DNA from: Armatimonadota bacterium | GTDB taxonomy: Bacteria > Armatimonadota > Fimbriimonadia > Fimbriimonadales > Fimbriimonadaceae | Length of the DNA stretch: 64,000 nt | Assembly (NCBI GenBank): GCA_017303935.1 | Contig: JAFLBD010000001.1 | Coordinates: 744,001-808,000 of the forward strand | Direction: 5' to 3' | Shown: positions 1 through 64,000 of the stretch, piece after piece | How positions within the stretch are numbered: the stretch's first letter is position 1 | How the letters are laid out: every line of letters begins with the position of its first letter | Position numbers and translations under genes: made by a program | Notes under the pieces: model-generated | Databases searched by the model: none | What the model was told of the DNA's origin: nothing | Seen by the model: only the letters and a program-made list of their open reading frames with translations

Positions 1-1200
<1,200 letters not shown>

Positions 1201-1258
1201 AGATTGTCCTATTGGATGTAATGGATCATTAGGCTCTACGAATGAGCCAGAATCCTTA

Positions 1259-1285
1259 TTAGCAGTATACCGGCGAGAGTGCCAA
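1259..1285 (-). promoter_or_regulatory. CIRCE-like HrcA operator of groESL
   Basis: Read on the minus strand this is TTGGCACTC, a 9-nt spacer, then TACTGCTAA. The CIRCE consensus is TTAGCACTC-N9-GAGTGCTAA, so the halves match 8/9 and 7/9 with the exact 9-nt spacer. It covers the -10 hexamer of the promoter described separately, so bound HrcA would block polymerase. The family assignment rests on established knowledge of CIRCE; that HrcA binds here is inference. Confidence 0.8.
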
Positions 1286-1292
1286 AATTCAA
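1264..1292 (-). promoter_or_regulatory. Sigma-70-type promoter of groESL
   Basis: On the minus strand a TTGAAT -35 hexamer (1287-1292) is followed by a 17-nt spacer and a TATACT -10 hexamer (1264-1269). This is the best promoter match I found in the window. Transcription would start near 1257, leaving a leader of about 55 nt before groES. It interlocks with the CIRCE-like element. Confidence 0.75.
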
Positions 1293-1323
1293 CTGTTTTT
1301 AGGTTGAAATGGGTTCAAAAGTC

Positions 1324-2112
1324 CTACTCGGTCTTCGTCGAATCTTCCCAAACTTCTTCGGCTTCTTCTATCACGTCGGCCTCAGGCGAATCCGGTTTGT
1401 CTTGCTTTGCTTTCCAGAATCCCCACAACACAATCGCAGCGACTCCACCCCAGAAAAGCCACGTCGGAGCTTCTTGAAAATGGAACCCAAGCGGCCATGA
1501 TTTGTGAAGATCATGCTCCCAGTAGTGCTCAAAGGTGTGGAGCGAGAGGTAGGATAGCTTAAGCCCAGCCCAACCCACCAGCAGGTAGGCCATCGACTCA
1601 ATTGAGGGATACCGTTCAAGAAGTTTGAGGAAAACGGTTGCCGCCCAGCGCAGAGCAATGACCCCGGATAGCGCGCCAGCGTAAACCACCCAAATCTTCT
1701 CTTTATGTGGTTCTGTTGCGACCGCCACCAGAACCGAGTCAATGGCGAACGCTACGTCCGCAAGTCCGACGATAAAAACCGTCTTTTGAAACGATGCCCC
1801 GGAAACCTTGATGTCTTTTTCGGTATGGCCAGGCAAGAAATGCTTGACAGCGAGAAAGACCAAGTACAACCCGCCCAGTAATTGCGCCCACCAAAGACCG
1901 CTGAGGATGCTGGCGAACAGAATTGCAATCGCCCGGAAGATAAAGGAAAGGGCCAGTCCGATTGTAAGAGCCCGTTTTTGTTCGGTGGGGCCAAGATGCC
2001 GGACCAACAGCGCAAGGATGATCGCGTTGTCCGCTGAGAGCAGGATTTCTAGGCCAACCAGCAGCCCGATGGTGCCGAGATCACCAATTGTAAAAACTTG
2101 ATTTCCAAACAT
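1324..2112 (-). CDS. TerC-family integral membrane protein
   Basis: The 262-residue protein has about seven hydrophobic segments. Its first helix carries GLEILLSADNAIILALLV, the acidic/Asn motif (E..LSADNA) that marks the TerC/Alx/YkoY group; a second ADVAFAIDSVLVA motif follows mid-protein, as expected for the internal duplication. These proteins handle or export divalent metals such as manganese, or help metal loading of exported proteins; which applies here cannot be read from sequence. The C-terminal 30 residues are acidic and cytosolic-looking. It is divergent from the fmdB-like gene across 42 nt. The family is secure, the substrate is not. Confidence 0.9.
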   Translation of the reverse strand: MFGNQVFTIGDLGTIGLLVGLEILLSADNAIILALLVRHLGPTEQKRALTIGLALSFIFRAIAILFASILSGLWWAQLLGGLYLVFLAVKHFLPGHTEKDIKVSGASFQKTVFIVGLADVAFAIDSVLVAVATEPHKEKIWVVYAGALSGVIALRWAATVFLKLLERYPSIESMAYLLVGWAGLKLSYLSLHTFEHYWEHDLHKSWPLGFHFQEAPTWLFWGGVAAIVLWGFWKAKQDKPDSPEADVIEEAEEVWEDSTKTE

Positions 2113-2154
2113 GGGGATGAAGTCGAACTCTCATTCTGCCACAATTAGCATCAA

Positions 2155-2406
2155 ATGCCGACGTATGCTTACGAGTGCCGGACCTGCGGCAAGAATTTCG
2201 AAGTTGACCAGCGAATCACGGAAGATGCTCTCACCGATTGCGATTGTGGTGCAGAAAATTCTTTAAAGCGGTTGATTCAAAAGCCGCTCGTGATCTTCAA
2301 TGGCCCTGGATTCTATGTGACCGACGCGGGGTCATCGACGACAAATAGTCCTGATATTTGTACTGGGGAGCCTGCTTCTTGCCCAAGCTGCACTCCGAGC
2401 GAGTAA
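2155..2406 (+). CDS. FmdB-family zinc ribbon regulatory protein
   Basis: Small 83-residue protein starting MPTYAYECRTCGKNFEV, the typical FmdB/CxxC_CXXC_SSSS N-terminus. Cys8 and Cys11 form the first metal knuckle and Cys29/Cys31 the second, here CDC rather than CxxC. The middle reads LIQKPLVIFNGPGFYVTD, the conserved GxGFY segment of the family. The tail has two extra cysteine pairs (CTGEPASCPSC). FmdB homologues were first tied to formamidase regulation, but the role of most is unknown. It stands alone, with a short gap to the next small membrane protein. Confidence 0.9.
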   Translation: MPTYAYECRTCGKNFEVDQRITEDALTDCDCGAENSLKRLIQKPLVIFNGPGFYVTDAGSSTTNSPDICTGEPASCPSCTPSE

Positions 2407-2449
2407 GATACCGATTGGCACAAGATTTGCTTGTCTATAGCTAACAAAA

Positions 2450-2824
2450 ATGATTTCCGTACTGAATTCTTCATTTGCTCAAGCAGGACAGCTGGACGGC
2501 ACCGGCCTGCTCATGCGACTCATTTTGTTTTATGCGGTCGGCGGGATCTTTTTTGTGCTCGGCTATCTGAGCCAGTTGAAGAAAGGGAAGCGATGGTCCA
2601 AGTTCGTCTTTGGCGGACTCCCGATGTTGGCCGCGGTCTTCTTCTCTTGGGAATATTTCACCTTCTCCCTAGATGATTTTCACCGAGCGACCGGAATCAT
2701 GGCCGGCAACCGCGAAGTGATCTACAAGATCTCGCCGTTTGTGTCGATGGTGATGCTCGCGCTCGTCATCGTGGTCGGTATTTTCCTGGACCGAAGAGAA
2801 TCGCAAAGACGAGAATTGGACTAA
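2450..2824 (+). CDS. Small membrane protein, unknown function
   Basis: I do not recognise this 124-residue protein. It shows three hydrophobic stretches (about residues 20-40, 52-66 and 94-114) separated by a basic loop QLKKGKRWSK, and ends in the charged tail DRRESQRRELD. That pattern fits a three-helix inner-membrane protein. There is no clear ribosome site before the ATG, so the start is uncertain. It lies 43 nt after the FmdB-like gene and 48 nt before phhA on the same strand, so it may share a transcript with either. Confidence 0.6.
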   Translation: MISVLNSSFAQAGQLDGTGLLMRLILFYAVGGIFFVLGYLSQLKKGKRWSKFVFGGLPMLAAVFFSWEYFTFSLDDFHRATGIMAGNREVIYKISPFVSMVMLALVIVVGIFLDRRESQRRELD

Positions 2825-2872
2825 ACTATTCCTAAGTTCCGGCGGAAGCCGAATACCTAGGAGTAGACCTCA

Positions 2873-3805
2873 TTGGCACAAGTTCAACCAACGTCGTTTG
2901 GACCCGGCTCAGGCCTGACCACAACCGAAGCACCCTTTATCGAAAACGCCATTGCTAATGGCGAAATGTACATCGAACAACCGTACGATCTGTATTCTGA
3001 AGAGAATCACGAATCGTGGCGAAAGCTCTATGCTCGGATGCTGCCCAAGTGGGAAAAGTATGCCAATGAGCACTTCATGCGCGGGATTTCTAACTTAGCA
3101 CTCGATCCAAACCGGGTTCCACGCCTGGAAGATGTCAACAAGTTTCTAGATCCCCTCACAGGATTCAAAGCCAAGGCCGTCAGTGGGTACGTTCCGGCAT
3201 TCAACTTCTTCGAGAGCATTCGCAATCGAGAGTTTCCAACCACGATCACCATTCGGCGATCAGACAAGTTGGATTACTTGCCAGAGCCGGATATTTTTCA
3301 CGACATCGCTGGGCATGTCCCGATGCACACCGACAAGGCGTTTGCGGACACCTTGGTTCGCTTTGGCGAATGCGCTTTGACAGCCGCACAAATCGCGCAC
3401 GAGACGAAGGATCACGAAGTCAGAGCCCACCGGCTGGCAAACACGATCAAAGCCATGGCCAGGTTCTTCTGGTTCTCGATCGAATTCGGATTGATGCGTG
3501 GAAACGGTTACGACCTAAAAGTCTATGGCAGCGGTTTGCTCAGCAGCTACGGTGAGATCGAATATTGCATCGAATCCCCTGATGTCCAGCGGTATCCAAT
3601 TCAGCTCGAATGGGTGATCAACCAATATTTCGAGATCGATAAGTATCAGCCACTCCTCTTCGTTGTCGATTCATTTGATCATCTGTTTTCGCTCGTCGAT
3701 GAACTGGAAACTTGGATGAAAGAAGGGAAGCTGAACAATGTGGCCGGTGGCGAACCCGGGGTCAACGAGGAAGATATCGCGAGTTTCCTCGATGCAATGA
3801 AGTGA
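2873..3805 (+). CDS. phhA: Phenylalanine 4-monooxygenase (pterin- and iron-dependent)
   Basis: Converts phenylalanine to tyrosine with tetrahydrobiopterin, oxygen and non-haem iron. The 310-residue protein is the single-domain bacterial form. The iron ligands are visible: His143 and His148 in HDIAGHVP and Glu204 in FSIEFGL. LDYLPEPDIFHD and the YGEIEYC segment also match the family. The TTG start is chosen because AGGAG lies 8 nt upstream and no better start is near. A GTG start of the next gene overlaps its TGA stop, so the two are probably co-translated. No pterin-recycling gene is adjacent. Confidence 0.93.
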   Translation: MAQVQPTSFGPGSGLTTTEAPFIENAIANGEMYIEQPYDLYSEENHESWRKLYARMLPKWEKYANEHFMRGISNLALDPNRVPRLEDVNKFLDPLTGFKAKAVSGYVPAFNFFESIRNREFPTTITIRRSDKLDYLPEPDIFHDIAGHVPMHTDKAFADTLVRFGECALTAAQIAHETKDHEVRAHRLANTIKAMARFFWFSIEFGLMRGNGYDLKVYGSGLLSSYGEIEYCIESPDVQRYPIQLEWVINQYFEIDKYQPLLFVVDSFDHLFSLVDELETWMKEGKLNNVAGGEPGVNEEDIASFLDAMK

Positions 3806-4404
3806 GCGCCACTTCTTGGGTTCAACCCATAACGCTGAAATCGCCTCGGCTCGAACTAAGACCGCTGTCTGTTGACGATGCAGCGGCTTTGTGTGCCATT
3901 TGTCCAATCGAAACTTTTGGTTACTTTGTCACTTTGCGGCCAAGTGAGCCAACGGTCGAAGCGTGGGAAGAGTACGTAAAAGCCCGGATCGATTCCCCAA
4001 GGACGGTTTCGTTCACCGTGGTTGCAGACGGAGAAGTCGTCGGTGAAACAGCCTACATGGACATTCGCGATGAAGCCAAAGGGCTCGAGATTGGGCTGAC
4101 GTGGTACCGGCCCGAGGTACGCGGCGGATGGGTGAATCCGCTGGTAAAGTACTTGATGCTCCAACACGCGTTCGAGAAACTTGGCGCAATTCGGGTGCAG
4201 CTCAAGACGGACGGCAGAAACACTCACAGCCAATCGGCAATCAAGAAGCTCGGTGCCCAATATGAAGGCACTTTGCGAAGACACGGAATACAGACCGATG
4301 GGTACATACGCGATACGGTGATGTTCAGCATCATCGACTCCGAATGGCCTATTGTCAAACAAAATTTGGAAGAAAGACTAAATCAGTTGGACGTTCGTCC
4401 CTGA
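3802..4404 (+). CDS. GNAT-family N-acetyltransferase (RimJ/RimL type)
   Basis: A 200-residue acetyltransferase of the RimJ/RimL group, which transfers acetyl from acetyl-CoA to an amine, often a protein N-terminus or small molecule. It opens with PRLELRPLSVDDAAAL, the usual beta1-alpha1, and the acetyl-CoA-binding core follows YRPEVRGGWVNPLVKYLMLQHA; the C-terminal half has the family's NxxSQSAIKKLGAQYEGTLR. The open frame extends upstream into phhA, but I place the start at the GTG overlapping the phhA TGA (GTGA), giving normal length. The substrate is unknown. Confidence 0.82.
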   Translation: MSATSWVQPITLKSPRLELRPLSVDDAAALCAICPIETFGYFVTLRPSEPTVEAWEEYVKARIDSPRTVSFTVVADGEVVGETAYMDIRDEAKGLEIGLTWYRPEVRGGWVNPLVKYLMLQHAFEKLGAIRVQLKTDGRNTHSQSAIKKLGAQYEGTLRRHGIQTDGYIRDTVMFSIIDSEWPIVKQNLEERLNQLDVRP

Positions 4405-4437
4405 TGAAGGAAGCCCTGTTGGGCTAAACTTAAAACT

Positions 4438-5736
4438 ATGCCTGTAGAGATCTTAATGCCGGAACTTGGTGAAGGCGTTCACGAAGGAACCGTCAGCCGC
4501 TGGCTCAAAAAAGTTGGCGATACCGTCAAAGAAGACGAACCGGTCGTCGAAATCATGACGGACAAGGTCAATACAGAATTGGGCGCACCTGCTTCGGGCG
4601 TCCTACTACAGATTCTCATTCCCGAAGGCGATCCAGTCGAAGTTTTCAAGGCCATGGGACTAATTGGTGAGGCTGGCGAAGTTCCTGCCGCCGCACCTTC
4701 TGCTGACCCAGCTCCTGCGGCAAAGGCTTCGAGCGACGATGTTCCAACAATCGAAATTGCCGACTCGATGTTCTCGTCGGTAGCGAAAGACGAACCGAAC
4801 CCATTGCAAGCTGGCAAGCGAACCTGGTTTAGTCCGGTCGTCCGTGCCATGCAAAAAGCCCATAACCTCAGCGATGCACAACTGAATTCGCTGGCAGGAT
4901 CGGGCGCCGGTGGCCGCGTCACTAAGCGGGACGTGGAATCACTGATTGCCGGTGGTGCCAAAGGTGCCGCACCTGCCGCCGCCGCGCCAAAACTCCAAGA
5001 ACCGACCAAGCCTCCGGCTCCAACCGTTGCTGGCGCAGACCAGCAACTCGTGCCACTGGTCGGTATGCGCAAGATGATTGCCGAAGCCATGGTGCGAAGT
5101 CACGCTGTACCGACCGTGAGCACCTTGAGCGAAGTCGATGTCACCAACATGGTGAACTTCCGCGCCAAGAACAAAGAGACTTTTGCCGAACAATTCGGCG
5201 TCAAGCTAACTTACACTCCGTTCTTTATCAAGGCGATCACCGAAGCTCTGATTGAATTCCCGCTTGTCAACGCGGCCCTGATGCCAGACAACAACATCGT
5301 GATGACCAAGAACGTGCATATGGGCGTCGCGGTCTCGCTCGGAAAGAATGGCGATGAAGGGCTGATCGTTCCAGTCATTCGTGACTGTAACACCAAGTCG
5401 CTGATCGATATTGCGAAGGACTTGGAAGCGATTGCGGCAAAGGCTCGCGGCAACCAATTGGGCGTCTCAGATGTTCAAGGCGGAACCTTTACGCTCACCA
5501 ATCCTGGCTCGTACGGCGCTGTCCTTGGGACGCCAATGATCAACGCTCCACAAGCCGCGATCATGGGAACGTATACGATTAAGCAAGTCCCGACAATCAT
5601 TGACGGGATGATCGCAATTCGATCGATCATGAACTTGGTTTTGACTTACGACCACCGAATCATCGATGGCGCGCTTGCTGGCAAGTTCCTGCAATCAGTG
5701 AAGAAGAAACTAGAGAATTTCGAGTTCTTCAAGTAA
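4438..5736 (+). CDS. Dihydrolipoyl acyltransferase, E2 of a 2-oxo acid dehydrogenase complex
   Basis: Moves an acyl group from E1 to CoA through a swinging lipoyl arm. Domains in order: one lipoyl domain (residues 1-75, lipoylated Lys43 in MTDKVNTELG), an Ala/Pro-rich linker, an E3-binding domain (about 129-170, FSPVVRAMQKAH...GRVTKRDV), a second Ala/Pro linker, and the catalytic domain with the DHRIIDG active-site motif near the C-terminus. At 432 residues with a single lipoyl domain it looks like a branched-chain or pyruvate E2; the sequence alone does not decide. No E1 or E3 gene is adjacent, unusual for this enzyme. Confidence 0.92.
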   Translation: MPVEILMPELGEGVHEGTVSRWLKKVGDTVKEDEPVVEIMTDKVNTELGAPASGVLLQILIPEGDPVEVFKAMGLIGEAGEVPAAAPSADPAPAAKASSDDVPTIEIADSMFSSVAKDEPNPLQAGKRTWFSPVVRAMQKAHNLSDAQLNSLAGSGAGGRVTKRDVESLIAGGAKGAAPAAAAPKLQEPTKPPAPTVAGADQQLVPLVGMRKMIAEAMVRSHAVPTVSTLSEVDVTNMVNFRAKNKETFAEQFGVKLTYTPFFIKAITEALIEFPLVNAALMPDNNIVMTKNVHMGVAVSLGKNGDEGLIVPVIRDCNTKSLIDIAKDLEAIAAKARGNQLGVSDVQGGTFTLTNPGSYGAVLGTPMINAPQAAIMGTYTIKQVPTIIDGMIAIRSIMNLVLTYDHRIIDGALAGKFLQSVKKKLENFEFFK

Positions 5737-5784
5737 ATCCAAGGTTGTCTCAGCGGCGATTTGCGCCAAAAATAAGGATTGCAA

Positions 5785-6825
5785 ATGGCAGCTTGGCAAG
5801 GATTGATCCACAGATATCGATCTCGCATGAACATTCATGGCGAGGCGGTTTCTCTCTGCGAAGGGAACACACCACTCATTCCATGCCCGCGTCTTGCCGA
5901 ATGGGCGTGTCCCGGCGCAAATCTGTACATCAAATATGAAGGGTTAAATCCGACAGGATCCTTTAAGGACCGCGGAATGACGACCGCGATCACTGAGGCA
6001 GCCCATCATGGCGCGCGAACCGTCATCTGCGCGAGTACCGGAAACACGGCCGCAAGTGCCGCCGCCTACGCCGCTCGGGCTGGCATCCACTGTGTGGTTC
6101 TCATTCCAGATGGCAAGGTCGCACTTGGAAAACTGGCCGGAGCCATGGCCTACGGCGCGCAGGTGCTCCAGATCGAAGGTTCGTTTGACTTCGCGCTCAA
6201 AATGGTACGCGATCTGACCAATGACACAGACGTTGTGCTCGTAAACTCACTCAATCCGGCCAGACTCGAAGGCCAAAAGACTGCGGCGTTTGAAGTCGTT
6301 GAGCAACTTTCAGCAGTTCCAGATTGGCTCTGCCTCCCAGTTGGCAATGCAGGAAACATCTCCGCTTACTGGATGGGATTTAACCAAATGGTGAGTGAAG
6401 GCGAATCGCGCACTCTACCCATAGTTCTCGGCGCACAGGCGGAAGGTGCCGCGCCGATTGTCTATGATCGCGTATTTGAACAACCTGAGACCCTGGCAAC
6501 CGCTATCCGGATCGGCAACCCGGCAAGGTGGGATCAGGCAAACCAGGCTATCAAGGAATCAAACGGCCGAATGCTGGCGGTGACTGACGCCGAGATTATA
6601 GAAGCGTATCAAAAGGTCGCTCAATTGGAAGGAATTTTTTGCGAGCCAAGCAGTGCGGCTGGGATCGCGGGCCTTCGGAAGAATCCAGTTCAGCCGGGTG
6701 AAACTGTGGTCTGCGTGCTGACAGGCCACGGGCTGAAAGACCCCGATTCCGCATTATCAACCAGTTCAGCACCGCAGAAGATCGCAGCCGTACAGGATGA
6801 ACTTCGAGGAGCGATCGGATGTTGA
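5785..6825 (+). CDS. thrC: Threonine synthase
   Basis: PLP enzyme turning O-phosphohomoserine into threonine. The 346-residue form carries the PLP lysine in the motif NPTGSFKDRGM (Lys61), the phosphate-binding ASTGNTAASAAAYAARAG segment and the C-terminal EPSSAAGIAGL motif. The ATG is preferred over a TTG two codons earlier because AAGGA lies 6 nt before it. Its last 7 nt overlap the thrB start, so thrC-thrB form a translationally coupled threonine module. thrA/hom is not in the window. Confidence 0.95.
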   Translation: MAAWQGLIHRYRSRMNIHGEAVSLCEGNTPLIPCPRLAEWACPGANLYIKYEGLNPTGSFKDRGMTTAITEAAHHGARTVICASTGNTAASAAAYAARAGIHCVVLIPDGKVALGKLAGAMAYGAQVLQIEGSFDFALKMVRDLTNDTDVVLVNSLNPARLEGQKTAAFEVVEQLSAVPDWLCLPVGNAGNISAYWMGFNQMVSEGESRTLPIVLGAQAEGAAPIVYDRVFEQPETLATAIRIGNPARWDQANQAIKESNGRMLAVTDAEIIEAYQKVAQLEGIFCEPSSAAGIAGLRKNPVQPGETVVCVLTGHGLKDPDSALSTSSAPQKIAAVQDELRGAIGC

Positions 6826-7772
6826 CGGTACGAATCCCCGCGACGACCGCCAATCTTGGCCCGGGGTTTGACTGCATCGGCCTTGCGCTTGGACTCTGGA
6901 ACGAATTCACGCTTGAACTTGCGGGCCAGCCAGGCGAGATTATCGTCGAGACGTCCGGCGAAGGAGCGAGCAAACTCAGTTCTGACTCCCAAAATCTTGT
7001 GGCGAAGACGATGATGGACGAGACCTGGCCGGGAATGCTCCCCACCGATTCTGGGATCAAAATCAAATGCGTGAACGGTATCCCGGTCGGAAGCGGATTA
7101 GGTTCAAGTTCTACCGCCACGCTCGCAGGATTGATCTTTGCCAGCGCACTCTCAGCGCATGCGGTGCATCGTTCCAATGCTGAAGAAACACTGACTGTCG
7201 TTCGGTCGCAACAGAACCTGGACCGTGTCTTGCGGCGGGCGATCCAGATCGAAGGGCATGGCGACAACGTTGCGCCTGCATTGCTGGGCGGCTTAGTGCT
7301 CGTGGTCAAGGACGAGGACGTCATTGTTCAGCAAGTAGAGTTCGCTGCTCAAAAAGTCGTCGTTTGCGTTCCTGATTTTCACTTTTTGACGAGTGCCGCC
7401 CGGTCAGCGATTCCAGCTGAATATTCCAGATCTCAGACGGTTTTCAATATTGGGCACGCTATGCTCGCTCTGGTCGCACTGCGAAGGGGGGATTTGTCAA
7501 CTTTGAGGCGCGCGCTTAGCGACCGCATCCATGAACCCTATCGCATGCCGTTGATCCCCGGAGCGGAGCAAGTCCGTACTGCATCGCTGGCAGCCGGGGC
7601 AGAAGCAGCTTGCCTCAGCGGTGCCGGGCCAGGAATCATCGCGTTTGCAACCCAGAATCACGACCAAATTGGCAACGCCATGGTCGATGCGTTCAAAGCC
7701 GCAGGTCTCCAATCCCGATATTGGGTGCTTTCCACCATCACATCGGGCACCGAAATCATTGCGCAGTCTTAG
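6819..7772 (+). CDS. thrB: Homoserine kinase
   Basis: GHMP kinase phosphorylating homoserine, the step before ThrC. The 317-residue protein begins with VRIPATTANLGPGFDCIGLAL, the family N-terminus, and has the ATP loop GIPVGSGLGSSSTA and the C-terminal GHMP motif CLSGAGPGIIAF. GAGGAG 6 nt upstream inside thrC supports the ATG. The 3' end overlaps the convergent acyl-CoA dehydrogenase gene by 4 nt: the stop codons TAG (plus) and TAA (minus) interlock. Confidence 0.95.
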   Translation: MLTVRIPATTANLGPGFDCIGLALGLWNEFTLELAGQPGEIIVETSGEGASKLSSDSQNLVAKTMMDETWPGMLPTDSGIKIKCVNGIPVGSGLGSSSTATLAGLIFASALSAHAVHRSNAEETLTVVRSQQNLDRVLRRAIQIEGHGDNVAPALLGGLVLVVKDEDVIVQQVEFAAQKVVVCVPDFHFLTSAARSAIPAEYSRSQTVFNIGHAMLALVALRRGDLSTLRRALSDRIHEPYRMPLIPGAEQVRTASLAAGAEAACLSGAGPGIIAFATQNHDQIGNAMVDAFKAAGLQSRYWVLSTITSGTEIIAQS

Positions 7773-9391
7773 TGCCGTAGCGGGGCTTTGCCTTCTAGTA
7801 CCGCGGCCAAAATCGCATCGGAATCGACTTTCGCCGGTCTCGGAAGGGTCACCGTTTCGTCCATCGCCAACTGATAGGCATTGGCGGCCTTCAAGTTGAC
7901 CAGATTCACAAAGTTGGCATAGAGTGCATGGTTCAGACCACCTGTCTTGGCGGCACGAAGTCGTGCGCTTTGCTCGGCGTAAAGCAGCATTGTGAGGTCG
8001 CTCAAGGCTCCCAGTTGAACCTGGTGAACCTGCTTTCCGAAGTTCTCGGTGCCGTAGGTTTCGATGAAGGCAGAGTACGCTTTGTTCACAAGTTCAGCGA
8101 CAAACGAACCGGATTCTTGAGCGATGGTGGCCTCGCCAGAATTGACCTTTCGAACCAAGCGATCCGCCAAGAAAATTCGATTGATCTCGTTGGTGCCTTC
8201 ATAGATTCGGCTGATTCGGCAATCGCGATAAATCCTGGCGACAGGGAACTCTTCCGTGAATCCATAGCCGCCATAAATCTGCACCGCTTCATCGGCGATG
8301 AATGCCTCCACCTCGGTTGAGAAGACCTTGCAGGCAGAGCACTCCACTGCAAATTCCTCGGCAGCCTTGCGGTTGCCCTCATTATTGCCGCCAAGAGTTT
8401 CGAAGGCTCGATCAATATCGGCGCCACAGCGGTAGATCATCGACTCCGCGCCGTAGAACAGGGTCGCCATATCGATGAGCTTCTTTTGGATCAGTCCGAA
8501 CTGCGAAAGGCTCTTGCCAAATTGCTTTCGATCCTGTGCGTATTGAGCGGCATTGAAGAGCGCTTCTCGGGCTGGGCCCATACTCATGGAAGCAAGCTTA
8601 AATCGTCCGATGTTCAGTGCATTGAACGCAACTTGGTGGCCCTTGCCTTCTTCGTGAAGAAGGTTTTCCGCAGGCACTCTGGCATTCTCCAATACTAGTC
8701 GAGCAGTGCTGCTGCCCTTGAGCCCCATTTTGTGCTCTTCGCGAGCGATCGAGACTCCTGGGAAATCGCGCTCGACGATGAAGGCGGACACTTTCTCGCC
8801 GCCGATCTTGGCCATGACAACAAATTGATCAGCCCATTTCGCATTGCTGATCCACATTTTGGTGCCGTTTAGCACGTAGTGATCGCCTTGTAAATCGGCT
8901 CGGGTAGTCATGCTAAGAGCATCGCTACCGCTATTTGGTTCGCTAAGCGCGTACGCTCCAATCTGCTCGCCACTGGTGAGTTTCGGAAGGTATTTCTGAC
9001 GTTGTTCTTCGGTGCCAAAGAGGTTGAGGCCGACTTGGCTGATTCCGCTTGTGATGCCGATCGTGACGCTAAAGGACGCGTTCAGACTGAGGAATTCGAG
9101 CATCCTTGCAGACAGGTTCTTTCTAAGTCCGAGTCCGCCGTAGGCTTCGGCAGTATCGGTACCGCAAAATCCGAGTTCACCGGCTTTGCGAACGAGTTCG
9201 GGCATCAGGCCTTCTTCTTGAGTGTCGATCCGTTCTTGAATTGGCAGGATTTCTTTTCGCGAAAAATCCTCGGCCGTTTGGATCATCAAGGCGTCATCGC
9301 CCTTGAAATCTTCAGGTACAAACGCATTCGTTGGGGTCACGCTAACAAAACTGCACCCCTTTGTGCCAGATGTCGGAACCGTTGAACTCAT
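7769..9391 (-). CDS. Acyl-CoA dehydrogenase, long form
   Basis: FAD enzyme oxidising acyl-CoA to enoyl-CoA in beta-oxidation. It has the helical N-domain, the FAD/substrate signature YALSEPNSGSDA, the beta-domain (GTKMWISNAKWAD) and the C-domain with QIYGGYGFTEEFPVARIYRD followed by the catalytic-base segment IYEGTNEINR. After this core about 120 extra residues follow (roughly 420-540), making 540 residues in place of the usual 380-400; that resembles the very-long-chain/FadE-like group with a C-terminal extension. It is a single gene, convergent with thrB. Confidence 0.93.
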   Translation of the reverse strand: MSSTVPTSGTKGCSFVSVTPTNAFVPEDFKGDDALMIQTAEDFSRKEILPIQERIDTQEEGLMPELVRKAGELGFCGTDTAEAYGGLGLRKNLSARMLEFLSLNASFSVTIGITSGISQVGLNLFGTEEQRQKYLPKLTSGEQIGAYALSEPNSGSDALSMTTRADLQGDHYVLNGTKMWISNAKWADQFVVMAKIGGEKVSAFIVERDFPGVSIAREEHKMGLKGSSTARLVLENARVPAENLLHEEGKGHQVAFNALNIGRFKLASMSMGPAREALFNAAQYAQDRKQFGKSLSQFGLIQKKLIDMATLFYGAESMIYRCGADIDRAFETLGGNNEGNRKAAEEFAVECSACKVFSTEVEAFIADEAVQIYGGYGFTEEFPVARIYRDCRISRIYEGTNEINRIFLADRLVRKVNSGEATIAQESGSFVAELVNKAYSAFIETYGTENFGKQVHQVQLGALSDLTMLLYAEQSARLRAAKTGGLNHALYANFVNLVNLKAANAYQLAMDETVTLPRPAKVDSDAILAAVLEGKAPLRH

Positions 9392-9478
9392 TTCACTATT
9401 TTATACGAGTCGATGGTGCCTAAGTTGGAACTCGCCATTATTGCCTTGAGTTGAATTCAAATTGGAGCATCGAATCAG

Positions 9479-10098
9479 TTGAACAATTTCCAAGATTACG
9501 AGAATCAGCTTGAAATTCCTCGATTAGTCGATTCTCGGGAGCTCTTGGCGAACGAGATCGAGAGCATCACAAACACGGTTTTCCTGCCCCACAATCCGGT
9601 GCCCGCAGAAGTGCTCTTTATCTTTGGGACGGTTCAGGCGAACTGGGATCATCTGGCAGAAATGATCTCAAACGATTGGTTCGAGAGGGTGATTCTAACC
9701 GGAAAATCGGCCCTAGGTGGTTTGAGTTTGGCGAGCCGATCGCCGAAACTATGGCTAAGCAACTGGTCTCCCGTGGGGTGGATCGTGACCGACTTTCGCT
9801 GCAGCCGCATGCTACCAACACGCTCGAAGACGTGAGCCTGAGTCTTGATTTGCTTGGAACTCCAAACAGCATTCTCTTTGCCGCAAAATCCCACCACAGC
9901 GGGCGATGCGGCCGGACACTGCGGAAGTTCTTTCCCGCAATACCGCTGACGGCGGTTACCCACAATGCCTGGTACGGAGAGGTGGTCGTGAGAGCCGAAG
10001 ATTGGTACGAATCCGAAGTAGGAAAGGGTAGGGTGCTCGGAGAATTAACCCGGATTCAAACCTACGGCGCCCGCGGCGATATCGCCCAGAATCCATAG
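9479..10098 (+). pseudogene. DUF218 (YdcF/SanA-like) protein, apparent frameshift
   Basis: Two overlapping frames together make one DUF218 domain. The first frame gives residues 1-75 with EVLFIFGTVQANWDHLAEM and ends the core strand at RVILTGK; the second continues GPRWFEFGEPIAETMAKQL, the family motif HATNTLEDV and the SHHSGRCGRTLRKFFP segment. The frame changes by one base at GGAAAATCGG (AAAA at 9703-9706), as if one A were lost. Joined, the product is about 206 residues, normal for the family. TTG start with GGAG upstream. It may be a real mutation, an assembly error in a short A-run, or a -1 recoding site; the last is least likely. Confidence 0.75.
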
Positions 10099-10202
10099 TT
10101 TTCCAGAATTTGTGGAAAAGCGATGTGGCTAACTCGGGAGTAACCTGATATTGTCAATTTCCCTAAGTGCAGACCCCTGATTTAGCTGTAACATGGACAC
10201 CT

Positions 10203-11564
10203 ATGAACGCCGTCGTCGAGAGTTTTGTTTCGCCCCATAGCTTGGAGGCAGAAATGTGTGTTCTCGGCTCGATGATGCTCAGTCCGGCGGTGATTGAACC
10301 GGTGATGGAAGCGATTACGGAGAACGACTTCTATCGTCCCGGGCACAAAACGATTTTTCAATCCATCACGAATCTTGCGATGAACGGCCGAGCGGTGGAT
10401 TTGGTCACCGTGAGGCAAGATTTGTTGGAACGAGGCCAACTCCAGTTCGCGGGCGGAGTGGAGTACCTCATCCAAATCGCGGAATCTGTTCCGACTCCGG
10501 CCAACGCGGTCGATTATGCCGAGATCGTACTGGACAAGTCGATGCTCCGGAACTTGGAATCGGCCGGATATGAAATCGTTAAGCAAGTCCACGATGGGGA
10601 AGACACCACCGATGAAAAGCTGGAAAGCGCAGAGCGAACGGTATTTGAAGTGGGCAAGCGACGTCTCCGCAAGAGCTTCGTGGAACTGCGTACGGCCGCC
10701 CATGACTTCATGGAGGACGTGGACAAGCTCTATGAATCGGGCGTGCCGATTTTGGGTGCGCCATCCGGATTCTATGATCTAGATGCCATCACTGGTGGCT
10801 TGTACGAAACCGATCTTCTCATCCTCGCCGCCCGCCCCGCGATGGGTAAGACCGCCTTCGCGATGAGTATCGCAACCCACGTCGCCGCGCAAAAGAAGGG
10901 TGCCGTTGCCGTTTTCAGCCTTGAAATGGGTGCCAAACAGCTTGTGAGGCGTATGGTCGCCGGGCGAAGCCAAATGAGCATGAGCATCCTGAAGAAGCCG
11001 AATCTGAGCGGCGACGACTACGACCGCCTGGTGGATGCTTGCGAGCAGCTCTATAGCTTGCCGATCTTTATTGACGACAACTCGGATATCACTCCGTTTG
11101 AACTCCGGGCAAAAGTGCGAAGGCTGAAAGCGGAACATGGTCTTAGCTTAGTCGTGATCGACTACTTGCAACTCATGCGTAGCAACCGACGGACGGAGAA
11201 CCGAGTTCAAGAAGTCGGGGAGATCGCTCGCGCGCTCAAGGGACTGGCGAAAGAGATGAATGTGCCGGTGATTGCGCTCAGTCAGCTAAGCCGCCAAGTA
11301 GAAAACCGGCCGGATAAAAGGCCGATGCTCTCAGACATTCGAGAATCAGGTTCGATTGAAGCTGAAGCCGATCTTGTCATGTTCATTTACCGCGATGCCT
11401 ATTACAAGGCAAAGGAAGAAGGTGCCGACCAGCCGCAGGATTTGCCGCCGAGCCACGTCGAAGCGGCAGAGATTATCATCGCCAAGCATCGAAACGGCCC
11501 AACAGGAAAGGTCGAAGTTGGATTCCAGCCAGCCTACGCCAGGTTCGTGAATTTGAAGCGATAA
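10203..11564 (+). CDS. dnaB: Replicative DNA helicase DnaB
   Basis: Hexameric 5'-3' helicase at the replication fork. It has the N-terminal DnaB domain (PHSLEAEMCVLGSMML onward), a linker, and the RecA-like C-domain with the Walker A motif ARPAMGKTAFA, the LEMGAKQLVRR segment, Walker B VVIDYLQLM and the SQLSRQVENRPDKRPMLSDIRESG motif. I chose the ATG giving 11 residues before PHSLEAE (454 residues); an in-frame GTG 36 nt upstream is possible, and neither has a strong ribosome site. No intein is present. Confidence 0.95.
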   Translation: MNAVVESFVSPHSLEAEMCVLGSMMLSPAVIEPVMEAITENDFYRPGHKTIFQSITNLAMNGRAVDLVTVRQDLLERGQLQFAGGVEYLIQIAESVPTPANAVDYAEIVLDKSMLRNLESAGYEIVKQVHDGEDTTDEKLESAERTVFEVGKRRLRKSFVELRTAAHDFMEDVDKLYESGVPILGAPSGFYDLDAITGGLYETDLLILAARPAMGKTAFAMSIATHVAAQKKGAVAVFSLEMGAKQLVRRMVAGRSQMSMSILKKPNLSGDDYDRLVDACEQLYSLPIFIDDNSDITPFELRAKVRRLKAEHGLSLVVIDYLQLMRSNRRTENRVQEVGEIARALKGLAKEMNVPVIALSQLSRQVENRPDKRPMLSDIRESGSIEAEADLVMFIYRDAYYKAKEEGADQPQDLPPSHVEAAEIIIAKHRNGPTGKVEVGFQPAYARFVNLKR

Positions 11565-11592
11565 ACCGATTTGCCACGTCTTGTAAATCAAG

Positions 11593-12828
11593 ATGTTAAA
11601 TGGATTCTTGGCCCTACTGATTGCGCAGCAAGATACTGCGCCGACCCAAGTGGTTCCACCGGCGGTCTCGCAGTTTTCCGTGTCCAATCCGATTCGGCTT
11701 GCGATGACTCCCAAACTAGACGGAATCATTGAAGCAGAAGAGTGGGATCCGCTAGCGACGGGCGTCGACGGCACGACCTATATGCAGTGGGAACCAGGAG
11801 TTCTCTACTTCGCGGGCACGAGCCAATCGGCTTCTGGAGTTAAGATTTCGCTCGACTTGAACGGGGACGGGTGGCTCGCTGGAGATGACAATTACGAAGT
11901 CCGTTTGACTCCACAATTTTCGATGCGTCGATTAATCAACGACGCGACAACTGGTGCAAGCTGGGCAGAAGTTCCGCTCGTGGCGGATACCGTCCAACTC
12001 GCGACTGCTAACGAAGGCACCGGATTCCGTTATGAACTCCAGATTCCAGACACCGTACTGCCAAAGTTCAAATTGGGTCAGAACATTGGCGTCAGGGTTG
12101 ATGCGATCGGTGATGTAAGCGCAGAACCTGCTCCATACGCACCGCGCCAAACTTCCACGGTCCGGCTCGCCATGGAGCGCGCTAGCGGGATTCCGGCTGG
12201 TCTAGAATGGGCTCCGGAGTACATCACGCGCACGGTATCGCCAGGGCAAGCGATCAAGATTCGGCTCAATTTCGTCAACAAGGGCGAAGGCAAGGTGGGG
12301 CGTATCGACTTGCGTACATCCGGTTTTGCGAGCGTCTTCACCGGGATTCAGAACCTGCCATTCCCTGAATTCGATCGAAAGGGCAGAGCGTTTGTGGATT
12401 ACGACGCTCGGGTTGCAAACGGCGCACCATTTGGTTACACCGTGCTGAACGCAAGGCTCACCAATGTCGATGGAACAGAAACTTCTATTCAGTCAAGCTA
12501 TCGAATCACCGATATATTAAATATTGAACCTAACTTGAAGCTTGATGGCGGAAAACCAGGCGAGCCTAGGGTGGTCAAGGGCGAGATTTTGCTCCGCTCG
12601 GCATCGGAAAACGGAATCAAGGGGAAGACGATTGTTGATGCGCCGGAAGGATGGGCTGTTCGAAAGGGCGGCGTCCAGAATTTCAGTATCTACCAATCTC
12701 GAGGTCTGGCGAGGATTCGCGTGGAACTAATCGTTCCAGCTGAATTCACCGGACTCGTGCCACTCCCAATCCGAGTTCAGGTTGGCGAGCGCGAGATCGA
12801 AAAAATCGCTTTCATAGTGATCAAATGA
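11593..12828 (+). CDS. Exported protein with CBM9-like domain
   Basis: A 411-residue protein with a short hydrophobic N-terminus (LNGFLALLIAQQ) that could be a minimal signal peptide. Residues about 30-190 look like a CBM9/DOMON-type sandwich: KLDGIIEAEEWDPLA near the start, then DLNGDGWLAGDDNYEV. The rest (about 210-410) is built of two beta-rich segments of the kind found in NEW3-like domains (SPGQAIKIRLNFVNKGEGK; AEFTGLVPLPIRVQV). A sugar-binding or surface role is an inference from fold only. Its stop overlaps the start of the next gene (ATGA), so the two are translated together. Confidence 0.65.
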   Translation: MLNGFLALLIAQQDTAPTQVVPPAVSQFSVSNPIRLAMTPKLDGIIEAEEWDPLATGVDGTTYMQWEPGVLYFAGTSQSASGVKISLDLNGDGWLAGDDNYEVRLTPQFSMRRLINDATTGASWAEVPLVADTVQLATANEGTGFRYELQIPDTVLPKFKLGQNIGVRVDAIGDVSAEPAPYAPRQTSTVRLAMERASGIPAGLEWAPEYITRTVSPGQAIKIRLNFVNKGEGKVGRIDLRTSGFASVFTGIQNLPFPEFDRKGRAFVDYDARVANGAPFGYTVLNARLTNVDGTETSIQSSYRITDILNIEPNLKLDGGKPGEPRVVKGEILLRSASENGIKGKTIVDAPEGWAVRKGGVQNFSIYQSRGLARIRVELIVPAEFTGLVPLPIRVQVGEREIEKIAFIVIK

Positions 12829-13643
12829 AGCCATTCGATATCAGTGGGTTAATTATCCCGACACTAACACCGTTCACGGACGACATGTCCACGGTGAGCG
12901 AAGTGCGGTTGGCGCGGCACGTGCGCCGGCTCACTGAATCAAACCCTGGTGGTTTGCTGACTGCGGGCGCGGTTGGAGAATTTCAATCGCTTGCGAACTC
13001 GGAGCGAAAGTCTCTGCTTGAGATAGTCATTCGCGAGTCGTCTAACGCGATTCCAGTGATCCAGAACGTTACTGCGGTCAACACGATGGGAGCGCTGGAT
13101 ATGGCTCAACACGCCAAGCGGCACGGTGCTAGAGCGGTGATTGTGGCGCCGCCAATGTATGGCGACTACACTCAATCAGAGCTCAAACAGCACTTCAAGA
13201 CGATCGCGAACTATTGTGATTTGGGAGTGATGATCGCGGATGACCGCAACATGATTGGTCCGGAAACGCGGTCGGAACTCGAGGACCACGGTGCCATCAA
13301 GTTTGTTTCACCAATTGGTGAGATCTGCGCAGAAATTGCGACATCCGAAACTGCAAGGCCGGACGAGTTTACGTTCGGTGGAAACGCATTTTGTTCGCCG
13401 GTGGCTATTTTTGAAGCTTCAGAAGTGCGCGAAGCTTGCTCGGGCGGAAAGCGAATCGCCAAAGCATCTGCGTACGCGGCGGCGATCAAGCAATACGGCG
13501 CGAGCCGAATAGCGAAATTGATGATGCTGGAACTGGATATCGAAATCGGTCCACAACGAGTTCCGCTGCAACCACCACCGCGCGAAGCCATTTTGCACCT
13601 GGTTGCCGCGCTGCAAAGCTCAGAAAAAGTGGTCCAGGATTGA
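12825..13643 (+). CDS. DapA/NAL-family TIM-barrel protein, key residues missing
   Basis: A 272-residue member of the dihydrodipicolinate synthase / N-acetylneuraminate lyase family (LIIPTLTPFTDDMS, AGAVGEFQSLA, QHFKTIANYCDLGVM). The Schiff-base lysine is kept as Lys159 in AIKFVSP, but the GTTGE motif is GAVGE (residues 48-52), losing both threonines, and the catalytic-tyrosine YNxP segment is replaced by IADDRN (137-142). It is therefore unlikely to make dihydrodipicolinate; a different aldolase or a non-catalytic role is possible. Coupled by ATGA overlap to the CBM9-like protein upstream. Confidence 0.75.
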   Translation: MKPFDISGLIIPTLTPFTDDMSTVSEVRLARHVRRLTESNPGGLLTAGAVGEFQSLANSERKSLLEIVIRESSNAIPVIQNVTAVNTMGALDMAQHAKRHGARAVIVAPPMYGDYTQSELKQHFKTIANYCDLGVMIADDRNMIGPETRSELEDHGAIKFVSPIGEICAEIATSETARPDEFTFGGNAFCSPVAIFEASEVREACSGGKRIAKASAYAAAIKQYGASRIAKLMMLELDIEIGPQRVPLQPPPREAILHLVAALQSSEKVVQD

Positions 13644-13762
13644 ATCCCCGGAGGCAATTGGGGGCCTGGACCAATGAATGTTCTAAGTTCTCCTTTCGTC
13701 GCCACGATTCTTTGCCGTGACGCTCACGGTCTTAGTAAGCAATTCCCGTGCCAAAACCGCAT

Positions 13763-14563
13763 CTAGCGTTTAATTCGGCTGATTTGAACCTTGTTTTTGG
13801 CTGAGATTTCTGCTCGAAAGAGCTGGTCGTAATGCACGAATTCCGCAGTCTGTGGAATTGATCCTTCGTTCCAAATCTGTTCAACGAGCAGGTTGAAAAT
13901 TGCCTCCACGTTGGTACGCTCGGATTCTGGAACTGGGAGAGTTTCTAATTCTGGAAGCTGAATTCCAACCAGTCCCGATGTCAAGAAGACCAATCCTTCG
14001 GGCGCTGTCTGCTTGATGATCCTCAGATTTTCGGCCATACCGATCGTAGCGTTCGGCAATGCTTGGACCGTCAGCAGCATCGATCTGTTGTGATCGTAGA
14101 TCGCCTTGCCGTCCAAAAGTTCAGCGTAGGTCCGCGCGAGGCCAAGCATAAACTTCAGATAATTGCGATTGACCAGGGGCGCCTCTGAAACAAACGAAAT
14201 CCGGACAAGAGAATGGCACTCGGAAAGCTGGCTAAGCGCGGCACCATCGACTTCGACGTTGGCATGGAACAGGTCGGGCCGAAACAGGGAGACATTTTTT
14301 GAGCGTTTGACCAGCGCAATGTGCAACCGAACGTCCGAGAAGTACAGACCTTCTGCACTCGTCATCCCTTTGAGAGCCATAAGATAGCTCATCACCCGCT
14401 CTGAAGGCGGCAGCTTTTCTCCTTCAAAGTAAATCCAAAATTCACTTCTGGCGATGTTGGATTTCTTTTTCTGAGATGATTTCCAGAGTACGAAAGCGGT
14501 CAGTCCGGCCAGAAATCCAAAGAAGAAAATGGCCGCGTTTATGGGCCGACCCCGCTCATCCAT
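13763..14563 (-). CDS. Membrane-anchored protein, unknown function
   Basis: I do not recognise this protein. With the ATG chosen here it has 267 residues: a short N-terminus MDERGRPI, one hydrophobic helix (about 8-28, AAIFFFGFLAGLTAFVLW), a basic stretch SSQKKKSN and a soluble domain of about 230 residues rich in alternating hydrophobic strands. The reading frame is open further upstream, but that part reads as the zinc-ribbon gene in another frame. The first 25 nt overlap the end of that gene, so the pair is likely coupled. The 119 nt after its stop hold only a weak 6-bp hairpin (CCGTGA-CGC-TCACGG). Confidence 0.6.
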   Translation of the reverse strand: MDERGRPINAAIFFFGFLAGLTAFVLWKSSQKKKSNIARSEFWIYFEGEKLPPSERVMSYLMALKGMTSAEGLYFSDVRLHIALVKRSKNVSLFRPDLFHANVEVDGAALSQLSECHSLVRISFVSEAPLVNRNYLKFMLGLARTYAELLDGKAIYDHNRSMLLTVQALPNATIGMAENLRIIKQTAPEGLVFLTSGLVGIQLPELETLPVPESERTNVEAIFNLLVEQIWNEGSIPQTAEFVHYDQLFRAEISAKNKVQISRIKR

Positions 14564-14754
14564 TTCTCGACAAGCTGGATTTCCACGTCCGTGAGAGTCG
14601 CAATGCAGACTGAACAGATGCCAGCTTCGTTGACTTTCGGACCCTTGCAAATAAGGCAGGCATCGGTCCTGACGGCCACACGCACCCAATCACGCCGCGT
14701 CAGAGCGTAAGCGATCTGATCGCGAGGCATAGCTTCGGAGTTCCAGCGGTCCAT
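14539..14754 (-). CDS. Small zinc-ribbon protein
   Basis: A 71-residue protein with one zinc knuckle pair: CLICKGPKVNEAGICSVC (CxxC-N11-CxxC) in the middle, followed by an amphipathic helix ending WMSGVGP. I have no family name for it. The start is uncertain: the ATG used here gives MDRWNSEAMPRD, and an upstream ATG at 14799 would add 15 residues but lies opposite the start of xthA with no ribosome site. It overlaps the following membrane-anchored gene by 25 nt. Confidence 0.55.
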   Translation of the reverse strand: MDRWNSEAMPRDQIAYALTRRDWVRVAVRTDACLICKGPKVNEAGICSVCIATLTDVEIQLVEKWMSGVGP

Positions 14755-14797
14755 TGGGTCGTCCAATTTTACCGGGTGGTAACCTGCAATAAAACTC

Positions 14798-15571
14798 ATG
14801 AAGATCGCTACTTTCAATGTGAATTCGGTCCGGGTCCGGCTGGAGATACTTTTGGACTGGCTTGCGGAGAACGAACCAGACGCTTTGGCCCTTCAAGAAA
14901 TCAAGTGCGAAAATGACAAATTTCCGACCGAGGCGTTCCTTGAAGTGGGTTATCACGCCGCCGTTTTGGGTCAGAAATCATACAATGGCGTTGCGATTCT
15001 TACAAAGGAGCCGCTCAGCCAGGTTCAGTATGGATTTGGTGATCCGACTTGGCCAGAAGATTGCCGAATTCTGAGGGGAACAGTCGGCGGCGTGCGAATC
15101 ATTAACACGTATGTCCCAAATGGAACGAAGGTTGGCTCGGAGAAGTGGGACTACAAACTCCGGTGGCTAGAAAAGATTGCCGAGCTGATCCACCAAGAGC
15201 TTCAGGTGAATCCGAACCTCGTATGGCTAGGAGATATCAATGTCGCTCCGACCGCGGACGACGTGTATGATCACACCCGCCTGCTAGGACAGGTCTGTCA
15301 TCACCCCGAGGAGTTTTCGCGTCTGGAAAACATCGTCAAGGATCGACTGGTTGATGTTTACCGTGCACAGCATCAAGGGGCGGGGCATTTCACCTATTGG
15401 GAACTGTTCATCAAGAGCGCTTTTCCGAGGAATCTTGGCTGGCGAATCGACCACATTTACGCTTCGCCAAGTCTGGCAGAACGCTGTGTAAACACTCACA
15501 TAGACAAAGGTCCGAGAGCGCTAGAGCGTCCCTCGGACCATACCGTTGTGGTTGCAGAATTCGATCTTTAA
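14798..15571 (+). CDS. xthA: Exodeoxyribonuclease III (AP endonuclease)
   Basis: Cuts DNA at abasic sites and degrades 3' ends during base-excision repair. The 257-residue protein has the complete ExoIII pattern: FNVNSVRVRLE, the metal-binding Glu in ALQEIKCEND, NTYVPNGT, the catalytic segment WLGDINVAPTADDVYD, the DNA-binding GWRIDHIYAS and the terminal SDHTVVVAEF histidine motif. Its TAA interlocks with the TAA of the convergent tatA-like gene over 4 nt. Confidence 0.95.
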   Translation: MKIATFNVNSVRVRLEILLDWLAENEPDALALQEIKCENDKFPTEAFLEVGYHAAVLGQKSYNGVAILTKEPLSQVQYGFGDPTWPEDCRILRGTVGGVRIINTYVPNGTKVGSEKWDYKLRWLEKIAELIHQELQVNPNLVWLGDINVAPTADDVYDHTRLLGQVCHHPEEFSRLENIVKDRLVDVYRAQHQGAGHFTYWELFIKSAFPRNLGWRIDHIYASPSLAERCVNTHIDKGPRALERPSDHTVVVAEFDL

Positions 15572-15822
15572 GATCGGGGCTCGGTGTTGCTAGGCGCGGG
15601 CCGAGCAGCTTCCTCGCGCTTGTCAGCTTCGAGAGCGTCGCTCATGGCCTTCTTGCCTTCTTCGAGACCTTTCTGAAGTTCGCCAACGCCCTTGCCGACA
15701 CCGCGCATCAGTTGCGGAATCTTCGCGCCGCCAAAGAGAACCAAGATGATCACCAATACGATCATCAGTTCTTGGGCACCTAGGCCAAAGGCGAGTAGGG
15801 AAGTTGGATTGAAATTCAACAT
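15568..15822 (-). CDS. tatA: Twin-arginine translocase subunit TatA/E
   Basis: Single-helix pore subunit of the Tat pathway. The 84-residue protein has a short periplasmic N-terminus, the helix ELMIVLVIILVLF, the FGG hinge, then the amphipathic helix AKIPQLMRGVGKGVGELQKGLEEG and a charged tail. No tatB or tatC is adjacent. The Tat-type alkaline phosphatase at 49.8 kb is a plausible client elsewhere in the window. Confidence 0.92.
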   Translation of the reverse strand: MLNFNPTSLLAFGLGAQELMIVLVIILVLFGGAKIPQLMRGVGKGVGELQKGLEEGKKAMSDALEADKREEAARPAPSNTEPRS

Positions 15823-15875
15823 GATTGGGCTCTTGTACTGATTATACGTTTAAGTCACTCAAAATGACCACCAGA

Positions 15876-16502
15876 TCATCTTGAAGCTGGAGAACCAGCG
15901 CCCGCTTTGATTTTTGTCGTCATTTCTCCATCGAGTTGAACGGCCATCCATTCGCGCAGTTCGCCCATCACCATTGGTTCAGTCTTGTCGGTCCGCTTGA
16001 CATAAGGCTTGGTTCCGTTTTCGGTGCCCTCGCCCTCAAAGAAACTAACGGTGGTGTCGCCACCCTTGATTTCTGCAGGAGCTTTCCCAGCGATTTCCTC
16101 ATTCATCATCCAAGGATGGATTTTTGTTGCATTAACGCGGCAGCCCCAAACCCCTTCCGGGTCCGAAAAGGTGATGCCATTGTCTGACCCAAAGAACGTC
16201 ATTCCCTTTTTGGCTTCAGCAACGCCCTTTACAAAATCTGTTTTGAGCTCCTTTTTCCAAGAATCTGCTGTCGGATACTTGCCGTGTTCCTTTACGTAGT
16301 CCTTCAAACTTGCATGTAGCACCGCCAATTCGACGGTGCAGCCGAGTACCGGCCCCATCGCTTTGACCCCTTTTTGCAATCCTTGGTATCCCAAGAAGCC
16401 CGCGCCGCCACACAATAACAGGCAAAGCAGCGAACAAACAATGAGGATCATGCTCAAGTTTGACTTCGGCTTCGGTTTGGCAAATTCTCCAGACATCGAC
16501 AT
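15876..16502 (-). CDS. Membrane-anchored protein, unknown function
   Basis: The 208-residue protein has a basic N-terminus (KPKPKSN), one strong helix at about 17-45 (LSMILIVCSLLCLLLCGGAGFLG), then an extracytoplasmic domain. The region AVLHASLKDYVKEHGKYPTADSW resembles the N-terminal helix and the 'KYP' turn of type IV pilin-like or DUF1559-type proteins, but there is no prepilin cleavage motif. A GAMT-like tail with Gly/Ala follows. I cannot assign a function. It precedes tatA on the same strand by 53 nt. Confidence 0.6.
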   Translation of the reverse strand: MSMSGEFAKPKPKSNLSMILIVCSLLCLLLCGGAGFLGYQGLQKGVKAMGPVLGCTVELAVLHASLKDYVKEHGKYPTADSWKKELKTDFVKGVAEAKKGMTFFGSDNGITFSDPEGVWGCRVNATKIHPWMMNEEIAGKAPAEIKGGDTTVSFFEGEGTENGTKPYVKRTDKTEPMVMGELREWMAVQLDGEMTTKIKAGAGSPASR

Positions 16503-16603
16503 GATTTACAAATGATACATTGCATGCAACTCGCTCGTTGCGGTCAAGAATCAAAAGTCTGGGCTAAGATAACAAAATTAGTCGAGTGAATTGGAAAAAC
16601 TGA

Positions 16604-17206
16604 ATGGGTTTTGAAATTGAATCCGTACTTCAAGCGTCGCAAAACGACACGATCCGAGCGATCCTGCGTGCGCTTGACCTAGCAGGTCCAGGCGAGGCAG
16701 AGCATGCCGAGCGGGTCGCTGTCTATGCGGTAGCCACGGGCGAATGCCTTGGTCTCTCGGACGAAGATCTCGTCGATCTTCGGCGCGCTGCACTGCTGCA
16801 CGATTCCGGCAAGATCGCCATCGACCGCGACCTCCTCAACAAGCTCGGAGAATTGACCGACGACGATATTCGTGCGTTGCAGATGCACGCCGCGATGTGC
16901 GACCAAGTACTCGGCGACCTGCCTTGGCTGCAGAACGCGTTGCCGATGATCCGGCATCACCACGAACGATGGGACGGCAAAGGTTATCCAGACGGCCTCA
17001 GCCAAGACGCGATCCCGCTGGGTGCGCGCATCATTGGTGTCGCGGAGACATTCGACCATATCGCCTTTGGCTCGTATTACAAGGAGCCAGTCGGGCCTGA
17101 TGCAGCTCTGAAAATCCTTCAAGAAGAGTGCGGCAAACAGTTTGATGAGCGGGTTGTTCGGGCATTTCTTGAAATCGAACCCCTCGTCCAACCATTAGAT
17201 GTCTGA
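16604..17206 (+). CDS. HD-GYP domain phosphohydrolase
   Basis: A 200-residue stand-alone HD domain. It carries the metal-binding pairs HAERVA, ALLHDSGKIA and the downstream HHHERWDGKGYPDGL, the last being the HD-GYP signature of cyclic-di-GMP phosphodiesterases. GARIIGVAETFDHI also matches. There is no receiver, PAS or other sensor domain, so any signal must come from a partner. It sits 6 nt before kdsB and probably shares its transcript, without obvious functional connection. Confidence 0.88.
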   Translation: MGFEIESVLQASQNDTIRAILRALDLAGPGEAEHAERVAVYAVATGECLGLSDEDLVDLRRAALLHDSGKIAIDRDLLNKLGELTDDDIRALQMHAAMCDQVLGDLPWLQNALPMIRHHHERWDGKGYPDGLSQDAIPLGARIIGVAETFDHIAFGSYYKEPVGPDAALKILQEECGKQFDERVVRAFLEIEPLVQPLDV

Positions 17207-17212
17207 TTTGAG

Positions 17213-17938
17213 ATGAAAAGTGTAATTGTGATTCCGGCCCGGATGGGCGCAAGCCGTTTTCCTGGAAAGCCACTGGTGGATCTGTTGGGCAAACCAATGG
17301 TCCAATGGGTGTATGAAGCCGCTCAGCAGAGCAATGTCGCGGACAAAATCTTGGTCGCGACTCCCGATGCGGAGATCGTTGAAGCAACGCGAGCCTTTGG
17401 TGGCGAAGCGGTACTGACCTCGCACGACCATCAAACGGGTACTGACCGAATTGCGGAAGTCGCCTCGCTAGTCGAAGCCGACTTCTACATCAACGTCCAG
17501 GGCGACGAACCGCTCATTCAATCGGCGAGCATCGCGGCCTGCGCAAAGCCACTGATGGACGATGCTTCCGTCCAAATGAGTAGCGTTTATTCGTACTGTG
17601 ATGAATCCGAGTTCGACAATCCGGCCGTGGTAAAGGTCGTGACTGACGAAGCTGGATTTGCGCTCTATTTCAGCCGATTTGCGATTCCTTTTGAGCGCAA
17701 CCAAAGAATCGAGAAGGTGAAAAAGCACGTTGGGCTTTATGGCTACCGCCGGCAAGCGCTGATGGACTTTGCAACCTGGAAGATGGGTGTGCTGGAAACT
17801 GCAGAGAGCCTTGAGCAACTAAGGTTTATGGAGCACGGAATCCGTATCAAGATGTCTGAAGCTGCTGGCACCGAGCTGGCGGTGGATACTCCCGAACAAG
17901 CTGACGAAGTTCGGCAAATCTTGGCCTCCAGGCGCTAA
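17213..17938 (+). CDS. kdsB: 3-deoxy-manno-octulosonate cytidylyltransferase (CMP-Kdo synthetase)
   Basis: Activates Kdo with CTP for lipopolysaccharide inner core synthesis. The 241-residue protein matches along its length: IPARMGASRFPGKPL (nucleotide loop), QSNVADKILVATPDAEI, the FYINVQGDEPLI substrate motif, KKHVGLYGYRR and ESLEQLRFMEHGI. Its presence implies a diderm envelope with Kdo. No other LPS gene is next to it; HD-GYP lies upstream and mrp downstream. Confidence 0.95.
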   Translation: MKSVIVIPARMGASRFPGKPLVDLLGKPMVQWVYEAAQQSNVADKILVATPDAEIVEATRAFGGEAVLTSHDHQTGTDRIAEVASLVEADFYINVQGDEPLIQSASIAACAKPLMDDASVQMSSVYSYCDESEFDNPAVVKVVTDEAGFALYFSRFAIPFERNQRIEKVKKHVGLYGYRRQALMDFATWKMGVLETAESLEQLRFMEHGIRIKMSEAAGTELAVDTPEQADEVRQILASRR

Positions 17939-17949
17939 GTCGTCCAATG

Positions 17950-17967
17950 CGAGAAGGTACCTTCTCG
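17950..17967. repeat. Perfect 18-nt palindrome before mrp
   Basis: The 18 bases CGAGAAGGTACCTTCTCG equal their own reverse complement. They occupy the 40-nt gap between kdsB and mrp, ending 11 nt before the mrp ATG. As RNA it can form a 7-bp stem with a GTAC loop; as DNA it could be a dimer binding site. No U-run follows, so it is not a usual terminator. Confidence 0.7.
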
Positions 17968-17978
17968 TATTACATACC

Positions 17979-19070
17979 ATGGCAATCTCTGAAACCGAAG
18001 TTTTGGATGCGCTTCGCGCTGTCCAAGACCCTGATCTTCACCGCGACATCGTCACGCTTGGGTTCGTCAAGGACGTCAAAATTGACGGATCGAGAGTCTC
18101 GTTCAACGTCGAATTGACAACACCGGCATGCCCAGTGAAGGAGATTTTGGAGGCGCAATGCATCGAAGCCGTGCGAAAACTTGAAGGAGTTTCGGATGTC
18201 GCAGTGACGATGACTGCCCGGGTTCGCACCCGATCTGCTGAGAACGAGGATCTGATTCCAGATGTAAAGCAGGTCATCGCTGTTGCGAGCGGTAAGGGTG
18301 GCGTAGGGAAGAGCACGGTTACGCTGAATCTGGCGGTTGCGCTGGCACAATCCGGAGCGAAAGTGGGCCTGATGGATGCGGATGTCTACGGTCCGAGCAT
18401 CCCAATGATGGCGGGGTGTCATGGCGAATATCCGCTGACGCGTGGCAAGAAAATCGTTCCGATCGAGCGTCACGGAATCAAGATCATGTCGCTGGGATTC
18501 CTGTTGGAAGAAGGGCAGAGCGTACTCTGGCGCGGCCCGATGGTCGCGGGAACGGTCAAGCAACTCCTCGCTGATGTCGAATGGGGAGAACTGGACTACC
18601 TCATCGTGGATCTTCCTCCGGGAACAGGCGATGCACCGATGTCCCTGGCCCAACTGGCGCCGATTACCGGTGTGGTGATCGTCACCACTCCGCAACCAGT
18701 CGCCGCGAGCATCGCAGGCAAGGCGGCGGCACTATTTAGAAGGTTGAATGCGCCCATTCTTGGCGTCGTCGAGAACATGGCCGTGTTTGTCTGCCCAGAT
18801 AACGGCAAGGAATACCGAATCTTTGGCGGCACCACCGGCGAAGAGCTTTCTCAGACAATCAAGTCACCCTACCTCGGTTCGGTTCCTTTGGATCCTGAAG
18901 TGGGGCTGAGTTCTGTCGAAGGATTACCGAGCGTTCTGCATAGACCAGATTCTCCGCAAGCGCACGAATTCAAAGCGATTGCCGAACGGATCGCCGCCCA
19001 GGCCAGCATTTTGCAAATGAGCAAAACGGAAACTTCGACGTCTTCTGCGCGTTTTGAACCCGTGAGCTAA
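17979..19070 (+). CDS. mrp: Mrp/NBP35-family Fe-S cluster carrier ATPase
   Basis: Cytosolic P-loop ATPase that passes iron-sulfur clusters to target proteins. It has an N-terminal DUF59/MIP18 domain (residues 1-90, with TPACPVKEIL), then the ATPase with Walker A GKGGVGKST (105-113), DADVYGPSIP, DLPPGTGDAPMSLAQ and TTPQPVAA. The cluster-binding CPxC motif is altered: C272-P-D-N, so only one of the two expected cysteines is present. The family is certain; cluster binding is doubtful. AGGTACC in the palindrome upstream is the nearest purine-rich stretch to the ATG. Confidence 0.92.
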   Translation: MAISETEVLDALRAVQDPDLHRDIVTLGFVKDVKIDGSRVSFNVELTTPACPVKEILEAQCIEAVRKLEGVSDVAVTMTARVRTRSAENEDLIPDVKQVIAVASGKGGVGKSTVTLNLAVALAQSGAKVGLMDADVYGPSIPMMAGCHGEYPLTRGKKIVPIERHGIKIMSLGFLLEEGQSVLWRGPMVAGTVKQLLADVEWGELDYLIVDLPPGTGDAPMSLAQLAPITGVVIVTTPQPVAASIAGKAAALFRRLNAPILGVVENMAVFVCPDNGKEYRIFGGTTGEELSQTIKSPYLGSVPLDPEVGLSSVEGLPSVLHRPDSPQAHEFKAIAERIAAQASILQMSKTETSTSSARFEPVS

Positions 19071-19092
19071 ACCCTGCAAAAGGTACTATGGT

Positions 19093-20913
19093 TTGACATT
19101 GAAAAGCCAACTTCGATTCTGGTTTGTGGTGCTCTTCGCAGTGATTTCTGCGGTGGGATACGCCATGACCGTTCGAAGTGAAGGCGCGACCGTTTTCATC
19201 AACGAATTTCCGGTGTTTGAGCTCAAAACCGGTCAAGACGGTCTGACGAATGTTCAACGGGCCACCAACATCGCGAAGACTTTGAGCGAAAAGGGGCTGA
19301 ACGCACCGCTAAAGACAACCGCGACTTCCCGCGGAACGTGGATCGAATCTGGCGATGTGCCGGTCGTCAAGATCACTGCGGCAGAGGCCAAAGCGCAAGG
19401 CGTTTCAGTCTCTGAACTCGCCGCGACATGGAAATCACGCGTGATTCAAGCGGTCAACCTTCCTGAGTTACAGATTCCGGTCGGTTTCTTGTCGGTGGCT
19501 GAGGGCGAGACCAAGTTCCAGCGAGTGTTCGGAAGCGAAGCGCAAGACGCGGAAGTCAGCTCCGATAACCCTGAAATCGTCACGACCGAAAAGGTGATTG
19601 GTGGATTCAAATTCACGGCAGTTTCTGGCGGCGAAACCACGATTACGGTGAAGAGCGAGAACAGCAACCTGACGCTGAAAATCAAGGTGTTGCCTTCGGC
19701 AGCCCGAATCAATCAGAAGATTGAAGTGACCGTTTACGGCAATCCGGCTTCAGTAGAATCGGTGAGAAGCGCCGTGATTAGCGCCGTGCGAAATGAACTC
19801 CAAATGGCTAAGGGCGCAACACTCGAGATCATCGGGATGGAAGTGGCCTCTGTCGGCTCGGGAGTCACGCTTCAAGTTCCGGTTAAGGTCCGAGTAAGGG
19901 CACCGGGCACATCAACCTTCGAAGGCCAAGTAGATGTCTGGGTGAAGAATCCTCGAGCACAGCGGCTCGAAGAAAAAGAGCTTTGGTACAGCAACTATCC
20001 AGAGTCAGTAAGAATTTTCGGGCCGATCTTTGGCGCAAATTTGGAAGAGGGCAAGCCTGTCCGACTGCTTTTCCATCACATCAATACTTCGCCAGATCCG
20101 ATGGTTTTGCAAGTGGTCGCGTACAATCCGTCACCTGTGGCCGCATCGGTGATGGTGGTTAAGAGTTCCGCTAAACCGGACGAAGATCCCGTTCGCGCTG
20201 GGCTGAGTGCTGGCGAGCAGTTTATCAAGGCGATCATGTATTCACCCGGAGATGTGATCACCATTCCTCCGCGAACAAAAGTGCTGCTGTCGGCATTGCG
20301 TCTGGCGCCAAACCAGGTGGGATCGGGTCTTGCTTATCTGTCGCTTCTGCCAAATGGTCCGTCGCAATTGCTCGTCCGAACAGAGACTGTCCGGCCGATC
20401 AATCAAGAACCAACCTGGAACGAGGCGAATGATGCGGTAAAGCCGTGGCTCGTCGCAGCGCCAACAACCGTTTTCCGGTCGCCGACCGATCATCCGATCA
20501 GCGAACATATTTACGTTAAGCCTTACCGTGATTTGGAGGCGGCATACGATGTTGGCGGCAAATATGCGTTTATCAGGATTGGTCAGTCGCCGATTCCGAG
20601 TGTTGACAACCGCACCACCCTCGAAGGGAATTTTGGCGTGATGTACACGGTTATGGCAAAGATCAGGAATCTGACCAACATGGCCAGCCAAGTGGAAATC
20701 GCCTACGAAGCCAGTGCGGGCTACTCGGGAGCGCTTTTCGTGATCGATGGCGAACTTCAAACCAAACCCGTTTTGCAGAGCAAAGAGGAACTTCAGGTAA
20801 AAGTGCTTCGGCTCGCACCTGGAGAATCGCGCCAAATCAAAATTCAAACAATGCCGCTGTCAGGCTCAAGCTATCCAGCGACTTTGGTTGTGCGTCCTTT
20901 GGGGGCGAAGTAA
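19093..20913 (+). CDS. Large exported protein with Ig-like segment, unknown function
   Basis: A 606-residue protein starting at TTG, with AAAAGG about 9 nt upstream. A short basic N-terminus and one helix (WFVVLFAVISAVGYAMT) form a signal or anchor. Residues about 28-130 recall the short domain found at the N-terminus of some periplasmic channel proteins (VFINEFPVFELKTG...NVQRATNIAKTL). Around 150-205 is a BIG2-like segment (VSSDNPEIVTTEKVIGGF...TAVSGGETTITVKS). The rest is beta-rich, probably several Ig-type folds. I cannot name it. The stop overlaps the ATG of the TPR gene by one base. Confidence 0.65.
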   Translation: MTLKSQLRFWFVVLFAVISAVGYAMTVRSEGATVFINEFPVFELKTGQDGLTNVQRATNIAKTLSEKGLNAPLKTTATSRGTWIESGDVPVVKITAAEAKAQGVSVSELAATWKSRVIQAVNLPELQIPVGFLSVAEGETKFQRVFGSEAQDAEVSSDNPEIVTTEKVIGGFKFTAVSGGETTITVKSENSNLTLKIKVLPSAARINQKIEVTVYGNPASVESVRSAVISAVRNELQMAKGATLEIIGMEVASVGSGVTLQVPVKVRVRAPGTSTFEGQVDVWVKNPRAQRLEEKELWYSNYPESVRIFGPIFGANLEEGKPVRLLFHHINTSPDPMVLQVVAYNPSPVAASVMVVKSSAKPDEDPVRAGLSAGEQFIKAIMYSPGDVITIPPRTKVLLSALRLAPNQVGSGLAYLSLLPNGPSQLLVRTETVRPINQEPTWNEANDAVKPWLVAAPTTVFRSPTDHPISEHIYVKPYRDLEAAYDVGGKYAFIRIGQSPIPSVDNRTTLEGNFGVMYTVMAKIRNLTNMASQVEIAYEASAGYSGALFVIDGELQTKPVLQSKEELQVKVLRLAPGESRQIKIQTMPLSGSSYPATLVVRPLGAK

Positions 20914-21770
20914 TGTCGGATCATCCGTCGTACGAAGAGATTACGAACCTATTCGGGCTCGCCATCCCCGCAATCGATTCGCCTGAGCTCGAAGAAGCCT
21001 TGGCCGAATCTGACCTGACCCGCGAAGAAAAAGCCAATCAACTCTTGATGGCGGGCCAACTTGAAAAGGCGATTCAGCAGTTCAAAAAGGTCATCGAAGA
21101 ATCCGGAGCGAGCCAAGAGAATCTATCCAATCTTGCTGACGCATACCAGTACGGCGATATGCTCCCCCAAGCTTTGCGGCAATACCGTAAGGCGATCAAG
21201 GCTGGCGAGAACCGACCTGAACCTCACGTTGGCTTGTCCGAAGTATTTCGAAAGCACGGCAGGTATTCAGACGCTGCTCAGGAACTTGAAAAGGCGATCG
21301 ACGCCGATCCAGACAACGCTCATCTGCGGTATAAGCTTGCGGAACTTTTGCGCTCGGCCGGATTCCCAGAGCGGGCATTGCGCAATGTCGAAATGGCGGT
21401 GATTCTTGCACCAGACGATGCGTTTTATCACACCTGGATGGCCGATTTGCTGATCCAGCTCAAGCGATTTGAACCCGCGGTGGACGCGCTTCGAGCAGCA
21501 GTGGAACTCAGCCCCGGCGATGATTACCTCTACATCCGAACTGCTGTCGCATTTTGGGGCGCAGGAAGACGCCAAGATGCCCTGAAAGCCGCGCAATTGG
21601 CGGGAGATCTCAATCCAGAAAGGAAAGTCGTCGACGGATTGATGCTCGCGTTTTATGAGACGATCGGCGATCATGCTAACGCTGACATCGTTCGGAAGTC
21701 TGCCGCGAAGCTGGACGACTACGATTTATTTGAACTCCAGCGAATGTTACAGGATTGCGGACTGGCCTAA
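20913..21770 (+). CDS. Tetratricopeptide-repeat protein
   Basis: A 285-residue protein with about five TPR units from residue 35 onward (LLMAGQLEKAIQQFKKVIEE, LADAYQYGDMLPQALRQYRKAI, LSEVFRKHGRYSDAAQELEKAI, LAELLRSAGFPERALRNVEMAV, MADLLIQLKRFEPAVDALRAAV). No signal peptide or membrane helix, so it is cytosolic. TPR proteins act as protein-binding scaffolds. It is coupled to the exported 606-residue protein by TAATG, which suggests that the two work together. Confidence 0.8.
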   Translation: MSDHPSYEEITNLFGLAIPAIDSPELEEALAESDLTREEKANQLLMAGQLEKAIQQFKKVIEESGASQENLSNLADAYQYGDMLPQALRQYRKAIKAGENRPEPHVGLSEVFRKHGRYSDAAQELEKAIDADPDNAHLRYKLAELLRSAGFPERALRNVEMAVILAPDDAFYHTWMADLLIQLKRFEPAVDALRAAVELSPGDDYLYIRTAVAFWGAGRRQDALKAAQLAGDLNPERKVVDGLMLAFYETIGDHANADIVRKSAAKLDDYDLFELQRMLQDCGLA

Positions 21771-21788
21771 AGGCGGCATAAGCCCCGC

Positions 21789-22376
21789 ATGGGTGCTAAA
21801 GCGACGACTTCATTCCTGATTGGAATTCTTGCGTGTATCGCCTTCTCGGTGGCCACCGCCATCAAGATCGACGTTCCAAACACGAAACTCTCATTGACCA
21901 TTGATGCCAAGTTGACTGAGGACAAGACCTCGGTTGAAGACTTTGGTGACGATTTTGCAGAATACGCGCAGGACGTTTCCCAACATGGATTTGAGACAGC
22001 AAACGGAGTCTACGGCACCGTGTTGGCATTCCACCTCAAGAAAGAGCACGAAGAAGTGACCGAAGAATGGTCCGAAATGGCTGCGGAAGGTATCGCTTCG
22101 ATCGCAAGCGGCGAAGTCAAACTCACGCGCCGCGAATCGGCCAAATTTGGAAGCGCGACCGCACATCTCATCTCGCTTTCGGTCGAGGAATCTGGGAAGA
22201 CCGTGAATTCACAATTTGTTGTGATCGGCAAAAAGGGCGAGGTCATCGTGATCGCGCTGACTTCGGATTCGGACAACCTCGGGGCGACCAAGGAAGTCGA
22301 AGAGATCATCAATACGTTGAGCTATGACGGCCAGAAATGTGCTGATCGTAAGGAAGTCACTGCTAAGCCTGAGTGA
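21789..22376 (+). CDS. Exported protein, unknown function
   Basis: 195 residues with a signal peptide or anchor at 8-26 (SFLIGILACIAFSVATA). The mature part is a small alpha/beta domain with two central strands (VYGTVLAFHLKK; SQFVVIGKKGEVIVIALTSD). I do not recognise the family. It follows the TPR gene by 18 nt on the same strand and may be third in that operon. The 3' end overlaps the convergent small membrane protein by 14 nt. Confidence 0.6.
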   Translation: MGAKATTSFLIGILACIAFSVATAIKIDVPNTKLSLTIDAKLTEDKTSVEDFGDDFAEYAQDVSQHGFETANGVYGTVLAFHLKKEHEEVTEEWSEMAAEGIASIASGEVKLTRRESAKFGSATAHLISLSVEESGKTVNSQFVVIGKKGEVIVIALTSDSDNLGATKEVEEIINTLSYDGQKCADRKEVTAKPE

Positions 22377-22644
22377 GGCTCTGGGTGATGGTTAACATCA
22401 CGGCGGCAGCGAACAGCAACCGCATCATCGACATCGCCCAAAAGATCTTGGTTCCTCGCTTGAAGTCAAAGTGACTTACGGTGAGGAACCCGCCTGGTAG
22501 ATACAGCGTTCCGCCAAGAAATACCAGCCCCCAAGCACCCGCCATGCTAAATCTGGCGATAGCAGCCGCAATCACTGCGCAAAGTACGCCGGTGATCATC
22601 AGCTCGATTCCGACCTTTCCTACCTTTGGAGATGTTCGCTTCAT
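22363..22644 (-). CDS. Small membrane protein, unknown function
   Basis: With the ATG chosen (GGGTGG directly upstream on this strand) the product is 93 residues: basic N-terminus MKRTSPKVGK, then three hydrophobic segments (about 14-33, 36-52, 67-88) with a short FDFKRGTK loop. The open frame continues upstream into the rsmG gene on the other strand, and I reject that part. No family assigned. It is divergent from rsmG with only 12 nt between the starts. Confidence 0.55.
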   Translation of the reverse strand: MKRTSPKVGKVGIELMITGVLCAVIAAAIARFSMAGAWGLVFLGGTLYLPGGFLTVSHFDFKRGTKIFWAMSMMRLLFAAAVMLTITQSLTQA

Positions 22645-22656
22645 CCACCCATCATA

Positions 22657-23343
22657 ATGACAGGGCTGATGGATGCTTTGCCTTTTCCGATCACTCAATC
22701 TGTGCTTGAACGGCTGGGGATTTCGGCATCTGACTCGCAGTGGGCGGAACTCCAGAAGTTTCATGAACGGCTATACGAAGTCAATTTGCAACGAAATCTC
22801 ACCCGAATTCCAGAGATCGAAGCAGACGTTCGACACTATGCCGAATCATTGCTCGTGATGGAGTTCTTAGAAGGGAAGGAGTGGCTGGATATCGGCTGCG
22901 GCCCCGGATTCCCATCGTTTTTGTTAGCGCTGTTTGCTTCAGATTCGCATATTGCCTCGATCGATTCTAACGGGAAGATGATCGGCTTCCTGCGCGAATG
23001 TGGGCTACCCAACAACACGGTTCTCGAAAAGCGGATGGAGGAATGCGGGTTGGTCGAGCAGTTTGATTCTGTGACTGGCAGGGCAGTGGCTCCGCTATCG
23101 ATCCAGTTGGAACTCAGTGCCCGCGCGGTCAAGATGGGTGGGGTCGTGGTGCCTTTCCGTGTCGAAGGGGAGTCCTTTGACCATGCCGCACTCAAAAAGA
23201 TTGGGCTTCAATTGGAGCGCGTCGAAACTCGAACTCTTCCTGATAACCGAATGCGCGTCTTCCCGATTTATCGAAAGGTTGCCAGAACACCGCTCACGTT
23301 CCCGCGAAATTGGGCGGCGATCAAGAAGAAACCACTGTTCTAA
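22657..23343 (+). CDS. rsmG: 16S rRNA (guanine527-N7)-methyltransferase RsmG
   Basis: SAM-dependent methyltransferase of small-subunit rRNA. The 228-residue protein shows the helical N-terminus with NLTRI, the SAM-binding strand WLDIGCGPGFPSFLLAL, the ASIDSNGKMIGFLRE acidic end and the VTGRAVAPLSIQLEL motif of the family. Its TAA interlocks with the TAG of smpB over 4 nt on the opposite strand. Confidence 0.95.
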   Translation: MTGLMDALPFPITQSVLERLGISASDSQWAELQKFHERLYEVNLQRNLTRIPEIEADVRHYAESLLVMEFLEGKEWLDIGCGPGFPSFLLALFASDSHIASIDSNGKMIGFLRECGLPNNTVLEKRMEECGLVEQFDSVTGRAVAPLSIQLELSARAVKMGGVVVPFRVEGESFDHAALKKIGLQLERVETRTLPDNRMRVFPIYRKVARTPLTFPRNWAAIKKKPLF

Positions 23344-23831
23344 TCGCGATAGTCGCCGCGTTGGACACGCGCCGTTTCTCTCTTGGTTTCGCGCTCAGCG
23401 ATTGCGGTCCGCTTGTCGTAGTCTTTCTTGCCGCGACAGAGTCCGAGCAGCAATTTTGCTCGCCCACGATCGTTAAAGTACACCTTCAGTGGAACGAGCG
23501 ATAACCCCTTCTCAAGAGACTTGCGTTCCAAAACCGAAATCTCCTTCCGTTTCGCCAGCAGCTTGCGATCCCTGCGACGCTCAGGCAAAAAGTGGTGTGC
23601 GTAAGCGTACGGCTCGATGTCCATTTGGTACACCCAGAGTTCGTCGTTTTTCACCCGGCAATAGGAGTCTGTAAGGTTCGCCCTGCCTAAAAATAAGCTC
23701 TTCACCTCGCTTCCGCGAAGCTCAATGCCGGTTTCAAGCGTATCTTCCACATGGTAATCAAATGTGGCTCGGCGATTTTGTATGGTTGCCGGACCTTTGG
23801 CCGGTTCATTTTTAGCGGATTTCTTGGCCAT
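23340..23831 (-). CDS. smpB: SsrA-binding protein SmpB
   Basis: Brings tmRNA to stalled ribosomes in trans-translation. The 163-residue protein has the complete barrel: NRRATFDYHVEDTLETGIEL, RGSEVKSLFLGRANLTDSYCR, then PERRRDRKLLAKRKEI, LVPLKVYFNDRGRAKLLLGLCRGKKDYDKR and the basic C-terminal tail. I looked for ssrA (tmRNA) in the adjacent gaps and did not see it; no gap here is long enough. Confidence 0.96.
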   Translation of the reverse strand: MAKKSAKNEPAKGPATIQNRRATFDYHVEDTLETGIELRGSEVKSLFLGRANLTDSYCRVKNDELWVYQMDIEPYAYAHHFLPERRRDRKLLAKRKEISVLERKSLEKGLSLVPLKVYFNDRGRAKLLLGLCRGKKDYDKRTAIAERETKRETARVQRGDYRD

Positions 23832-23879
23832 CGGGGGCGCAAGTGTACCAAAAAGTCCGTAAAAGGTAAAGTGCTACGC

Positions 23880-24722
23880 ATGAAAATCAGTTTCAATTGG
23901 ATACCAATCTTGGCGCTCCTCGCTGTGGGTTGCAATTCTGCTCCGAGTCAGGATGGGTCCGCAAGTTCGGGTTCTGCATCAACTTCGAGCTCAACCCCAG
24001 CATTGCAAACGGAACAGGCTTCAGGTGCCGTTTCAGGAGTTGCCACGCTCAAAGAACTCAAGATCACTGACACAAAACCCGGCAAGGGTGATGCCGCCGC
24101 ACCCGGCGATTTGCTCGTGATGCTGTACAAGGGAACGCTTCACGGCGGAACAAAGGCAGAGTTCGACGCAAACATGGACGGCTCAAAACCTCCATTCTCG
24201 TTCATCCTTGGCGCAGGTAATGTGATCGAAGGTTGGGACAAGGGAATGGTTGGACTCAAGGTCGGTGGTAAGCGCACGCTTGAGATTCCGGCAGCGATGG
24301 CTTATGGTGCAGAAGGCCGCCCACCAGCGATTCCAGGCAACTCGGACCTCAAGTTCGAAGTCGAGTTGCTCTATGTTGTCAAGAAAGGTGCCGAAGGCGA
24401 TTACGACGCAAAGGACACCAAGCCCGGATCTGGACCTGCCGCCAAAACTGGCGACAAGGTCAAGGTTCACTACACGGGGATGTTCTTGAACGGCAAAAAG
24501 TTTGACTCCTCTGTTGATCGCGGCCAACCATTCGAGTTCACTCTTGGCAGGGGCGAAGTGATCAAAGGTTGGGACGCGGGAGTCGTAGGAATGCGACCGG
24601 GTGGAAAGCGAACACTGATCATTCCACCAGCCATTGCGTATGGCGAAGATGGCCAAGGCCAGGACATTCCGCCCAATTCAGTGTTGAAATTTGAAATCGA
24701 GCTACTCGAAATCGTGAAATAG
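23880..24722 (+). CDS. FKBP-type peptidyl-prolyl isomerase, two domains, lipoprotein
   Basis: A 280-residue exported foldase. N-terminus MKISFNWIPILALLAVGC with Cys18 as likely lipidated residue, then a Ser-rich linker. FKBP domain 1 (about 60-165: LVMLYKGTLHGGTK, FILGAGNVIEGWDKGM, LEIPAAMAYG) and FKBP domain 2 (about 180-280: VKVHYTGMFLNGKKFDSS, FTLGRGEVIKGWDAGV, LIIPPAIAYG). Domain 2 keeps the canonical active-site aromatic pattern better than domain 1. The ATG follows AAAAGG by 11 nt; upstream in-frame codons read through the smpB promoter area and are not used. Confidence 0.9.
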   Translation: MKISFNWIPILALLAVGCNSAPSQDGSASSGSASTSSSTPALQTEQASGAVSGVATLKELKITDTKPGKGDAAAPGDLLVMLYKGTLHGGTKAEFDANMDGSKPPFSFILGAGNVIEGWDKGMVGLKVGGKRTLEIPAAMAYGAEGRPPAIPGNSDLKFEVELLYVVKKGAEGDYDAKDTKPGSGPAAKTGDKVKVHYTGMFLNGKKFDSSVDRGQPFEFTLGRGEVIKGWDAGVVGMRPGGKRTLIIPPAIAYGEDGQGQDIPPNSVLKFEIELLEIVK

Positions 24723-24759
24723 TGCCTCTTATGGCCGATACTTTCCGTAGGAACTAAAA

Positions 24760-25449
24760 ATGTTTAAGAAACTTGGATTTACTGCCGTTTTGGGCTTGGC
24801 CCTCTTGTCACCGATGGCCACGAAGCCAGCGGATGCCCAAATCACTGCACAAGGCGGTGGATACTTGCTTCGAATCAAGTACGTGAAAGGGCAGACCATG
24901 AAGTACGTCGCGAACATGACGATGGCCCAAATGGGACAGCCGATGCGCATGAATATCGCCAGCAAGGTGTTGGATTACCAAAAGGGAATCGCAACCGTTG
25001 AAGCGAAGGTGACCATCTCTGGTGGTCCATCTAAAACCGCACCAAAGCCGAGCACTTCGACGGTCAAGGTCGATACTCGCGGCCGAGTAGTGGGCGGGGA
25101 TTCTGGAAGCATGGCCGCAACCGGTGGCCCAACTTTGCCAGAAGGACCGGTCAAGATCGGGCAATCTTGGAATGGCACGGTCAAGTCGATGGGCGGCGGC
25201 AACGTCAAGGCAACTTACACTCTCGCCGGCGTGAAGTCGGTCGCTGGTAAGCAAGCTGCAGAAATCACTGTGAAGATGAACGGGGACATGGGCGGAAGCA
25301 AGATGTCTGGGGCAGGTCGAATGATGTTGATGATGGCGGACGGTAGCCTCCTCAACAGCTCGATCAACATGAACTTTACGGTGCCAAGTCAATCCAGTTC
25401 TTCAAAGCCTCAAGTTATGAAGATGTCGATGACGATGCAACGTCAATAA
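24760..25449 (+). CDS. Exported protein, unknown function
   Basis: 229 residues with a clear signal peptide (FKKLGFTAVLGLALLSPMA, then ATKPADAQ as probable cleavage). The mature part is a single beta-rich domain (about 35-220) with many methionines (VANMTMAQMGQPMRMN; RMMLMMADGS), recalling DUF6263-like lipoprotein-type folds, though I cannot confirm that. A run of Ser/Thr/Lys/Pro (KTAPKPSTST) splits it. The stop overlaps the ATG of the ArgC-like gene by one base, so the two are coupled. Confidence 0.6.
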   Translation: MFKKLGFTAVLGLALLSPMATKPADAQITAQGGGYLLRIKYVKGQTMKYVANMTMAQMGQPMRMNIASKVLDYQKGIATVEAKVTISGGPSKTAPKPSTSTVKVDTRGRVVGGDSGSMAATGGPTLPEGPVKIGQSWNGTVKSMGGGNVKATYTLAGVKSVAGKQAAEITVKMNGDMGGSKMSGAGRMMLMMADGSLLNSSINMNFTVPSQSSSSKPQVMKMSMTMQRQ

Positions 25450-26174
25450 TGAGCTCGAGCAAGATCGTTGTAAAAGGATCCTCGTTGGCTGGCTTCAACC
25501 AAGCCGTTAGCGAGCATCCTCAAGTTCAAATGTCCGGTGATTCTGATTCACCGGACATTCATTTTGTCCAGGGCAATTGGGCCCGAACCATCCTGATCGA
25601 TTCCGTCGATTCGGATTGCCGGGGATTGGTCGAACTTATCGACAACAATCCGATGGTCTGCACCGAAGTTTTTGCCTTGCCCGATCCTCTCGGGATTTTG
25701 GGCTCGATCGCCGTGGGTCCTTTGGCCCGAGCCGGACTTATCGTCGAGGAACCCGTCCTGATTGGCAATGTGCCCGGTGAGCTGGACAACCTACATCTTT
25801 TGCTCGCCGATCTCGGATGGGATGGCGGGGTCGCCTATCAGCAAGAACCAGTGGAGACTGGGAGTGCGTACGCACTGACCGCGTTGGTAAAGGTTGAGAC
25901 GCAGGCCGCCGAAGGCCAGATCGAACTGCTCTACCGAGAATGCTTCGAGCGGAGTTTCTTTGTGCGTGAGTCCCAGTCAGAAGATTGGGATACGGCTCTG
26001 GTTTCGGGAAAGCCGTTCGCCATCTATCGAATCCGTATCACGGAAGGAGACCAGCATAGCATTGTTACCGTGCAAGTACTTTCGGATAAGCATGGGAAGT
26101 GCGGTGCTGCGGGTGCAATCCATGCTCTTAACGTGATGGTCGGATTCGAAGAATCCCTTCCGTTTGGAGGCTAG
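25449..26174 (+). CDS. ArgC-like protein lacking catalytic cysteine
   Basis: 241 residues whose C-terminal two thirds follow N-acetyl-gamma-glutamyl-phosphate reductase: GSAYALTALVKVE (strand after the His region), ELLYRECFERSFFVRES (ArgC ELYREFYxxxPFVRV) and GKCGAAGAIHALNVMVGF (ArgC KGAAGxAxxNMNLMxG). The catalytic cysteine segment PGCYPTA is replaced near residue 78-90 by LPDPLGILGSIAVG, and only about 85 residues precede it where ArgC has about 145, so the NADP-binding fold is cut down. It cannot be a normal ArgC. Function unknown. Cotranslated with the exported protein before it. Confidence 0.65.
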   Translation: MSSSKIVVKGSSLAGFNQAVSEHPQVQMSGDSDSPDIHFVQGNWARTILIDSVDSDCRGLVELIDNNPMVCTEVFALPDPLGILGSIAVGPLARAGLIVEEPVLIGNVPGELDNLHLLLADLGWDGGVAYQQEPVETGSAYALTALVKVETQAAEGQIELLYRECFERSFFVRESQSEDWDTALVSGKPFAIYRIRITEGDQHSIVTVQVLSDKHGKCGAAGAIHALNVMVGFEESLPFGG

Positions 26175-26178
26175 CCAG

Positions 26179-26409
26179 TTGGAAGAAGACCCTAGAAAGG
26201 GGAACGGCTGCCTTTTTATCGGCTCAGGGTGCGCTTGCTTTGCCATGGCCGGGATTGTGATCGTCTTAGGCTTGATCCCGTTCATCATGCCGACGAGCAC
26301 TCATTTCACTTCACGCTGGGAATGGCTTTTCGGCGGCCTGGGACTAAACATCTGCTTGGCAATCATCCTCATTGCAGTGGGAATTCGCGTCATTTTTCCT
26401 CGGCAATAG
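26179..26409 (+). CDS. Small two-helix membrane protein
   Basis: I place the start at the TTG that has GGAGG 8 nt upstream; a TTG five codons earlier overlaps the previous gene and has no ribosome site. The 76-residue product has a charged N-terminus MEEDPRKGNG, helix 1 (about 11-35, including GSGCACFAMAGIVIVLGL) and helix 2 (about 50-72, LGLNICLAIILIAVGIRVIF). No family known. It begins 4 nt after the ArgC-like stop and likely closes that operon. Confidence 0.6.
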   Translation: MEEDPRKGNGCLFIGSGCACFAMAGIVIVLGLIPFIMPTSTHFTSRWEWLFGGLGLNICLAIILIAVGIRVIFPRQ

Positions 26410-26449
26410 TAAAGGAACCATGGAATCGGGAGTCGAATAGTATGGTTAG

Positions 26450-26465
26450 GAGGGAATCATCCCTC
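26450..26465 (+). repeat. Short hairpin in leader of EF-G-like gene
   Basis: GAGGGA-ATCA-TCCCTC forms a 6-bp stem and 4-nt loop, about 18 nt before the ATG of the EF-G-like gene and just before its AGGAG ribosome site. It is followed by TTCTTC, a weak U-rich tract, so it could be a poor terminator of the previous operon or a leader structure. Confidence 0.4.
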
Positions 26466-26482
26466 TTCTTCTAGGAGATTTT

Positions 26483-28555
26483 ATGCAGCAATACACACCC
26501 GACAAAATTCGCAACGTTGCCATTGTAGGTCATGGTGGAGCCGGAAAGACGATGCTGGTGGAGCACATGCTTTACACCGCAGGCGCGACAGAACGCGTAG
26601 GTTCCACCGATGCTGGTAACTCACAAGCTGACTTCGATCCGTTGGAGGTCAAGCGGCACGCTTCGATCACTGCGAGCATTTTGCCGATCGAATGGCACGG
26701 CCATAAGATCAATCTGATCGACTGTCCAGGTTATCCCGACTTCATCGGAGACCTTCACGGCGTCGCCAGGGTCGTCGAATCCGTGATCTTTGTCTGTGAG
26801 GCAAAGCGAGACTTGGACGTCGGATTTGAATTAGCCTGGGAAATCGCAGAACAGCACGGCCTCGCCCGGTGCATTTTTGTCAACAAGCTTGAGCGCGACA
26901 ACGCCGACTACGAAGGGCTGATGGAGACGCTTCACGAGCGATATGGTCGAAAGATCGTCGGCGTGCAGATTCCAATCGGTCACCAAACCGCATTCTCTGG
27001 TGTACTCGACCTCCTGAACATGAAGGTTTACAAAGGCAAAGACCGCGGCGTGGAAATCGAAGAAGTACCCGCCGGATATGCTTCCGAGGCAGAGGAGCGG
27101 CGAGAAAAGATGATGGACGCCGCCGCTGAAGGTGACGACGCCCTCGCCGAAAAGTATCTCGAAGGACAAGAGCTTTCTGCTGACGAGATCGAACACGGTT
27201 TGCTAGTCGGCACAGAAACTGGCCGAGTTGTGCCTGTGATGGTCGGATCTGCGATGAGTGGAATCGGAATTGCAACCTTGCTCGACCGAATCGTAGGCGA
27301 GCTTCCGTCGCCAGTCGAAGTGCCAAAGACGATCGAAGATACTACTTGGGAACCGAATCCCGCCGGACCGATGGCAGCATTTGTATTCAAAACCGCGGCT
27401 GACTCCTATGTGGGCAAAATCAACTACGTACGGGTGTTTAGCGGCACGATCAAGCAAGACGCGATGCTCCTGAACACGACCAGTGGTCAGGAAGAAAAAG
27501 CCCATAACTTGTTCTATCCGCACGGAAAGGTGCAAGAAGGCGCGATCAGCGTCGTTGCTGGTGATATCTGCGCGATCGCCAAACTCCAAAACACAAAGAC
27601 CGGCGATACGCTCTCGACCACCAAGGATAAGGTTGTCTTCCCGCACATCGACTTCCCAGAGCCGACTTATCGCGTTGGAATCAAACCGGTTTCCAAAGCG
27701 GACGAAGACAAGTTGGGTCCTGCAATCGAGCGACTTTTGGATGAAGATCCAACCCTGCGATATAGCCGAGAGGCAGAATTGCATCAGGAAATCTTGGCCG
27801 GACTTGGAGATATTCATATTGACGTCAGCATCGAAAAGTTGAAGTCAAAATTTGGAGTCTCGGTGACAACTGAAGATGCCCGAGTGCCTTACCGCGAAAC
27901 GATTAAGTCGAGCGCAAAGGCTCAAGGTCGACATAAGCGACAAACGGGTGGCAAGGGCCAGTTTGGTGACTGCTGGCTGAGGCTTGAGCCTGTTCAACGC
28001 GGCACTGGATTTGAGTTCGGAAGCGAAGTCGTTGGCGGCTCAATTCCAAAGAACTTCATCCCGGCGATCGAAAAGGGTGTCCGCGAGACCCTTGGCAAAG
28101 GGTTCCTTGCTGGTTATCCGGTGGTTGACGTCAAGGCAGTGGTCTACGACGGCTCTTACCACGACGTAGATAGTTCCGAAATGGCCTTCAAGATTGCAGG
28201 CTCGCTTGCATTCAAAGCGGCTGCAACACAGGCTAAGCCGGTGATTCTGGAACCAGTCATGGACTTCGAAATTGAAGTGCCTGACGACTGCGTCGGTGAA
28301 GTCGTCGGTGACCTCAACGGTCGGCGGGGTCATATGCAAGGCATGGACAATCTTCCCGGAGGGCGCACCGTCGTGAAGGCAATGGTGCCGATGGCCACAA
28401 CGATGAGATATGCTCTGGAACTTCGGTCAATCACCAAAGGTCGCGGTCGATTCCGAGCAAGGCTCAGCGATTATTACGAGCTCCCAGCAGTGGAGTCTCA
28501 AGCACTGATCACCGCATACGAGAAAACTCGCACAGATCACGAAGAAGAACATTAG
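26483..28555 (+). CDS. Elongation factor G-like GTPase (EF-G paralogue)
   Basis: 690 residues with the five-domain EF-G layout. G1 is GHGGAGKT (16-23), G3 DCPGYPDF (80-87) and G4 reads NKLE (134-137) where EF-G has NKMD. Later: LHQEILAGLGDIHIDVSIEKL in domain III, KGQFGDCWLRLEP and GSIPKNFIPAIEKGV in domain IV and the C-terminal domain V. The HGGAGKT loop and absence of canonical EF-G switch sequences place it in the EF-G-like / EF-G2 group, not the main FusA, which should sit with rpsL-rpsG elsewhere. AGGAG precedes the ATG. Confidence 0.9.
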   Translation: MQQYTPDKIRNVAIVGHGGAGKTMLVEHMLYTAGATERVGSTDAGNSQADFDPLEVKRHASITASILPIEWHGHKINLIDCPGYPDFIGDLHGVARVVESVIFVCEAKRDLDVGFELAWEIAEQHGLARCIFVNKLERDNADYEGLMETLHERYGRKIVGVQIPIGHQTAFSGVLDLLNMKVYKGKDRGVEIEEVPAGYASEAEERREKMMDAAAEGDDALAEKYLEGQELSADEIEHGLLVGTETGRVVPVMVGSAMSGIGIATLLDRIVGELPSPVEVPKTIEDTTWEPNPAGPMAAFVFKTAADSYVGKINYVRVFSGTIKQDAMLLNTTSGQEEKAHNLFYPHGKVQEGAISVVAGDICAIAKLQNTKTGDTLSTTKDKVVFPHIDFPEPTYRVGIKPVSKADEDKLGPAIERLLDEDPTLRYSREAELHQEILAGLGDIHIDVSIEKLKSKFGVSVTTEDARVPYRETIKSSAKAQGRHKRQTGGKGQFGDCWLRLEPVQRGTGFEFGSEVVGGSIPKNFIPAIEKGVRETLGKGFLAGYPVVDVKAVVYDGSYHDVDSSEMAFKIAGSLAFKAAATQAKPVILEPVMDFEIEVPDDCVGEVVGDLNGRRGHMQGMDNLPGGRTVVKAMVPMATTMRYALELRSITKGRGRFRARLSDYYELPAVESQALITAYEKTRTDHEEEH

Positions 28556-28578
28556 TTCTCAGTTGAGGGAACATTCGA

Positions 28579-28623
28579 CAAGGCTCTTTGCAGTAAATTG
28601 AAACTGTGAGGAGCCTTGTTTTT
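28579..28623 (+). terminator. Terminator-shaped hairpin across the start of the S9 peptidase gene
   Basis: CAAGGCTC (28579-28586) pairs perfectly with GAGCCTTG (28611-28618), followed directly by five T. Inside, CAGT (28591-28594) pairs with ACTG (28603-28606), leaving a 4x4 internal loop and an 8-nt terminal loop. The right arm lies inside the S9 peptidase coding sequence and the GTG start is at the inner stem. It may end the EF-G-like transcript, attenuate the peptidase gene, or both. Confidence 0.5.
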
Positions 28624-30798
28624 ATTGCCGCATTGTCGGCTTCATTTGCGTTCGCAAAACCTCTCCCAGATCAAGACGGTATCTCGTTTGAACGACTCAA
28701 CAGCTACCCGGTTCTGCATGGTCGCAGTCCCGCCGGAGCTACGATGTCGCCAGATGGTAGCCGCATTGTCTTCGCCTGGAACAAAACTGGAGAGCGGATG
28801 CGCGACTTGTACTTGATGGATTACCCGTCCGGCAAGATCAATTTGATCGCTGCCGCTTCCAAGATCGATCGCCTTTTGAACCAAGACGATGCCCGAACGG
28901 ACGAGCAAAAGAAGGATCAAGAGAAGTACGACGGGGGATTCGGCGGTGGTGCCGTATGGAGTCCGGACAGCAAAGAATTCTTGCTCGGATACCGCGGAAG
29001 GACATGGATTTTTAACCGAGAAGGAAAGCAGATTAAGCCTCTGTTTGACGGCTCCTTTGATGCCAGCAATATTCAATATTCGCCGGATGGTAAGTATCTT
29101 TGCTTCCTGTCGAATTCGAACGTCTGGCGCATGGATCGTCGGTCCGGAGCTCTGAAACAACTCACCTTTGTCACTCGCGGCGAGACTGCTGTGGGCAATT
29201 TCGCGATAAGTCCAGACAGCAAGACGGTGGCAATCAACTGGAGCGCGTTCGGCGCCTACGGCAGCCACATCATGATGGACTTCACGCGCGAGCGGAGCGT
29301 CGTTCGGCCGATCTCACGAATGTGGAACGGCAATGTCGAGTCCATGAACGAGCGATACGGTTTTGTGTCGATTGATGGCGGGTTGATCAAGTTCATTGAT
29401 TCGATTCCAAGACAAATCTGGGGACTTGGATCGCGCGGTGCCGGCTGGAGTTGGGCACCAGACAGCTCAGGTTTCTTGGTCGGCTGGAAGTCTGAAGACC
29501 ACAAGGAATGGACTTTGAGCTATATCAGCCGTTCATCCGGTAAGGAATTCCCGATCCTGCACGAGGTTGCGCCAAAGAACTACATCAACAACTGGCGTCC
29601 GTTTGAATGGACGCGGGATTCAAGTTCTGTGCTTGTCGGGACAGACATCTGGGAAGGCAAGTTCACCAATCGATACATTTTGAAAATCGATAAGAGCGGG
29701 AAAAATCCGACTCCGTACTTCAAGAAGGATTACGACGTGGCCAGCTTGCAGCGACCGAAGGATAGCGATTCCATCATCATGGCTACCCAGAGCCGCGATG
29801 GATTGATGGGTGAAATCACGGTCCTCGACAACAAGGGTGTCGCGAAGCAGTACATGCCAATCGAGTTCGGCTGGAATACGCCAACCGAATTTGAGGAATC
29901 CGGCGATGTGCTCGCTAGTTATGATGGACGATCGATCGTTACTCTGGCAAACGAGTACAAAACCAACCCAGAGCTTTACGGCATCTTGCCGGAAGTTAAG
30001 CGGATGACGGTGAGCCAATTGCCCGAATTCTCCAAGATCACTTGGGTGAAACCAAGGATCGTGCACATTCCTGGGCCAGAAGGATCAACGATCCATGCAT
30101 CGATGTATTTGCCGCCGGACTACCAGCCAGGAAAGCGTTATCCTGTGATCCTCCACAACATGTACGCTAACAGCGGCAAGCTGTCCTGGGGCGGATATCA
30201 AGCCAACTACATGGCAAAGCTCGGCATCATTGTGATGTGCGTAGACTTCCGAGCCAGCTGGGGTTACGGCGGTGAGTTCAACAGCGGCTACTACCAGCGA
30301 ATGGGCTTGATCGATAGCGAGGAAGCGGTCGCCGTCAAGCGATACCTCGTGAAGGAAGGATTCGCCGATGAAAAGCGTGTAGGCGTTTGGGGTTGGAGCT
30401 ACGGCGGATTCTTAACCTGTATGATCCTAATGACGCAGCCAGGCGAATTCAAGACTGGGGTCGCGGTGGCTAGCCCAACGGAGTGGAAGAACTACAATCA
30501 CTGGTACACAAGGCAACGGCTTGGACTAGCCAGTAAGGATAAGGCTGTCTTCGACAAGACTTCGCCATACACCTACGCCGATAAACTCCAAGATGATTTG
30601 TTGCTCGTGCACGGAATGCTCGACGACAACGTGCTGTTCCAAGACAGCGTGCGACTGAGTATGAAGTTGATCGACCTTGGGAAGAACTTTGAGATGTTCT
30701 ATTATCCGCGGGACGATCACAGTATCGGACTGGATGAGACGCGAAAGCACGTCCAGCGCCTCATTGTTCAGCACATTTACGATCAGTTAGGAGATTAG
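28606..30798 (+). CDS. S9-family prolyl oligopeptidase-type serine peptidase, exported
   Basis: A 730-residue secreted peptidase. GTG start and signal peptide (SLVFIAALSASFAFA). Residues about 35-480 form a beta-propeller with WD/PD40-like repeats (SPDGSRIVFAW, SPDSKEFLLGY, SPDGKYLCFLS, SPDSKTVAINW). The C-terminal alpha/beta-hydrolase has the catalytic triad: Ser598 in GWSYGGF, Asp673 in HGMLDDNV and His705 in DDHSIG. This is the DPP-IV/acylaminoacyl-peptidase arrangement; the cleavage specificity is unknown. Stop TAG interlocks with ispH's TAA over 4 nt. Confidence 0.92.
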   Translation: MRSLVFIAALSASFAFAKPLPDQDGISFERLNSYPVLHGRSPAGATMSPDGSRIVFAWNKTGERMRDLYLMDYPSGKINLIAAASKIDRLLNQDDARTDEQKKDQEKYDGGFGGGAVWSPDSKEFLLGYRGRTWIFNREGKQIKPLFDGSFDASNIQYSPDGKYLCFLSNSNVWRMDRRSGALKQLTFVTRGETAVGNFAISPDSKTVAINWSAFGAYGSHIMMDFTRERSVVRPISRMWNGNVESMNERYGFVSIDGGLIKFIDSIPRQIWGLGSRGAGWSWAPDSSGFLVGWKSEDHKEWTLSYISRSSGKEFPILHEVAPKNYINNWRPFEWTRDSSSVLVGTDIWEGKFTNRYILKIDKSGKNPTPYFKKDYDVASLQRPKDSDSIIMATQSRDGLMGEITVLDNKGVAKQYMPIEFGWNTPTEFEESGDVLASYDGRSIVTLANEYKTNPELYGILPEVKRMTVSQLPEFSKITWVKPRIVHIPGPEGSTIHASMYLPPDYQPGKRYPVILHNMYANSGKLSWGGYQANYMAKLGIIVMCVDFRASWGYGGEFNSGYYQRMGLIDSEEAVAVKRYLVKEGFADEKRVGVWGWSYGGFLTCMILMTQPGEFKTGVAVASPTEWKNYNHWYTRQRLGLASKDKAVFDKTSPYTYADKLQDDLLLVHGMLDDNVLFQDSVRLSMKLIDLGKNFEMFYYPRDDHSIGLDETRKHVQRLIVQHIYDQLGD

Positions 30799-31739
30799 TT
30801 CTTAACTGCGAGCTCGATAAGGTTGCGCGGGGGCATGAATTTCACGTCCTCGCGCACTGTTTCGAGAATGGAAATCGGCACCTTTGAATCTGGCCCCATC
30901 AATGCGCCGATGATGTCTTCAACCAAACTTTCCGGCGTCGACGCACCGCTAGTGATTCCGACCTTTTTGTACTTCGACTTCCACGCGGGATCCACTTCAG
31001 AAGGCGACATTAGGAGATAGGCATCTGCGCCGTTGGCTTCAGCGACTTCTCGCAGTCGATTTGAATTGCTGCTCATTTTGCTGCCAACCACTAGGACCAA
31101 ATCGCACTGGTAAGCGAGTTCTTTGACCGCCACCTGACGGTTTGTCGTGGCGTAGCAAATGTCTTCTTTGCTAGGAGTTTCGAGGTGGGGATACTTCGCC
31201 TTCAGAGCCGACATGGTGAGGGTAACTTCGTCAACACTCAGTGTCGTTTGAGTTAATACTGCAAGCTTGTCGTAGTGCGGGATTTCGAGCTTTTCGACGT
31301 CCTCTGGAGTTTCAACTAGCACCATTCGGCCAGGAGCTTCTCCCATCGTGCCTTCGGCTTCGACGTGCCCTTCGTGCCCGATGTAGATAAAGAAAAAGTC
31401 CTTTGCGGCGTATCGCTTGGCCTCGTTGTGGACCTTTGTAACGAGAGGACAAGTGGCGTCGATGACTTGCAATCCGCGAGCGTTGGCATCGGCGCGAACT
31501 TGGGGCGAAACACCATGCGCGGAATAAACCACCGGCATGCCCTCGGGAATCTCGTTGACATCTTCAACAAAGATCACGCCCCTCTGTTCGAAGCTCTTCA
31601 CGACGAATTCGTTATGGACAATCGCATGTCGAACGTAAAGTGGCGCGCCATGAATCTGTAATGCAAGCTCGACGACCTCAATAGCGTAGGCGACACCGGC
31701 GCAAAAACCTCTGGGCGCAGCAAGAACGATTTGGTCCAC
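30795..31739 (-). CDS. ispH: 4-hydroxy-3-methylbut-2-enyl diphosphate reductase
   Basis: Last enzyme of the MEP isoprenoid pathway, making IPP and DMAPP with a [4Fe-4S] cluster. All three cluster cysteines are present: Cys13 in PRGFCAGV, Cys97 in DATCPLV and Cys195 in ICYATTNRQ. The conserved HGVSP, GHEGHVEAEGTMGE and SNSNRLREVAE segments also match, and the 314 residues are a normal length. It is followed 4 nt upstream by folB on the same strand, so folB-ispH is a small operon. Confidence 0.96.
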   Translation of the reverse strand: MDQIVLAAPRGFCAGVAYAIEVVELALQIHGAPLYVRHAIVHNEFVVKSFEQRGVIFVEDVNEIPEGMPVVYSAHGVSPQVRADANARGLQVIDATCPLVTKVHNEAKRYAAKDFFFIYIGHEGHVEAEGTMGEAPGRMVLVETPEDVEKLEIPHYDKLAVLTQTTLSVDEVTLTMSALKAKYPHLETPSKEDICYATTNRQVAVKELAYQCDLVLVVGSKMSSNSNRLREVAEANGADAYLLMSPSEVDPAWKSKYKKVGITSGASTPESLVEDIIGALMGPDSKVPISILETVREDVKFMPPRNLIELAVKN

Positions 31740-31743
31740 GTGC

Positions 31744-32142
31744 TTATTCTACGCTCCCGGAAGCATCCTGTTCGCCTTGGGAGAATGTCATCGAGATTCC
31801 TGCTTCAGCAGCGATGTGAGGAATCGGTGGGCACTTCTTGGCGATGGTCACGGTGAGAATTTTGACGAGAGGGAAGTCCTGGATCAGTGCCGTCCCGACG
31901 CGATGGCAAACATGCTCCATCAGTCGATGCTTGCTTTCCGTTGCTGTTCGCACAGCCAAATCAGCCACCGCGCCATAGTCCACGGTGTCCGTCAGTTGAT
32001 CGGTGACGGAAGAATTGCCACCCACTCGCAATTCCAACTGCATGACGTATCGATGGCCGATTGCTTGCTCTTCGTCCGAGAATCCGTGATAAGCGTAAAA
32101 CTCAAGATCCTTGATGAAGAGCCGGTGGGTGAGCGCAGACAT
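31744..32142 (-). CDS. folB: Dihydroneopterin aldolase
   Basis: Folate-pathway enzyme cleaving 7,8-dihydroneopterin. The 132-residue protein has RLFIKDLEFYAYHGFSDEEQAIGHRYVMQLEL (the YHG...E signature with the active-site glutamate), VDYGAVADLAVRTATESKHRLMEHV with the conserved Tyr and the LMEHV helix, and the terminal VKILTVTIAKKCPPIP with the catalytic lysine. Stop is 4 nt before ispH. A pterin link with phhA, 28 kb away, is only suggestive. Confidence 0.93.
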   Translation of the reverse strand: MSALTHRLFIKDLEFYAYHGFSDEEQAIGHRYVMQLELRVGGNSSVTDQLTDTVDYGAVADLAVRTATESKHRLMEHVCHRVGTALIQDFPLVKILTVTIAKKCPPIPHIAAEAGISMTFSQGEQDASGSVE

Positions 32143-32154
32143 TCCAGCTAAGGA

Positions 32155-32625
32155 TTATTGCGCAAATGCGCCGACGCCCTTTTTGTCGCCTTTCTTCTTA
32201 GAGACTTCGCCATAAAACGTCTCGTCCATCACGGTCTGCTTGTAATCTGTGGTCACGTATTTTGCGTTGACTTCGACCTTGTCATTGTCATAAATGCGAA
32301 CTCGGACGTAATTGAAAACGAATCCGTAGCGGGCACTGGAAATGAGGTGAGTTTCGCTGCTGACAACGTAGGCGTTTTCGTTTCGAACCACGCCCTTTTC
32401 AAAGAACTCCCAAGGTTCGAGGGTCATCCCGCCAATCGCTTTTGGAGATTCCACCACTTCGTTGTCGACCTTAAGTTGCATTTGGCCGTAGTCCAGAACT
32501 AGGTTGACCTTGCCGCCGGCCTTGAGGTGGTTCATGATCGCACCAAACGAAGTCAATTGCTTTGGACCGGCAAGAGCGAACGATGCCAAAAGCGCGATGC
32601 CGAGGATAGCGATGAACTTTTTCAT
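32155..32625 (-). CDS. Exported protein, unknown function
   Basis: 156 residues beginning MKKFIAILGIALLASFALAG, a textbook signal peptide with cleavage after ALA. The mature domain, about 135 residues, is beta-rich (KVNLVLDYGQMQLKVDN, RYGFVFNYVRVRIYDNDKVEV) and ends in a Lys/Gly tail. The frame is open for 23 more codons upstream but those lack a start context; AGGA precedes the ATG used. I recognise no family. It precedes folB by 12 nt on the same strand. Confidence 0.65.
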   Translation of the reverse strand: MKKFIAILGIALLASFALAGPKQLTSFGAIMNHLKAGGKVNLVLDYGQMQLKVDNEVVESPKAIGGMTLEPWEFFEKGVVRNENAYVVSSETHLISSARYGFVFNYVRVRIYDNDKVEVNAKYVTTDYKQTVMDETFYGEVSKKKGDKKGVGAFAQ

Positions 32626-32736
32626 GATCCTGATAGTTTGAATGATTTCCCAGCAATTGCTACAGGTTTGAGCGGAGTTTTCCACAATTGACAAAATCGG
32701 GATAGGTTTCCCGTCTGAACGTTCGAGTCTGATTGC

Positions 32737-35700
32737 ATGAGGCTAAAAAAGGTCCGAATTTTTGGGTTCAAAACCTTTGCCGACCGGACCGAGCTCGACA
32801 TCAACGGTGATCTTTGTTCGATTGTTGGGCCGAACGGTTGTGGCAAATCCAACATCGTGGATGCGATGATGTGGGGTCTTGGCGAACCTAACGCTCGGTC
32901 ACTTCGCGCGGCCACAAGTCAGGATGTCATCTTCAATGGATCGGCGAAGCGCAAGCCCCTTGGGTACGCCGAAGTCACCCTGATCTTTGATAATGAAGAC
33001 GGCTCACTCCCTTTGGACACCGCAGAAGTCGCGATCTCGCGCAGGTTGACGCGCTCCGGCGATTCTCAGTTTCAGATCAATCGAAAGAACTGCCGACTTA
33101 AAGATATTTATGATCTCCTCGCTGACTCCGGTTTAGGCCGTGCAGGGTACTCGATTGTGGGTCAGCGGGAGATCGACCAAGCACTGAGTGCCTCGCCCGA
33201 AGACCGTCGAGCATGGATTGATGAAGCGGCTGGAGTTCAACGGTTCCGAGCTAAGCGGCAAGAATCCGTCCGCCGACTGGATACGGCGAAAGACCATCTA
33301 CAACGGATTGACCAAATTTTGGCGGATATCCAGTACCAGCGCGAACCCCTCGCCGAAGAAGCTGAACTCGCCAAGAAGTACCTTCAACTCAAAAGCGCTT
33401 TGACTGAAATCGAATCCGGTTTTCTAATGCACGAAGTCGCGGAGGCAGTGGCTCAAGCTGATGCGTTGATCAAGCAAATCGCAGAAGGTGCGGCGGGTGC
33501 CGAGCGCGAGACAGTCCGAGCCGAAGAACTCAGGGTTCAGCTTGCAGTGCTTGGTGATGAAATCGCAGAAGCGGAACGAAAACTTGATGCGTTTCGCGAG
33601 TTGCGACAAAGTCAGTTGACCGAGATCGAACGCGCCCAAGCCGACGTAAAACTGCGCGAAGCTCGCAAAACGAGTCTGTACGAGCTCGAAGAGAGCCTGC
33701 ATCAGGAGCATCAACACTCCGAAGAGACAGGCGCAAAAGCCAGTCAAGAACTTCAAGACTCACGCGCCGAAGAATCCGCCGCCAAGGAGGTTTTGGACTC
33801 ACTCCAATCCGCGACTGGCACGGAAGAATCGCGAATGGCAGAATTGCGAACGGATCTGAAGTCGCTTGACGCCCAGATCGCCGCAGCAAGAGAGATCGCG
33901 TCCAAAAACGCCCGAATGGTTGCAGAATCAGCCCAGGCCGAATCGCGGTTGGCAACAATTCGCTCCGAGCTCGAGGGGATCGAACACGATATACAACCTG
34001 TCGAGAAAGAAATTGGCAGTGCAAAGTCGGATGCCGATCAAAAGCGCGCCAAGTTGGATGAAGTCCTGGCTTCACGACAGGCTATTCAAGACCAAATCAA
34101 CGCCGCACAAGCAGAATCAGTGGAGATCGGTCGGGCCGCTCGAGAGCTGGCGACACAGCTAGCGACGCTCGAGGCGAAGAAGCGCGGACTTGAGGCCACT
34201 TTGGAATCTCATGACGGCTTGAGTCAAGGTTCGTTAGCTGTTCTCGAACTCGTTCGAGCCGGCGAGCTAAAGCCCGTTTACAAGCCGGTCGGCGAAGCGG
34301 TCGTGGTCGAGCCGCAGCTGGCGACGGCGATAGAAATCGCACTTGGGGCCGCAGTACATGATCTGATCGTCCCGCACGAGGAGGACGCCAAATCGGCAAT
34401 CCAGAAGCTGAAAGATCGACGCGCTGGTCGCGCAACTTTTCAGCCTCTAAACCGGATTCGACCCTACTACGAGCAGGCAGAATTGCGCAAGTTAGCTTCC
34501 CAAAAAGGGAGCGTCGGGATAGCCAGCGAGTTGGTTTCTGTTGACGCCGAGTACTTGCCGGTGATCCAGAGCCTACTCGGGAGAATTCTTGTTGTCGAAT
34601 CGATCGACGATGGCCTCCGGCTTGGGAAGGGCAGCGGCTACTCGCGGATCGTGACGCTCGATGGGGAAGTGATTCATAGCGCGGGTGCAGTCACTGGTGG
34701 AAAGTCGTCGCGACACACTTCCGGGATCGTTCACCGCCGGGCCGAACACGGGCAACTGGAATCGCAGATCGAAGCGCTTGAGAGCCGCATCAGGGCTGCA
34801 AATTCTGGTCTGGCCGCGCATGACGAAAAGCTCAAGGCTGCGCAGGCAAGCCTGGCGGAATCCGAAGAGTCGGTGCAACATGCCAAGCAAGAATTCGATG
34901 AATCTCAGACCTGGATTCGGCGGCTGGAGCAAGAGCTTGCGGCGACCATGCGCGAGCGAGACCGGTTGGCAAAGGAATGTGACCATCTGGCTCAGCAGCT
35001 GAATGTTGAACTGCAGCCAGAAGCGGACGAGAATCAACTTGCGCTTTCTCGAAATCAAGTGATCGAATCCATCGCCAAACTCTCGGCTGATTCTGATGCT
35101 GCGAAAGAAAAGCTGATGGATGCGCGAAGACGGTTCGAGCATGCGGTAGACCGTCGACGAAGGGCCGAAGAGGCGTTGATGAGCGTCGAAGAGCGCGCCA
35201 AATCGCGCGCGAATCGAATTCAGAACATTGAAGGTGAGCGGAGCAAAATCGATGGCGAAATTGCGGCCGCGAAGATCGCTGAGGAAGAGGCGAGGAATAA
35301 GCTCGCAGAGTTCACCGAGGCATTGAACGCGCAAAACGACTTGAAGAAGTCGCTGCTCGAAAACAGCTTTGAAATCAACGACGAGATCAAGAAGGCAGAG
35401 CAGAATTCCCATAACTTTGCGTCAGTGATTCATCGGTTTGAGATTGACCGAGCTAGAGCGGATTCAAAGCGAGCCAACGCCGCTCAGAGGCTCGCAGAGG
35501 TCTATGGAATTTCCGAAGAGGAAGCGCTTCAGCAAGCACCGAATGTCGAAATTCCGCCAGATGCGATGATGGTGGCAGGACGCCTCCGCCGCGACTTGCG
35601 CGCCTTAGGCGATGTGAATGTGGGCGCAATTGAGACATACAACCGCTTAACTGAGCGATTCGAAGAACTCAGCGTCCAACGAGCCGACGTGCACGAGAGT

Positions 35701-36246
35701 GTCGAAGAGGTTCTGGCAGTTGTCAAGGAACTCGATCGAATGACCCGGGACAAATTCCTGACCACGTTTGAGCAGGTCAATCAGGAGTTCAAGAATCAGT
35801 TCTCGCTCTTGTTTGGAGGTGGGGAAGCATCGCTTCGACTCACAGAAAGCGACTCGGTGTTGACTGCAGGTGTTGAGGTGGATGTTCGGATTCCAGGCAA
35901 GAAAACTCAGCGATTAGAACTACTCAGTGGCGGCGAAAGGTCCTTGAGCGCGGTGGCCTTCCTGTTCTCGCTGTTGCGAGTCAAGCCGAGCCCGCTGGTA
36001 GTGCTGGATGAAGTTGACGCGCCTCTCGACGGGCGAAATGTCGAACGGTTTGTGGACGCGCTCCGTACGTTCAAAGGCACGACTCAATTCTTGATCATCA
36101 CGCACAATCCCGTGACCATTGAGGCTGCCGATATCTGGTTTGGTGTCACGATGCAAGAACCGGGCTGCTCCACGATTGTGCCGTGCAAGTTTGATGACAC
36201 TCGCGCAGTGGTGCCGGATCAATTCCTCAGTCCTCAATCAGTTTGA
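32737..36246 (+). CDS. smc: Chromosome segregation ATPase SMC
   Basis: 1169-residue structural maintenance of chromosomes protein that, with ScpA/ScpB, organises the nucleoid. Walker A is GPNGCGKSN at 31-39. Long coiled coils (about 170-490 and 670-1000) flank the hinge (about 500-660, with LGAAVHDLIVPHEEDAK). The C-terminal head has the ABC signature LLSGGERSLSAVA and Walker B PLVVLDEVDAPLD. Complete and normal in length. Its last 20 nt overlap the convergent TPR lipoprotein gene. Confidence 0.97.
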   Translation: MRLKKVRIFGFKTFADRTELDINGDLCSIVGPNGCGKSNIVDAMMWGLGEPNARSLRAATSQDVIFNGSAKRKPLGYAEVTLIFDNEDGSLPLDTAEVAISRRLTRSGDSQFQINRKNCRLKDIYDLLADSGLGRAGYSIVGQREIDQALSASPEDRRAWIDEAAGVQRFRAKRQESVRRLDTAKDHLQRIDQILADIQYQREPLAEEAELAKKYLQLKSALTEIESGFLMHEVAEAVAQADALIKQIAEGAAGAERETVRAEELRVQLAVLGDEIAEAERKLDAFRELRQSQLTEIERAQADVKLREARKTSLYELEESLHQEHQHSEETGAKASQELQDSRAEESAAKEVLDSLQSATGTEESRMAELRTDLKSLDAQIAAAREIASKNARMVAESAQAESRLATIRSELEGIEHDIQPVEKEIGSAKSDADQKRAKLDEVLASRQAIQDQINAAQAESVEIGRAARELATQLATLEAKKRGLEATLESHDGLSQGSLAVLELVRAGELKPVYKPVGEAVVVEPQLATAIEIALGAAVHDLIVPHEEDAKSAIQKLKDRRAGRATFQPLNRIRPYYEQAELRKLASQKGSVGIASELVSVDAEYLPVIQSLLGRILVVESIDDGLRLGKGSGYSRIVTLDGEVIHSAGAVTGGKSSRHTSGIVHRRAEHGQLESQIEALESRIRAANSGLAAHDEKLKAAQASLAESEESVQHAKQEFDESQTWIRRLEQELAATMRERDRLAKECDHLAQQLNVELQPEADENQLALSRNQVIESIAKLSADSDAAKEKLMDARRRFEHAVDRRRRAEEALMSVEERAKSRANRIQNIEGERSKIDGEIAAAKIAEEEARNKLAEFTEALNAQNDLKKSLLENSFEINDEIKKAEQNSHNFASVIHRFEIDRARADSKRANAAQRLAEVYGISEEEALQQAPNVEIPPDAMMVAGRLRRDLRALGDVNVGAIETYNRLTERFEELSVQRADVHESVEEVLAVVKELDRMTRDKFLTTFEQVNQEFKNQFSLLFGGGEASLRLTESDSVLTAGVEVDVRIPGKKTQRLELLSGGERSLSAVAFLFSLLRVKPSPLVVLDEVDAPLDGRNVERFVDALRTFKGTTQFLIITHNPVTIEAADIWFGVTMQEPGCSTIVPCKFDDTRAVVPDQFLSPQSV

Positions 36247-36844
36247 GGAGAGTTTTTGCGGGCGAGTATTCCGGATTAGATTTAAGTGCCTTTTGCAAAA
36301 GAGATTTGGCTTCGGCGTACTTTTTCTGCTGAACCCGCACTCGTGCCGCCAGCGTCAGATATTTCTCGTCATTCGGGAACGCCCGCAGGGCCGTGTAGGC
36401 AGCTTGGTCGGCTTCTTCGACCCGATTCGCCAAGATAAGGATTTCGGCGATGTTCGCACTGGATTCCGCGTACAGCGTGTTCTCGTCCGTATTGCGATCT
36501 GGAAGCGGCTCTAGGATCGCTAAGGACTGTTCATAGTGCCCAAGCGCTGCTGACGGCCTGCCAAGCGCTTGGCAAATTCTCCCCAGGGCGAAGTGGTTGT
36601 TTGGAACGTCCGGCAAGAAATCTCGCATCGCCACGAACATCGCTTCCGCCTTTTCGAGGGATTTGGTTTCTTCAGCGCTGAGGGGTTGGCCCGCATCCAC
36701 TTTTGCAAAGATCGGCCGAGTGAGTTGCTCGACCTTGTGCATGTTGGCGTCGTATTCCTGGGCGGTTCGCACAACGATCTGATCTGATTTTTGACAACCA
36801 GCGAGGGCGAGGACAAAGACCAAGGGGAGCGACTTACTTAACAA
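36227..36844 (-). CDS. TPR-containing lipoprotein
   Basis: About 205 residues. The N-terminus LLSKSLPLVFVLALAGCQKSD has a lipobox (LAGC), so it is exported and lipidated. TPR-like helices follow in the second half (FALGRICQALGRPSAALGHYEQSLAIL, ESSANIAEILILANRVEEADQAAYTALRAFP, LAARVRVQQKKYAEAKSLLQKALKSNP). The TTG start is a choice: it overlaps the end of leuS by 11 nt, and a TTG 30 nt further upstream is also open; neither has a good ribosome site. It is coupled to leuS. Confidence 0.7.
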   Translation of the reverse strand: MLSKSLPLVFVLALAGCQKSDQIVVRTAQEYDANMHKVEQLTRPIFAKVDAGQPLSAEETKSLEKAEAMFVAMRDFLPDVPNNHFALGRICQALGRPSAALGHYEQSLAILEPLPDRNTDENTLYAESSANIAEILILANRVEEADQAAYTALRAFPNDEKYLTLAARVRVQQKKYAEAKSLLQKALKSNPEYSPAKTLLKLIED

Positions 36845-39563
36845 CGATGTTGACCAACTTTTTGGGGATAACAATCACCTTGACGATCTCTTTTCCATCC
36901 AGGTGGACCTTGATCTTCTCGCTGGATTTTGCCGCAGATTCCATCTCGTCCTGAGAAGCGCTTGCTGACATCTCCAGCGTATCGCGGAGTTTGCCGTTCA
37001 CTTGTACAGCGACGGTCACCGAATCTTCGACCGTGAGTTCAGGCTCAAATGTGGGCCAATCCGCGTGGTATGTGAATCCTTTGTGCCCCAATGACTCCCA
37101 GATTTCATCAGCGGTGTGCGGCGCGATTGGCGCAAGCAGAAGAACCAGCGAGTCGATGGCTTCACTCACGGGCAGTCTCAGGCCGGACAGATCGGCGGAC
37201 TTGACGAAGTCTGAAAGATTATTGACAAAAATCATCAACGTGGAGACGGCCGTGTTGAACGAGAACTTTTCGATATCGTCGCTCACCTTTTGAATCGTTT
37301 GGTGAGTCCACCGACGAATCTTGCGCGCATCTGGGGTGTCTGGCATGATCCCCGCGCTCCACTCCAAGTCGTAGTGCGGCTGAAGATCAGAAACCAACTT
37401 GAAGATTCGGCTCAAGAACCGGACCGCACCTTGCATCCCCTCATTGCTCCACTGCACGTCCGCATCGAATGGAGCAACAAATAGCTCGTACACTCGCAGG
37501 GCATCCGCGCCGTACTGCTCGACGGCTTCATCCGGGGTCACCACGTTGCCTTTGGACTTGGACATTCGCGCCCACTTCCAGATCAACTGGTCTTCAGGGG
37601 TTTGTTTCGCTTCTTCAAAGCTGATGAGAATCCCGTCCTCACCGATATCCAGTCGCTCACCTTCTCTCGGTTTGCGATATGGCGTCATAGCAAGAACTTG
37701 ACCCTGATTTTGAAGCCGAGCGAACGGTTCTTTCGACTTGACAAGCCCCAGATCGTAAAGCACTTTGGTCCAAAATCGTGCGTAGAGCAAGTGCATAACC
37801 GCGTGCTCCGCGCCGCCCACGTAGCAATCCACCGGCATCCAGTAGTTTGCCTTCTCGACATCCCAAGGTTGCTCGAAATTGTTCGGATCGCAGAACCTCA
37901 AGAAGTACCAAGACGAGCAAGCGAATCCGCCCATCGTATCGGTTTCTCTAAGACCAAGCGTTCCATCCGGGGTCGTCGTGTTGAGAAATTCAGGAATTCG
38001 TGCTAGAGGGCTTTGGCCGTCATCACTGGGTTGATAATTCTCGACGTCTGGGAGTTCGACTGGCAAACAATCATCCGGCACGAGTGACATAGTGCCATCG
38101 CGGTCGTGTACGACTGGAATCGGGCAACCCCAGTACCGCTGTCGACTGATCAGCCAGTCTCGCAGGCGAAAATTGACTTTGCGCTGTCCGATCTCTAGAG
38201 CTTCCATCCACTCTCCGAGCTTGGTCTGGGCCTCACTGACGGAAAGTCCGGAGTACTCGCCGGAGTTCATCAGGACACCATCTTTGGCCTCATAAACGGA
38301 CTTTGAGTAAGCGGCTGGGTCGGCAGAGTAGTTCGCGAGTTCTTGGTTGAAGTTGAAACTCTCTGAAGCCGAGTACTTCTTGAGAAACGGTTCATCCGGC
38401 TGGATGACCGGCACAACGGAAATTCCAAACTTGATTGCAAATTCAAAATCGCGCTGGTCATGCGCGGGGACTGCCATGATCGCGCCGGTTCCGTATCCCA
38501 TCAGAACGTAATCCGCCAAGTAGATCGGCACTTTCGCGCCGTTTGCTGGATTGATCGCATACGATCCGGTGAAGACGCCAGTTTTCTCCCGGCTCTCTGC
38601 TTGCCGGTCAATGTCACTGAGTTCCTTAGCCTTGGCTTGGTAGTCACGAACGGCGGCTACCGTCTCTTCCGAGGCGTGTTGGAGCAGGGTATCAACGATT
38701 GCGTGTTCTGGCGCGAGCACGCAAAACGTCATTCCAAAAATCGTGTCAACGCGGGTTGTGAAGACTTCAAAGCTGACGTCGTGGTCCAGGTTCGTCACTT
38801 CAATTTCAGAGCCAGGAATTGTTGCGCCAAGAGACTCTCCGGTCGAAATGCCATCAACCTTCATTCGGAATTGCACGCCCTCGCTGCGCCCAATCCAATT
38901 GCGTTGCTGGTTCTTGATCCCTTCGGGCCAATTCAGATCATCCAGGTCATCCAACAGCCTTTGAGCATATTCGGTGATCTTGAAATACCACTGAGGAATG
39001 AGCTTCTTTTCGACCAATGCTCCAGAACGCTCAGCCCGGCCACCAATAATTTCTTCGTCCGCAAGTACGGTTTTATCAATCGGATCCCAGTTCACCGCCG
39101 CATTTCGACGATAGGCCAGTCCACGCTCATACAGCTTCTTGAAAATCCATTGTGTCCAATGGTAGTAGCTCGGCTCGGAGCTAAAGAAAGAGCGTGACCA
39201 ATCGTAGCTCACGCCAACCAAGTCCATTTGGCGGCGGTAGGTCGCACCGTATTCCTGAATCATCGGCCAAGGGTGCCGTTGACGTTTGATCGCTTCGTTC
39301 TCGGCAGGCAGGCCAAATGAGTCAAATCCCATCGGGTGCAGCACGTTGTAGCCCTGCATGTACCGCATGCGGCAAATCACGTCGGTAGGGATGTAATTGC
39401 GACAGTGCCCAACGCTAAGACCAGCTCCACTAGGATATGGGAAGAAATCGAGCCCAAAGAACTTTGGCCTTTCGGGGTCTTCTCGCGTGACGAAGAGATC
39501 TGCCTCCTGCCACGCGTCGCGCCATTTGGCTTCAAATTCTTTGGGTTCGTACCGGTCAAACAT
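36834..39563 (-). CDS. leuS: Leucyl-tRNA synthetase
   Basis: Class I aminoacyl-tRNA synthetase charging tRNA-Leu. About 909 residues from the ATG chosen (MFDRYEPKEFEAKW). The HIGH motif reads PYPSGAGLSVGHCRNY, the CP1 editing domain spans roughly 210-400 (with MAVPAHDQRDFEFA), the KMSKS motif is RMSKSKGNVVTP, and the anticodon-binding domain and C-terminal tail follow. The frame is open 17 codons further upstream into the rluD start region; TAGG precedes the ATG used. Confidence 0.96.
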   Translation of the reverse strand: MFDRYEPKEFEAKWRDAWQEADLFVTREDPERPKFFGLDFFPYPSGAGLSVGHCRNYIPTDVICRMRYMQGYNVLHPMGFDSFGLPAENEAIKRQRHPWPMIQEYGATYRRQMDLVGVSYDWSRSFFSSEPSYYHWTQWIFKKLYERGLAYRRNAAVNWDPIDKTVLADEEIIGGRAERSGALVEKKLIPQWYFKITEYAQRLLDDLDDLNWPEGIKNQQRNWIGRSEGVQFRMKVDGISTGESLGATIPGSEIEVTNLDHDVSFEVFTTRVDTIFGMTFCVLAPEHAIVDTLLQHASEETVAAVRDYQAKAKELSDIDRQAESREKTGVFTGSYAINPANGAKVPIYLADYVLMGYGTGAIMAVPAHDQRDFEFAIKFGISVVPVIQPDEPFLKKYSASESFNFNQELANYSADPAAYSKSVYEAKDGVLMNSGEYSGLSVSEAQTKLGEWMEALEIGQRKVNFRLRDWLISRQRYWGCPIPVVHDRDGTMSLVPDDCLPVELPDVENYQPSDDGQSPLARIPEFLNTTTPDGTLGLRETDTMGGFACSSWYFLRFCDPNNFEQPWDVEKANYWMPVDCYVGGAEHAVMHLLYARFWTKVLYDLGLVKSKEPFARLQNQGQVLAMTPYRKPREGERLDIGEDGILISFEEAKQTPEDQLIWKWARMSKSKGNVVTPDEAVEQYGADALRVYELFVAPFDADVQWSNEGMQGAVRFLSRIFKLVSDLQPHYDLEWSAGIMPDTPDARKIRRWTHQTIQKVSDDIEKFSFNTAVSTLMIFVNNLSDFVKSADLSGLRLPVSEAIDSLVLLLAPIAPHTADEIWESLGHKGFTYHADWPTFEPELTVEDSVTVAVQVNGKLRDTLEMSASASQDEMESAAKSSEKIKVHLDGKEIVKVIVIPKKLVNIVVK

Positions 39564-39603
39564 GAACCTATAGTTTATCCGCCTTTGGGGTACGTTGGGG
39601 AGC

Positions 39604-40518
39604 ATGGAATTCACGGCAGATCGAGAAGAACGTTTAGATCAGTTTTTGGCCAGGATGATCCCGGACATTTCACGTTCAAAGCTCTCGTCATGGATTCAAA
39701 GTGAAGGCGTCTGGGTGAACGGCGTAGAGCGCAAGCCAAGTTTCAAGCTCGCCGAAGGGATGTCCGTGTCTCTCGGGGAGGTGATGCCAACACCGATTCA
39801 CGACTTGACACCGATCGAGATGGACTTGGACGTGGTGTATGAAGACGACTTTTTGCTCGTCCTCAACAAGGCCCGAGGAGTAGCGACTCATCCGGCGCCC
39901 GGCTTGCGCGAAGCAACACTCGTCAATGCACTACTCGCGAGGAATCAGAGCCTGAGCCAGGGAAGTGAAGCGTTTCGCCCGGGAATTGTGCACCGCCTTG
40001 ATAAAGAAACCACCGGGCTCATGGTGATCGCAAAGACTGACCAAGCCCACGTCCAGCTCGCGACTCAGATTGCTGAGAAGTCTGCAGAAAGGCGCTATGT
40101 CGGATGGTGCAAAGGCCAATTTCCGAACCCGAGGTTGCGTATTGAGGCACCGATTTCCAGAGATTCAAAGGATCGTCGAAAAATGGCGGTACATCCCGAT
40201 GGCAAGCACGCACTGACCCATTTCAAAGTTCTGAAGGTCGTGGAAGGGGACACACTGTTCGCCGCACGATTGGAGACCGGTCGGACCCACCAGATTCGGG
40301 TTCATTGCGTTTCGAGCGGGCATCCGATTTTGGGAGATTCGATTTATGCGACTGGTGATTGGGCGCAGGGGCCGTTGATGCTGCATGCAGCTTACCTTGG
40401 ATTTGAGCATCCAGAAACAAAGAAGGCGATGGCATTCTTCGTGCCACCGCCTTCGGATTTTCGCGCTCCACAACTCGTTGAAGAATCGCAGATCACGGAC
40501 TGGGAAAGCTATTCCTGA
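39604..40518 (+). CDS. rluD: RluA/RluD-family rRNA pseudouridine synthase
   Basis: Isomerises uridines in 23S rRNA. Residues 1-60 are an S4 RNA-binding domain (LDQFLARMIPDISRSKLSSWIQSEGVWVNG); the catalytic domain follows with the active Asp133 in HRLDKETTGLMVIAKT, and the conserved RTHQIRVHCVSSGHPILGDSIY segment. 304 residues from the ATG; an in-frame TTG 9 nt upstream is also possible. RluD rather than RluC is suggested by domain order but not proven. Divergent from leuS over 40 nt. Confidence 0.92.
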   Translation: MEFTADREERLDQFLARMIPDISRSKLSSWIQSEGVWVNGVERKPSFKLAEGMSVSLGEVMPTPIHDLTPIEMDLDVVYEDDFLLVLNKARGVATHPAPGLREATLVNALLARNQSLSQGSEAFRPGIVHRLDKETTGLMVIAKTDQAHVQLATQIAEKSAERRYVGWCKGQFPNPRLRIEAPISRDSKDRRKMAVHPDGKHALTHFKVLKVVEGDTLFAARLETGRTHQIRVHCVSSGHPILGDSIYATGDWAQGPLMLHAAYLGFEHPETKKAMAFFVPPPSDFRAPQLVEESQITDWESYS

Positions 40519-41276
40519 GTTTCGATTTCGATGAATTGCATCGTCGGTTGCAGAGCCAGTGTTGGATTGGACTCTTGGCCGGAGATCAAAGCAAGGTAAA
40601 TCTTGCCTGCGACGAATGTGAAATCAGTGCTGGCGTACTGAACCAGCGCGTCGGTATCAGCTCGGCGGACGATGAACCGTCGAGCACCGGCGTCAACTGT
40701 CAAGACTCTGGTTTCTGAATAAGGTACGTCTCGTGTGACGAACTGTGGGTTGTCGATCGACGACGGATCGCCTGGAATCACAGATTGGAACGTGACGTTC
40801 GGAGTATCGAATCCAGTTGCTCGGATCAAGCCGTTGAGGAAAACGATTCTGCTTCGGGTTCCAGTTGGAGCCTTTCGGTCGACAGTGAAACTCAAAATGA
40901 GTGGGCGCTTAAGAGGTTCGCTGCCAGGGTTTTGCAAGCCCACCGCAACCAACAAGTTATCGGTATCTCGGTTGAATCCGGTCCCAAAAAGGTCGAGGTA
41001 GGTCGTTGTTCCGTTTCGCCGAATTCCGATGTCGTAGCCGCCATCATCAGGGAGAATGTACTCGACCGACTTGAACGCTCCGCCAGTGCCCATGAACGGA
41101 ATGTTCGAAGCTTCCGCAACATCGTTCAGGGTGAAATCAATGTTCGTGGTGTCTGGGATGCCGTTAATGAACATCACTTCTGGATCTGGCAGGGTATTGG
41201 AATTGCCTGATCCTCCACATCCCTGGAGGCCAATCATGGCTCCCAATGCTACGACTGCAAACAACGTTTTATTCAT
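40509..41276 (-). CDS. DUF4397-domain lipoprotein
   Basis: 255 residues. The N-terminus NKTLFAVVALGAMIGLQGCGGSG has a lipobox ending at Cys. A Ser/Gly/Asn linker is followed by DUF4397 (about 35-150): FINGIPDTTNIDFTLND, then YDIGIRRNGTTTYL and the LLVAVGLQNPGS segment; a second similar beta-domain follows to the end. DUF4397 proteins are surface lipoproteins of unknown role. It is third in a minus-strand set after ilvE and the McsA-like gene. The tail overlaps rluD by 10 nt (convergent). Confidence 0.8.
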   Translation of the reverse strand: MNKTLFAVVALGAMIGLQGCGGSGNSNTLPDPEVMFINGIPDTTNIDFTLNDVAEASNIPFMGTGGAFKSVEYILPDDGGYDIGIRRNGTTTYLDLFGTGFNRDTDNLLVAVGLQNPGSEPLKRPLILSFTVDRKAPTGTRSRIVFLNGLIRATGFDTPNVTFQSVIPGDPSSIDNPQFVTRDVPYSETRVLTVDAGARRFIVRRADTDALVQYASTDFTFVAGKIYLALISGQESNPTLALQPTMQFIEIETQE

Positions 41277-41286
41277 TACGTTCACG

Positions 41287-41553
41287 CTAAGATACCAAAT
41301 CTTTTGATCCGACTTGTTGCCTGAGAGTTCGATCGAAAGCGACATAGCAGACCGGGCAACCTAACAAACCGGTCGCCACGAACTCTAAGACGGAGAAATT
41401 GCAGGCTGGGCACCGAGAATTTTCTGCGCTCGGTGCACCCACCAAATGGTCAATAAATCCCGAGATTCCTGGAATTCCGACTTGTTCTTCTACTTCAAAC
41501 AAACTCAATGAACCAGTTTTTTGCTCGGGCGTTGTAACGCGAAACCGGTTCAT
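41287..41553 (-). CDS. Small McsA-like zinc-finger protein
   Basis: 88 residues. The C-terminal half CPACNFSVLEFVATGLLGCPVC (Cys pairs 18 residues apart) followed by YVAFDRTLRQQV resembles the second zinc finger of McsA, the activator of arginine kinase McsB (there CPxCxxTxxxFxxTGxLGCxxCYxAF). The first McsA finger and the UVR tail are absent. It starts 4 nt after ilvE's stop and 10 nt before the DUF4397 gene, so it is an operon member. No mcsB or clpC is in the window. Function inferred only from the motif. Confidence 0.6.
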   Translation of the reverse strand: MNRFRVTTPEQKTGSLSLFEVEEQVGIPGISGFIDHLVGAPSAENSRCPACNFSVLEFVATGLLGCPVCYVAFDRTLRQQVGSKDLVS

Positions 41554-41557
41554 AAAG

Positions 41558-42448
41558 TTAGACGGTAGCTGCTTGATGAATCGGCGTACCCAATTTTGTG
41601 TGCTCTCGGAAAAGTCCGGTGATTTCTAGGGTGACAGGCCCTGGTTTGCCGCCAGAGATTTCTTTTTCGTCCAGGCGAACCATTCCGATGACCTCGGCGG
41701 CGGTTCCGGTCAAGAATGCTTCGTCGCAATCCAGCATGTCGTATGGAGTCAAGAAGGTCTCTTCAACGGTGTATCCGGCGCCCCTGGCAAGTGCGATCAC
41801 GGTGTCCCGGGTGATGCCTTGCAAGATTCCACAGCTTGGATGTGGCGTCAAAATCTTTTTGCCGCGGACGATGAACACGTTATCGCCAGTGCACTCGGCG
41901 ACATAGCCTTGGTGGTTCAGCATCAATCCTTCACCAGCACCCCGGCGATTGGCTTCAGCTTTCGCCATGATGTTGCTGGCATAGCGGCCGATACACTTGA
42001 TTCGCGGATCAAGGCTGTCGGCCGGAATGACTCGGTAAGAGCAGGTGATGACTTCCAGGCCTGTTGAATACGCCTCTGGCGGATACAGCGCGAGGCTGTT
42101 GATCATAACCATCACGTTGGGCTTACGATCGATATTCTTTGGGTCTAGGCCCAGCCCTGTGCCACGAGTAACATTGAGCCGAATGTAGCAGTCTTCAAAT
42201 TCGGATTGGCGGCACATGTCGAGCACGATCTCCTTCATTTGATGAACGGGGATGTCCATTTCAAACCCGAGATAATGCGCTCCTCGGTAAAGCCGCTCGA
42301 GGTGCTCATCCAACTTGAAAACCTTTTTGGAGTACATGCGAATGCCTTCGAAAAGGCCATCTCCGTAAAGGTGTGCGTGGTCTGCAGCCGGAACGGTAGC
42401 AGTTTCGAGAGGGGAGACAACTCCATTGAGCCAAACGACTTTGGGCAT
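41558..42448 (-). CDS. ilvE: Branched-chain amino acid aminotransferase
   Basis: PLP fold-type IV aminotransferase interconverting Leu/Ile/Val and their 2-oxo acids. 296 residues from ATG MPKVVWLNGVV. Family features: HLYGDGLFEGIRMY, the PLP lysine in RIKCIGRYASNIMAKAEA, GEGLMLNHQGYVAECTGDNVFIV, LTPHPSCGILQGITRD and EAFLTGTAAEVIGM. The frame is open 51 codons further upstream without family similarity, so I use the ATG where the alignment begins. It is first of three genes on this strand. Confidence 0.93.
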   Translation of the reverse strand: MPKVVWLNGVVSPLETATVPAADHAHLYGDGLFEGIRMYSKKVFKLDEHLERLYRGAHYLGFEMDIPVHQMKEIVLDMCRQSEFEDCYIRLNVTRGTGLGLDPKNIDRKPNVMVMINSLALYPPEAYSTGLEVITCSYRVIPADSLDPRIKCIGRYASNIMAKAEANRRGAGEGLMLNHQGYVAECTGDNVFIVRGKKILTPHPSCGILQGITRDTVIALARGAGYTVEETFLTPYDMLDCDEAFLTGTAAEVIGMVRLDEKEISGGKPGPVTLEITGLFREHTKLGTPIHQAATV

Positions 42449-42563
42449 ATGCTTATTGTACCGGACGCCCTCTAGGGGACTATTGTTTCGAGCGAAATGA
42501 GTCGACTTCTCAAATTGCGTGCCAACAAAGCGGTAACTACGTTTCTTGTATCGACAATCTAGT

Positions 42564-42587
42564 ATTTGAACGGGTGTAGGTTCAAAT
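42564..42587. repeat. Inverted repeat upstream of the PEP-CTERM gene
   Basis: ATTTGAAC and GTTCAAAT are perfect 8-base inverted arms around an 8-base spacer. It sits about 70 nt before the PEP-CTERM gene in the 205-nt gap between two divergent genes, a position suited to an operator. No known regulator motif recognised. Nothing else in this gap except an AAGGAG ribosome site just before the ATG. Confidence 0.5.
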
Positions 42588-42653
42588 TTGGCGTGATACA
42601 CTCAATTCGTTGCATCAATTCAGGTTGGTGCTGTTTTTTGAATAAGGAGAATT

Positions 42654-43412
42654 ATGAAGAAACTTATTTTGAGCGCCCTAGTTATTGGTGGCGCAATTTC
42701 TGCGAATGCAGTGGTGTTATTTGACTCAGGCGGATTTGAAACCTATACCAACGGTGCGCTCAGCGGCCAGAATGGCTGGTTCATCGACGGTACTGCAAAC
42801 TACCAGGTCCAAAGCACTGTTGCTGTCGGAACCAAGGCAGTTGGCGTTGCTGGTGGTGCAGGCACCTCGTGGGCATTCCCTGACATCACCTACACCCCTT
42901 CGTCGGGCGAATTGGTGAAGATCAATGCATCAATCGCTCGATCCGCAGGTACTAGCTTTGGCTATTCGATCGACGTCTACAACACCGCAACTCTTCGAAC
43001 CACTCGATTTGGTTTGACGATGTCGGGCGGTGCGATTCGACCTTACGTCACCGCACGATTCAACACGACGACTCAACAGTTCGACGCAGCTGCTAGTGCA
43101 GTCAACGTTTTGGTTGGCCCAGCGGTCGCTGCAAACACGTTTGTTGACTTCGAAGCAGTCTTGAACTACACCACCAAGCGACTTGACCTCAAGGTCAATG
43201 GCGTAAGCGTTACCGGTGCTGCAACGATCCCGTTTGCTGACCTCACCGCAACAAACATCGCTGATGCTGACTTCCAGGTATCGACCGCAACTGGTGCAAC
43301 CGACTCGGGTTACCTCGATAACTACCGAGTTGAAGTGGTTCCAGAGCCAGCTTCGATGACTGCACTCGCTCTTGGCGTGGTAGCTCTCGCGCGAAAGCGA
43401 CGAAAGGCATAA
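42654..43412 (+). CDS. Exported PEP-CTERM protein
   Basis: 252 residues with signal peptide MKKLILSALVIGGAISANA and a C-terminal sorting signal: VPEPASM, helix TALALGVVALA, then basic RKRRKA. The mature domain is a beta-sandwich with Ser/Thr-rich strands (NTATLRTTRFGLTMSG, FNTTTQQFDAAAS), similar to lectin-like laminin G folds. PEP-CTERM proteins are sorted by an exosortase and its partners; none is in the window. AAGGAG before the ATG; a strong terminator follows. Confidence 0.88.
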   Translation: MKKLILSALVIGGAISANAVVLFDSGGFETYTNGALSGQNGWFIDGTANYQVQSTVAVGTKAVGVAGGAGTSWAFPDITYTPSSGELVKINASIARSAGTSFGYSIDVYNTATLRTTRFGLTMSGGAIRPYVTARFNTTTQQFDAAASAVNVLVGPAVAANTFVDFEAVLNYTTKRLDLKVNGVSVTGAATIPFADLTATNIADADFQVSTATGATDSGYLDNYRVEVVPEPASMTALALGVVALARKRRKA

Positions 43413-43438
43413 GCTAAGTCGAGACCAATCCTCTGATG

Positions 43439-43478
43439 AATTGCCCGCCGAATGAACTTCGGTGGGCAATTTTATTTT
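43439..43478 (+). terminator. Intrinsic terminator after PEP-CTERM gene
   Basis: A 14-bp stem (AATTGCCCGCCGAA with TTCGGTGGGCAATT, one G-U pair), 5-nt loop and a T-rich tract (TTATTTTT) starting at its end, 27 nt after the stop. Confidence 0.85.
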
Positions 43479-43594
43479 TGAAAATAGTTTTTTCAAAAAC
43501 TCGTCTTGGCTATTGAACAGTTTGGCGTCGTCGCGTCACTCACTTTTCGGAGTTGCACAGATTGAAGGTGCTGACCTTAAATTGGAAGCATAAA

Positions 43595-44083
43595 ATGAAC
43601 CCGCCATCGCTAGAATCGATGGTTGCCGAACATTACGATTCGGTCTGGCGATTTTGTGCCCGAAGATGCGGTCAGGACCTGGCTCCAGATTTGACACAAG
43701 AGACATTTATCACTGCTCAAAAAGCGTTGAAGGGATTTCGCGGCGAATCATCGGTCAAGACTTGGCTGTTGGGTATTGCACTCAATCATTGCCGGGTGAC
43801 AAGCCGAAAATTGGGGCGGGAAATCCTTAGCGATGCGGTGCTGCTCGAAGGTAGTACAGCACCGAACGACGACATCTTGAATCGGGTGTTCTTAGAAGAA
43901 GTTCTTTTAAACCTCCCGATCGAGCAGAGAGAAGTGGTGGTGCTGCATGAACTCGAGGGTCTGACCTACGAGGAGATTGCTCACCTCACGAATGTGCCGG
44001 TCGGCACTGTCAAATCGAGGCTACATTATGCGTTCGTGCAACTTCGTAAGAGCGTTGAACCAGACTTGGAGGTGAATTTGTGA
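43595..44083 (+). CDS. ECF-type RNA polymerase sigma factor
   Basis: 162 residues with the two-domain layout of extracytoplasmic-function sigma factors. Region 2: YDSVWRFCARRC, DLTQETFITAQKALKGF, SVKTWLLGIALNHCR. Region 4: LPIEQREVVVLHELEGLTYEEIAHLTNVPVGTVKSRLHYAFVQLRK, with the helix-turn-helix. There is no region 1 or 3. GGAAG lies before the ATG. Its TGA overlaps the next gene's GTG start, coupling it to a membrane-anchored anti-sigma-type protein. The promoter it reads is unknown. Confidence 0.92.
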   Translation: MNPPSLESMVAEHYDSVWRFCARRCGQDLAPDLTQETFITAQKALKGFRGESSVKTWLLGIALNHCRVTSRKLGREILSDAVLLEGSTAPNDDILNRVFLEEVLLNLPIEQREVVVLHELEGLTYEEIAHLTNVPVGTVKSRLHYAFVQLRKSVEPDLEVNL

Positions 44084-45267
44084 ATATTCGTGAAGACTTA
44101 AAGGCATACCTAGACGGCGAACTCCCCGCTAGTCGGGCGGCTGAGGTCGAACGGGCAATTCAGGATTCCCCCGAACTGCAACGCGAGGTTGCCATGTTCA
44201 AAAAAATTAGTCAATCATTTGCTGCGCACCAATCGGTGCCCGTGACCGGAAAGGAAGAATTGATATCGAAAATTGCTGCCACCCCGAAGCCTCAACCGTG
44301 GTTTGTTCAAAACCGGTTGGCTGCCGCGACTGGCGCGTTTGTGCTCATCGTTATGGCGTTCACTTGGATGAGCCCGATGCTCTCGTCAGGAGGCTCCGGT
44401 GATGCGGGTCTAGCTCCGGCAAGTGCACCGAATATCAGCGACTCGGCTATGGAATTTGCCCCTCAACAGAGTGGGGAAGCGTCAGCTCAACTTCATGAAG
44501 ATGCTGAAACACGCGCCCAGTCAGAAAAGAGCGCTGTTTCAGATGCGCCTTACAACGGGGGCTCATCTGGAATGGCTATTTCGCCATCGAATGGGCAGCC
44601 AGAGACCCTTCGCGCAGATCGTGACGTCATTCAGTCCTCTTCGATGGAGGTGGGGGTCAAGGATGTATACGAAACGATCAATGAAGTTGAACTCGTCGCT
44701 CGTGGTTTGGGCGGATTCTTGGAGAACAAGAATTTCATGCGTCAGCAGGGAACAGCTCCAACCGCGTTCGCGATGGTCGTCGTACCTGCAAGCAAATACG
44801 CCACCGCTCTAGACCGGATTCGCAAGTTTGGCGATGTAATCTCAGAGAGTTCGACGGCAGACGACATCACGAAGAGCACCGTCGCTTCGCGTGCAGAAGT
44901 CGATCGCTTGGAGAAGAAGGCCCGTGAAATCAAGAAGCAGATGATTGGTGCCCGCGGAAGCAAAAAGGCTCAATTGCAATACGATCTTGATTACATCAAC
45001 GGATTGTTGACCTCGCAGAAGCAAACATTGCAATCCATGAATAGCCAAGTCGCCGTTTCGAGGATCGCACTATCGCTCCGAGAATCCAAGTTCACGGAAA
45101 AGGAAAGCGAGAATTGGACCGATCAAACCTGGAAGAACGCGAGCGAGAACTTCATGCGAGCGTCCCGATTCCTGGGCGCGACATTGATCAACTTACTCAT
45201 CTTCAGTCCGATCTGGCTGCCGATTCTGGGAATCTTCTGGCTAAAGGGAAGAGCGAAGAAGTCCTAA
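44080..45267 (+). CDS. Membrane anti-sigma-type protein fused to DUF4349
   Basis: 395 residues. The first 50 (REDLKAYLDGELPASRAAEVERAIQ) look like an anti-sigma helical domain but without the HxxxCxxC zinc motif. A helix at about 88-107 crosses the membrane (LAAATGAFVLIVMAFTWM). A Ser/Ala/Gln-rich linker leads to a DUF4349 domain (about 185-350), including VETINEVELVARGLGGFLENKNF-type strands and a long coiled coil (VDRLEKKAREIKKQMIG...). A last helix lies at about 360-388. GTG start with GGAGG upstream overlaps the sigma factor. It probably senses an envelope signal for that sigma factor; this is inference. Confidence 0.85.
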   Translation: MNIREDLKAYLDGELPASRAAEVERAIQDSPELQREVAMFKKISQSFAAHQSVPVTGKEELISKIAATPKPQPWFVQNRLAAATGAFVLIVMAFTWMSPMLSSGGSGDAGLAPASAPNISDSAMEFAPQQSGEASAQLHEDAETRAQSEKSAVSDAPYNGGSSGMAISPSNGQPETLRADRDVIQSSSMEVGVKDVYETINEVELVARGLGGFLENKNFMRQQGTAPTAFAMVVVPASKYATALDRIRKFGDVISESSTADDITKSTVASRAEVDRLEKKAREIKKQMIGARGSKKAQLQYDLDYINGLLTSQKQTLQSMNSQVAVSRIALSLRESKFTEKESENWTDQTWKNASENFMRASRFLGATLINLLIFSPIWLPILGIFWLKGRAKKS

Positions 45268-45278
45268 TTGATTAAAAA

Positions 45279-45311
45279 AGCCCCCCTGTCGAAGCAACAG
45301 GGGGGCTATTT
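45279..45311. terminator. Bidirectional terminator between convergent genes
   Basis: A perfect 11-bp stem (AGCCCCCCTGT with ACAGGGGGGCT) and 7-nt loop. On the plus strand ATTTGTTTT follows; on the minus strand TTTTTTAAT follows, so it can stop both the anti-sigma and the acyl-CoA dehydrogenase transcripts. Confidence 0.85.
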
Positions 45312-45324
45312 GTTTTCGCTCGTG

Positions 45325-46515
45325 TCAGGCGAAAGGATGTGTTGGCAAAGTTTTGGCGAGTGGTCGATCAGCGCGATATCCGAGCTCGTATTCCGCTTGC
45401 ATGATCGTGTGAATCTCGTGAGTTCCTTCGTAGATCATCGCTCCTCGGCTGTTTCGGAAGTACCGTTCCACTGGGAATTCATCGCAGAATCCGTTAGCGC
45501 CGTGGATTTCAATCGCCTTGTTGGCGGCATCAAACGCGGCTTCACAGTTCACCCACTTTGCCATGCTGCATTCTCGTGTGTGTCGTAATCCCTTGTTCTT
45601 CATCCAGCCCACTTGGTAGTAGAGAAGTCGCCCGATGTCTCGGCCCTTCGCCATGCTCGCGATCATTTGCTGGACGAGCTGCTTCTTACCAATAGGTTCG
45701 CCGCCTGCCATGCGCTGATTTGAATACGCATTGCAAGCATCAAGACAGGCGGTGATGATTCCGACGGCGCCGCTGGCCACGGTGTACCGGCCATGATCGA
45801 GCGCAGACATCGCTACTTTGAATCCGTCGCCTTCTTCACCCAGCATGCAATCCTTGTGGACGCGCATGTCCGAGAAAGTGATTTCGCCTGTGTTGCCCGC
45901 GCGCACGCCGAGCTTGCCTTTGATGGCTGCACTGCCGAATCCAGGCGTCGTGCGATCCACGATAAACGCGGCGTAAGGTGCCTTGGCATCGGTGTTTGCG
46001 AGGCGAGAAATTACTAGGAACTGGTCGGCGTAGTCGGCCAAGCTGATCCAGATCTTGCTGCCATTCAAAACGTAGTGGTCTCCGTCCTTGGTGGCAGTTG
46101 TCTTGAGGTTGCTTGCGTCGGAGCCTGCATTGGGTTCGGTGAGGCCGAATCCAGCAAATCGCTTTCCGGCTGCAAGGTCTGGAAGCCATCGTTGTTGCTG
46201 CTCCGGTGTGCCCCATTGCATCAAGGTCATGCTGTGCAAGCCAACATGGACGCTCATCGCGACGCGAGCCGTGGAATCCGCGCGCTCAAGTTCTTCGCAA
46301 GCGATCCCCAAGCTGATGTAATCGGCGCCCATGCCGCCAAACTTTTCTGGGACGCAGACTCCTAAGAACCCGGCGCTGCCGAGTTTCTCCAGCATGCCTT
46401 TGTCCGATTTGTGTTCGCGGTCACGTTCGGCGAGGCCGGGCAAAACCTCTTGTTGGCCAAACTTATAGGCCGATTCTCGAATCAATTCGTGTTCTTGCGT
46501 CAGGGCAAAATCCAT
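45325..46515 (-). CDS. Acyl-CoA dehydrogenase
   Basis: 396 residues, the normal length for a short/medium-chain or butyryl-CoA dehydrogenase. It has the N-terminal helical domain (DFALTQEHELIRESAYKF), FAD and substrate signatures FGLTEPNAGSDASN and YVLNGSKIWIS, and the catalytic glutamate in GAMIYEGTHEIHTIMQAEYELG. Distinct from the 540-residue acyl-CoA dehydrogenase at 7.8 kb. No electron-transfer flavoprotein gene is near. The chain-length specificity cannot be told. Confidence 0.93.
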   Translation of the reverse strand: MDFALTQEHELIRESAYKFGQQEVLPGLAERDREHKSDKGMLEKLGSAGFLGVCVPEKFGGMGADYISLGIACEELERADSTARVAMSVHVGLHSMTLMQWGTPEQQQRWLPDLAAGKRFAGFGLTEPNAGSDASNLKTTATKDGDHYVLNGSKIWISLADYADQFLVISRLANTDAKAPYAAFIVDRTTPGFGSAAIKGKLGVRAGNTGEITFSDMRVHKDCMLGEEGDGFKVAMSALDHGRYTVASGAVGIITACLDACNAYSNQRMAGGEPIGKKQLVQQMIASMAKGRDIGRLLYYQVGWMKNKGLRHTRECSMAKWVNCEAAFDAANKAIEIHGANGFCDEFPVERYFRNSRGAMIYEGTHEIHTIMQAEYELGYRADRPLAKTLPTHPFA

Positions 46516-46542
46516 GCCCTAGAGTGTACCTTTCGCAACGAA

Positions 46543-46577
46543 ATCGGGCCAAATCCTGAATGGGGATTTGGCCCGAT
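46543..46577 (-). terminator. Terminator-like stem after the triple-repeat gene
   Basis: A perfect 14-bp stem (ATCGGGCCAAATCC with GGATTTGGCCCGAT) and 7-nt loop lies between the triple-repeat gene and the acyl-CoA dehydrogenase start. On the minus strand the stem is followed by TTTCGTTG, a weak U-run, so termination may be partial. Confidence 0.65.
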
Positions 46578-46596
46578 GGATACCAGTTTATTGAAT

Positions 46597-47754
46597 TTAG
46601 TTGACTGGTTTTCGACCCGTATTCTTGAAATTCAGGATCGTGGTCTTGTTGCTCGAATTGCCTTCAACGCTTCCGACGAGCGAGATGGTGTACAGCCGCT
46701 TTTCTGAAGTCAATTGGACTTTGCCGCTCGCTTTGGTTCGGCGACCATTCGCAGTCTTGACATCCAACGCAATTTCGGTGCCGTTGGTGTATTCCCACCC
46801 GCCTTCGTACCGGATGCGCTCACCGGTTTTTAGGTCGGTGACGATCAGCACGAACTTGCGGTCTCGATTGAGTGCCAGGTCGATGGTATCGGCCTTCAGC
46901 AGAGTCGTTTGCAACCGCGCATCACCTTCACCATACGCAGTGAAGCTCATCGAACTCGGATTTGTATCCGGGCGGCTTGGTCCTCCGCCGTTATCTTCTC
47001 GCTCTCTGCGCCAACTCACATTGAATCGGCCCTCACGACCACTGCCGCTTACATCGAATCCCAGAACGGTGCGATTGTCGGAGCTCAGCATCACTCTGCC
47101 TGATCCGGTAACTGATCGAAGCCCTTCGAAGCTATCGATTTCAACGAGCAAGTCATTTCCGCTTCGGCGGTAAGTGCCTTTGATTGTCCCTGCGTTTGAG
47201 CTGAGAGAAAATTCCCGCTCACGGGTGGCCTTGAACGAAATCCGCGAAATGCTTCCGGTACCTTTTGGCTTCGAATAGCGGCCCGAACCGGTGCCGGAAT
47301 CGGAGAGAGAAATTGCGTTTGAGTTCGATCCGCCGCTTCCACCGTTATCGTCTTCTTTTCGGCTGACGGAGAAATTGGCTTTGAATCGATCGCCTTTTGC
47401 GTAGCCGTCGATCACTCGTACGGAAGAGACACGGCCGTCCGAAACTCCGACAATGACGGTTCCTTCTGCACGGCTGTCGCCATAAGCAGAGCGAATCTCC
47501 ATCTCGTAGTTGTCGCGACCGCTTTCAAACCAACGACCGGTATAGGTCCAGGTTTTTGACCCGATCAGCGACACGCTGCCGCTACCACCGCGAACGTAAT
47601 TGATCGAGATTCGATCAACGCTTAGCGAACCTCCGGCTCGCTCAACCGTTCCACGTCCAGAATATGTGCCCGAAACAAAATCGGACTGTGCCACCGAAAT
47701 GGTGAGCGCCGAAAAAGCAACGACAGCTGTAGTTAGAGTTTTAAAGAGATTCAT
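46597..47754 (-). CDS. Exported protein of three similar beta-domains
   Basis: 385 residues. Signal peptide NLFKTLTTAVVAFSALTISVAQ. Three domains of about 100-110 residues (roughly 25-135, 150-255, 270-383) share the same plan: a small/Gly-rich strand set, a TGxGR-type or EGTV strand, and a basic end such as FKANFSVSRKE or FNVSWRRERE followed by a Gly/Asn/Ser linker. Linkers are NGGSGGSNSN and NGGGPSRPDTN. I do not know the family. AGGAG 6 nt before the ATG. The gene is isolated and likely monocistronic. Confidence 0.7.
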   Translation of the reverse strand: MNLFKTLTTAVVAFSALTISVAQSDFVSGTYSGRGTVERAGGSLSVDRISINYVRGGSGSVSLIGSKTWTYTGRWFESGRDNYEMEIRSAYGDSRAEGTVIVGVSDGRVSSVRVIDGYAKGDRFKANFSVSRKEDDNGGSGGSNSNAISLSDSGTGSGRYSKPKGTGSISRISFKATREREFSLSSNAGTIKGTYRRSGNDLLVEIDSFEGLRSVTGSGRVMLSSDNRTVLGFDVSGSGREGRFNVSWRREREDNGGGPSRPDTNPSSMSFTAYGEGDARLQTTLLKADTIDLALNRDRKFVLIVTDLKTGERIRYEGGWEYTNGTEIALDVKTANGRRTKASGKVQLTSEKRLYTISLVGSVEGNSSNKTTILNFKNTGRKPVN

Positions 47755-47831
47755 TTCGTTCTCCTGCTATTGGATGGTACTAGCTTTCCTCGCGTTACGT
47801 CGCAATAGGTATACAGTCCTACGGTCAGGTT

Positions 47832-48470
47832 GTGCAAAAAATTAGGCTTTCCGAAGATTGCTTGTTGTTTCATGGACTCCAGCCTGGAGTCGCGCCCGCT
47901 GCTGTCGCCCGCCTTGTCGAAAAACTTCCAACAGGATGTATCGAAGTGGTCGGTGCCTTCGAATCCATTGGCTTGTATGGCGAAGTCGACGAAGTGGCTT
48001 GGGAAAGCGCGGTGCTCGATGCGATTCAGGATTCATCGAAGCTGAGCCAACGGGTACACGAATTGCCAGTTTGTTTTGAGCTTGGTCTAGACACGCGGGA
48101 GGTCTGCCAAAGGCTACTCTTGGACGTCGATCAGCTCTCGAAATTGATCTGCGACCAGACGTACACCTGCTTTGCGATTGGCTTTGTCCCTGGATTTCCA
48201 TATTGTTCTGGGTTGCCAAGCATTCTCGAAAACTTGGCGCGGCGCCCAACGCCGAGGGCAAGAGTTCCGTCCGGTTCGGTCGCCATAGCTTCTGGTCAGC
48301 TTGGGATTTATCCCGCAGAAGTTCCGGGAGGATGGAATCTGATTGGCCGAACGCCGTTACAGATCGCCGACGAAGGGACAGACTTTTTCCCAATTTCACC
48401 CGGTGATGCGCTCAAACTCACTCGGATTGGCGAAGCTGAATTTAACCAAATGGTTGGCAAGAAGTTATGA
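47832..48470 (+). CDS. pxpB: 5-oxoprolinase subunit B (KipI-like)
   Basis: One of three subunits of the ATP-dependent 5-oxoprolinase that opens pyroglutamate to glutamate. 212 residues from GTG: LVEKLPTGCIEVVGAFESIGLYGE, HELPVCFELGLDTREVC, the FAIGFVPGFPYCSGLP motif, RRPTPRARVPSGSVAIASGQLGIYPAEVPGGWNLIGRTPL. It is first in pxpB-pxpA-pxpC; ATGA couples it to pxpA. Confidence 0.9.
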   Translation: MQKIRLSEDCLLFHGLQPGVAPAAVARLVEKLPTGCIEVVGAFESIGLYGEVDEVAWESAVLDAIQDSSKLSQRVHELPVCFELGLDTREVCQRLLLDVDQLSKLICDQTYTCFAIGFVPGFPYCSGLPSILENLARRPTPRARVPSGSVAIASGQLGIYPAEVPGGWNLIGRTPLQIADEGTDFFPISPGDALKLTRIGEAEFNQMVGKKL

Positions 48471-49132
48471 AGCTAAACGCGGACATTGGGGAAGGTTTCG
48501 GCGAAGATATCGAATTGCTGGCAGTCATCCAACAGGCCAACATTGGGCTCGGAGAACACGCAGGGAACTCGGATGTCACCCTGATGACAGCGCAATTGTC
48601 GCGGGATGCGGGCGTCGAAATTGGACTTCATCCCGGGTTTCCTGACCGAGAATCGATGGGTCGCCGCGTGCCTTCATTAGAGGAATCTCAGGATTGGATT
48701 GAGAGTTTGGTTGAACAATGCCGGAGAGGCGCATCTGCTATTCCCGATGCGAAATATATCAAACCTCACGGCGCGGCATATTCATTTTTAAGGGTTGACC
48801 ACGACGAGTTTGTCCAATGCATTCGGGATATTGGATTGCCTTTGATGGGAATTCCTGGTTCTAGCATCGAAGCGATTACCAACGAAGCGCGTGTGAGGTT
48901 CATCCGTGAAGGGTTCGTGGAGCGAGGGTATTTGCCGGAATTTAGGGGTCTGATTCCTCGTGGTGAATCTGGTGCAGAACTCGAGGACATTAACCAAATG
49001 GTTAGTCAAGTTCAACAGCTGTCCAAGCTAGGAATCGAGACGTTCTGCATCCACGGAGACCGCCCAGGGGCAGGGAAGTTAGCGCGCCATGTTCGCATCG
49101 CATGCGAAGAAATGGGGTTTGAGTTTTGCTAA
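48467..49132 (+). CDS. pxpA: 5-oxoprolinase subunit A (LamB/YcsF family)
   Basis: 221 residues. LNADIGEGFGEDIELLAVIQQANIGLGEHAGNSDVT matches the LamB/YcsF metal-site start, with GLHPGFPDRESMGRR and KYIKPHGAAYSFL later. It is shorter than the usual 245-255 residues and has GLGEHAGN where the family has ACGFHAGD. The reaction with PxpB/PxpC is pyroglutamate hydrolysis. ATGA overlap upstream and a 7-nt overlap with pxpC. Confidence 0.9.
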   Translation: MKLNADIGEGFGEDIELLAVIQQANIGLGEHAGNSDVTLMTAQLSRDAGVEIGLHPGFPDRESMGRRVPSLEESQDWIESLVEQCRRGASAIPDAKYIKPHGAAYSFLRVDHDEFVQCIRDIGLPLMGIPGSSIEAITNEARVRFIREGFVERGYLPEFRGLIPRGESGAELEDINQMVSQVQQLSKLGIETFCIHGDRPGAGKLARHVRIACEEMGFEFC

Positions 49133-49800
49133 GAGTTTTCCTTCCAACCGATGTTATTGTAATTGTCGGAAAGGCAGTCGGCGGGAGGAGGCGGTTTGGA
49201 GTTCCGATTCGAGGTCCTCTCGATCGGGAGAGTTTTGAATCTGCGATCCAAGCCGTCGGAGCGACTCAGGCTTTTGAGTGTCACGGATACGGCGGGGCTG
49301 AGTTCGTGGCTGAACAGGAGTGCTTTGTTGCGGTCACCGGTGAGCGACGGTTCTCGCAGATCGTTAAATTGGCTGAAGGTGAGCGGTTGCAACTGCCACT
49401 TGGGACTCCAGGAGCAGTGACATATGTTGCATCCGGAACCGAACAATATGATGAGTCGTTGTTGGGATACAAGGCCGAAAACCAAGAAATAAGTGTTCGA
49501 GAAATTGATCCGGTGTTCTGTGGTCGAATTCTAAATATTGAACTTGAAGTTGGAATGAGAAGCGATCGAAAGGGAAGGCTACTCCGAGGGCTGCAGGTCG
49601 GCGCACCAGGTCTGGAGAAGAGCCGGCCAGCAGTTGTAGGCGCGGTGCAGTTGACTCCAGGGGGAGATGTCATCGTTTTGGGGCCGGATGGACCCACGAT
49701 CGGGGGATATGCCCACGTGGCGACGGTGATCCAGGAAGACATTCCAAAACTGGCCCGCGCCGGAATCGGTCACAAAATAACGTTCAAACTCGTAACCTAA
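49126..49800 (+). CDS. pxpC: 5-oxoprolinase subunit C (KipA-like), compact
   Basis: 224 residues from TTG, against about 300-330 in KipA/PxpC proteins. The core motifs are kept: GVPIRGPLDRESFESA (family GVPxGGAMDRxSxxxAN), CFVAVTGERRFSQIV, PLGTPGAVTYVA and the C-terminal GPDGPTIGGYAHVATVIQEDIPKLARAG. Shorter loops explain the difference; the N-terminus is intact. The overlap with pxpA and the shared operon support a functional third subunit. Confidence 0.85.
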   Translation: MLRVFLPTDVIVIVGKAVGGRRRFGVPIRGPLDRESFESAIQAVGATQAFECHGYGGAEFVAEQECFVAVTGERRFSQIVKLAEGERLQLPLGTPGAVTYVASGTEQYDESLLGYKAENQEISVREIDPVFCGRILNIELEVGMRSDRKGRLLRGLQVGAPGLEKSRPAVVGAVQLTPGGDVIVLGPDGPTIGGYAHVATVIQEDIPKLARAGIGHKITFKLVT

Positions 49801-49829
49801 TCTTAATCGGATTCAACTAAAATAACCTC

Positions 49830-51305
49830 ATGTCACACAGTCAAATCAGTCGTCGCGGAATTCTGGGAATTGGTGCCGGTTTGGCAACTTTTGGCCTGCC
49901 TTCGCTGGCCAATTCGGGCTCCCCAAAGTCCCGAAAACCGAAGAAAGCCAAGAACATCATTTATTGTGTTAGCGACGGAATGAGTGCGGGCGTTCCGGCG
50001 TTGTGTGACCAATACATGCGCCAAGAGCATGGCAAGAGCAGTCACTGGATGGAATTCATGCGGCACGAGCAGGCCATTCGTGGGTGCATGATCACCCACT
50101 CACTGAGTTCGCTGGTGACTGATTCTGCTGCGGCAAGCAGTTCATGGGGAAGCGGCGTCCACGTCTGGAATCGGATGCTCAACACGCTGCCCGATAAAAC
50201 CGAATTAAGGCCTCTCTATTCTTTGTTAAGAGAAGAAGCAAAGATGCGGACAGGCTTGGTGACGACTTGTAGCATCACTCACGCAACTCCGGCCGGGTTC
50301 TCCATTTCGCACTGGAGCAGGGCAGAGGAAGCCATCATCGCGGAAAAGTACTTGAAGCTGGGCGTTGACGTGCTGATGGGAGGCGGAGGGAAGTTCTTTA
50401 GCCCAGAATTGCGTGAAAAGTTCATCAAGGCGGGCTACGAAGTCCACACCAACCGGTCAGATTCAGCGAATAGCAAGCAAGGAGGGAAGTTCTTGGGGCT
50501 ATATGCCGATGATCAAATTCCCTACACGATCGACCGGGATAACGACATCAAGCTTGTGAAGGCGGTTCCGACGCTGGCTGAAATGGCCGAAAGCGCCATC
50601 AAGATGCTAGACGGATCACCCGAAGGATTCATTTTGCAGATAGAAGGCGGTCGAGTAGATCACGCCGCGCACGCGAATGACTTCGGCGGCATCCTATTTG
50701 ATCAGATCGCATTTGAAGAAGCAATGCAAGTTGCGCTGAATTACGCAATGAGCCGAGATGACACATTGATCGTTGTGACCAGTGACCACGGCAATTCGAA
50801 TCCTGGATTGATCGGCGCAGGCAATGAGTATTTCGATTCGACCGCAGGACTGAAGACGCCACACAAGATGTCGAAGAGCTATGAAGAGCTAGTGAAACTG
50901 TTCCCGGGCAAGTCCGACGCGGACATTCATGATCTAATTGACATGTATCTCGGAATTTCGCTCGACAAGTCTGGCCTGAAGCTCGTCACCGACGCCGTTG
51001 CCACCGCTGGATCCCTGATCGGAATCGAACAATACCGAACGGTCCATAGCGCGCTGGCGATTGCAACCAGTAACGTAACTCACGTTTGTTGGAGCGGGCG
51101 TCAACACAGCACCGAATACACGATCTTGACGGCGTTCGGGCCGGGCGCGGAAGATTTTGCGGGGCCGAACGAAAACATTTCCGTTTTCAATAAATTGCTG
51201 AGCCACCGAGGAATCAAGCACACGAATCCAACGATGACTTATGAAGAAGGGCTGCGATACAAGGAGACAATCACGGCGCTGAACACAGAAATCTTGTGGG
51301 CATAG
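49830..51305 (+). CDS. phoA: Alkaline phosphatase, Tat-exported
   Basis: 491 residues. Twin-arginine signal SRRGILGIGAGLATFGLP at 8-26. The alkaline phosphatase core follows: NIIYCVSDGMSAGVPALCDQY (metal Asp), DSAAASSSWGSG with the nucleophilic Ser, TCSITHATPAGF, QIEGGRVDHAAHANDF and TSDHGNSNPG, with the GRQHSTEYTI metal histidine near the C-terminus. It is not in the pxp operon's function and starts 29 nt after pxpC. I saw no PHO-box-like sequence upstream. Confidence 0.9.
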   Translation: MSHSQISRRGILGIGAGLATFGLPSLANSGSPKSRKPKKAKNIIYCVSDGMSAGVPALCDQYMRQEHGKSSHWMEFMRHEQAIRGCMITHSLSSLVTDSAAASSSWGSGVHVWNRMLNTLPDKTELRPLYSLLREEAKMRTGLVTTCSITHATPAGFSISHWSRAEEAIIAEKYLKLGVDVLMGGGGKFFSPELREKFIKAGYEVHTNRSDSANSKQGGKFLGLYADDQIPYTIDRDNDIKLVKAVPTLAEMAESAIKMLDGSPEGFILQIEGGRVDHAAHANDFGGILFDQIAFEEAMQVALNYAMSRDDTLIVVTSDHGNSNPGLIGAGNEYFDSTAGLKTPHKMSKSYEELVKLFPGKSDADIHDLIDMYLGISLDKSGLKLVTDAVATAGSLIGIEQYRTVHSALAIATSNVTHVCWSGRQHSTEYTILTAFGPGAEDFAGPNENISVFNKLLSHRGIKHTNPTMTYEEGLRYKETITALNTEILWA

Positions 51306-51356
51306 GGCCGCGTAATCGCCACTAGCCGTGGCAACAATTCAATAGTAACATAATAA

Positions 51357-51379
51357 TGATTATCAGAAAATGATAATCA
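51357..51379. repeat. Pair of TGATNATCA sites
   Basis: TGATTATCA and TGATAATCA, each a 4-1-4 palindrome, lie 14 bp apart with spacer GAAAA and together form a perfect 9-5-9 inverted repeat. It is in the 97-nt gap between phoA and the convergent small membrane gene. Both neighbours end here, so it is not at a promoter of either. Confidence 0.45.
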
Positions 51380-51389
51380 CGGTGGAGAA

Positions 51390-51417
51390 GCCCGGGCTGG
51401 GATTAGCTAGCTCGGGC
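51390..51417 (+). terminator. Possible phoA terminator
   Basis: A 9-bp GC-rich stem (GCCCGGGCT with AGCTCGGGC, one G-U pair) and 10-nt loop followed by GTTTCC. Weak U-run, so low confidence. Its right arm overlaps the last codons of the convergent gene. Confidence 0.35.
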
Positions 51418-51618
51418 GTTTCCGATCTGAGACTCGAGCAAGTTGCAATCCGTTTCACAAATCTTAAAGAGGTCTTCTAGCGTTTCCGTCAACTTGGATT
51501 CGCCATCCTTTGTTTTTGTTGCAATGTAAAGAGCGACGCCCGCGCCAATCGCAATTCCAAATGCGGCCCAGGCGGCCGCGCTGTTCCAATTCTTCTTTGA
51601 ACCGTTGTTGTTCGACAT
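51403..51618 (-). CDS. Small single-helix membrane protein (YtxH-like in layout)
   Basis: 71 residues: a polar N-terminus MSNNNGSKKN, one helix (about 13-31, AAAWAAFGIAIGAGVALYIA), then a charged tail TKTKDGESKLTETLEDLFKICETDC. The layout (short N-terminus, Gly-rich helix, coiled tail) is that of YtxH-type proteins, but no family motif is clear. Divergent from ffh. The gap to ffh holds TACAAT near position 51690 that could be a -10 element, without a good -35. Confidence 0.55.
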   Translation of the reverse strand: MSNNNGSKKNWNSAAAWAAFGIAIGAGVALYIATKTKDGESKLTETLEDLFKICETDCNLLESQIGNARAS

Positions 51619-51702
51619 GAATATCAAAATCCCTTAGTCTCAAGTGTCGGCGAACTTGAAGCAAAGGTTTAGGTTTGATCTGCCCGGTACAATGTCAAAA
51701 AT

Positions 51703-53037
51703 ATGCTGGACAACTTAACCCGACGCTTAGCCCAGGGATTTGCCCGACTGAGGGGCAAGGGGAAGCTGTCTGAAGATGATGTCAACGAGCTCATGAGGGA
51801 AGTTCGGACTGCCCTGCTCGAGGCGGACGTCAACTTCCAGGTCGCCAAGGAGTTTGTGAACTCCGTGAAGGCCGAGGCCGTCGGACAGGACTTTTTTGGA
51901 AGCCTCGATGCCGACCAAACACTGATCAAGATTGTCCGGGACAAGCTGCGCGAGATTCTTGGTGGCGCAGAAACCAAATTTAATTGGAGCTCTTCCCCTC
52001 CGACTGTCGTTTTGATGTGCGGATTGCAAGGCTCCGGTAAGACGACGACGTCTGCAAAACTCTGTGCATGGCTTCAGCGCCAAGGGAAAAAGCCGATGCT
52101 CGCCGCTTGCGACGTCCAGCGTCCAGCGGCAATCAAGCAATTGGAGACCTTGGGGGAGCAGATTGGCGTTCCCGTTTTCGCTTTGCAAGATGGCTCTTCC
52201 CCGCCCCAAATTGCTCAGAAGGCGCTAGAACGCGCGAAATATCTGTTCTGCGATGTTTTGGTGGTGGACACCGCTGGACGATTGACCATTGATGAGGGCT
52301 TGATGGACGAACTCGCCCAGATCTATCGGGCCGTGAGTCCCGATGAGACTTTGTTGGTATTGGATTCGACGACTGGCCAAGAAGCCGTGAATGTGGCAAA
52401 GGCTTTCGACGATCGTTTCAAGCTGACCGGAACGATTTTCACAAAGCTGGATGGCGATACCCGAGGTGGTGCGGTTCTCAGCATCAAGTCTGTGACAGGC
52501 GTTCCCGTGCGATTTATTGGCCTTGGCGAGCAAGTATCTGCGCTGGACCTTTTCTATCCGGAGCGGATGGCGGACCGAATTCTCGGGTTTGGCGACGTTC
52601 TCGGACTGATCGAGCAAGCCGAATTCGCCATTGATCAAAAAGACAAAGATCAGATGCAAGACGCCCTGAAAAAAGGGCAGATGGACTTCAACATGATGCT
52701 CCAGAACTTCCAGATGATGCGGAAGATGGGGCCGATCCAGTCGATCATGAAGAAGATTCCGGGGCTATCGACTGCGCTGCCAGAAGAGGCGTTGAACAGT
52801 ATAAATGATGGTCATGTGAACCGGATTGAAGCAATTATCCTGTCAATGACTCCAAAAGAGCGTGGCAATCCGGATATAATCAATGGTTCGAGGCGGAAAA
52901 GAATTGCCGCTGGCTCGGGTGTGCCTGTCGAAGAGGTGAACCGATTGATCCAGCAGCTTTACGAAACGCGAAAACAATTCAAGCAGTTTTCAAAACTCGA
53001 ACAGCGACTCAAAAAGAACAAGCGATTTAGGAGATAA
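51703..53037 (+). CDS. ffh: Signal recognition particle GTPase Ffh
   Basis: 444 residues. NG domain: N-terminal four-helix part (ARGFARLRGKGKL..), P-loop GLQGSGKTTTSAKL, RPAAIKQL, DTAGRL and TKLDGDTRGG. M domain from about 300 is Met-rich (MDFNMMLQNFQMMRKMG), with RKRIAAGSGVPVEEVNRL binding 4.5S RNA and signal sequences. It works with FtsY for membrane-protein insertion. First gene of the ribosome-related run. The 4.5S RNA gene is not visible here. Confidence 0.97.
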   Translation: MLDNLTRRLAQGFARLRGKGKLSEDDVNELMREVRTALLEADVNFQVAKEFVNSVKAEAVGQDFFGSLDADQTLIKIVRDKLREILGGAETKFNWSSSPPTVVLMCGLQGSGKTTTSAKLCAWLQRQGKKPMLAACDVQRPAAIKQLETLGEQIGVPVFALQDGSSPPQIAQKALERAKYLFCDVLVVDTAGRLTIDEGLMDELAQIYRAVSPDETLLVLDSTTGQEAVNVAKAFDDRFKLTGTIFTKLDGDTRGGAVLSIKSVTGVPVRFIGLGEQVSALDLFYPERMADRILGFGDVLGLIEQAEFAIDQKDKDQMQDALKKGQMDFNMMLQNFQMMRKMGPIQSIMKKIPGLSTALPEEALNSINDGHVNRIEAIILSMTPKERGNPDIINGSRRKRIAAGSGVPVEEVNRLIQQLYETRKQFKQFSKLEQRLKKNKRFRR

Positions 53038-53041
53038 ATTA

Positions 53042-53494
53042 TTGGTTAAGATTCGACTTCAACGAAAAGGCACAAAGGCACGACCTTTCTACCGACTTGT
53101 GGTGACAAAGTCCACTTCTGGTCGAGATGGGGCGTTTGCTGAAATTTTGGGCACCTACAATCCGGTCCCACGAGAAAAGCACATCACTGTCAAGAATGAG
53201 CGCGCTCTCTATTGGCTCATGAACGGCGCAGAACCTACAGAAACCGCTGCCGTTTTGCTCAAGAAAGCAGGCGTTTTGGACGAGTTTTTCAAGGCTCGCC
53301 CGAATCAAAAGGCAAAGTACAAATTTTTGGATAAGCGTGTTGCAGCTCAATCGGCAAAGTCCGTCATTGAGCAACCTGCTCCAGCTCCAGTTGCTGCTAA
53401 GGAAGAAGCTGCTCCGGTAGAAGCCGCTCCAGCCGAAGAAGTAGCCGCAGTTGAAGAAGCAGCACCCGCAGCTGAAGAAGCCAAGACCGAATAA
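53042..53494 (+). CDS. rpsP: 30S ribosomal protein S16 with acidic/Ala tail
   Basis: Normal S16 in residues 1-85: VKIRLQRKGTKARPFYRLVVTKSTSGRDGAFAEILGTYNP. The total is 150 because about 45 extra residues at the C-terminus are a low-complexity Ala/Glu/Pro/Val tail (PAPAPVAAKEEAAPVEAA...). TTG start with TAGGAGA upstream, 4 nt after ffh. The tail lies outside the conserved fold and probably is disordered. Confidence 0.95.
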   Translation: MVKIRLQRKGTKARPFYRLVVTKSTSGRDGAFAEILGTYNPVPREKHITVKNERALYWLMNGAEPTETAAVLLKKAGVLDEFFKARPNQKAKYKFLDKRVAAQSAKSVIEQPAPAPVAAKEEAAPVEAAPAEEVAAVEEAAPAAEEAKTE

Positions 53495-53503
53495 TCTCCT
53501 GTT

Positions 53504-53743
53504 ATGGATCACGAACAGTTAGTAGATCATTTGGTCAAGTCCATCGTCAGCGAGCCGGAATCGGTTTCCGTCGACGTTCGAAATGAGCGCGGCGATACCG
53601 TTTACTACATTTCGGTTGCTCCCGGAGACGTGGGCAAAATGATCGGCAAAAATGGACGCGTTATCTCTGCTTTGCGTACTTTGGTGAGCGCTGCCGCAGC
53701 AAAGGCTCGGCGCCGAAGCTATGTCAAAGTCAATACGGACTAG
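53504..53743 (+). CDS. khpA: KH-domain RNA-binding protein KhpA
   Basis: 79 residues with a single KH domain: VDVRNERGDTVYYISVAPGDVGKMIGKNGRVISALRTLV, where GKNG is the RNA-binding loop. Together with KhpB it binds many RNAs in Firmicutes; here it occupies the usual place after rpsP. No khpB in the window. Confidence 0.93.
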   Translation: MDHEQLVDHLVKSIVSEPESVSVDVRNERGDTVYYISVAPGDVGKMIGKNGRVISALRTLVSAAAAKARRRSYVKVNTD

Positions 53744-53779
53744 TTCTTGACTTCGAGTCGCAATTCAAAGGCCCCAGAC

Positions 53780-54343
53780 ATGGTTCCCGTTGGGAAGGTG
53801 GTTGGGGTCTTTGGCATTGATGGAAGAGTCAAAGTCGAATCGATGACTTCCTTCGAAGAACGATTCGATGTGGGACAAAAGCTTTGGATAGGTGAATCGG
53901 AATACAAAATCACCTGGTCGAGCTGGCACAAAGGTCAAGCAAGGATCAAGCTAAGTGGAGTCAGCACTCCAGAGGGAGCAGAATCCCTCAGAGGATGTCT
54001 TCTCTGCGTGCCGGCCGAAGATCGCCCTGAGCTTGACGAAGACGAGTTTTATACGGCAGACCTGATCGGAATGCGAGTCGTCGATCAAAACGGCCGTGAG
54101 TTGGGCCGGTTGGATGAAGTTCTCGACTACCCTGCCCATGAGATTTTGGTGGTCGGAGAGATCATGATCCCTGCGATCAAAGAGTTTGTGAAGATGATTG
54201 ACTTCGATACCGACACGATTGAAGTTCAATTGATTCCTGGTATGGAAGGCGAAGAACCCGCCCCAAAGCCTGCTCCACAAGCAAAGTCAAAGAATCGAAA
54301 TCGGTTGTTTAAGAAGAAAAAATCAACAAAGGAGGCCCAATGA
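53780..54343 (+). CDS. rimM: Ribosome maturation factor RimM
   Basis: 187 residues from the ATG with AAAGG 8 nt upstream; an upstream TTG would add 11 residues without family similarity. The N-terminal barrel begins VPVGKVVGVFGIDGRVKVES and contains FDVGQKLWIG; the PRC barrel has DLIGMRVVDQNGRELGRLDEVLDYPAHEILVV and MIPAIKEFVKMIDFD. It helps 30S assembly near S19. The C-terminus is a basic Lys/Asn tail. ATGA overlap with obgE; trmD, usually next, is absent. Confidence 0.93.
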   Translation: MVPVGKVVGVFGIDGRVKVESMTSFEERFDVGQKLWIGESEYKITWSSWHKGQARIKLSGVSTPEGAESLRGCLLCVPAEDRPELDEDEFYTADLIGMRVVDQNGRELGRLDEVLDYPAHEILVVGEIMIPAIKEFVKMIDFDTDTIEVQLIPGMEGEEPAPKPAPQAKSKNRNRLFKKKKSTKEAQ

Positions 54344-55614
54344 GTAATTTTATAGATGAAGTTGAAGTCGATTTCACCAGTGGTACTGGTGGATCGGGCG
54401 CGGTTGGCTTCCACCGCGAAAAGCACGTCCCAAGAGGCGGGCCAAATGGATCGGACGGGGGCAAAGGCGGCGACATCATCCTGATCGCCGAGCAGCATAA
54501 GCGCACCCTATACGATTTCAAATTGAGTTCAAAATTCCGCGCAGATAACGGCGTTCACGCAATTCTGAACAAGCGTGGCAAAGATGGCGCGTCGATCGAA
54601 CTCAAGGTTCCAGTTGGTACTGTTGTTTACGACGTCGAAACGGGCGAAAAGCTCGTGGACCTTAATATCCACGGGATGAAGTTCATCATCTGCAAAGGTG
54701 GACGTGGAGGGCACGGAAATCTGCACTACGTTTCCAGCGTACGCCAGGTGCCGAATTTTGCCGAGAAGGGCGAACCAGGCGAATCCCGCAAGGTCCGAAT
54801 GGAACTCAAGTTGCTGGCGGATATCGGGTTGGTTGGGCTTCCTAATGCCGGAAAGAGCACTCTCCTCAGCCGAATCAGTGCCGCAAAACCAAAGATCGCG
54901 GATTATCCATTCACAACGATCACGCCAAATCTCGGCGTGGTGAGCATTGCCGATCAGACGTTCGTAGTCGCCGATCTTCCGGGTTTGATCGAGGGCGCCA
55001 GCGAAGGAATCGGGCTTGGCCACAGATTCTTGAAGCATGCTGAACGGACCAAGATTCTGGTGCATGTTGTTGATATCAACCCGATCGACGAAACCGATCC
55101 GATCACGAATTTCCATTTGATCGAAAACGAGCTCAAGCAATATCAGCAAGAGCTTTTCGATCGCCCTCGCATCATCGTTTTGAATAAAACCGACCTTGTG
55201 AGCGCGGAAGAGCTCGAGGATATCAAATCCAAATTTGCTGACTTCGGATTCCCGATGTACGCCGTGTCCGCTGCCGTAGGTACGAATATCGATCCCCTTC
55301 TCTTCGCGATGCTGGAGCAGGTCGAGAAGGCAGAAGATGAGGCTCCGCTTGAAGTCAACTTGGTGGTAAAGCCGAAGGTTGTTGAGGATGAAATTCACGT
55401 CGTTAAGGCCCAAGAAGGCGGATGGGAGATCATCAGCAAGAAAGTCAATCGCATGGTCGCGATGACCGAACTCACCAATCGTGATGCGGTCCGTTACCTT
55501 CATCGCCGATTGGCGCGAATGGGAGTCATCGAGTCGTTGCGCAAGGCGGGCGCAGAAGAAGGAGATACGGTCTATGTGGGTAGTGCCGTTTTCCAATTTA
55601 CGGATCAAGCATGA
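54340..55614 (+). CDS. obgE: GTPase Obg/CgtA
   Basis: 424 residues: Gly-rich Obg domain (about 1-155: TGGSGAVGFHREKHVPRGGPNGSDGGKGGD), GTPase domain with G1 GLPNAGKSTL, G3 DLPGLIEGASEGIGLGH, G4 NKTDLV and G5 SAAVG, and the C-terminal OCT domain (about 345-424). Works in late 50S assembly and stress. No rplU/rpmA adjacent. ATGA-coupled at both ends. Confidence 0.96.
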   Translation: MSNFIDEVEVDFTSGTGGSGAVGFHREKHVPRGGPNGSDGGKGGDIILIAEQHKRTLYDFKLSSKFRADNGVHAILNKRGKDGASIELKVPVGTVVYDVETGEKLVDLNIHGMKFIICKGGRGGHGNLHYVSSVRQVPNFAEKGEPGESRKVRMELKLLADIGLVGLPNAGKSTLLSRISAAKPKIADYPFTTITPNLGVVSIADQTFVVADLPGLIEGASEGIGLGHRFLKHAERTKILVHVVDINPIDETDPITNFHLIENELKQYQQELFDRPRIIVLNKTDLVSAEELEDIKSKFADFGFPMYAVSAAVGTNIDPLLFAMLEQVEKAEDEAPLEVNLVVKPKVVEDEIHVVKAQEGGWEIISKKVNRMVAMTELTNRDAVRYLHRRLARMGVIESLRKAGAEEGDTVYVGSAVFQFTDQA

Positions 55615-56210
55615 AGATCGGAATTCTTGGCGGTTCGTTCAATCCTCCCCATTTGGGGCACATGGCAGTGGCAAAGGCGGCAAAGGCCGAACTTGGTCTT
55701 GACGCTGTCCTTTGGGTGCCGGCAAATCGCAATCCTTTGAAAGCCGAAGTTGAAGGTACTCCAAGTGCAAACAAGCGGCTGAAGATGGTCGAAAAGGCGG
55801 TTTCGGACGAGCCTGGCATGATGGTTTCGGACCTAGAAATCACTCGCGGTGGGCCAAGTTACACCGTTGACACCATCGAAGAACTGCAAAAAGGAATGCC
55901 TGGAGCGAGTTTTTGGCTCATTTTGGGTGGCGATTCGCTCAACGGGTTCTTTGGTTGGCATTACCCTGATCGAATTTTGAGAATGTGCCGGTTGGCGGTG
56001 ACCGTCCGACCGGGCACCGATATCGAAGAAATCATGGAGACCAACACATCGAGGCTAGCCCACAAGCTTGACCTCTTTGAAATGGAGCCAAACGAGATTT
56101 CCTCCACGAAAATTAGAGATTTGATTCGCCGTGGTGGCGACATAACCGACCTGGTTCACCCGCTGGTGGCCGAATATATTTTGCAAAATGGACTCTACAA
56201 ACAAAGCTGA
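55611..56210 (+). CDS. nadD: Nicotinate-nucleotide adenylyltransferase
   Basis: Makes NaAD from NaMN and ATP in NAD synthesis. 199 residues: GGSFNPPHLGHMAVA with the HxGH motif, WVPANRNPLK, FWLILGGDSLNGFFGWHYPDRIL and ISSTKIRDLIRRG. ATGA overlap with obgE. The 23-nt overlap with rsfS shows strong coupling. Confidence 0.95.
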   Translation: MKIGILGGSFNPPHLGHMAVAKAAKAELGLDAVLWVPANRNPLKAEVEGTPSANKRLKMVEKAVSDEPGMMVSDLEITRGGPSYTVDTIEELQKGMPGASFWLILGGDSLNGFFGWHYPDRILRMCRLAVTVRPGTDIEEIMETNTSRLAHKLDLFEMEPNEISSTKIRDLIRRGGDITDLVHPLVAEYILQNGLYKQS

Positions 56211-56562
56211 AAACACACTCACTTCTGAAGAGAAGAAGGACAAGATCGTCGAGTTTATCGACGATATCAAGGCCGATCGCATCGAGGTTTTGGATGTGCG
56301 CGCCAAGACTTCCGTCGCTGATTTCTTCATCGTCTGCACCGGAAACAGTGACACCCACGTCAATTCGATAACAGAACGCGCATTGGAGAAGATGCGAGAA
56401 CTCGGTATTCGAGCACATCGCAGCGAACTCTCGTCCGGTTCGGGATGGGCTCTGGTCGATTTTGGCGATGTGGTGTTGAACGTCATGCGCGAAGAAAGAC
56501 GTCAATTCTATGATCTGGAATCGCTCTGGAACTCGATGCAGCCGAATTCAGACCTAATCTAG
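56188..56562 (+). CDS. rsfS: Ribosomal silencing factor RsfS
   Basis: 124 residues. KIVEFIDDIKADRIEVLDVRAKTSVADFFIVCTGNSDTHVNSI and RRSELSSGSGWALVDFGDVVLNVMREERRQFYDLESLW match the Iojap/RsfS family, which binds L14 and blocks subunit joining. The start lies inside nadD. An unusual N-terminal charged stretch (STNKAENTLTSEEKKD) precedes the domain. Confidence 0.94.
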   Translation: MDSTNKAENTLTSEEKKDKIVEFIDDIKADRIEVLDVRAKTSVADFFIVCTGNSDTHVNSITERALEKMRELGIRAHRSELSSGSGWALVDFGDVVLNVMREERRQFYDLESLWNSMQPNSDLI

Positions 56563-56577
56563 CGATAGAGAATCTTC

Positions 56578-57231
56578 ATGGAAAAGCCGACCCCAGAGCA
56601 GCAAGAGAAAGCCGAACAGCTTTTGCGGCAAATGTCGGTTTTTATAATGCGTGGTAATCAAGACCTGGCCGCCAAAGCGCTTGAAGAAGCCGCGGCCATT
56701 GCTCCCGGCTCCGCCGAAGTCATATTGGCGTTGCACGAAGACTTGATGTCTCGAAAGCAGTATGCCAAGGCAGAAGCACTCTTAAGCGAGGCCGTTCTGA
56801 TTTACCCGATTCATCCTCAAATCGAGGGGCTATATGGTGAAGCGGTGCTCCGAAAACTCGGTGCCGGAGATCCTTTATCGTATTCGGATAAGGCGGAGTT
56901 CACCAAGGCCGCTTCCCTTCTCTCTGGCTTCTTTCCTGGTGCCGGGCAGATCGTTATGGGTGATCTGACTACCGGTTTGACGATGGCTGGCGTATTTGTT
57001 GCGAGCATGGTTTGGGCGTCCTTGATCCCAAATGGTTTTTCGGGCTTAATGGGAATGGTGGGCATCGGCAAAACTAAAGCTACCGAGTTCAATGGAATGA
57101 TTCTCATTCCCCTGTTTTTTGCGCTCGCGGCCTACGTTTGGTCTGTAAACGATGCTAGCTCACGGGCCAAACGAGCGGTGAAGGTAGCCAAGAAGGAGCG
57201 TCCCGTTCCCCCAGTGGACAGGCCCTTTTGA
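56578..57231 (+). CDS. TPR-like membrane protein, unknown function
   Basis: 217 residues: a TPR-like helical N-terminus (LLRQMSVFIMRGNQDLAAKALEEAAAI, AKAEALLSEAVLIYPIHPQIEGLYGEAVL), then two or three helices (about 105-190: LLSGFFPGAGQIVMGDLTTGLTMAGVFVASMVWASL; IGKTKATEFNGMILIPLFFALAAYVW). The part GFFPGAGQIVMGDLTTGLTM is like a TM2/DUF5683 pair. Basic tail. Function unknown; its stop overlaps the EamA TTG. Confidence 0.65.
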   Translation: MEKPTPEQQEKAEQLLRQMSVFIMRGNQDLAAKALEEAAAIAPGSAEVILALHEDLMSRKQYAKAEALLSEAVLIYPIHPQIEGLYGEAVLRKLGAGDPLSYSDKAEFTKAASLLSGFFPGAGQIVMGDLTTGLTMAGVFVASMVWASLIPNGFSGLMGMVGIGKTKATEFNGMILIPLFFALAAYVWSVNDASSRAKRAVKVAKKERPVPPVDRPF

Positions 57232-58136
57232 ATCCTGAAAAGCGCCATTCAGCGTTCAGTTGGCCGCTCTTTGGAGTAGTCCTCGCTTGGGGCTACAACT
57301 TCATCGCAATCAAGCAGTTGTATCACGCCTTTGAGCCCTCGGGGCTTGCGTTGGGGCGATTTCTTGTCATGCAATTGGCTGTTGTTGTCATTTGCAAACT
57401 CAGGCGAATGCCACTCTGCTATCCCGATCTTAAGGAATCTATTCGGCTTCTGCTCCTTGGGTTCTTTTCGATGGGGATTTACACGGTGCTCTTCTTTGAA
57501 GGCATGAAGCTGATTCTCCCGTCCCAAAGCGCAATCTTGTTGGCGACTTCCCCGCTTTGGGTGCTATTCATTGATGTCATTTTGAAGCATGAGAAGTTTC
57601 GATTTGCAGCTCTGATCGGTGTTGCACTTTCGATTGTCGGAGTGGGAATGGTGGTCGGTCCGGCTCATGCCGCCGGTACGAATGAGCTGTTGGGCAGCAT
57701 CTTGATTCTTGTCTCGGCGTTTTGCTGGGCAGCAACGGTCGTCTACAGTCGACATCGCACCAAGGAACGCGACCCTCTCTTGGTGCTGACTTTGTCGATG
57801 CCGGGTGGATTGCTCGTCTTGATTCCCTACGGTTACCAATCGCTCGTTTCCACGCATTGGACGACTCTGACCGCGTTCGATTGGGCTCAATTTGCCCACG
57901 TCAGCTTCCTAGCAGGCGCTTATGGATTCTTCGCGTTCTTCGATGGTGTCAAAAAGGTTGGTGCGAGCCAAGCCATGCTATATCAATTCGGTGTTCCTGT
58001 GATGGCCAGTTTGTTTGCTGCAATCCTGCTCCATACGCCACCGACGGCGTGGCAGATCGCTGGGATGATCGTTGTTCTTACGGGAGTTGCGATTGCGAAG
58101 AAGCCTCGTCCTGTTGCCGAAACCGCGGTCGCTTAA
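57228..58136 (+). CDS. EamA-family (DMT) transporter
   Basis: 302 residues, ten hydrophobic segments in two EamA halves (LFGVVLAWGYNFIAIKQLY ... ILLATSPLWVLFIDVIL and GSILILVSAFCWAATVVYSR ... GVPVMASLFAAILLHTPPTAWQIAGMIVVLTGV). These are drug/metabolite carriers, often amino-acid exporters; substrate unknown. TTG start overlaps the TGA of the TPR gene. Its end overlaps the convergent membrane gene by 59 nt. Confidence 0.88.
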   Translation: MNPEKRHSAFSWPLFGVVLAWGYNFIAIKQLYHAFEPSGLALGRFLVMQLAVVVICKLRRMPLCYPDLKESIRLLLLGFFSMGIYTVLFFEGMKLILPSQSAILLATSPLWVLFIDVILKHEKFRFAALIGVALSIVGVGMVVGPAHAAGTNELLGSILILVSAFCWAATVVYSRHRTKERDPLLVLTLSMPGGLLVLIPYGYQSLVSTHWTTLTAFDWAQFAHVSFLAGAYGFFAFFDGVKKVGASQAMLYQFGVPVMASLFAAILLHTPPTAWQIAGMIVVLTGVAIAKKPRPVAETAVA

Positions 58137-58614
58137 GCGAGTATTCCGCCCAGAATCTCGAGAGATAGCCTAGGCCATTCACCGTAACAAAAAGCCAGAA
58201 CAGCAGCGCAAACAGTCCAAGAGGGATCATTGGCGACCCCTTTTCTGTAATAGTCATCGCAGCAAAGATCGCTGCTGACGCTGCACTAACAAAAGCGATA
58301 ACGATCAGAGAAATCGCCTTTGGCCGAGTGTCCCCTTTACCAATCGCGGCATCAGCGATGTTCCAATTGAGCCAAAACAAGATCACAGACAGGGTGATGC
58401 AAATGGCGAAGATCAAAAGTCCCGCGATCATCGCGAGCTCCACGCCAACTAAACGGAAATCGTGCCGGACGACCCCAACATAGTAGTTGATGCCAATCAA
58501 GGCCAAAAAAGCCGCACAGAGAACTGCCTTGATGGTGAGACTGCGGCGTCTCTTGTCCATCGCGTACTTCAAAAGCAAATCGCCTTTGGGGTCAAATTCT
58601 GACCGCTCTTTCAT
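58078..58614 (-). CDS. Membrane protein, four helices, unknown function
   Basis: 178 residues with a cytosolic N-terminus (KERSEFDPKGDLLLKYAMDKRRRS) and four hydrophobic segments (about 29-47, 56-82, 99-120, 127-150), Ser/Gln-rich tail. No family recognised. The overlap of 59 nt with EamA is long for convergent genes, so the C-terminal extent may be slightly overestimated; the frame has no earlier stop. Confidence 0.6.
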   Translation of the reverse strand: MKERSEFDPKGDLLLKYAMDKRRRSLTIKAVLCAAFLALIGINYYVGVVRHDFRLVGVELAMIAGLLIFAICITLSVILFWLNWNIADAAIGKGDTRPKAISLIVIAFVSAASAAIFAAMTITEKGSPMIPLGLFALLFWLFVTVNGLGYLSRFWAEYSLKRPRFRQQDEASSQSQLP

Positions 58615-58640
58615 GGCAGTAACCCTATTTTACGACAACA

Positions 58641-58675
58641 AAATGCCCCGCGAGTGATCTCGCAGGGCATTTTTG
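58641..58675. terminator. Terminator between membrane gene and dockerin-like gene
   Basis: AAATGCCCCGCGAG pairs with CTCGCAGGGCATTT (14 positions, one mismatch) with a 4-nt loop; TTTT follows on both strands. It is placed to stop the dockerin-like transcript. Confidence 0.8.
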
Positions 58676-58695
58676 TTTCTAATCTCCGAACTGGA

Positions 58696-60297
58696 TTAGT
58701 CTCCAGTAAGGCCGTAGTTTGCAACCACGATGTCGAAGTCGGTTGAACCCACTTCTCCGTCGCCATCGACATCGCCTTGAGCGATGGTCGCTGGGCTGAC
58801 ACCGAAGTTGAGAACGACGGTATCGAAGTCATTTGCACCGACTTCGTCGTCGCCGTCCACGTCACCGCAGATGAAGCTAAACGTAGCGCTAGCTGCTGAA
58901 GAACCAAGTGACACTCCTGCAACCTTCTTTCCGAGATAGCCTTCTGGCTTGCAGTACAGATCAGCTGTGCCGCGGAAGGTGGAGTACATCGTTGATGAGC
59001 TTGCCGTACCGTTAGCGCCGCCAATGTTAAGAACATCGACAACTGCATTGGCGTTAGCTGGATCGCGAACTTCGACGCTAATGGTGCGGTCCGAACCCAC
59101 CCAGCTCGTCAGGGTCTTGGTCAGGTCAACTTGTCCGTCAGCGTTCAATTGGTAAACGTAAACAGCCTTGAATCCTGAAGTGTTTGCACAAACGAACACG
59201 TATGGAGTACCGCCTACGCTTGCGTAGGAGAAGTTAACTGCGCGGGTCGAGAATGGAATCGAGAAGGTCGGAGTCAGCGAACCAAAGGTTGCAGAACCGA
59301 TCGTTGGATATCCAGTTCGATCGCCAGTAGCAGCGTTACCCATGATCACGAGACCATTGGAGTTGATCGGGTCGGTTGGTGTGACGAGGTTTGCAGCGCC
59401 ATTCAAGCTGAAGTCGTTCATCATGAAGAACTCGTCGTATCCAGTACCTGCTGGAACGATCAAGCTGTTCTGGAACTGAACGTTTGGCACGTTGGTGAGA
59501 TCTGCGATTCGAACGCCGTTGTCCAATTGGCCAAATGCGGTGCGATTGAATCGAATCAGGTCGTTCTCGTGTCGCATGAAAACGCCGTTACCAGTCGAAT
59601 CGAACGAGAGCGATCGAGGAGTATTTGGCGAAGTCAAGATCGGCGAGGCGCCCGGCAGGATCGTAGTAGTGGATCCGCCCGAACCGCTGAGATAGCGTTG
59701 AACTGCGCGGCTACCGTTTCGGTCTGTTGCCAGAGCTTCACCTGCGCCGTTGTTCTGAGGGTCAATCGTGATGTCTTGAATTCCAGTTCCTGAGCTAACG
59801 AGTGAACTCATTTCAGCTGCTGAGAGAATTCCATCAAAGAACGGATTCGTTACCGTCGTCGTTGGGACCAGCGTACCGTCTGCTGGGTTCACCTTAAACA
59901 CTTCCATCTGGTTCGTGCCAAAGTCGGTGCTGCTCGTAGCGCCTTGACCAATCGAGGTTGCCCAGAACAGGTAGGTGCCGTTGTACATGATTTCAGTGGA
60001 CCGACCGTTGGTCTGAGTGTCGGTTCGAGCTACAGTCATCACGCCGTTTGGAGTCAACCAGTTTGTCAACTTGAGCAAGTTCACGGAGGTTACACCTGTG
60101 CCTGTTGGTGCACCAGTGATAAACATCTCTCCTGATGGCAACACGACAACGCTATTCACGAGCTGACCCAACAACGGATCGGAACCCGAGATCGAGGTTG
60201 GCATCACGATTGTCTTTGTCAATCGAAAAGTTGGCGCCTGTGCATTTGCGCAAACTGTAATCGCCAGCATTCCGGCTAGTGCGAGTGTCTTATTCAT
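58696..60297 (-). CDS. Exported protein with dockerin-like C-terminus
   Basis: 533 residues. Signal peptide NKTLALAGMLAITVCANAQ. Residues 20-470 look like a seven-bladed propeller or similar repeats of beta strands (PSGEMFITGAPTGTG, NGTYLFWATSIGQG, STGNGVFMRHEND). The end has two Ca-binding dockerin-type repeats: CGDVDGDDEVGANDFDTVV and GDVDGDGEVGSTDFDIVV. No cohesin gene is here. A TATACT (60351-60356) on this strand and a 10-bp hairpin in the leader precede it. Confidence 0.82.
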   Translation of the reverse strand: MNKTLALAGMLAITVCANAQAPTFRLTKTIVMPTSISGSDPLLGQLVNSVVVLPSGEMFITGAPTGTGVTSVNLLKLTNWLTPNGVMTVARTDTQTNGRSTEIMYNGTYLFWATSIGQGATSSTDFGTNQMEVFKVNPADGTLVPTTTVTNPFFDGILSAAEMSSLVSSGTGIQDITIDPQNNGAGEALATDRNGSRAVQRYLSGSGGSTTTILPGASPILTSPNTPRSLSFDSTGNGVFMRHENDLIRFNRTAFGQLDNGVRIADLTNVPNVQFQNSLIVPAGTGYDEFFMMNDFSLNGAANLVTPTDPINSNGLVIMGNAATGDRTGYPTIGSATFGSLTPTFSIPFSTRAVNFSYASVGGTPYVFVCANTSGFKAVYVYQLNADGQVDLTKTLTSWVGSDRTISVEVRDPANANAVVDVLNIGGANGTASSSTMYSTFRGTADLYCKPEGYLGKKVAGVSLGSSAASATFSFICGDVDGDDEVGANDFDTVVLNFGVSPATIAQGDVDGDGEVGSTDFDIVVANYGLTGD

Positions 60298-60316
60298 CTA
60301 AATTCTTCCCTTTCAC

Positions 60317-60346
60317 AATGTCCCAATCGATTTAAGTTGAGACATT
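60317..60346 (-). promoter_or_regulatory. Leader hairpin of dockerin-like gene
   Basis: AATGTCCCAA and TTGAGACATT pair over 10 positions (one G-U) with a 10-nt loop. On the minus strand it begins a few bases after the TATACT at 60351-60356, so it would lie at the very 5' end of the transcript, or act as DNA operator at +1. Confidence 0.5.
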
Positions 60347-60427
60347 CAAAAGTATACAGACGAATGAAAAAATTTCGCATGAGTTAGAACTCGAACCTGG
60401 TGATATTGCCAGGGAATTTACGGGTTC

Positions 60428-61576
60428 TTAATGGATCGCCATTTCAGATTCGAAATCAAAGATGTGAAGGGCACCCAAATTGATTGCAAATTTGCCTGGG
60501 TCATCCACTTTGAGCTTCGATCCGCTATCAAGGCTCGCCTGGAATTGGTGTTCGCCCGCCTTCAGATAAGCGATATATTGGTGCCCAAGAGGCTCCATCA
60601 CATCAACCCTAGCGTCAATCGTGTTCTCAGGGGTCGTTGGGACAGGGTTATTCATCGAGGCATCATAGATGTGCTCAGGGCGAACGCCCAAGAAAACCTT
60701 CTGCCCGTCCGCAGCGGATGTGCCCCTACCTTCTGGAAGCGGGAGCTTGAAATCGCCACAATCAAACCAGGTTTTGCCAGATTCCTTCTTGATGGATCCT
60801 TCGACAAAATTCATCGGTGGCGAGCCAATAAAGCCAGCTACGAACTTGTTGACGGGTTCGTTGTAAACCTTTTCAGGCGAGTCGCACTGCTGCAGCAGGC
60901 CATCTTTCATCACGGCCACGCGCTGCCCCATAGTCATTGCCTCAACCTGGTCGTGCGTCACATAGATGGTCGTAATCCCCAGTTCCCGATGCAATCGAAT
61001 CAGTTCCGCGCGGGTGTGAATACGTAATTTCGCATCAAGATTGGAAAGGGGTTCATCCATCAAAAACACGGCTGGCTTTCGCACAATCGCTCTGCCAAGA
61101 GCCACGCGTTGGCGCTGTCCACCGCTCAGTTCTTTCGGAAGTCGATGCAAGAGATGATCAATGGAAAGTTGTTTGGCGACTTCCCTGACTCGTTGGTCGA
61201 TGCTCTCTTTGATCTTTTTGGCCTCGGCGGCGTGAGTGATTTGCCAAAAAACTCCGCCAAGCTCGCGTAAACGCAATCCGAAGGAGATGTTGTCGTACAC
61301 CGTCATGTGCGGATATAGAGCGTAGTTTTGAAACACCATTGCGATGTCTCGGTCTTTCGGTGGGACATCGTTGACCCGCTTTTCGCCGATCATCAGATCG
61401 CCATCAGTGGCTTCCTCAAGCCCGGCAATCATCCGTAGTGCGGTCGTTTTGCCGCATCCGGACGGGCCGACAAGAACCATAAATTCTTTGTCCTGAACTT
61501 CCAGGTTTAGGTTGTCGACGGCCCGGACATTCGAGCCGAAAACCTTGCTGATATTGCGAAATGTTACGCCTGCCAA
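60428..61576 (-). CDS. ABC transporter ATP-binding protein (UgpC/MsmK/MalK type)
   Basis: 382 residues. Walker A VGPSGCGKTT, Q-loop VFQNYALYPHMTVYDNI, signature LSGGQRQRVALGRA, Walker B VFLMDEPLSNLDAK and H-loop VTHDQVEAM, then a C-terminal TOBE regulatory domain (from about 240). This is a sugar-importer ATPase serving one or more sugar ABC systems. No permease or binding protein is adjacent, so it may be a shared ATPase. TTG start with GGAGAG 8 nt upstream. Confidence 0.93.
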   Translation of the reverse strand: MAGVTFRNISKVFGSNVRAVDNLNLEVQDKEFMVLVGPSGCGKTTALRMIAGLEEATDGDLMIGEKRVNDVPPKDRDIAMVFQNYALYPHMTVYDNISFGLRLRELGGVFWQITHAAEAKKIKESIDQRVREVAKQLSIDHLLHRLPKELSGGQRQRVALGRAIVRKPAVFLMDEPLSNLDAKLRIHTRAELIRLHRELGITTIYVTHDQVEAMTMGQRVAVMKDGLLQQCDSPEKVYNEPVNKFVAGFIGSPPMNFVEGSIKKESGKTWFDCGDFKLPLPEGRGTSAADGQKVFLGVRPEHIYDASMNNPVPTTPENTIDARVDVMEPLGHQYIAYLKAGEHQFQASLDSGSKLKVDDPGKFAINLGALHIFDFESEMAIH

Positions 61577-61678
61577 ATCATGCTCTCCAAAAGTGAACGC
61601 GCGAACTCAGTATAGCCAAAAAAGAAACTTCAAATTACCTGCTTCCGGGATGCTCAAAATCCTGTCAATTTAGGCATA

Positions 61679-63538
61679 ATGCACGCTATGGCGCAAGATA
61701 TCCGGCGCATTGTGGCGACCGACTGTGGTTCTACAACGACCAAGGCAATTTTGATTGAGCGAAATCCTGAGGGCAAGTATCGACTTGTGGCTCGTGGCGA
61801 AGCTCCTACGACGGTCGAAAAGCCGTTTGAAGACGTGACCATTGGCGTCTTGAACGCGATGACCGAGCTTGAAGAAATCACTGCTGAACAAGTTCCGACA
61901 GCAGAGGGATTTACTCCAGGCCGGCGATCACTCGTCAAGAACGACACGGTTTGGAAGCTACTTAAAGATGGCTCGACGATTGACACCCGATCAACGGATA
62001 ACGAAGCCTCAGATCTTTACGTCTCAACCAGTTCTGCTGGTGGCGGATTGCAGATGATGGTCGCAGGTGTGGTGAAGTCGATGTCTGCCGAATCAGCAGA
62101 ACGAGCTGCACTCGGTGCAGGCGCGATCTTGATGGACACGCTGGCCGTCGATGATGGTCGAAAAGAATTCCAAAAGGTGGAGCGGCTGCGACAACTCCGC
62201 CCCGACATTATCCTAATGTCAGGCGGTACCGATGGCGGTACCCGGTCGCACCTTATCGATATGGCTGAAGTCGTGCGACGCGCCGATCCAAAGCCGCGAT
62301 TTGGCGACATGAAGCTCCCAGTGATTTTTGCGGGCAACATCGAAGCGCGGGATGACGTTCACGAAGTTCTCGGAAAGAATATCGCTCTCAAGATGGTGGA
62401 CAACCTTCGTCCGACCATGGACCGAGAGAACCTTGATCCAGCGCGCGACGAAATTCACGAGCTGTTCCTTGAGCACGTGATGCAACAAGCACCTGGCTAT
62501 AACAAGTTGCTGGAGTGGGCGAGCGAAGAAGTCATGGCCACTCCGAACGCGGTTGGCAAACTGATGAAGTCTTATGCCGACCAGGAGGGCATCAACGTTC
62601 TCGGTGTTGACATCGGTGGCGCGACGACAGACGTTTTCTCGGTTTTCAGCGGAATCTATAACCGAACCGTGTCTGCGAACCTTGGCATGAGTTACTCGAT
62701 TTGTAACGTTCTCAAGGAAGCTGGAATCGACAACATCGCTCGCTGGCTACCATTCGAGATCAATCCAAATGATGTTCGAAACCGGCTGCGCAACAAGATG
62801 ATTCGTCCAACGACGATCCCGCAAGCCTACGAAGACCTGTTGATTGAGCATGCGGTAAGCCGAGAAGCTCTCCGGCTAGCGTTTGACCACCACAAGTCGC
62901 TTGCTCGGTCGCTCACGGGTTCCCAACAACAGCGCGATGTCGGTCAGATTTTCGACCAAGCCGCATCCGGCTCCACTCTTATCAAGATGATGGACCTCGA
63001 CATGGTGATCGGCTCCGGCGGTGTGCTTAGCCATGCGCCACGACGTGCTCAATCGGCCCTGATGATGATGGATGCGTACCAACCAGAAGGCGTGACCATG
63101 CTCACTGTGGACAGCATCTTCATGATGCCGCACCTCGGCGTACTGTCCGAGCACCTATACGAAGCCGCTAAGGAAGTGTTTGAATACGACTGTATCGTCA
63201 AGTGCGGTCACTGCATTTCGCCAGTGGGCACATTGAAGGGCAATGAGCCAGCGCTGACCGTTTCTGGCTCCGGCCACAACTTCACAATGCCTCTCGGCCA
63301 GATCAAGGTGATTCCTTGCGATCGAAACGAGTTCATTGAACTGACGGTTACCCCGGCTAAAACTTTGGACATCGGTGCAGGCAAAGGTAAGGAAATCACC
63401 CGAAAGTTTGAGGGTGGAACCGTTGGAATCATCTTCGATACCCGCGGACGGCCATTCACTCTGCCGACCGACAATCCAACCCGAATCGCCAAGCTGCGAG
63501 AGTGGCTGGAAGCGATGGGCCTTCCAATTCCGAAGTAA
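61679..63538 (+). CDS. GlmL/MutL-like ATPase (glutamate mutase accessory family)
   Basis: 619 residues of the ASKHA type: ATDCGSTTTKAILIE (phosphate 1) and GVDIGGATTDVFSVFSG in the middle, with SGGTDGGTRSHLI and GSGGVLSHAPRRA. This matches the MutL proteins associated with B12-dependent glutamate mutase, thought to assist it. No glmE/glmS mutase genes are in the window. Start is ATG; an ATG three codons later is also good. GLPIPK end. Strong terminator follows. Confidence 0.88.
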   Translation: MHAMAQDIRRIVATDCGSTTTKAILIERNPEGKYRLVARGEAPTTVEKPFEDVTIGVLNAMTELEEITAEQVPTAEGFTPGRRSLVKNDTVWKLLKDGSTIDTRSTDNEASDLYVSTSSAGGGLQMMVAGVVKSMSAESAERAALGAGAILMDTLAVDDGRKEFQKVERLRQLRPDIILMSGGTDGGTRSHLIDMAEVVRRADPKPRFGDMKLPVIFAGNIEARDDVHEVLGKNIALKMVDNLRPTMDRENLDPARDEIHELFLEHVMQQAPGYNKLLEWASEEVMATPNAVGKLMKSYADQEGINVLGVDIGGATTDVFSVFSGIYNRTVSANLGMSYSICNVLKEAGIDNIARWLPFEINPNDVRNRLRNKMIRPTTIPQAYEDLLIEHAVSREALRLAFDHHKSLARSLTGSQQQRDVGQIFDQAASGSTLIKMMDLDMVIGSGGVLSHAPRRAQSALMMMDAYQPEGVTMLTVDSIFMMPHLGVLSEHLYEAAKEVFEYDCIVKCGHCISPVGTLKGNEPALTVSGSGHNFTMPLGQIKVIPCDRNEFIELTVTPAKTLDIGAGKGKEITRKFEGGTVGIIFDTRGRPFTLPTDNPTRIAKLREWLEAMGLPIPK

Positions 63539-63560
63539 TTTCGGATCCCCAACACAACAG

Positions 63561-63592
63561 AGCCCCTGCTGGATTTCCAGCAGGGGCTTTTG
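63561..63592 (+). terminator. Terminator after GlmL-like gene
   Basis: Perfect 12-bp stem (AGCCCCTGCTGG with CCAGCAGGGGCT), 4-nt loop ATTT, followed by TTTG. Confidence 0.85.
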
Positions 63593-63604
63593 AATAGGTC
63601 TGAT

Positions 63605-64000
63605 CTAAACCCGGCTGACTTCGCCAGCGAGGAAAGAGTCGTATGCAGCCTGAATTCCGGCCACCAAGCTCTTCTCGGGGCGCCATCCCAGCCCGAACAG
63701 TCGCGAGACGTCATTAGTCTTTTCGGGAAATCCGTCCGGCTTTGAGGTATCCCAGACAATCTCGCCTTCATGACCGATCACTTGTTGAATCGTTGTGGCG
63801 AGCTCCTTGATCGAGACAGAAGTGCCAACACCGATGTTCACCATGTCTGGCACATCGTCGGTCTGCATGAGGAACAGGATCGCGCCAGCAACATCGTCGC
63901 TAAAGAGGAATTCTCGCCGCGGCGAACCAGTACCCCAGCAAGTGACAGGAGTGTTCCCCGCCAGCTTCGCCTCGTGGAATTTGCGGATCAATGCCGGAAG
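63605..64000 (-). CDS. fcl: GDP-L-fucose synthase, C-terminal part
   Basis: The last 132 residues of a short-chain epimerase/reductase: LPALIRKFHEAKLAG, WGTGSPRREFLFSDDVAGAI, NIGVGTSVSIKELATTI and LGWRPEKSLVAGIQAAYDSFL. These are hallmarks of GDP-4-keto-6-deoxy-mannose epimerase-reductase, making GDP-fucose for cell-surface sugars. The N-terminus with the NADP-binding fold lies outside the right edge. gmd, its usual partner, may be there. Confidence 0.88.
   Translation of the reverse strand, partial: LPALIRKFHEAKLAGNTPVTCWGTGSPRREFLFSDDVAGAILFLMQTDDVPDMVNIGVGTSVSIKELATTIQQVIGHEGEIVWDTSKPDGFPEKTNDVSRLFGLGWRPEKSLVAGIQAAYDSFLAGEVSRV

Follow-up and report, generated by a model that had tools for sequence, protein, structure and literature searches.

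Gene organization of the locus

The window analyzed here, a stretch of 64,000 nucleotides from an Armatimonadota bacterium of the family Fimbriimonadaceae, harbors at 25449..26174 (+) a gene for a short, catalytically dead ArgC-derived protein of 241 aa, which was characterized through its TIGR01850 match, an AlphaFold2 (AF2) model, PDB matches and its orthologues. The gene is preceded by one for an exported DUF6263-like protein of 229 aa with a signal-peptide-like N-terminus (24760..25449, +; PF19777 and AF2 model), and the two are joined by a TAATG stop/start overlap of the 1-bp kind in the window sequence (25447..25451, +), just as a previous reading of the sequence alone (the sequence-only reading) had described. 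The usual gene order across the related loci is smpB (−), an FKBP lipoprotein (+), the exported DUF6263-like protein (+) and the short ArgC (+); in the window, smpB, the conserved divergent neighbor, lies at 23340..23831 (−; PF01668, E = 2.3e-51, and synteny), and the FKBP-type peptidyl-prolyl isomerase with a lipoprotein-type signal, present upstream in most loci, at 23880..24722 (+; PF00254, E = 2.7e-65, and synteny).

Different upstream genes were also observed for some loci: the FKBP gene stands directly before the short ArgC in L045, L053, L060 and L092, an alanine dehydrogenase gene in L051, and a multi-spanning membrane protein in L085, L089, L096, L097 and L104, which belong to bacterial family f5. 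Those of the upstream membrane proteins of these last five loci that were tested gave no Pfam match, and in L085 and L097 a membrane-anchored protein of 279–281 aa comes before the multi-spanning one. An alanine dehydrogenase gene is found near the exported protein and the short ArgC in about nine loci, such as L042, L048, L049, L069, L072, L094 and L051; about 20 loci carry, downstream of the short ArgC, a gene for a small Zn_ribbon_8 protein together with a uracil-DNA-glycosylase superfamily gene (for example L048:10666-11683); and EF-G adjoins only in the three closest loci.

On the downstream side of the window gene, an 81-aa ORF with a TTG start and two hydrophobic segments (26164..26409, +) overlaps the short ArgC by 11 bp. 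It had been counted as a membrane-protein member of the operon, a claim that failed: the ORF stands outside any conserved unit, has no homologue in 66 related loci and, of all the loci compared, occurs in that of this species alone, and it may be either a species-specific gene or no gene.

Relationship of the 241-aa protein to ArgC

The NCBIfam argC model (TIGR01850) matches residues 143–236 of the window protein with E = 9.8e-6, at 25 bits, which is below the curated equivalog cut-off of 233.6 bits, and the same model is matched by 29 of 30 short-ArgC orthologues (best E = 1.7e-11). The Pfam family PF22698 (Semialdhyde_dhC_1) gave 12.5 bits for the window protein, under its gathering cut-off of 27 bits, and a best E of 3.9e-4 among the 30 members; a Pfam search with the window protein alone returned nothing significant, and neither Pfam nor NCBIfam has a model whose cut-off the protein exceeds. 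Searching the PDB by phmmer with the single window sequence yielded chance matches only, so that a profile of the 30 orthologues was needed for PDB sequence matches, and this profile placed LysY/ArgC crystal structures first. In hhalign comparisons with proteins of the same bacterial family, the short family matched the classical, NPGCYPT-bearing ArgC class with E = 6e-14 and two other ArgC classes with 9e-7 and 5e-5, and gave no profile-profile match with Asd.

The AF2 model of the 241-aa protein (pLDDT 94.4, pTM 0.92) likewise retrieved ArgC and LysY first in a PDB structure search, and VIA-align scored twelve ArgC/LysY entries at Z 20.1–21.2, all of them above GAPDH (17.9 and lower), with ArgC 1vkn at Z 21.2, an rmsd of 2.6 and 228 residues superposed. 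The sequence-only reading had recognized an ArgC-like fold in the C-terminal part; the claim was borne out by the sequence and structure matches alike, the superposition leading to ArgC and to no different fold. The model further supports an ArgC fold over the full length of the protein, beyond the C-terminus alone, with the dimerization domain included in the superposition on 1vkn. The C-terminal signature helix of ArgC is kept at residues 213–235 (DxxGKCGAAxxxHxxNxMxGxEE; 26085..26153, +), where D213, K217, N228, M230, G232 and E235 of the short family are ArgC heritage, and the C-terminal conservation of the family is thus in part plain inheritance.

Among known systems, ArgC (TIGR01850; 1vkn, 8afu, 2i3a) shares with the short protein the whole-length fold, the GLxEL segment, the Pro of NPGC, the dimerization domain and the C-terminal K..G..Q....N.M.G..E helix, but it is about 340 aa long, possesses the catalytic Cys, HRH, SGxSGAG and GxxGxxG elements that the short protein lacks, and has no DNNPxVC motif; the short gene, moreover, sits outside any arginine operon. 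LysY of the LysW lysine/arginine pathway (5ein, 5eio, 2ozp) has the same fold and gave the best PDB sequence match (5ein, E = 3.2e-5), but the losses relative to LysY are the same as those relative to ArgC, and of the ArgC classes present in the same bacterial family it is the classical NPGCYPT one that hhalign favors. Asd shares the superfamily fold and is represented in the genome by a separate Asd-like protein. In the tree, the short family forms one clade (support 100/100), set apart by a very long branch of 3.1 changes per column. The tree allows this branch to join either within ArgC or next to it, and the parent subclass is hinted at by the hhalign ranking alone.

Loss of catalytic and cofactor-binding elements

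The ArgC segment GLPEL...NPGCYPT pairs gap-free with GLVELIDNNPMVCTEVFALPDPLG of the window protein in the joint alignment, with which hhalign agrees, and within it NPGCYPT is paired without gaps with the ALPDPLG stretch. The LPDPLG remnant (residues 77–82; 25677..25694, +) thus carries Pro78 in the place of the NPGC proline and Pro80 in the place of the catalytic cysteine. Not one of 66 homologues has Cys in this column, which holds Pro in 44, Ala in 15 and other residues in 7, and the earlier statement that PGCYPTA is gone is accordingly correct.

Measured against the 339-aa ArgC of a relative, the NADP domain shows three gaps that add up to about 70 residues (14, 30 and 26), which makes the former estimate of about 60 missing residues roughly right, and the catalytic domain lacks a further 31 residues (VSGAGR...GHR in ArgC) at a junction after residue 110 (25776..25781, +). 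The latter deletion, overlooked by the sequence-only reading, covers the whole SGxSGAG loop as well as the HR of HRH; the third HRH residue is not kept in the 241-aa protein either. The Gly loop GxxGxxG of the NADP domain is not conserved, and the His of the TPH segment of ArgC is replaced in the window protein by Glu133, at a position that is not conserved. As the catalytic site of ArgC consists of C149 and HRH (PMC10170137), ArgC chemistry by the 241-aa protein is excluded, judging from its residues.

Distribution and conservation of the short family

A profile search detected the short ArgC in 83 of 113 Fimbriimonadales genomes, all within families f1 and f5, and it was absent from family f2 of the order. 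Across 291 genomes of the phylum, the whole-length short family scores 100–355 bits, and matches from elsewhere than f1 and f5 reach no more than 48 bits, nearly all of them in frames as long as those of ArgC (about 350 aa or more). A scan of 84,980 species returned 66 loci, titled Fimbriimonadia or unspecified Armatimonadetes, with a few titled Chthonomonas, 'bacterium' or other bin names. The short family was thus not found outside Fimbriimonadales in the 291 phylum genomes or the 84,980-species scan, nor was a description of it found in open-access papers. As far as searched, it is an enzyme-derived pseudoenzyme family specific to one bacterial order.

A motif that ArgC does not have, DNNPxVC, is encoded in the window as DNNPMVC (residues 65–71; 25641..25661, +); the equivalent region of ArgC, the segment after GLPEL, contains no such motif. 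Apart from x, it is invariant in all 66 homologues, which were collected by a DNNP-type pattern scan so that the invariance there is partly selection, and in all 30 members of a pattern-free set. Glu62, Asp65, Asn66, Asn67 and Cys71 are each invariant in 66 of 66 homologues, and 65 of the 66 have His225, at a position that Gln occupies in ArgC. The 22 invariant columns among the 30 members, together with the orthologues in 83 of 113 genomes, show at the sequence level that purifying selection acts on the short family.

Probable re-use of the ArgC fold

The dead catalytic site, the conserved family and the missing arginine genes support a re-use of the ArgC fold for work other than semialdehyde chemistry, as the sequence-only reading had proposed; the regulatory or structural role that it suggested would be plausible. 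The account that we favor, with a probability that we put at about one half, is that of an exapted pseudo-dehydrogenase, non-catalytic and acting by binding a ligand or partner. An ArgC-type N-acetyl-gamma-glutamyl-phosphate reductase would have been converted into it once, in the Fimbriimonadales lineage. The sequence shows what was lost on the way from ArgC, namely the catalytic Cys, HRH as the substrate motif, the SGxSGAG loop and a large part of the half that binds NADP; sequence and model show that the ArgC dimerization domain and the C-terminal helix were retained. The gains are His225 and an invariant helix with DNNPxVC that follows the GLxEL segment. Given its fold and the missing signal sequence, the protein is presumably cytoplasmic, and with the dimerization domain retained it is probably dimeric. 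The remodeled site would bind a small ligand or a protein without redox chemistry, and the amount of the protein would be tied by translational coupling to the preceding gene, mostly that of the DUF6263-like protein, on which the short ArgC would not depend. Such a family is a clear-cut example of how an enzyme of amino-acid biosynthesis can be stripped of catalysis and yet be strongly selected across an order, even in members without the pathway.

The (near-)invariant polar residues, about ten in number (E62, D65, N66, N67, C71, K217, H225, N228, E234 and E235), are a large number for a protein that serves as nothing but a scaffold, and a new active site would account for them too. A neofunctionalized enzyme, in which the DNNPxVC helix (Cys71, Asp65, Asn66, Asn67) and His225 would form an NADP-free active site for a different reaction, is the main rival account, possible but less probable than the favored one: the invariance of these residues and of Glu62, and the fact that DNNPxVC is not an ArgC inheritance, speak for it, but the gene has no metabolic neighborhood save the alanine dehydrogenase of about nine loci. 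With similar tentativeness, the ArgC fold could have been rebuilt by means of DNNPxVC and His225 into a new enzyme or sensor, serving a near-core, envelope-linked function of Fimbriimonadales that is not known from other bacteria. The invariant DNNPxVC makes the new role directly testable.

The exported neighbor and its coupling to the short ArgC

The exported protein of the window matches PF19777 (DUF6263) with E = 3.3e-4 at 20.8 bits, the gathering cut-off being 26.7 bits, and 21 of its 33 homologues match the same family with E values of 0.01 or lower (best 5.4e-9). The protein is one of a larger family, of which a genome has several paralogues. Its AF2 model (pLDDT 87.6) is a predicted soluble beta-barrel or half-barrel, whose structure matches include a YmcC-like exported protein (Z 12.7), mycobacterial LmcA (Z about 10), the lipid-binding domains of lipovitellin and ApoB and outer-membrane barrels, with LolA and LolB lower. 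That it carries a hydrophobic ligand in the periplasm would be a reasonable guess, no more. Only four residues are invariant throughout the exported family; one of them, Gln27, comes just past the AxA-like site and may be the first residue of the mature protein.

In 60 of 83 genomes the gene immediately before the short ArgC encodes a homologue of the exported protein. Of 51 adjacent pairs whose junction was determined to the nucleotide, 35 have an overlap of the 4-bp kind (ATGA or GTGA) and 3, the window included, one of the 1-bp kind (TAATG or TGATG). The coupling noted previously is hence conserved, but it is not obligatory, since each gene occurs without the other, the exported protein without a short ArgC in G009 and G035 and the short ArgC without the exported protein next door in L045, L051, L053, L060 and L092; a specific functional partnership is for this reason no more than possible. 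The same observations bear on the explanation that the short ArgC is a cytoplasmic escort or assembly factor for the coupled exported beta-barrel protein, which would account for the frequent adjacency and 4-bp overlaps but is unlikely, as either gene exists alone and as the upstream place is also held by the multi-spanning membrane proteins of family f5 or, in L051, by alanine dehydrogenase.

Arginine synthesis in the host and its relatives

The genome of the window (2.56 Mb in 4 contigs, 99% complete) contains no true argC elsewhere, the sole other match being the Asd-like protein at C1:954012-954983; argB and argJ gave no match, and argG and argH gave sub-cut-off matches only, as expected from related superfamilies. 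The organism is therefore a predicted arginine auxotroph, and, as two genus mates tested also lack argC, argJ and argH, the auxotrophy is predicted from gene content to be genus-wide. Arginine auxotrophy in Fimbriimonadaceae was not found described in the open-access literature, and in the F. ginsengisoli genome paper 'arginine' appears solely within 'twin-arginine'. If it were annotated with relaxed thresholds, the short protein would be named ArgC, and a step of the pathway would then be ascribed by mistake to arginine auxotrophs.

Among the 59 genomes of the bacterial family that were classed for both genes, the short ArgC is kept by 38 of the 43 that have a true ArgC and by 12 of the 16 that have none (Fisher p = 0.24), and its retention does not track ArgC. 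This independence speaks against a prozyme-like regulatory subunit of true ArgC, an analogy suggested by trypanosomatids, in which a dead paralogue regulates deoxyhypusine synthase (PMC3663545). Both are enzyme folds without activity, and a true ArgC is also present in most short-ArgC genomes and the dimerization domain is kept; the deoxyhypusine synthase subunit, however, activates a living paralogue, whereas the window genome has none, and as 12 ArgC-less genomes, the window's included, keep the short protein, such a role is very improbable.

There is next to no chance that the 241-aa protein is itself a working N-acetyl-gamma-glutamyl-phosphate reductase and the argC of this genome. No ArgC-like sequence other than this protein and Asd exists there, and the absence of another argC, which the sequence-only reading had paired with complementation of an argC mutant as an objection to its own proposal, is thus real; but the Cys, HRH and SGAG loop are gone and the NADP domain is truncated, and with argB, argG, argH and argJ missing too the gene cannot serve an arginine pathway. 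A decaying pseudogene, which truncation and catalytic death might suggest, is refuted by a frame that is open, full-length and syntenic in most of the 83 genomes and by the 22 invariant columns.

A separate situation was observed in two genomes, G007 and G013, which encode a true ArgC of a separate class (HPGCF) and an argH-like gene, without argJ, and which perhaps use a LysW-type or ArgE-type route to arginine.
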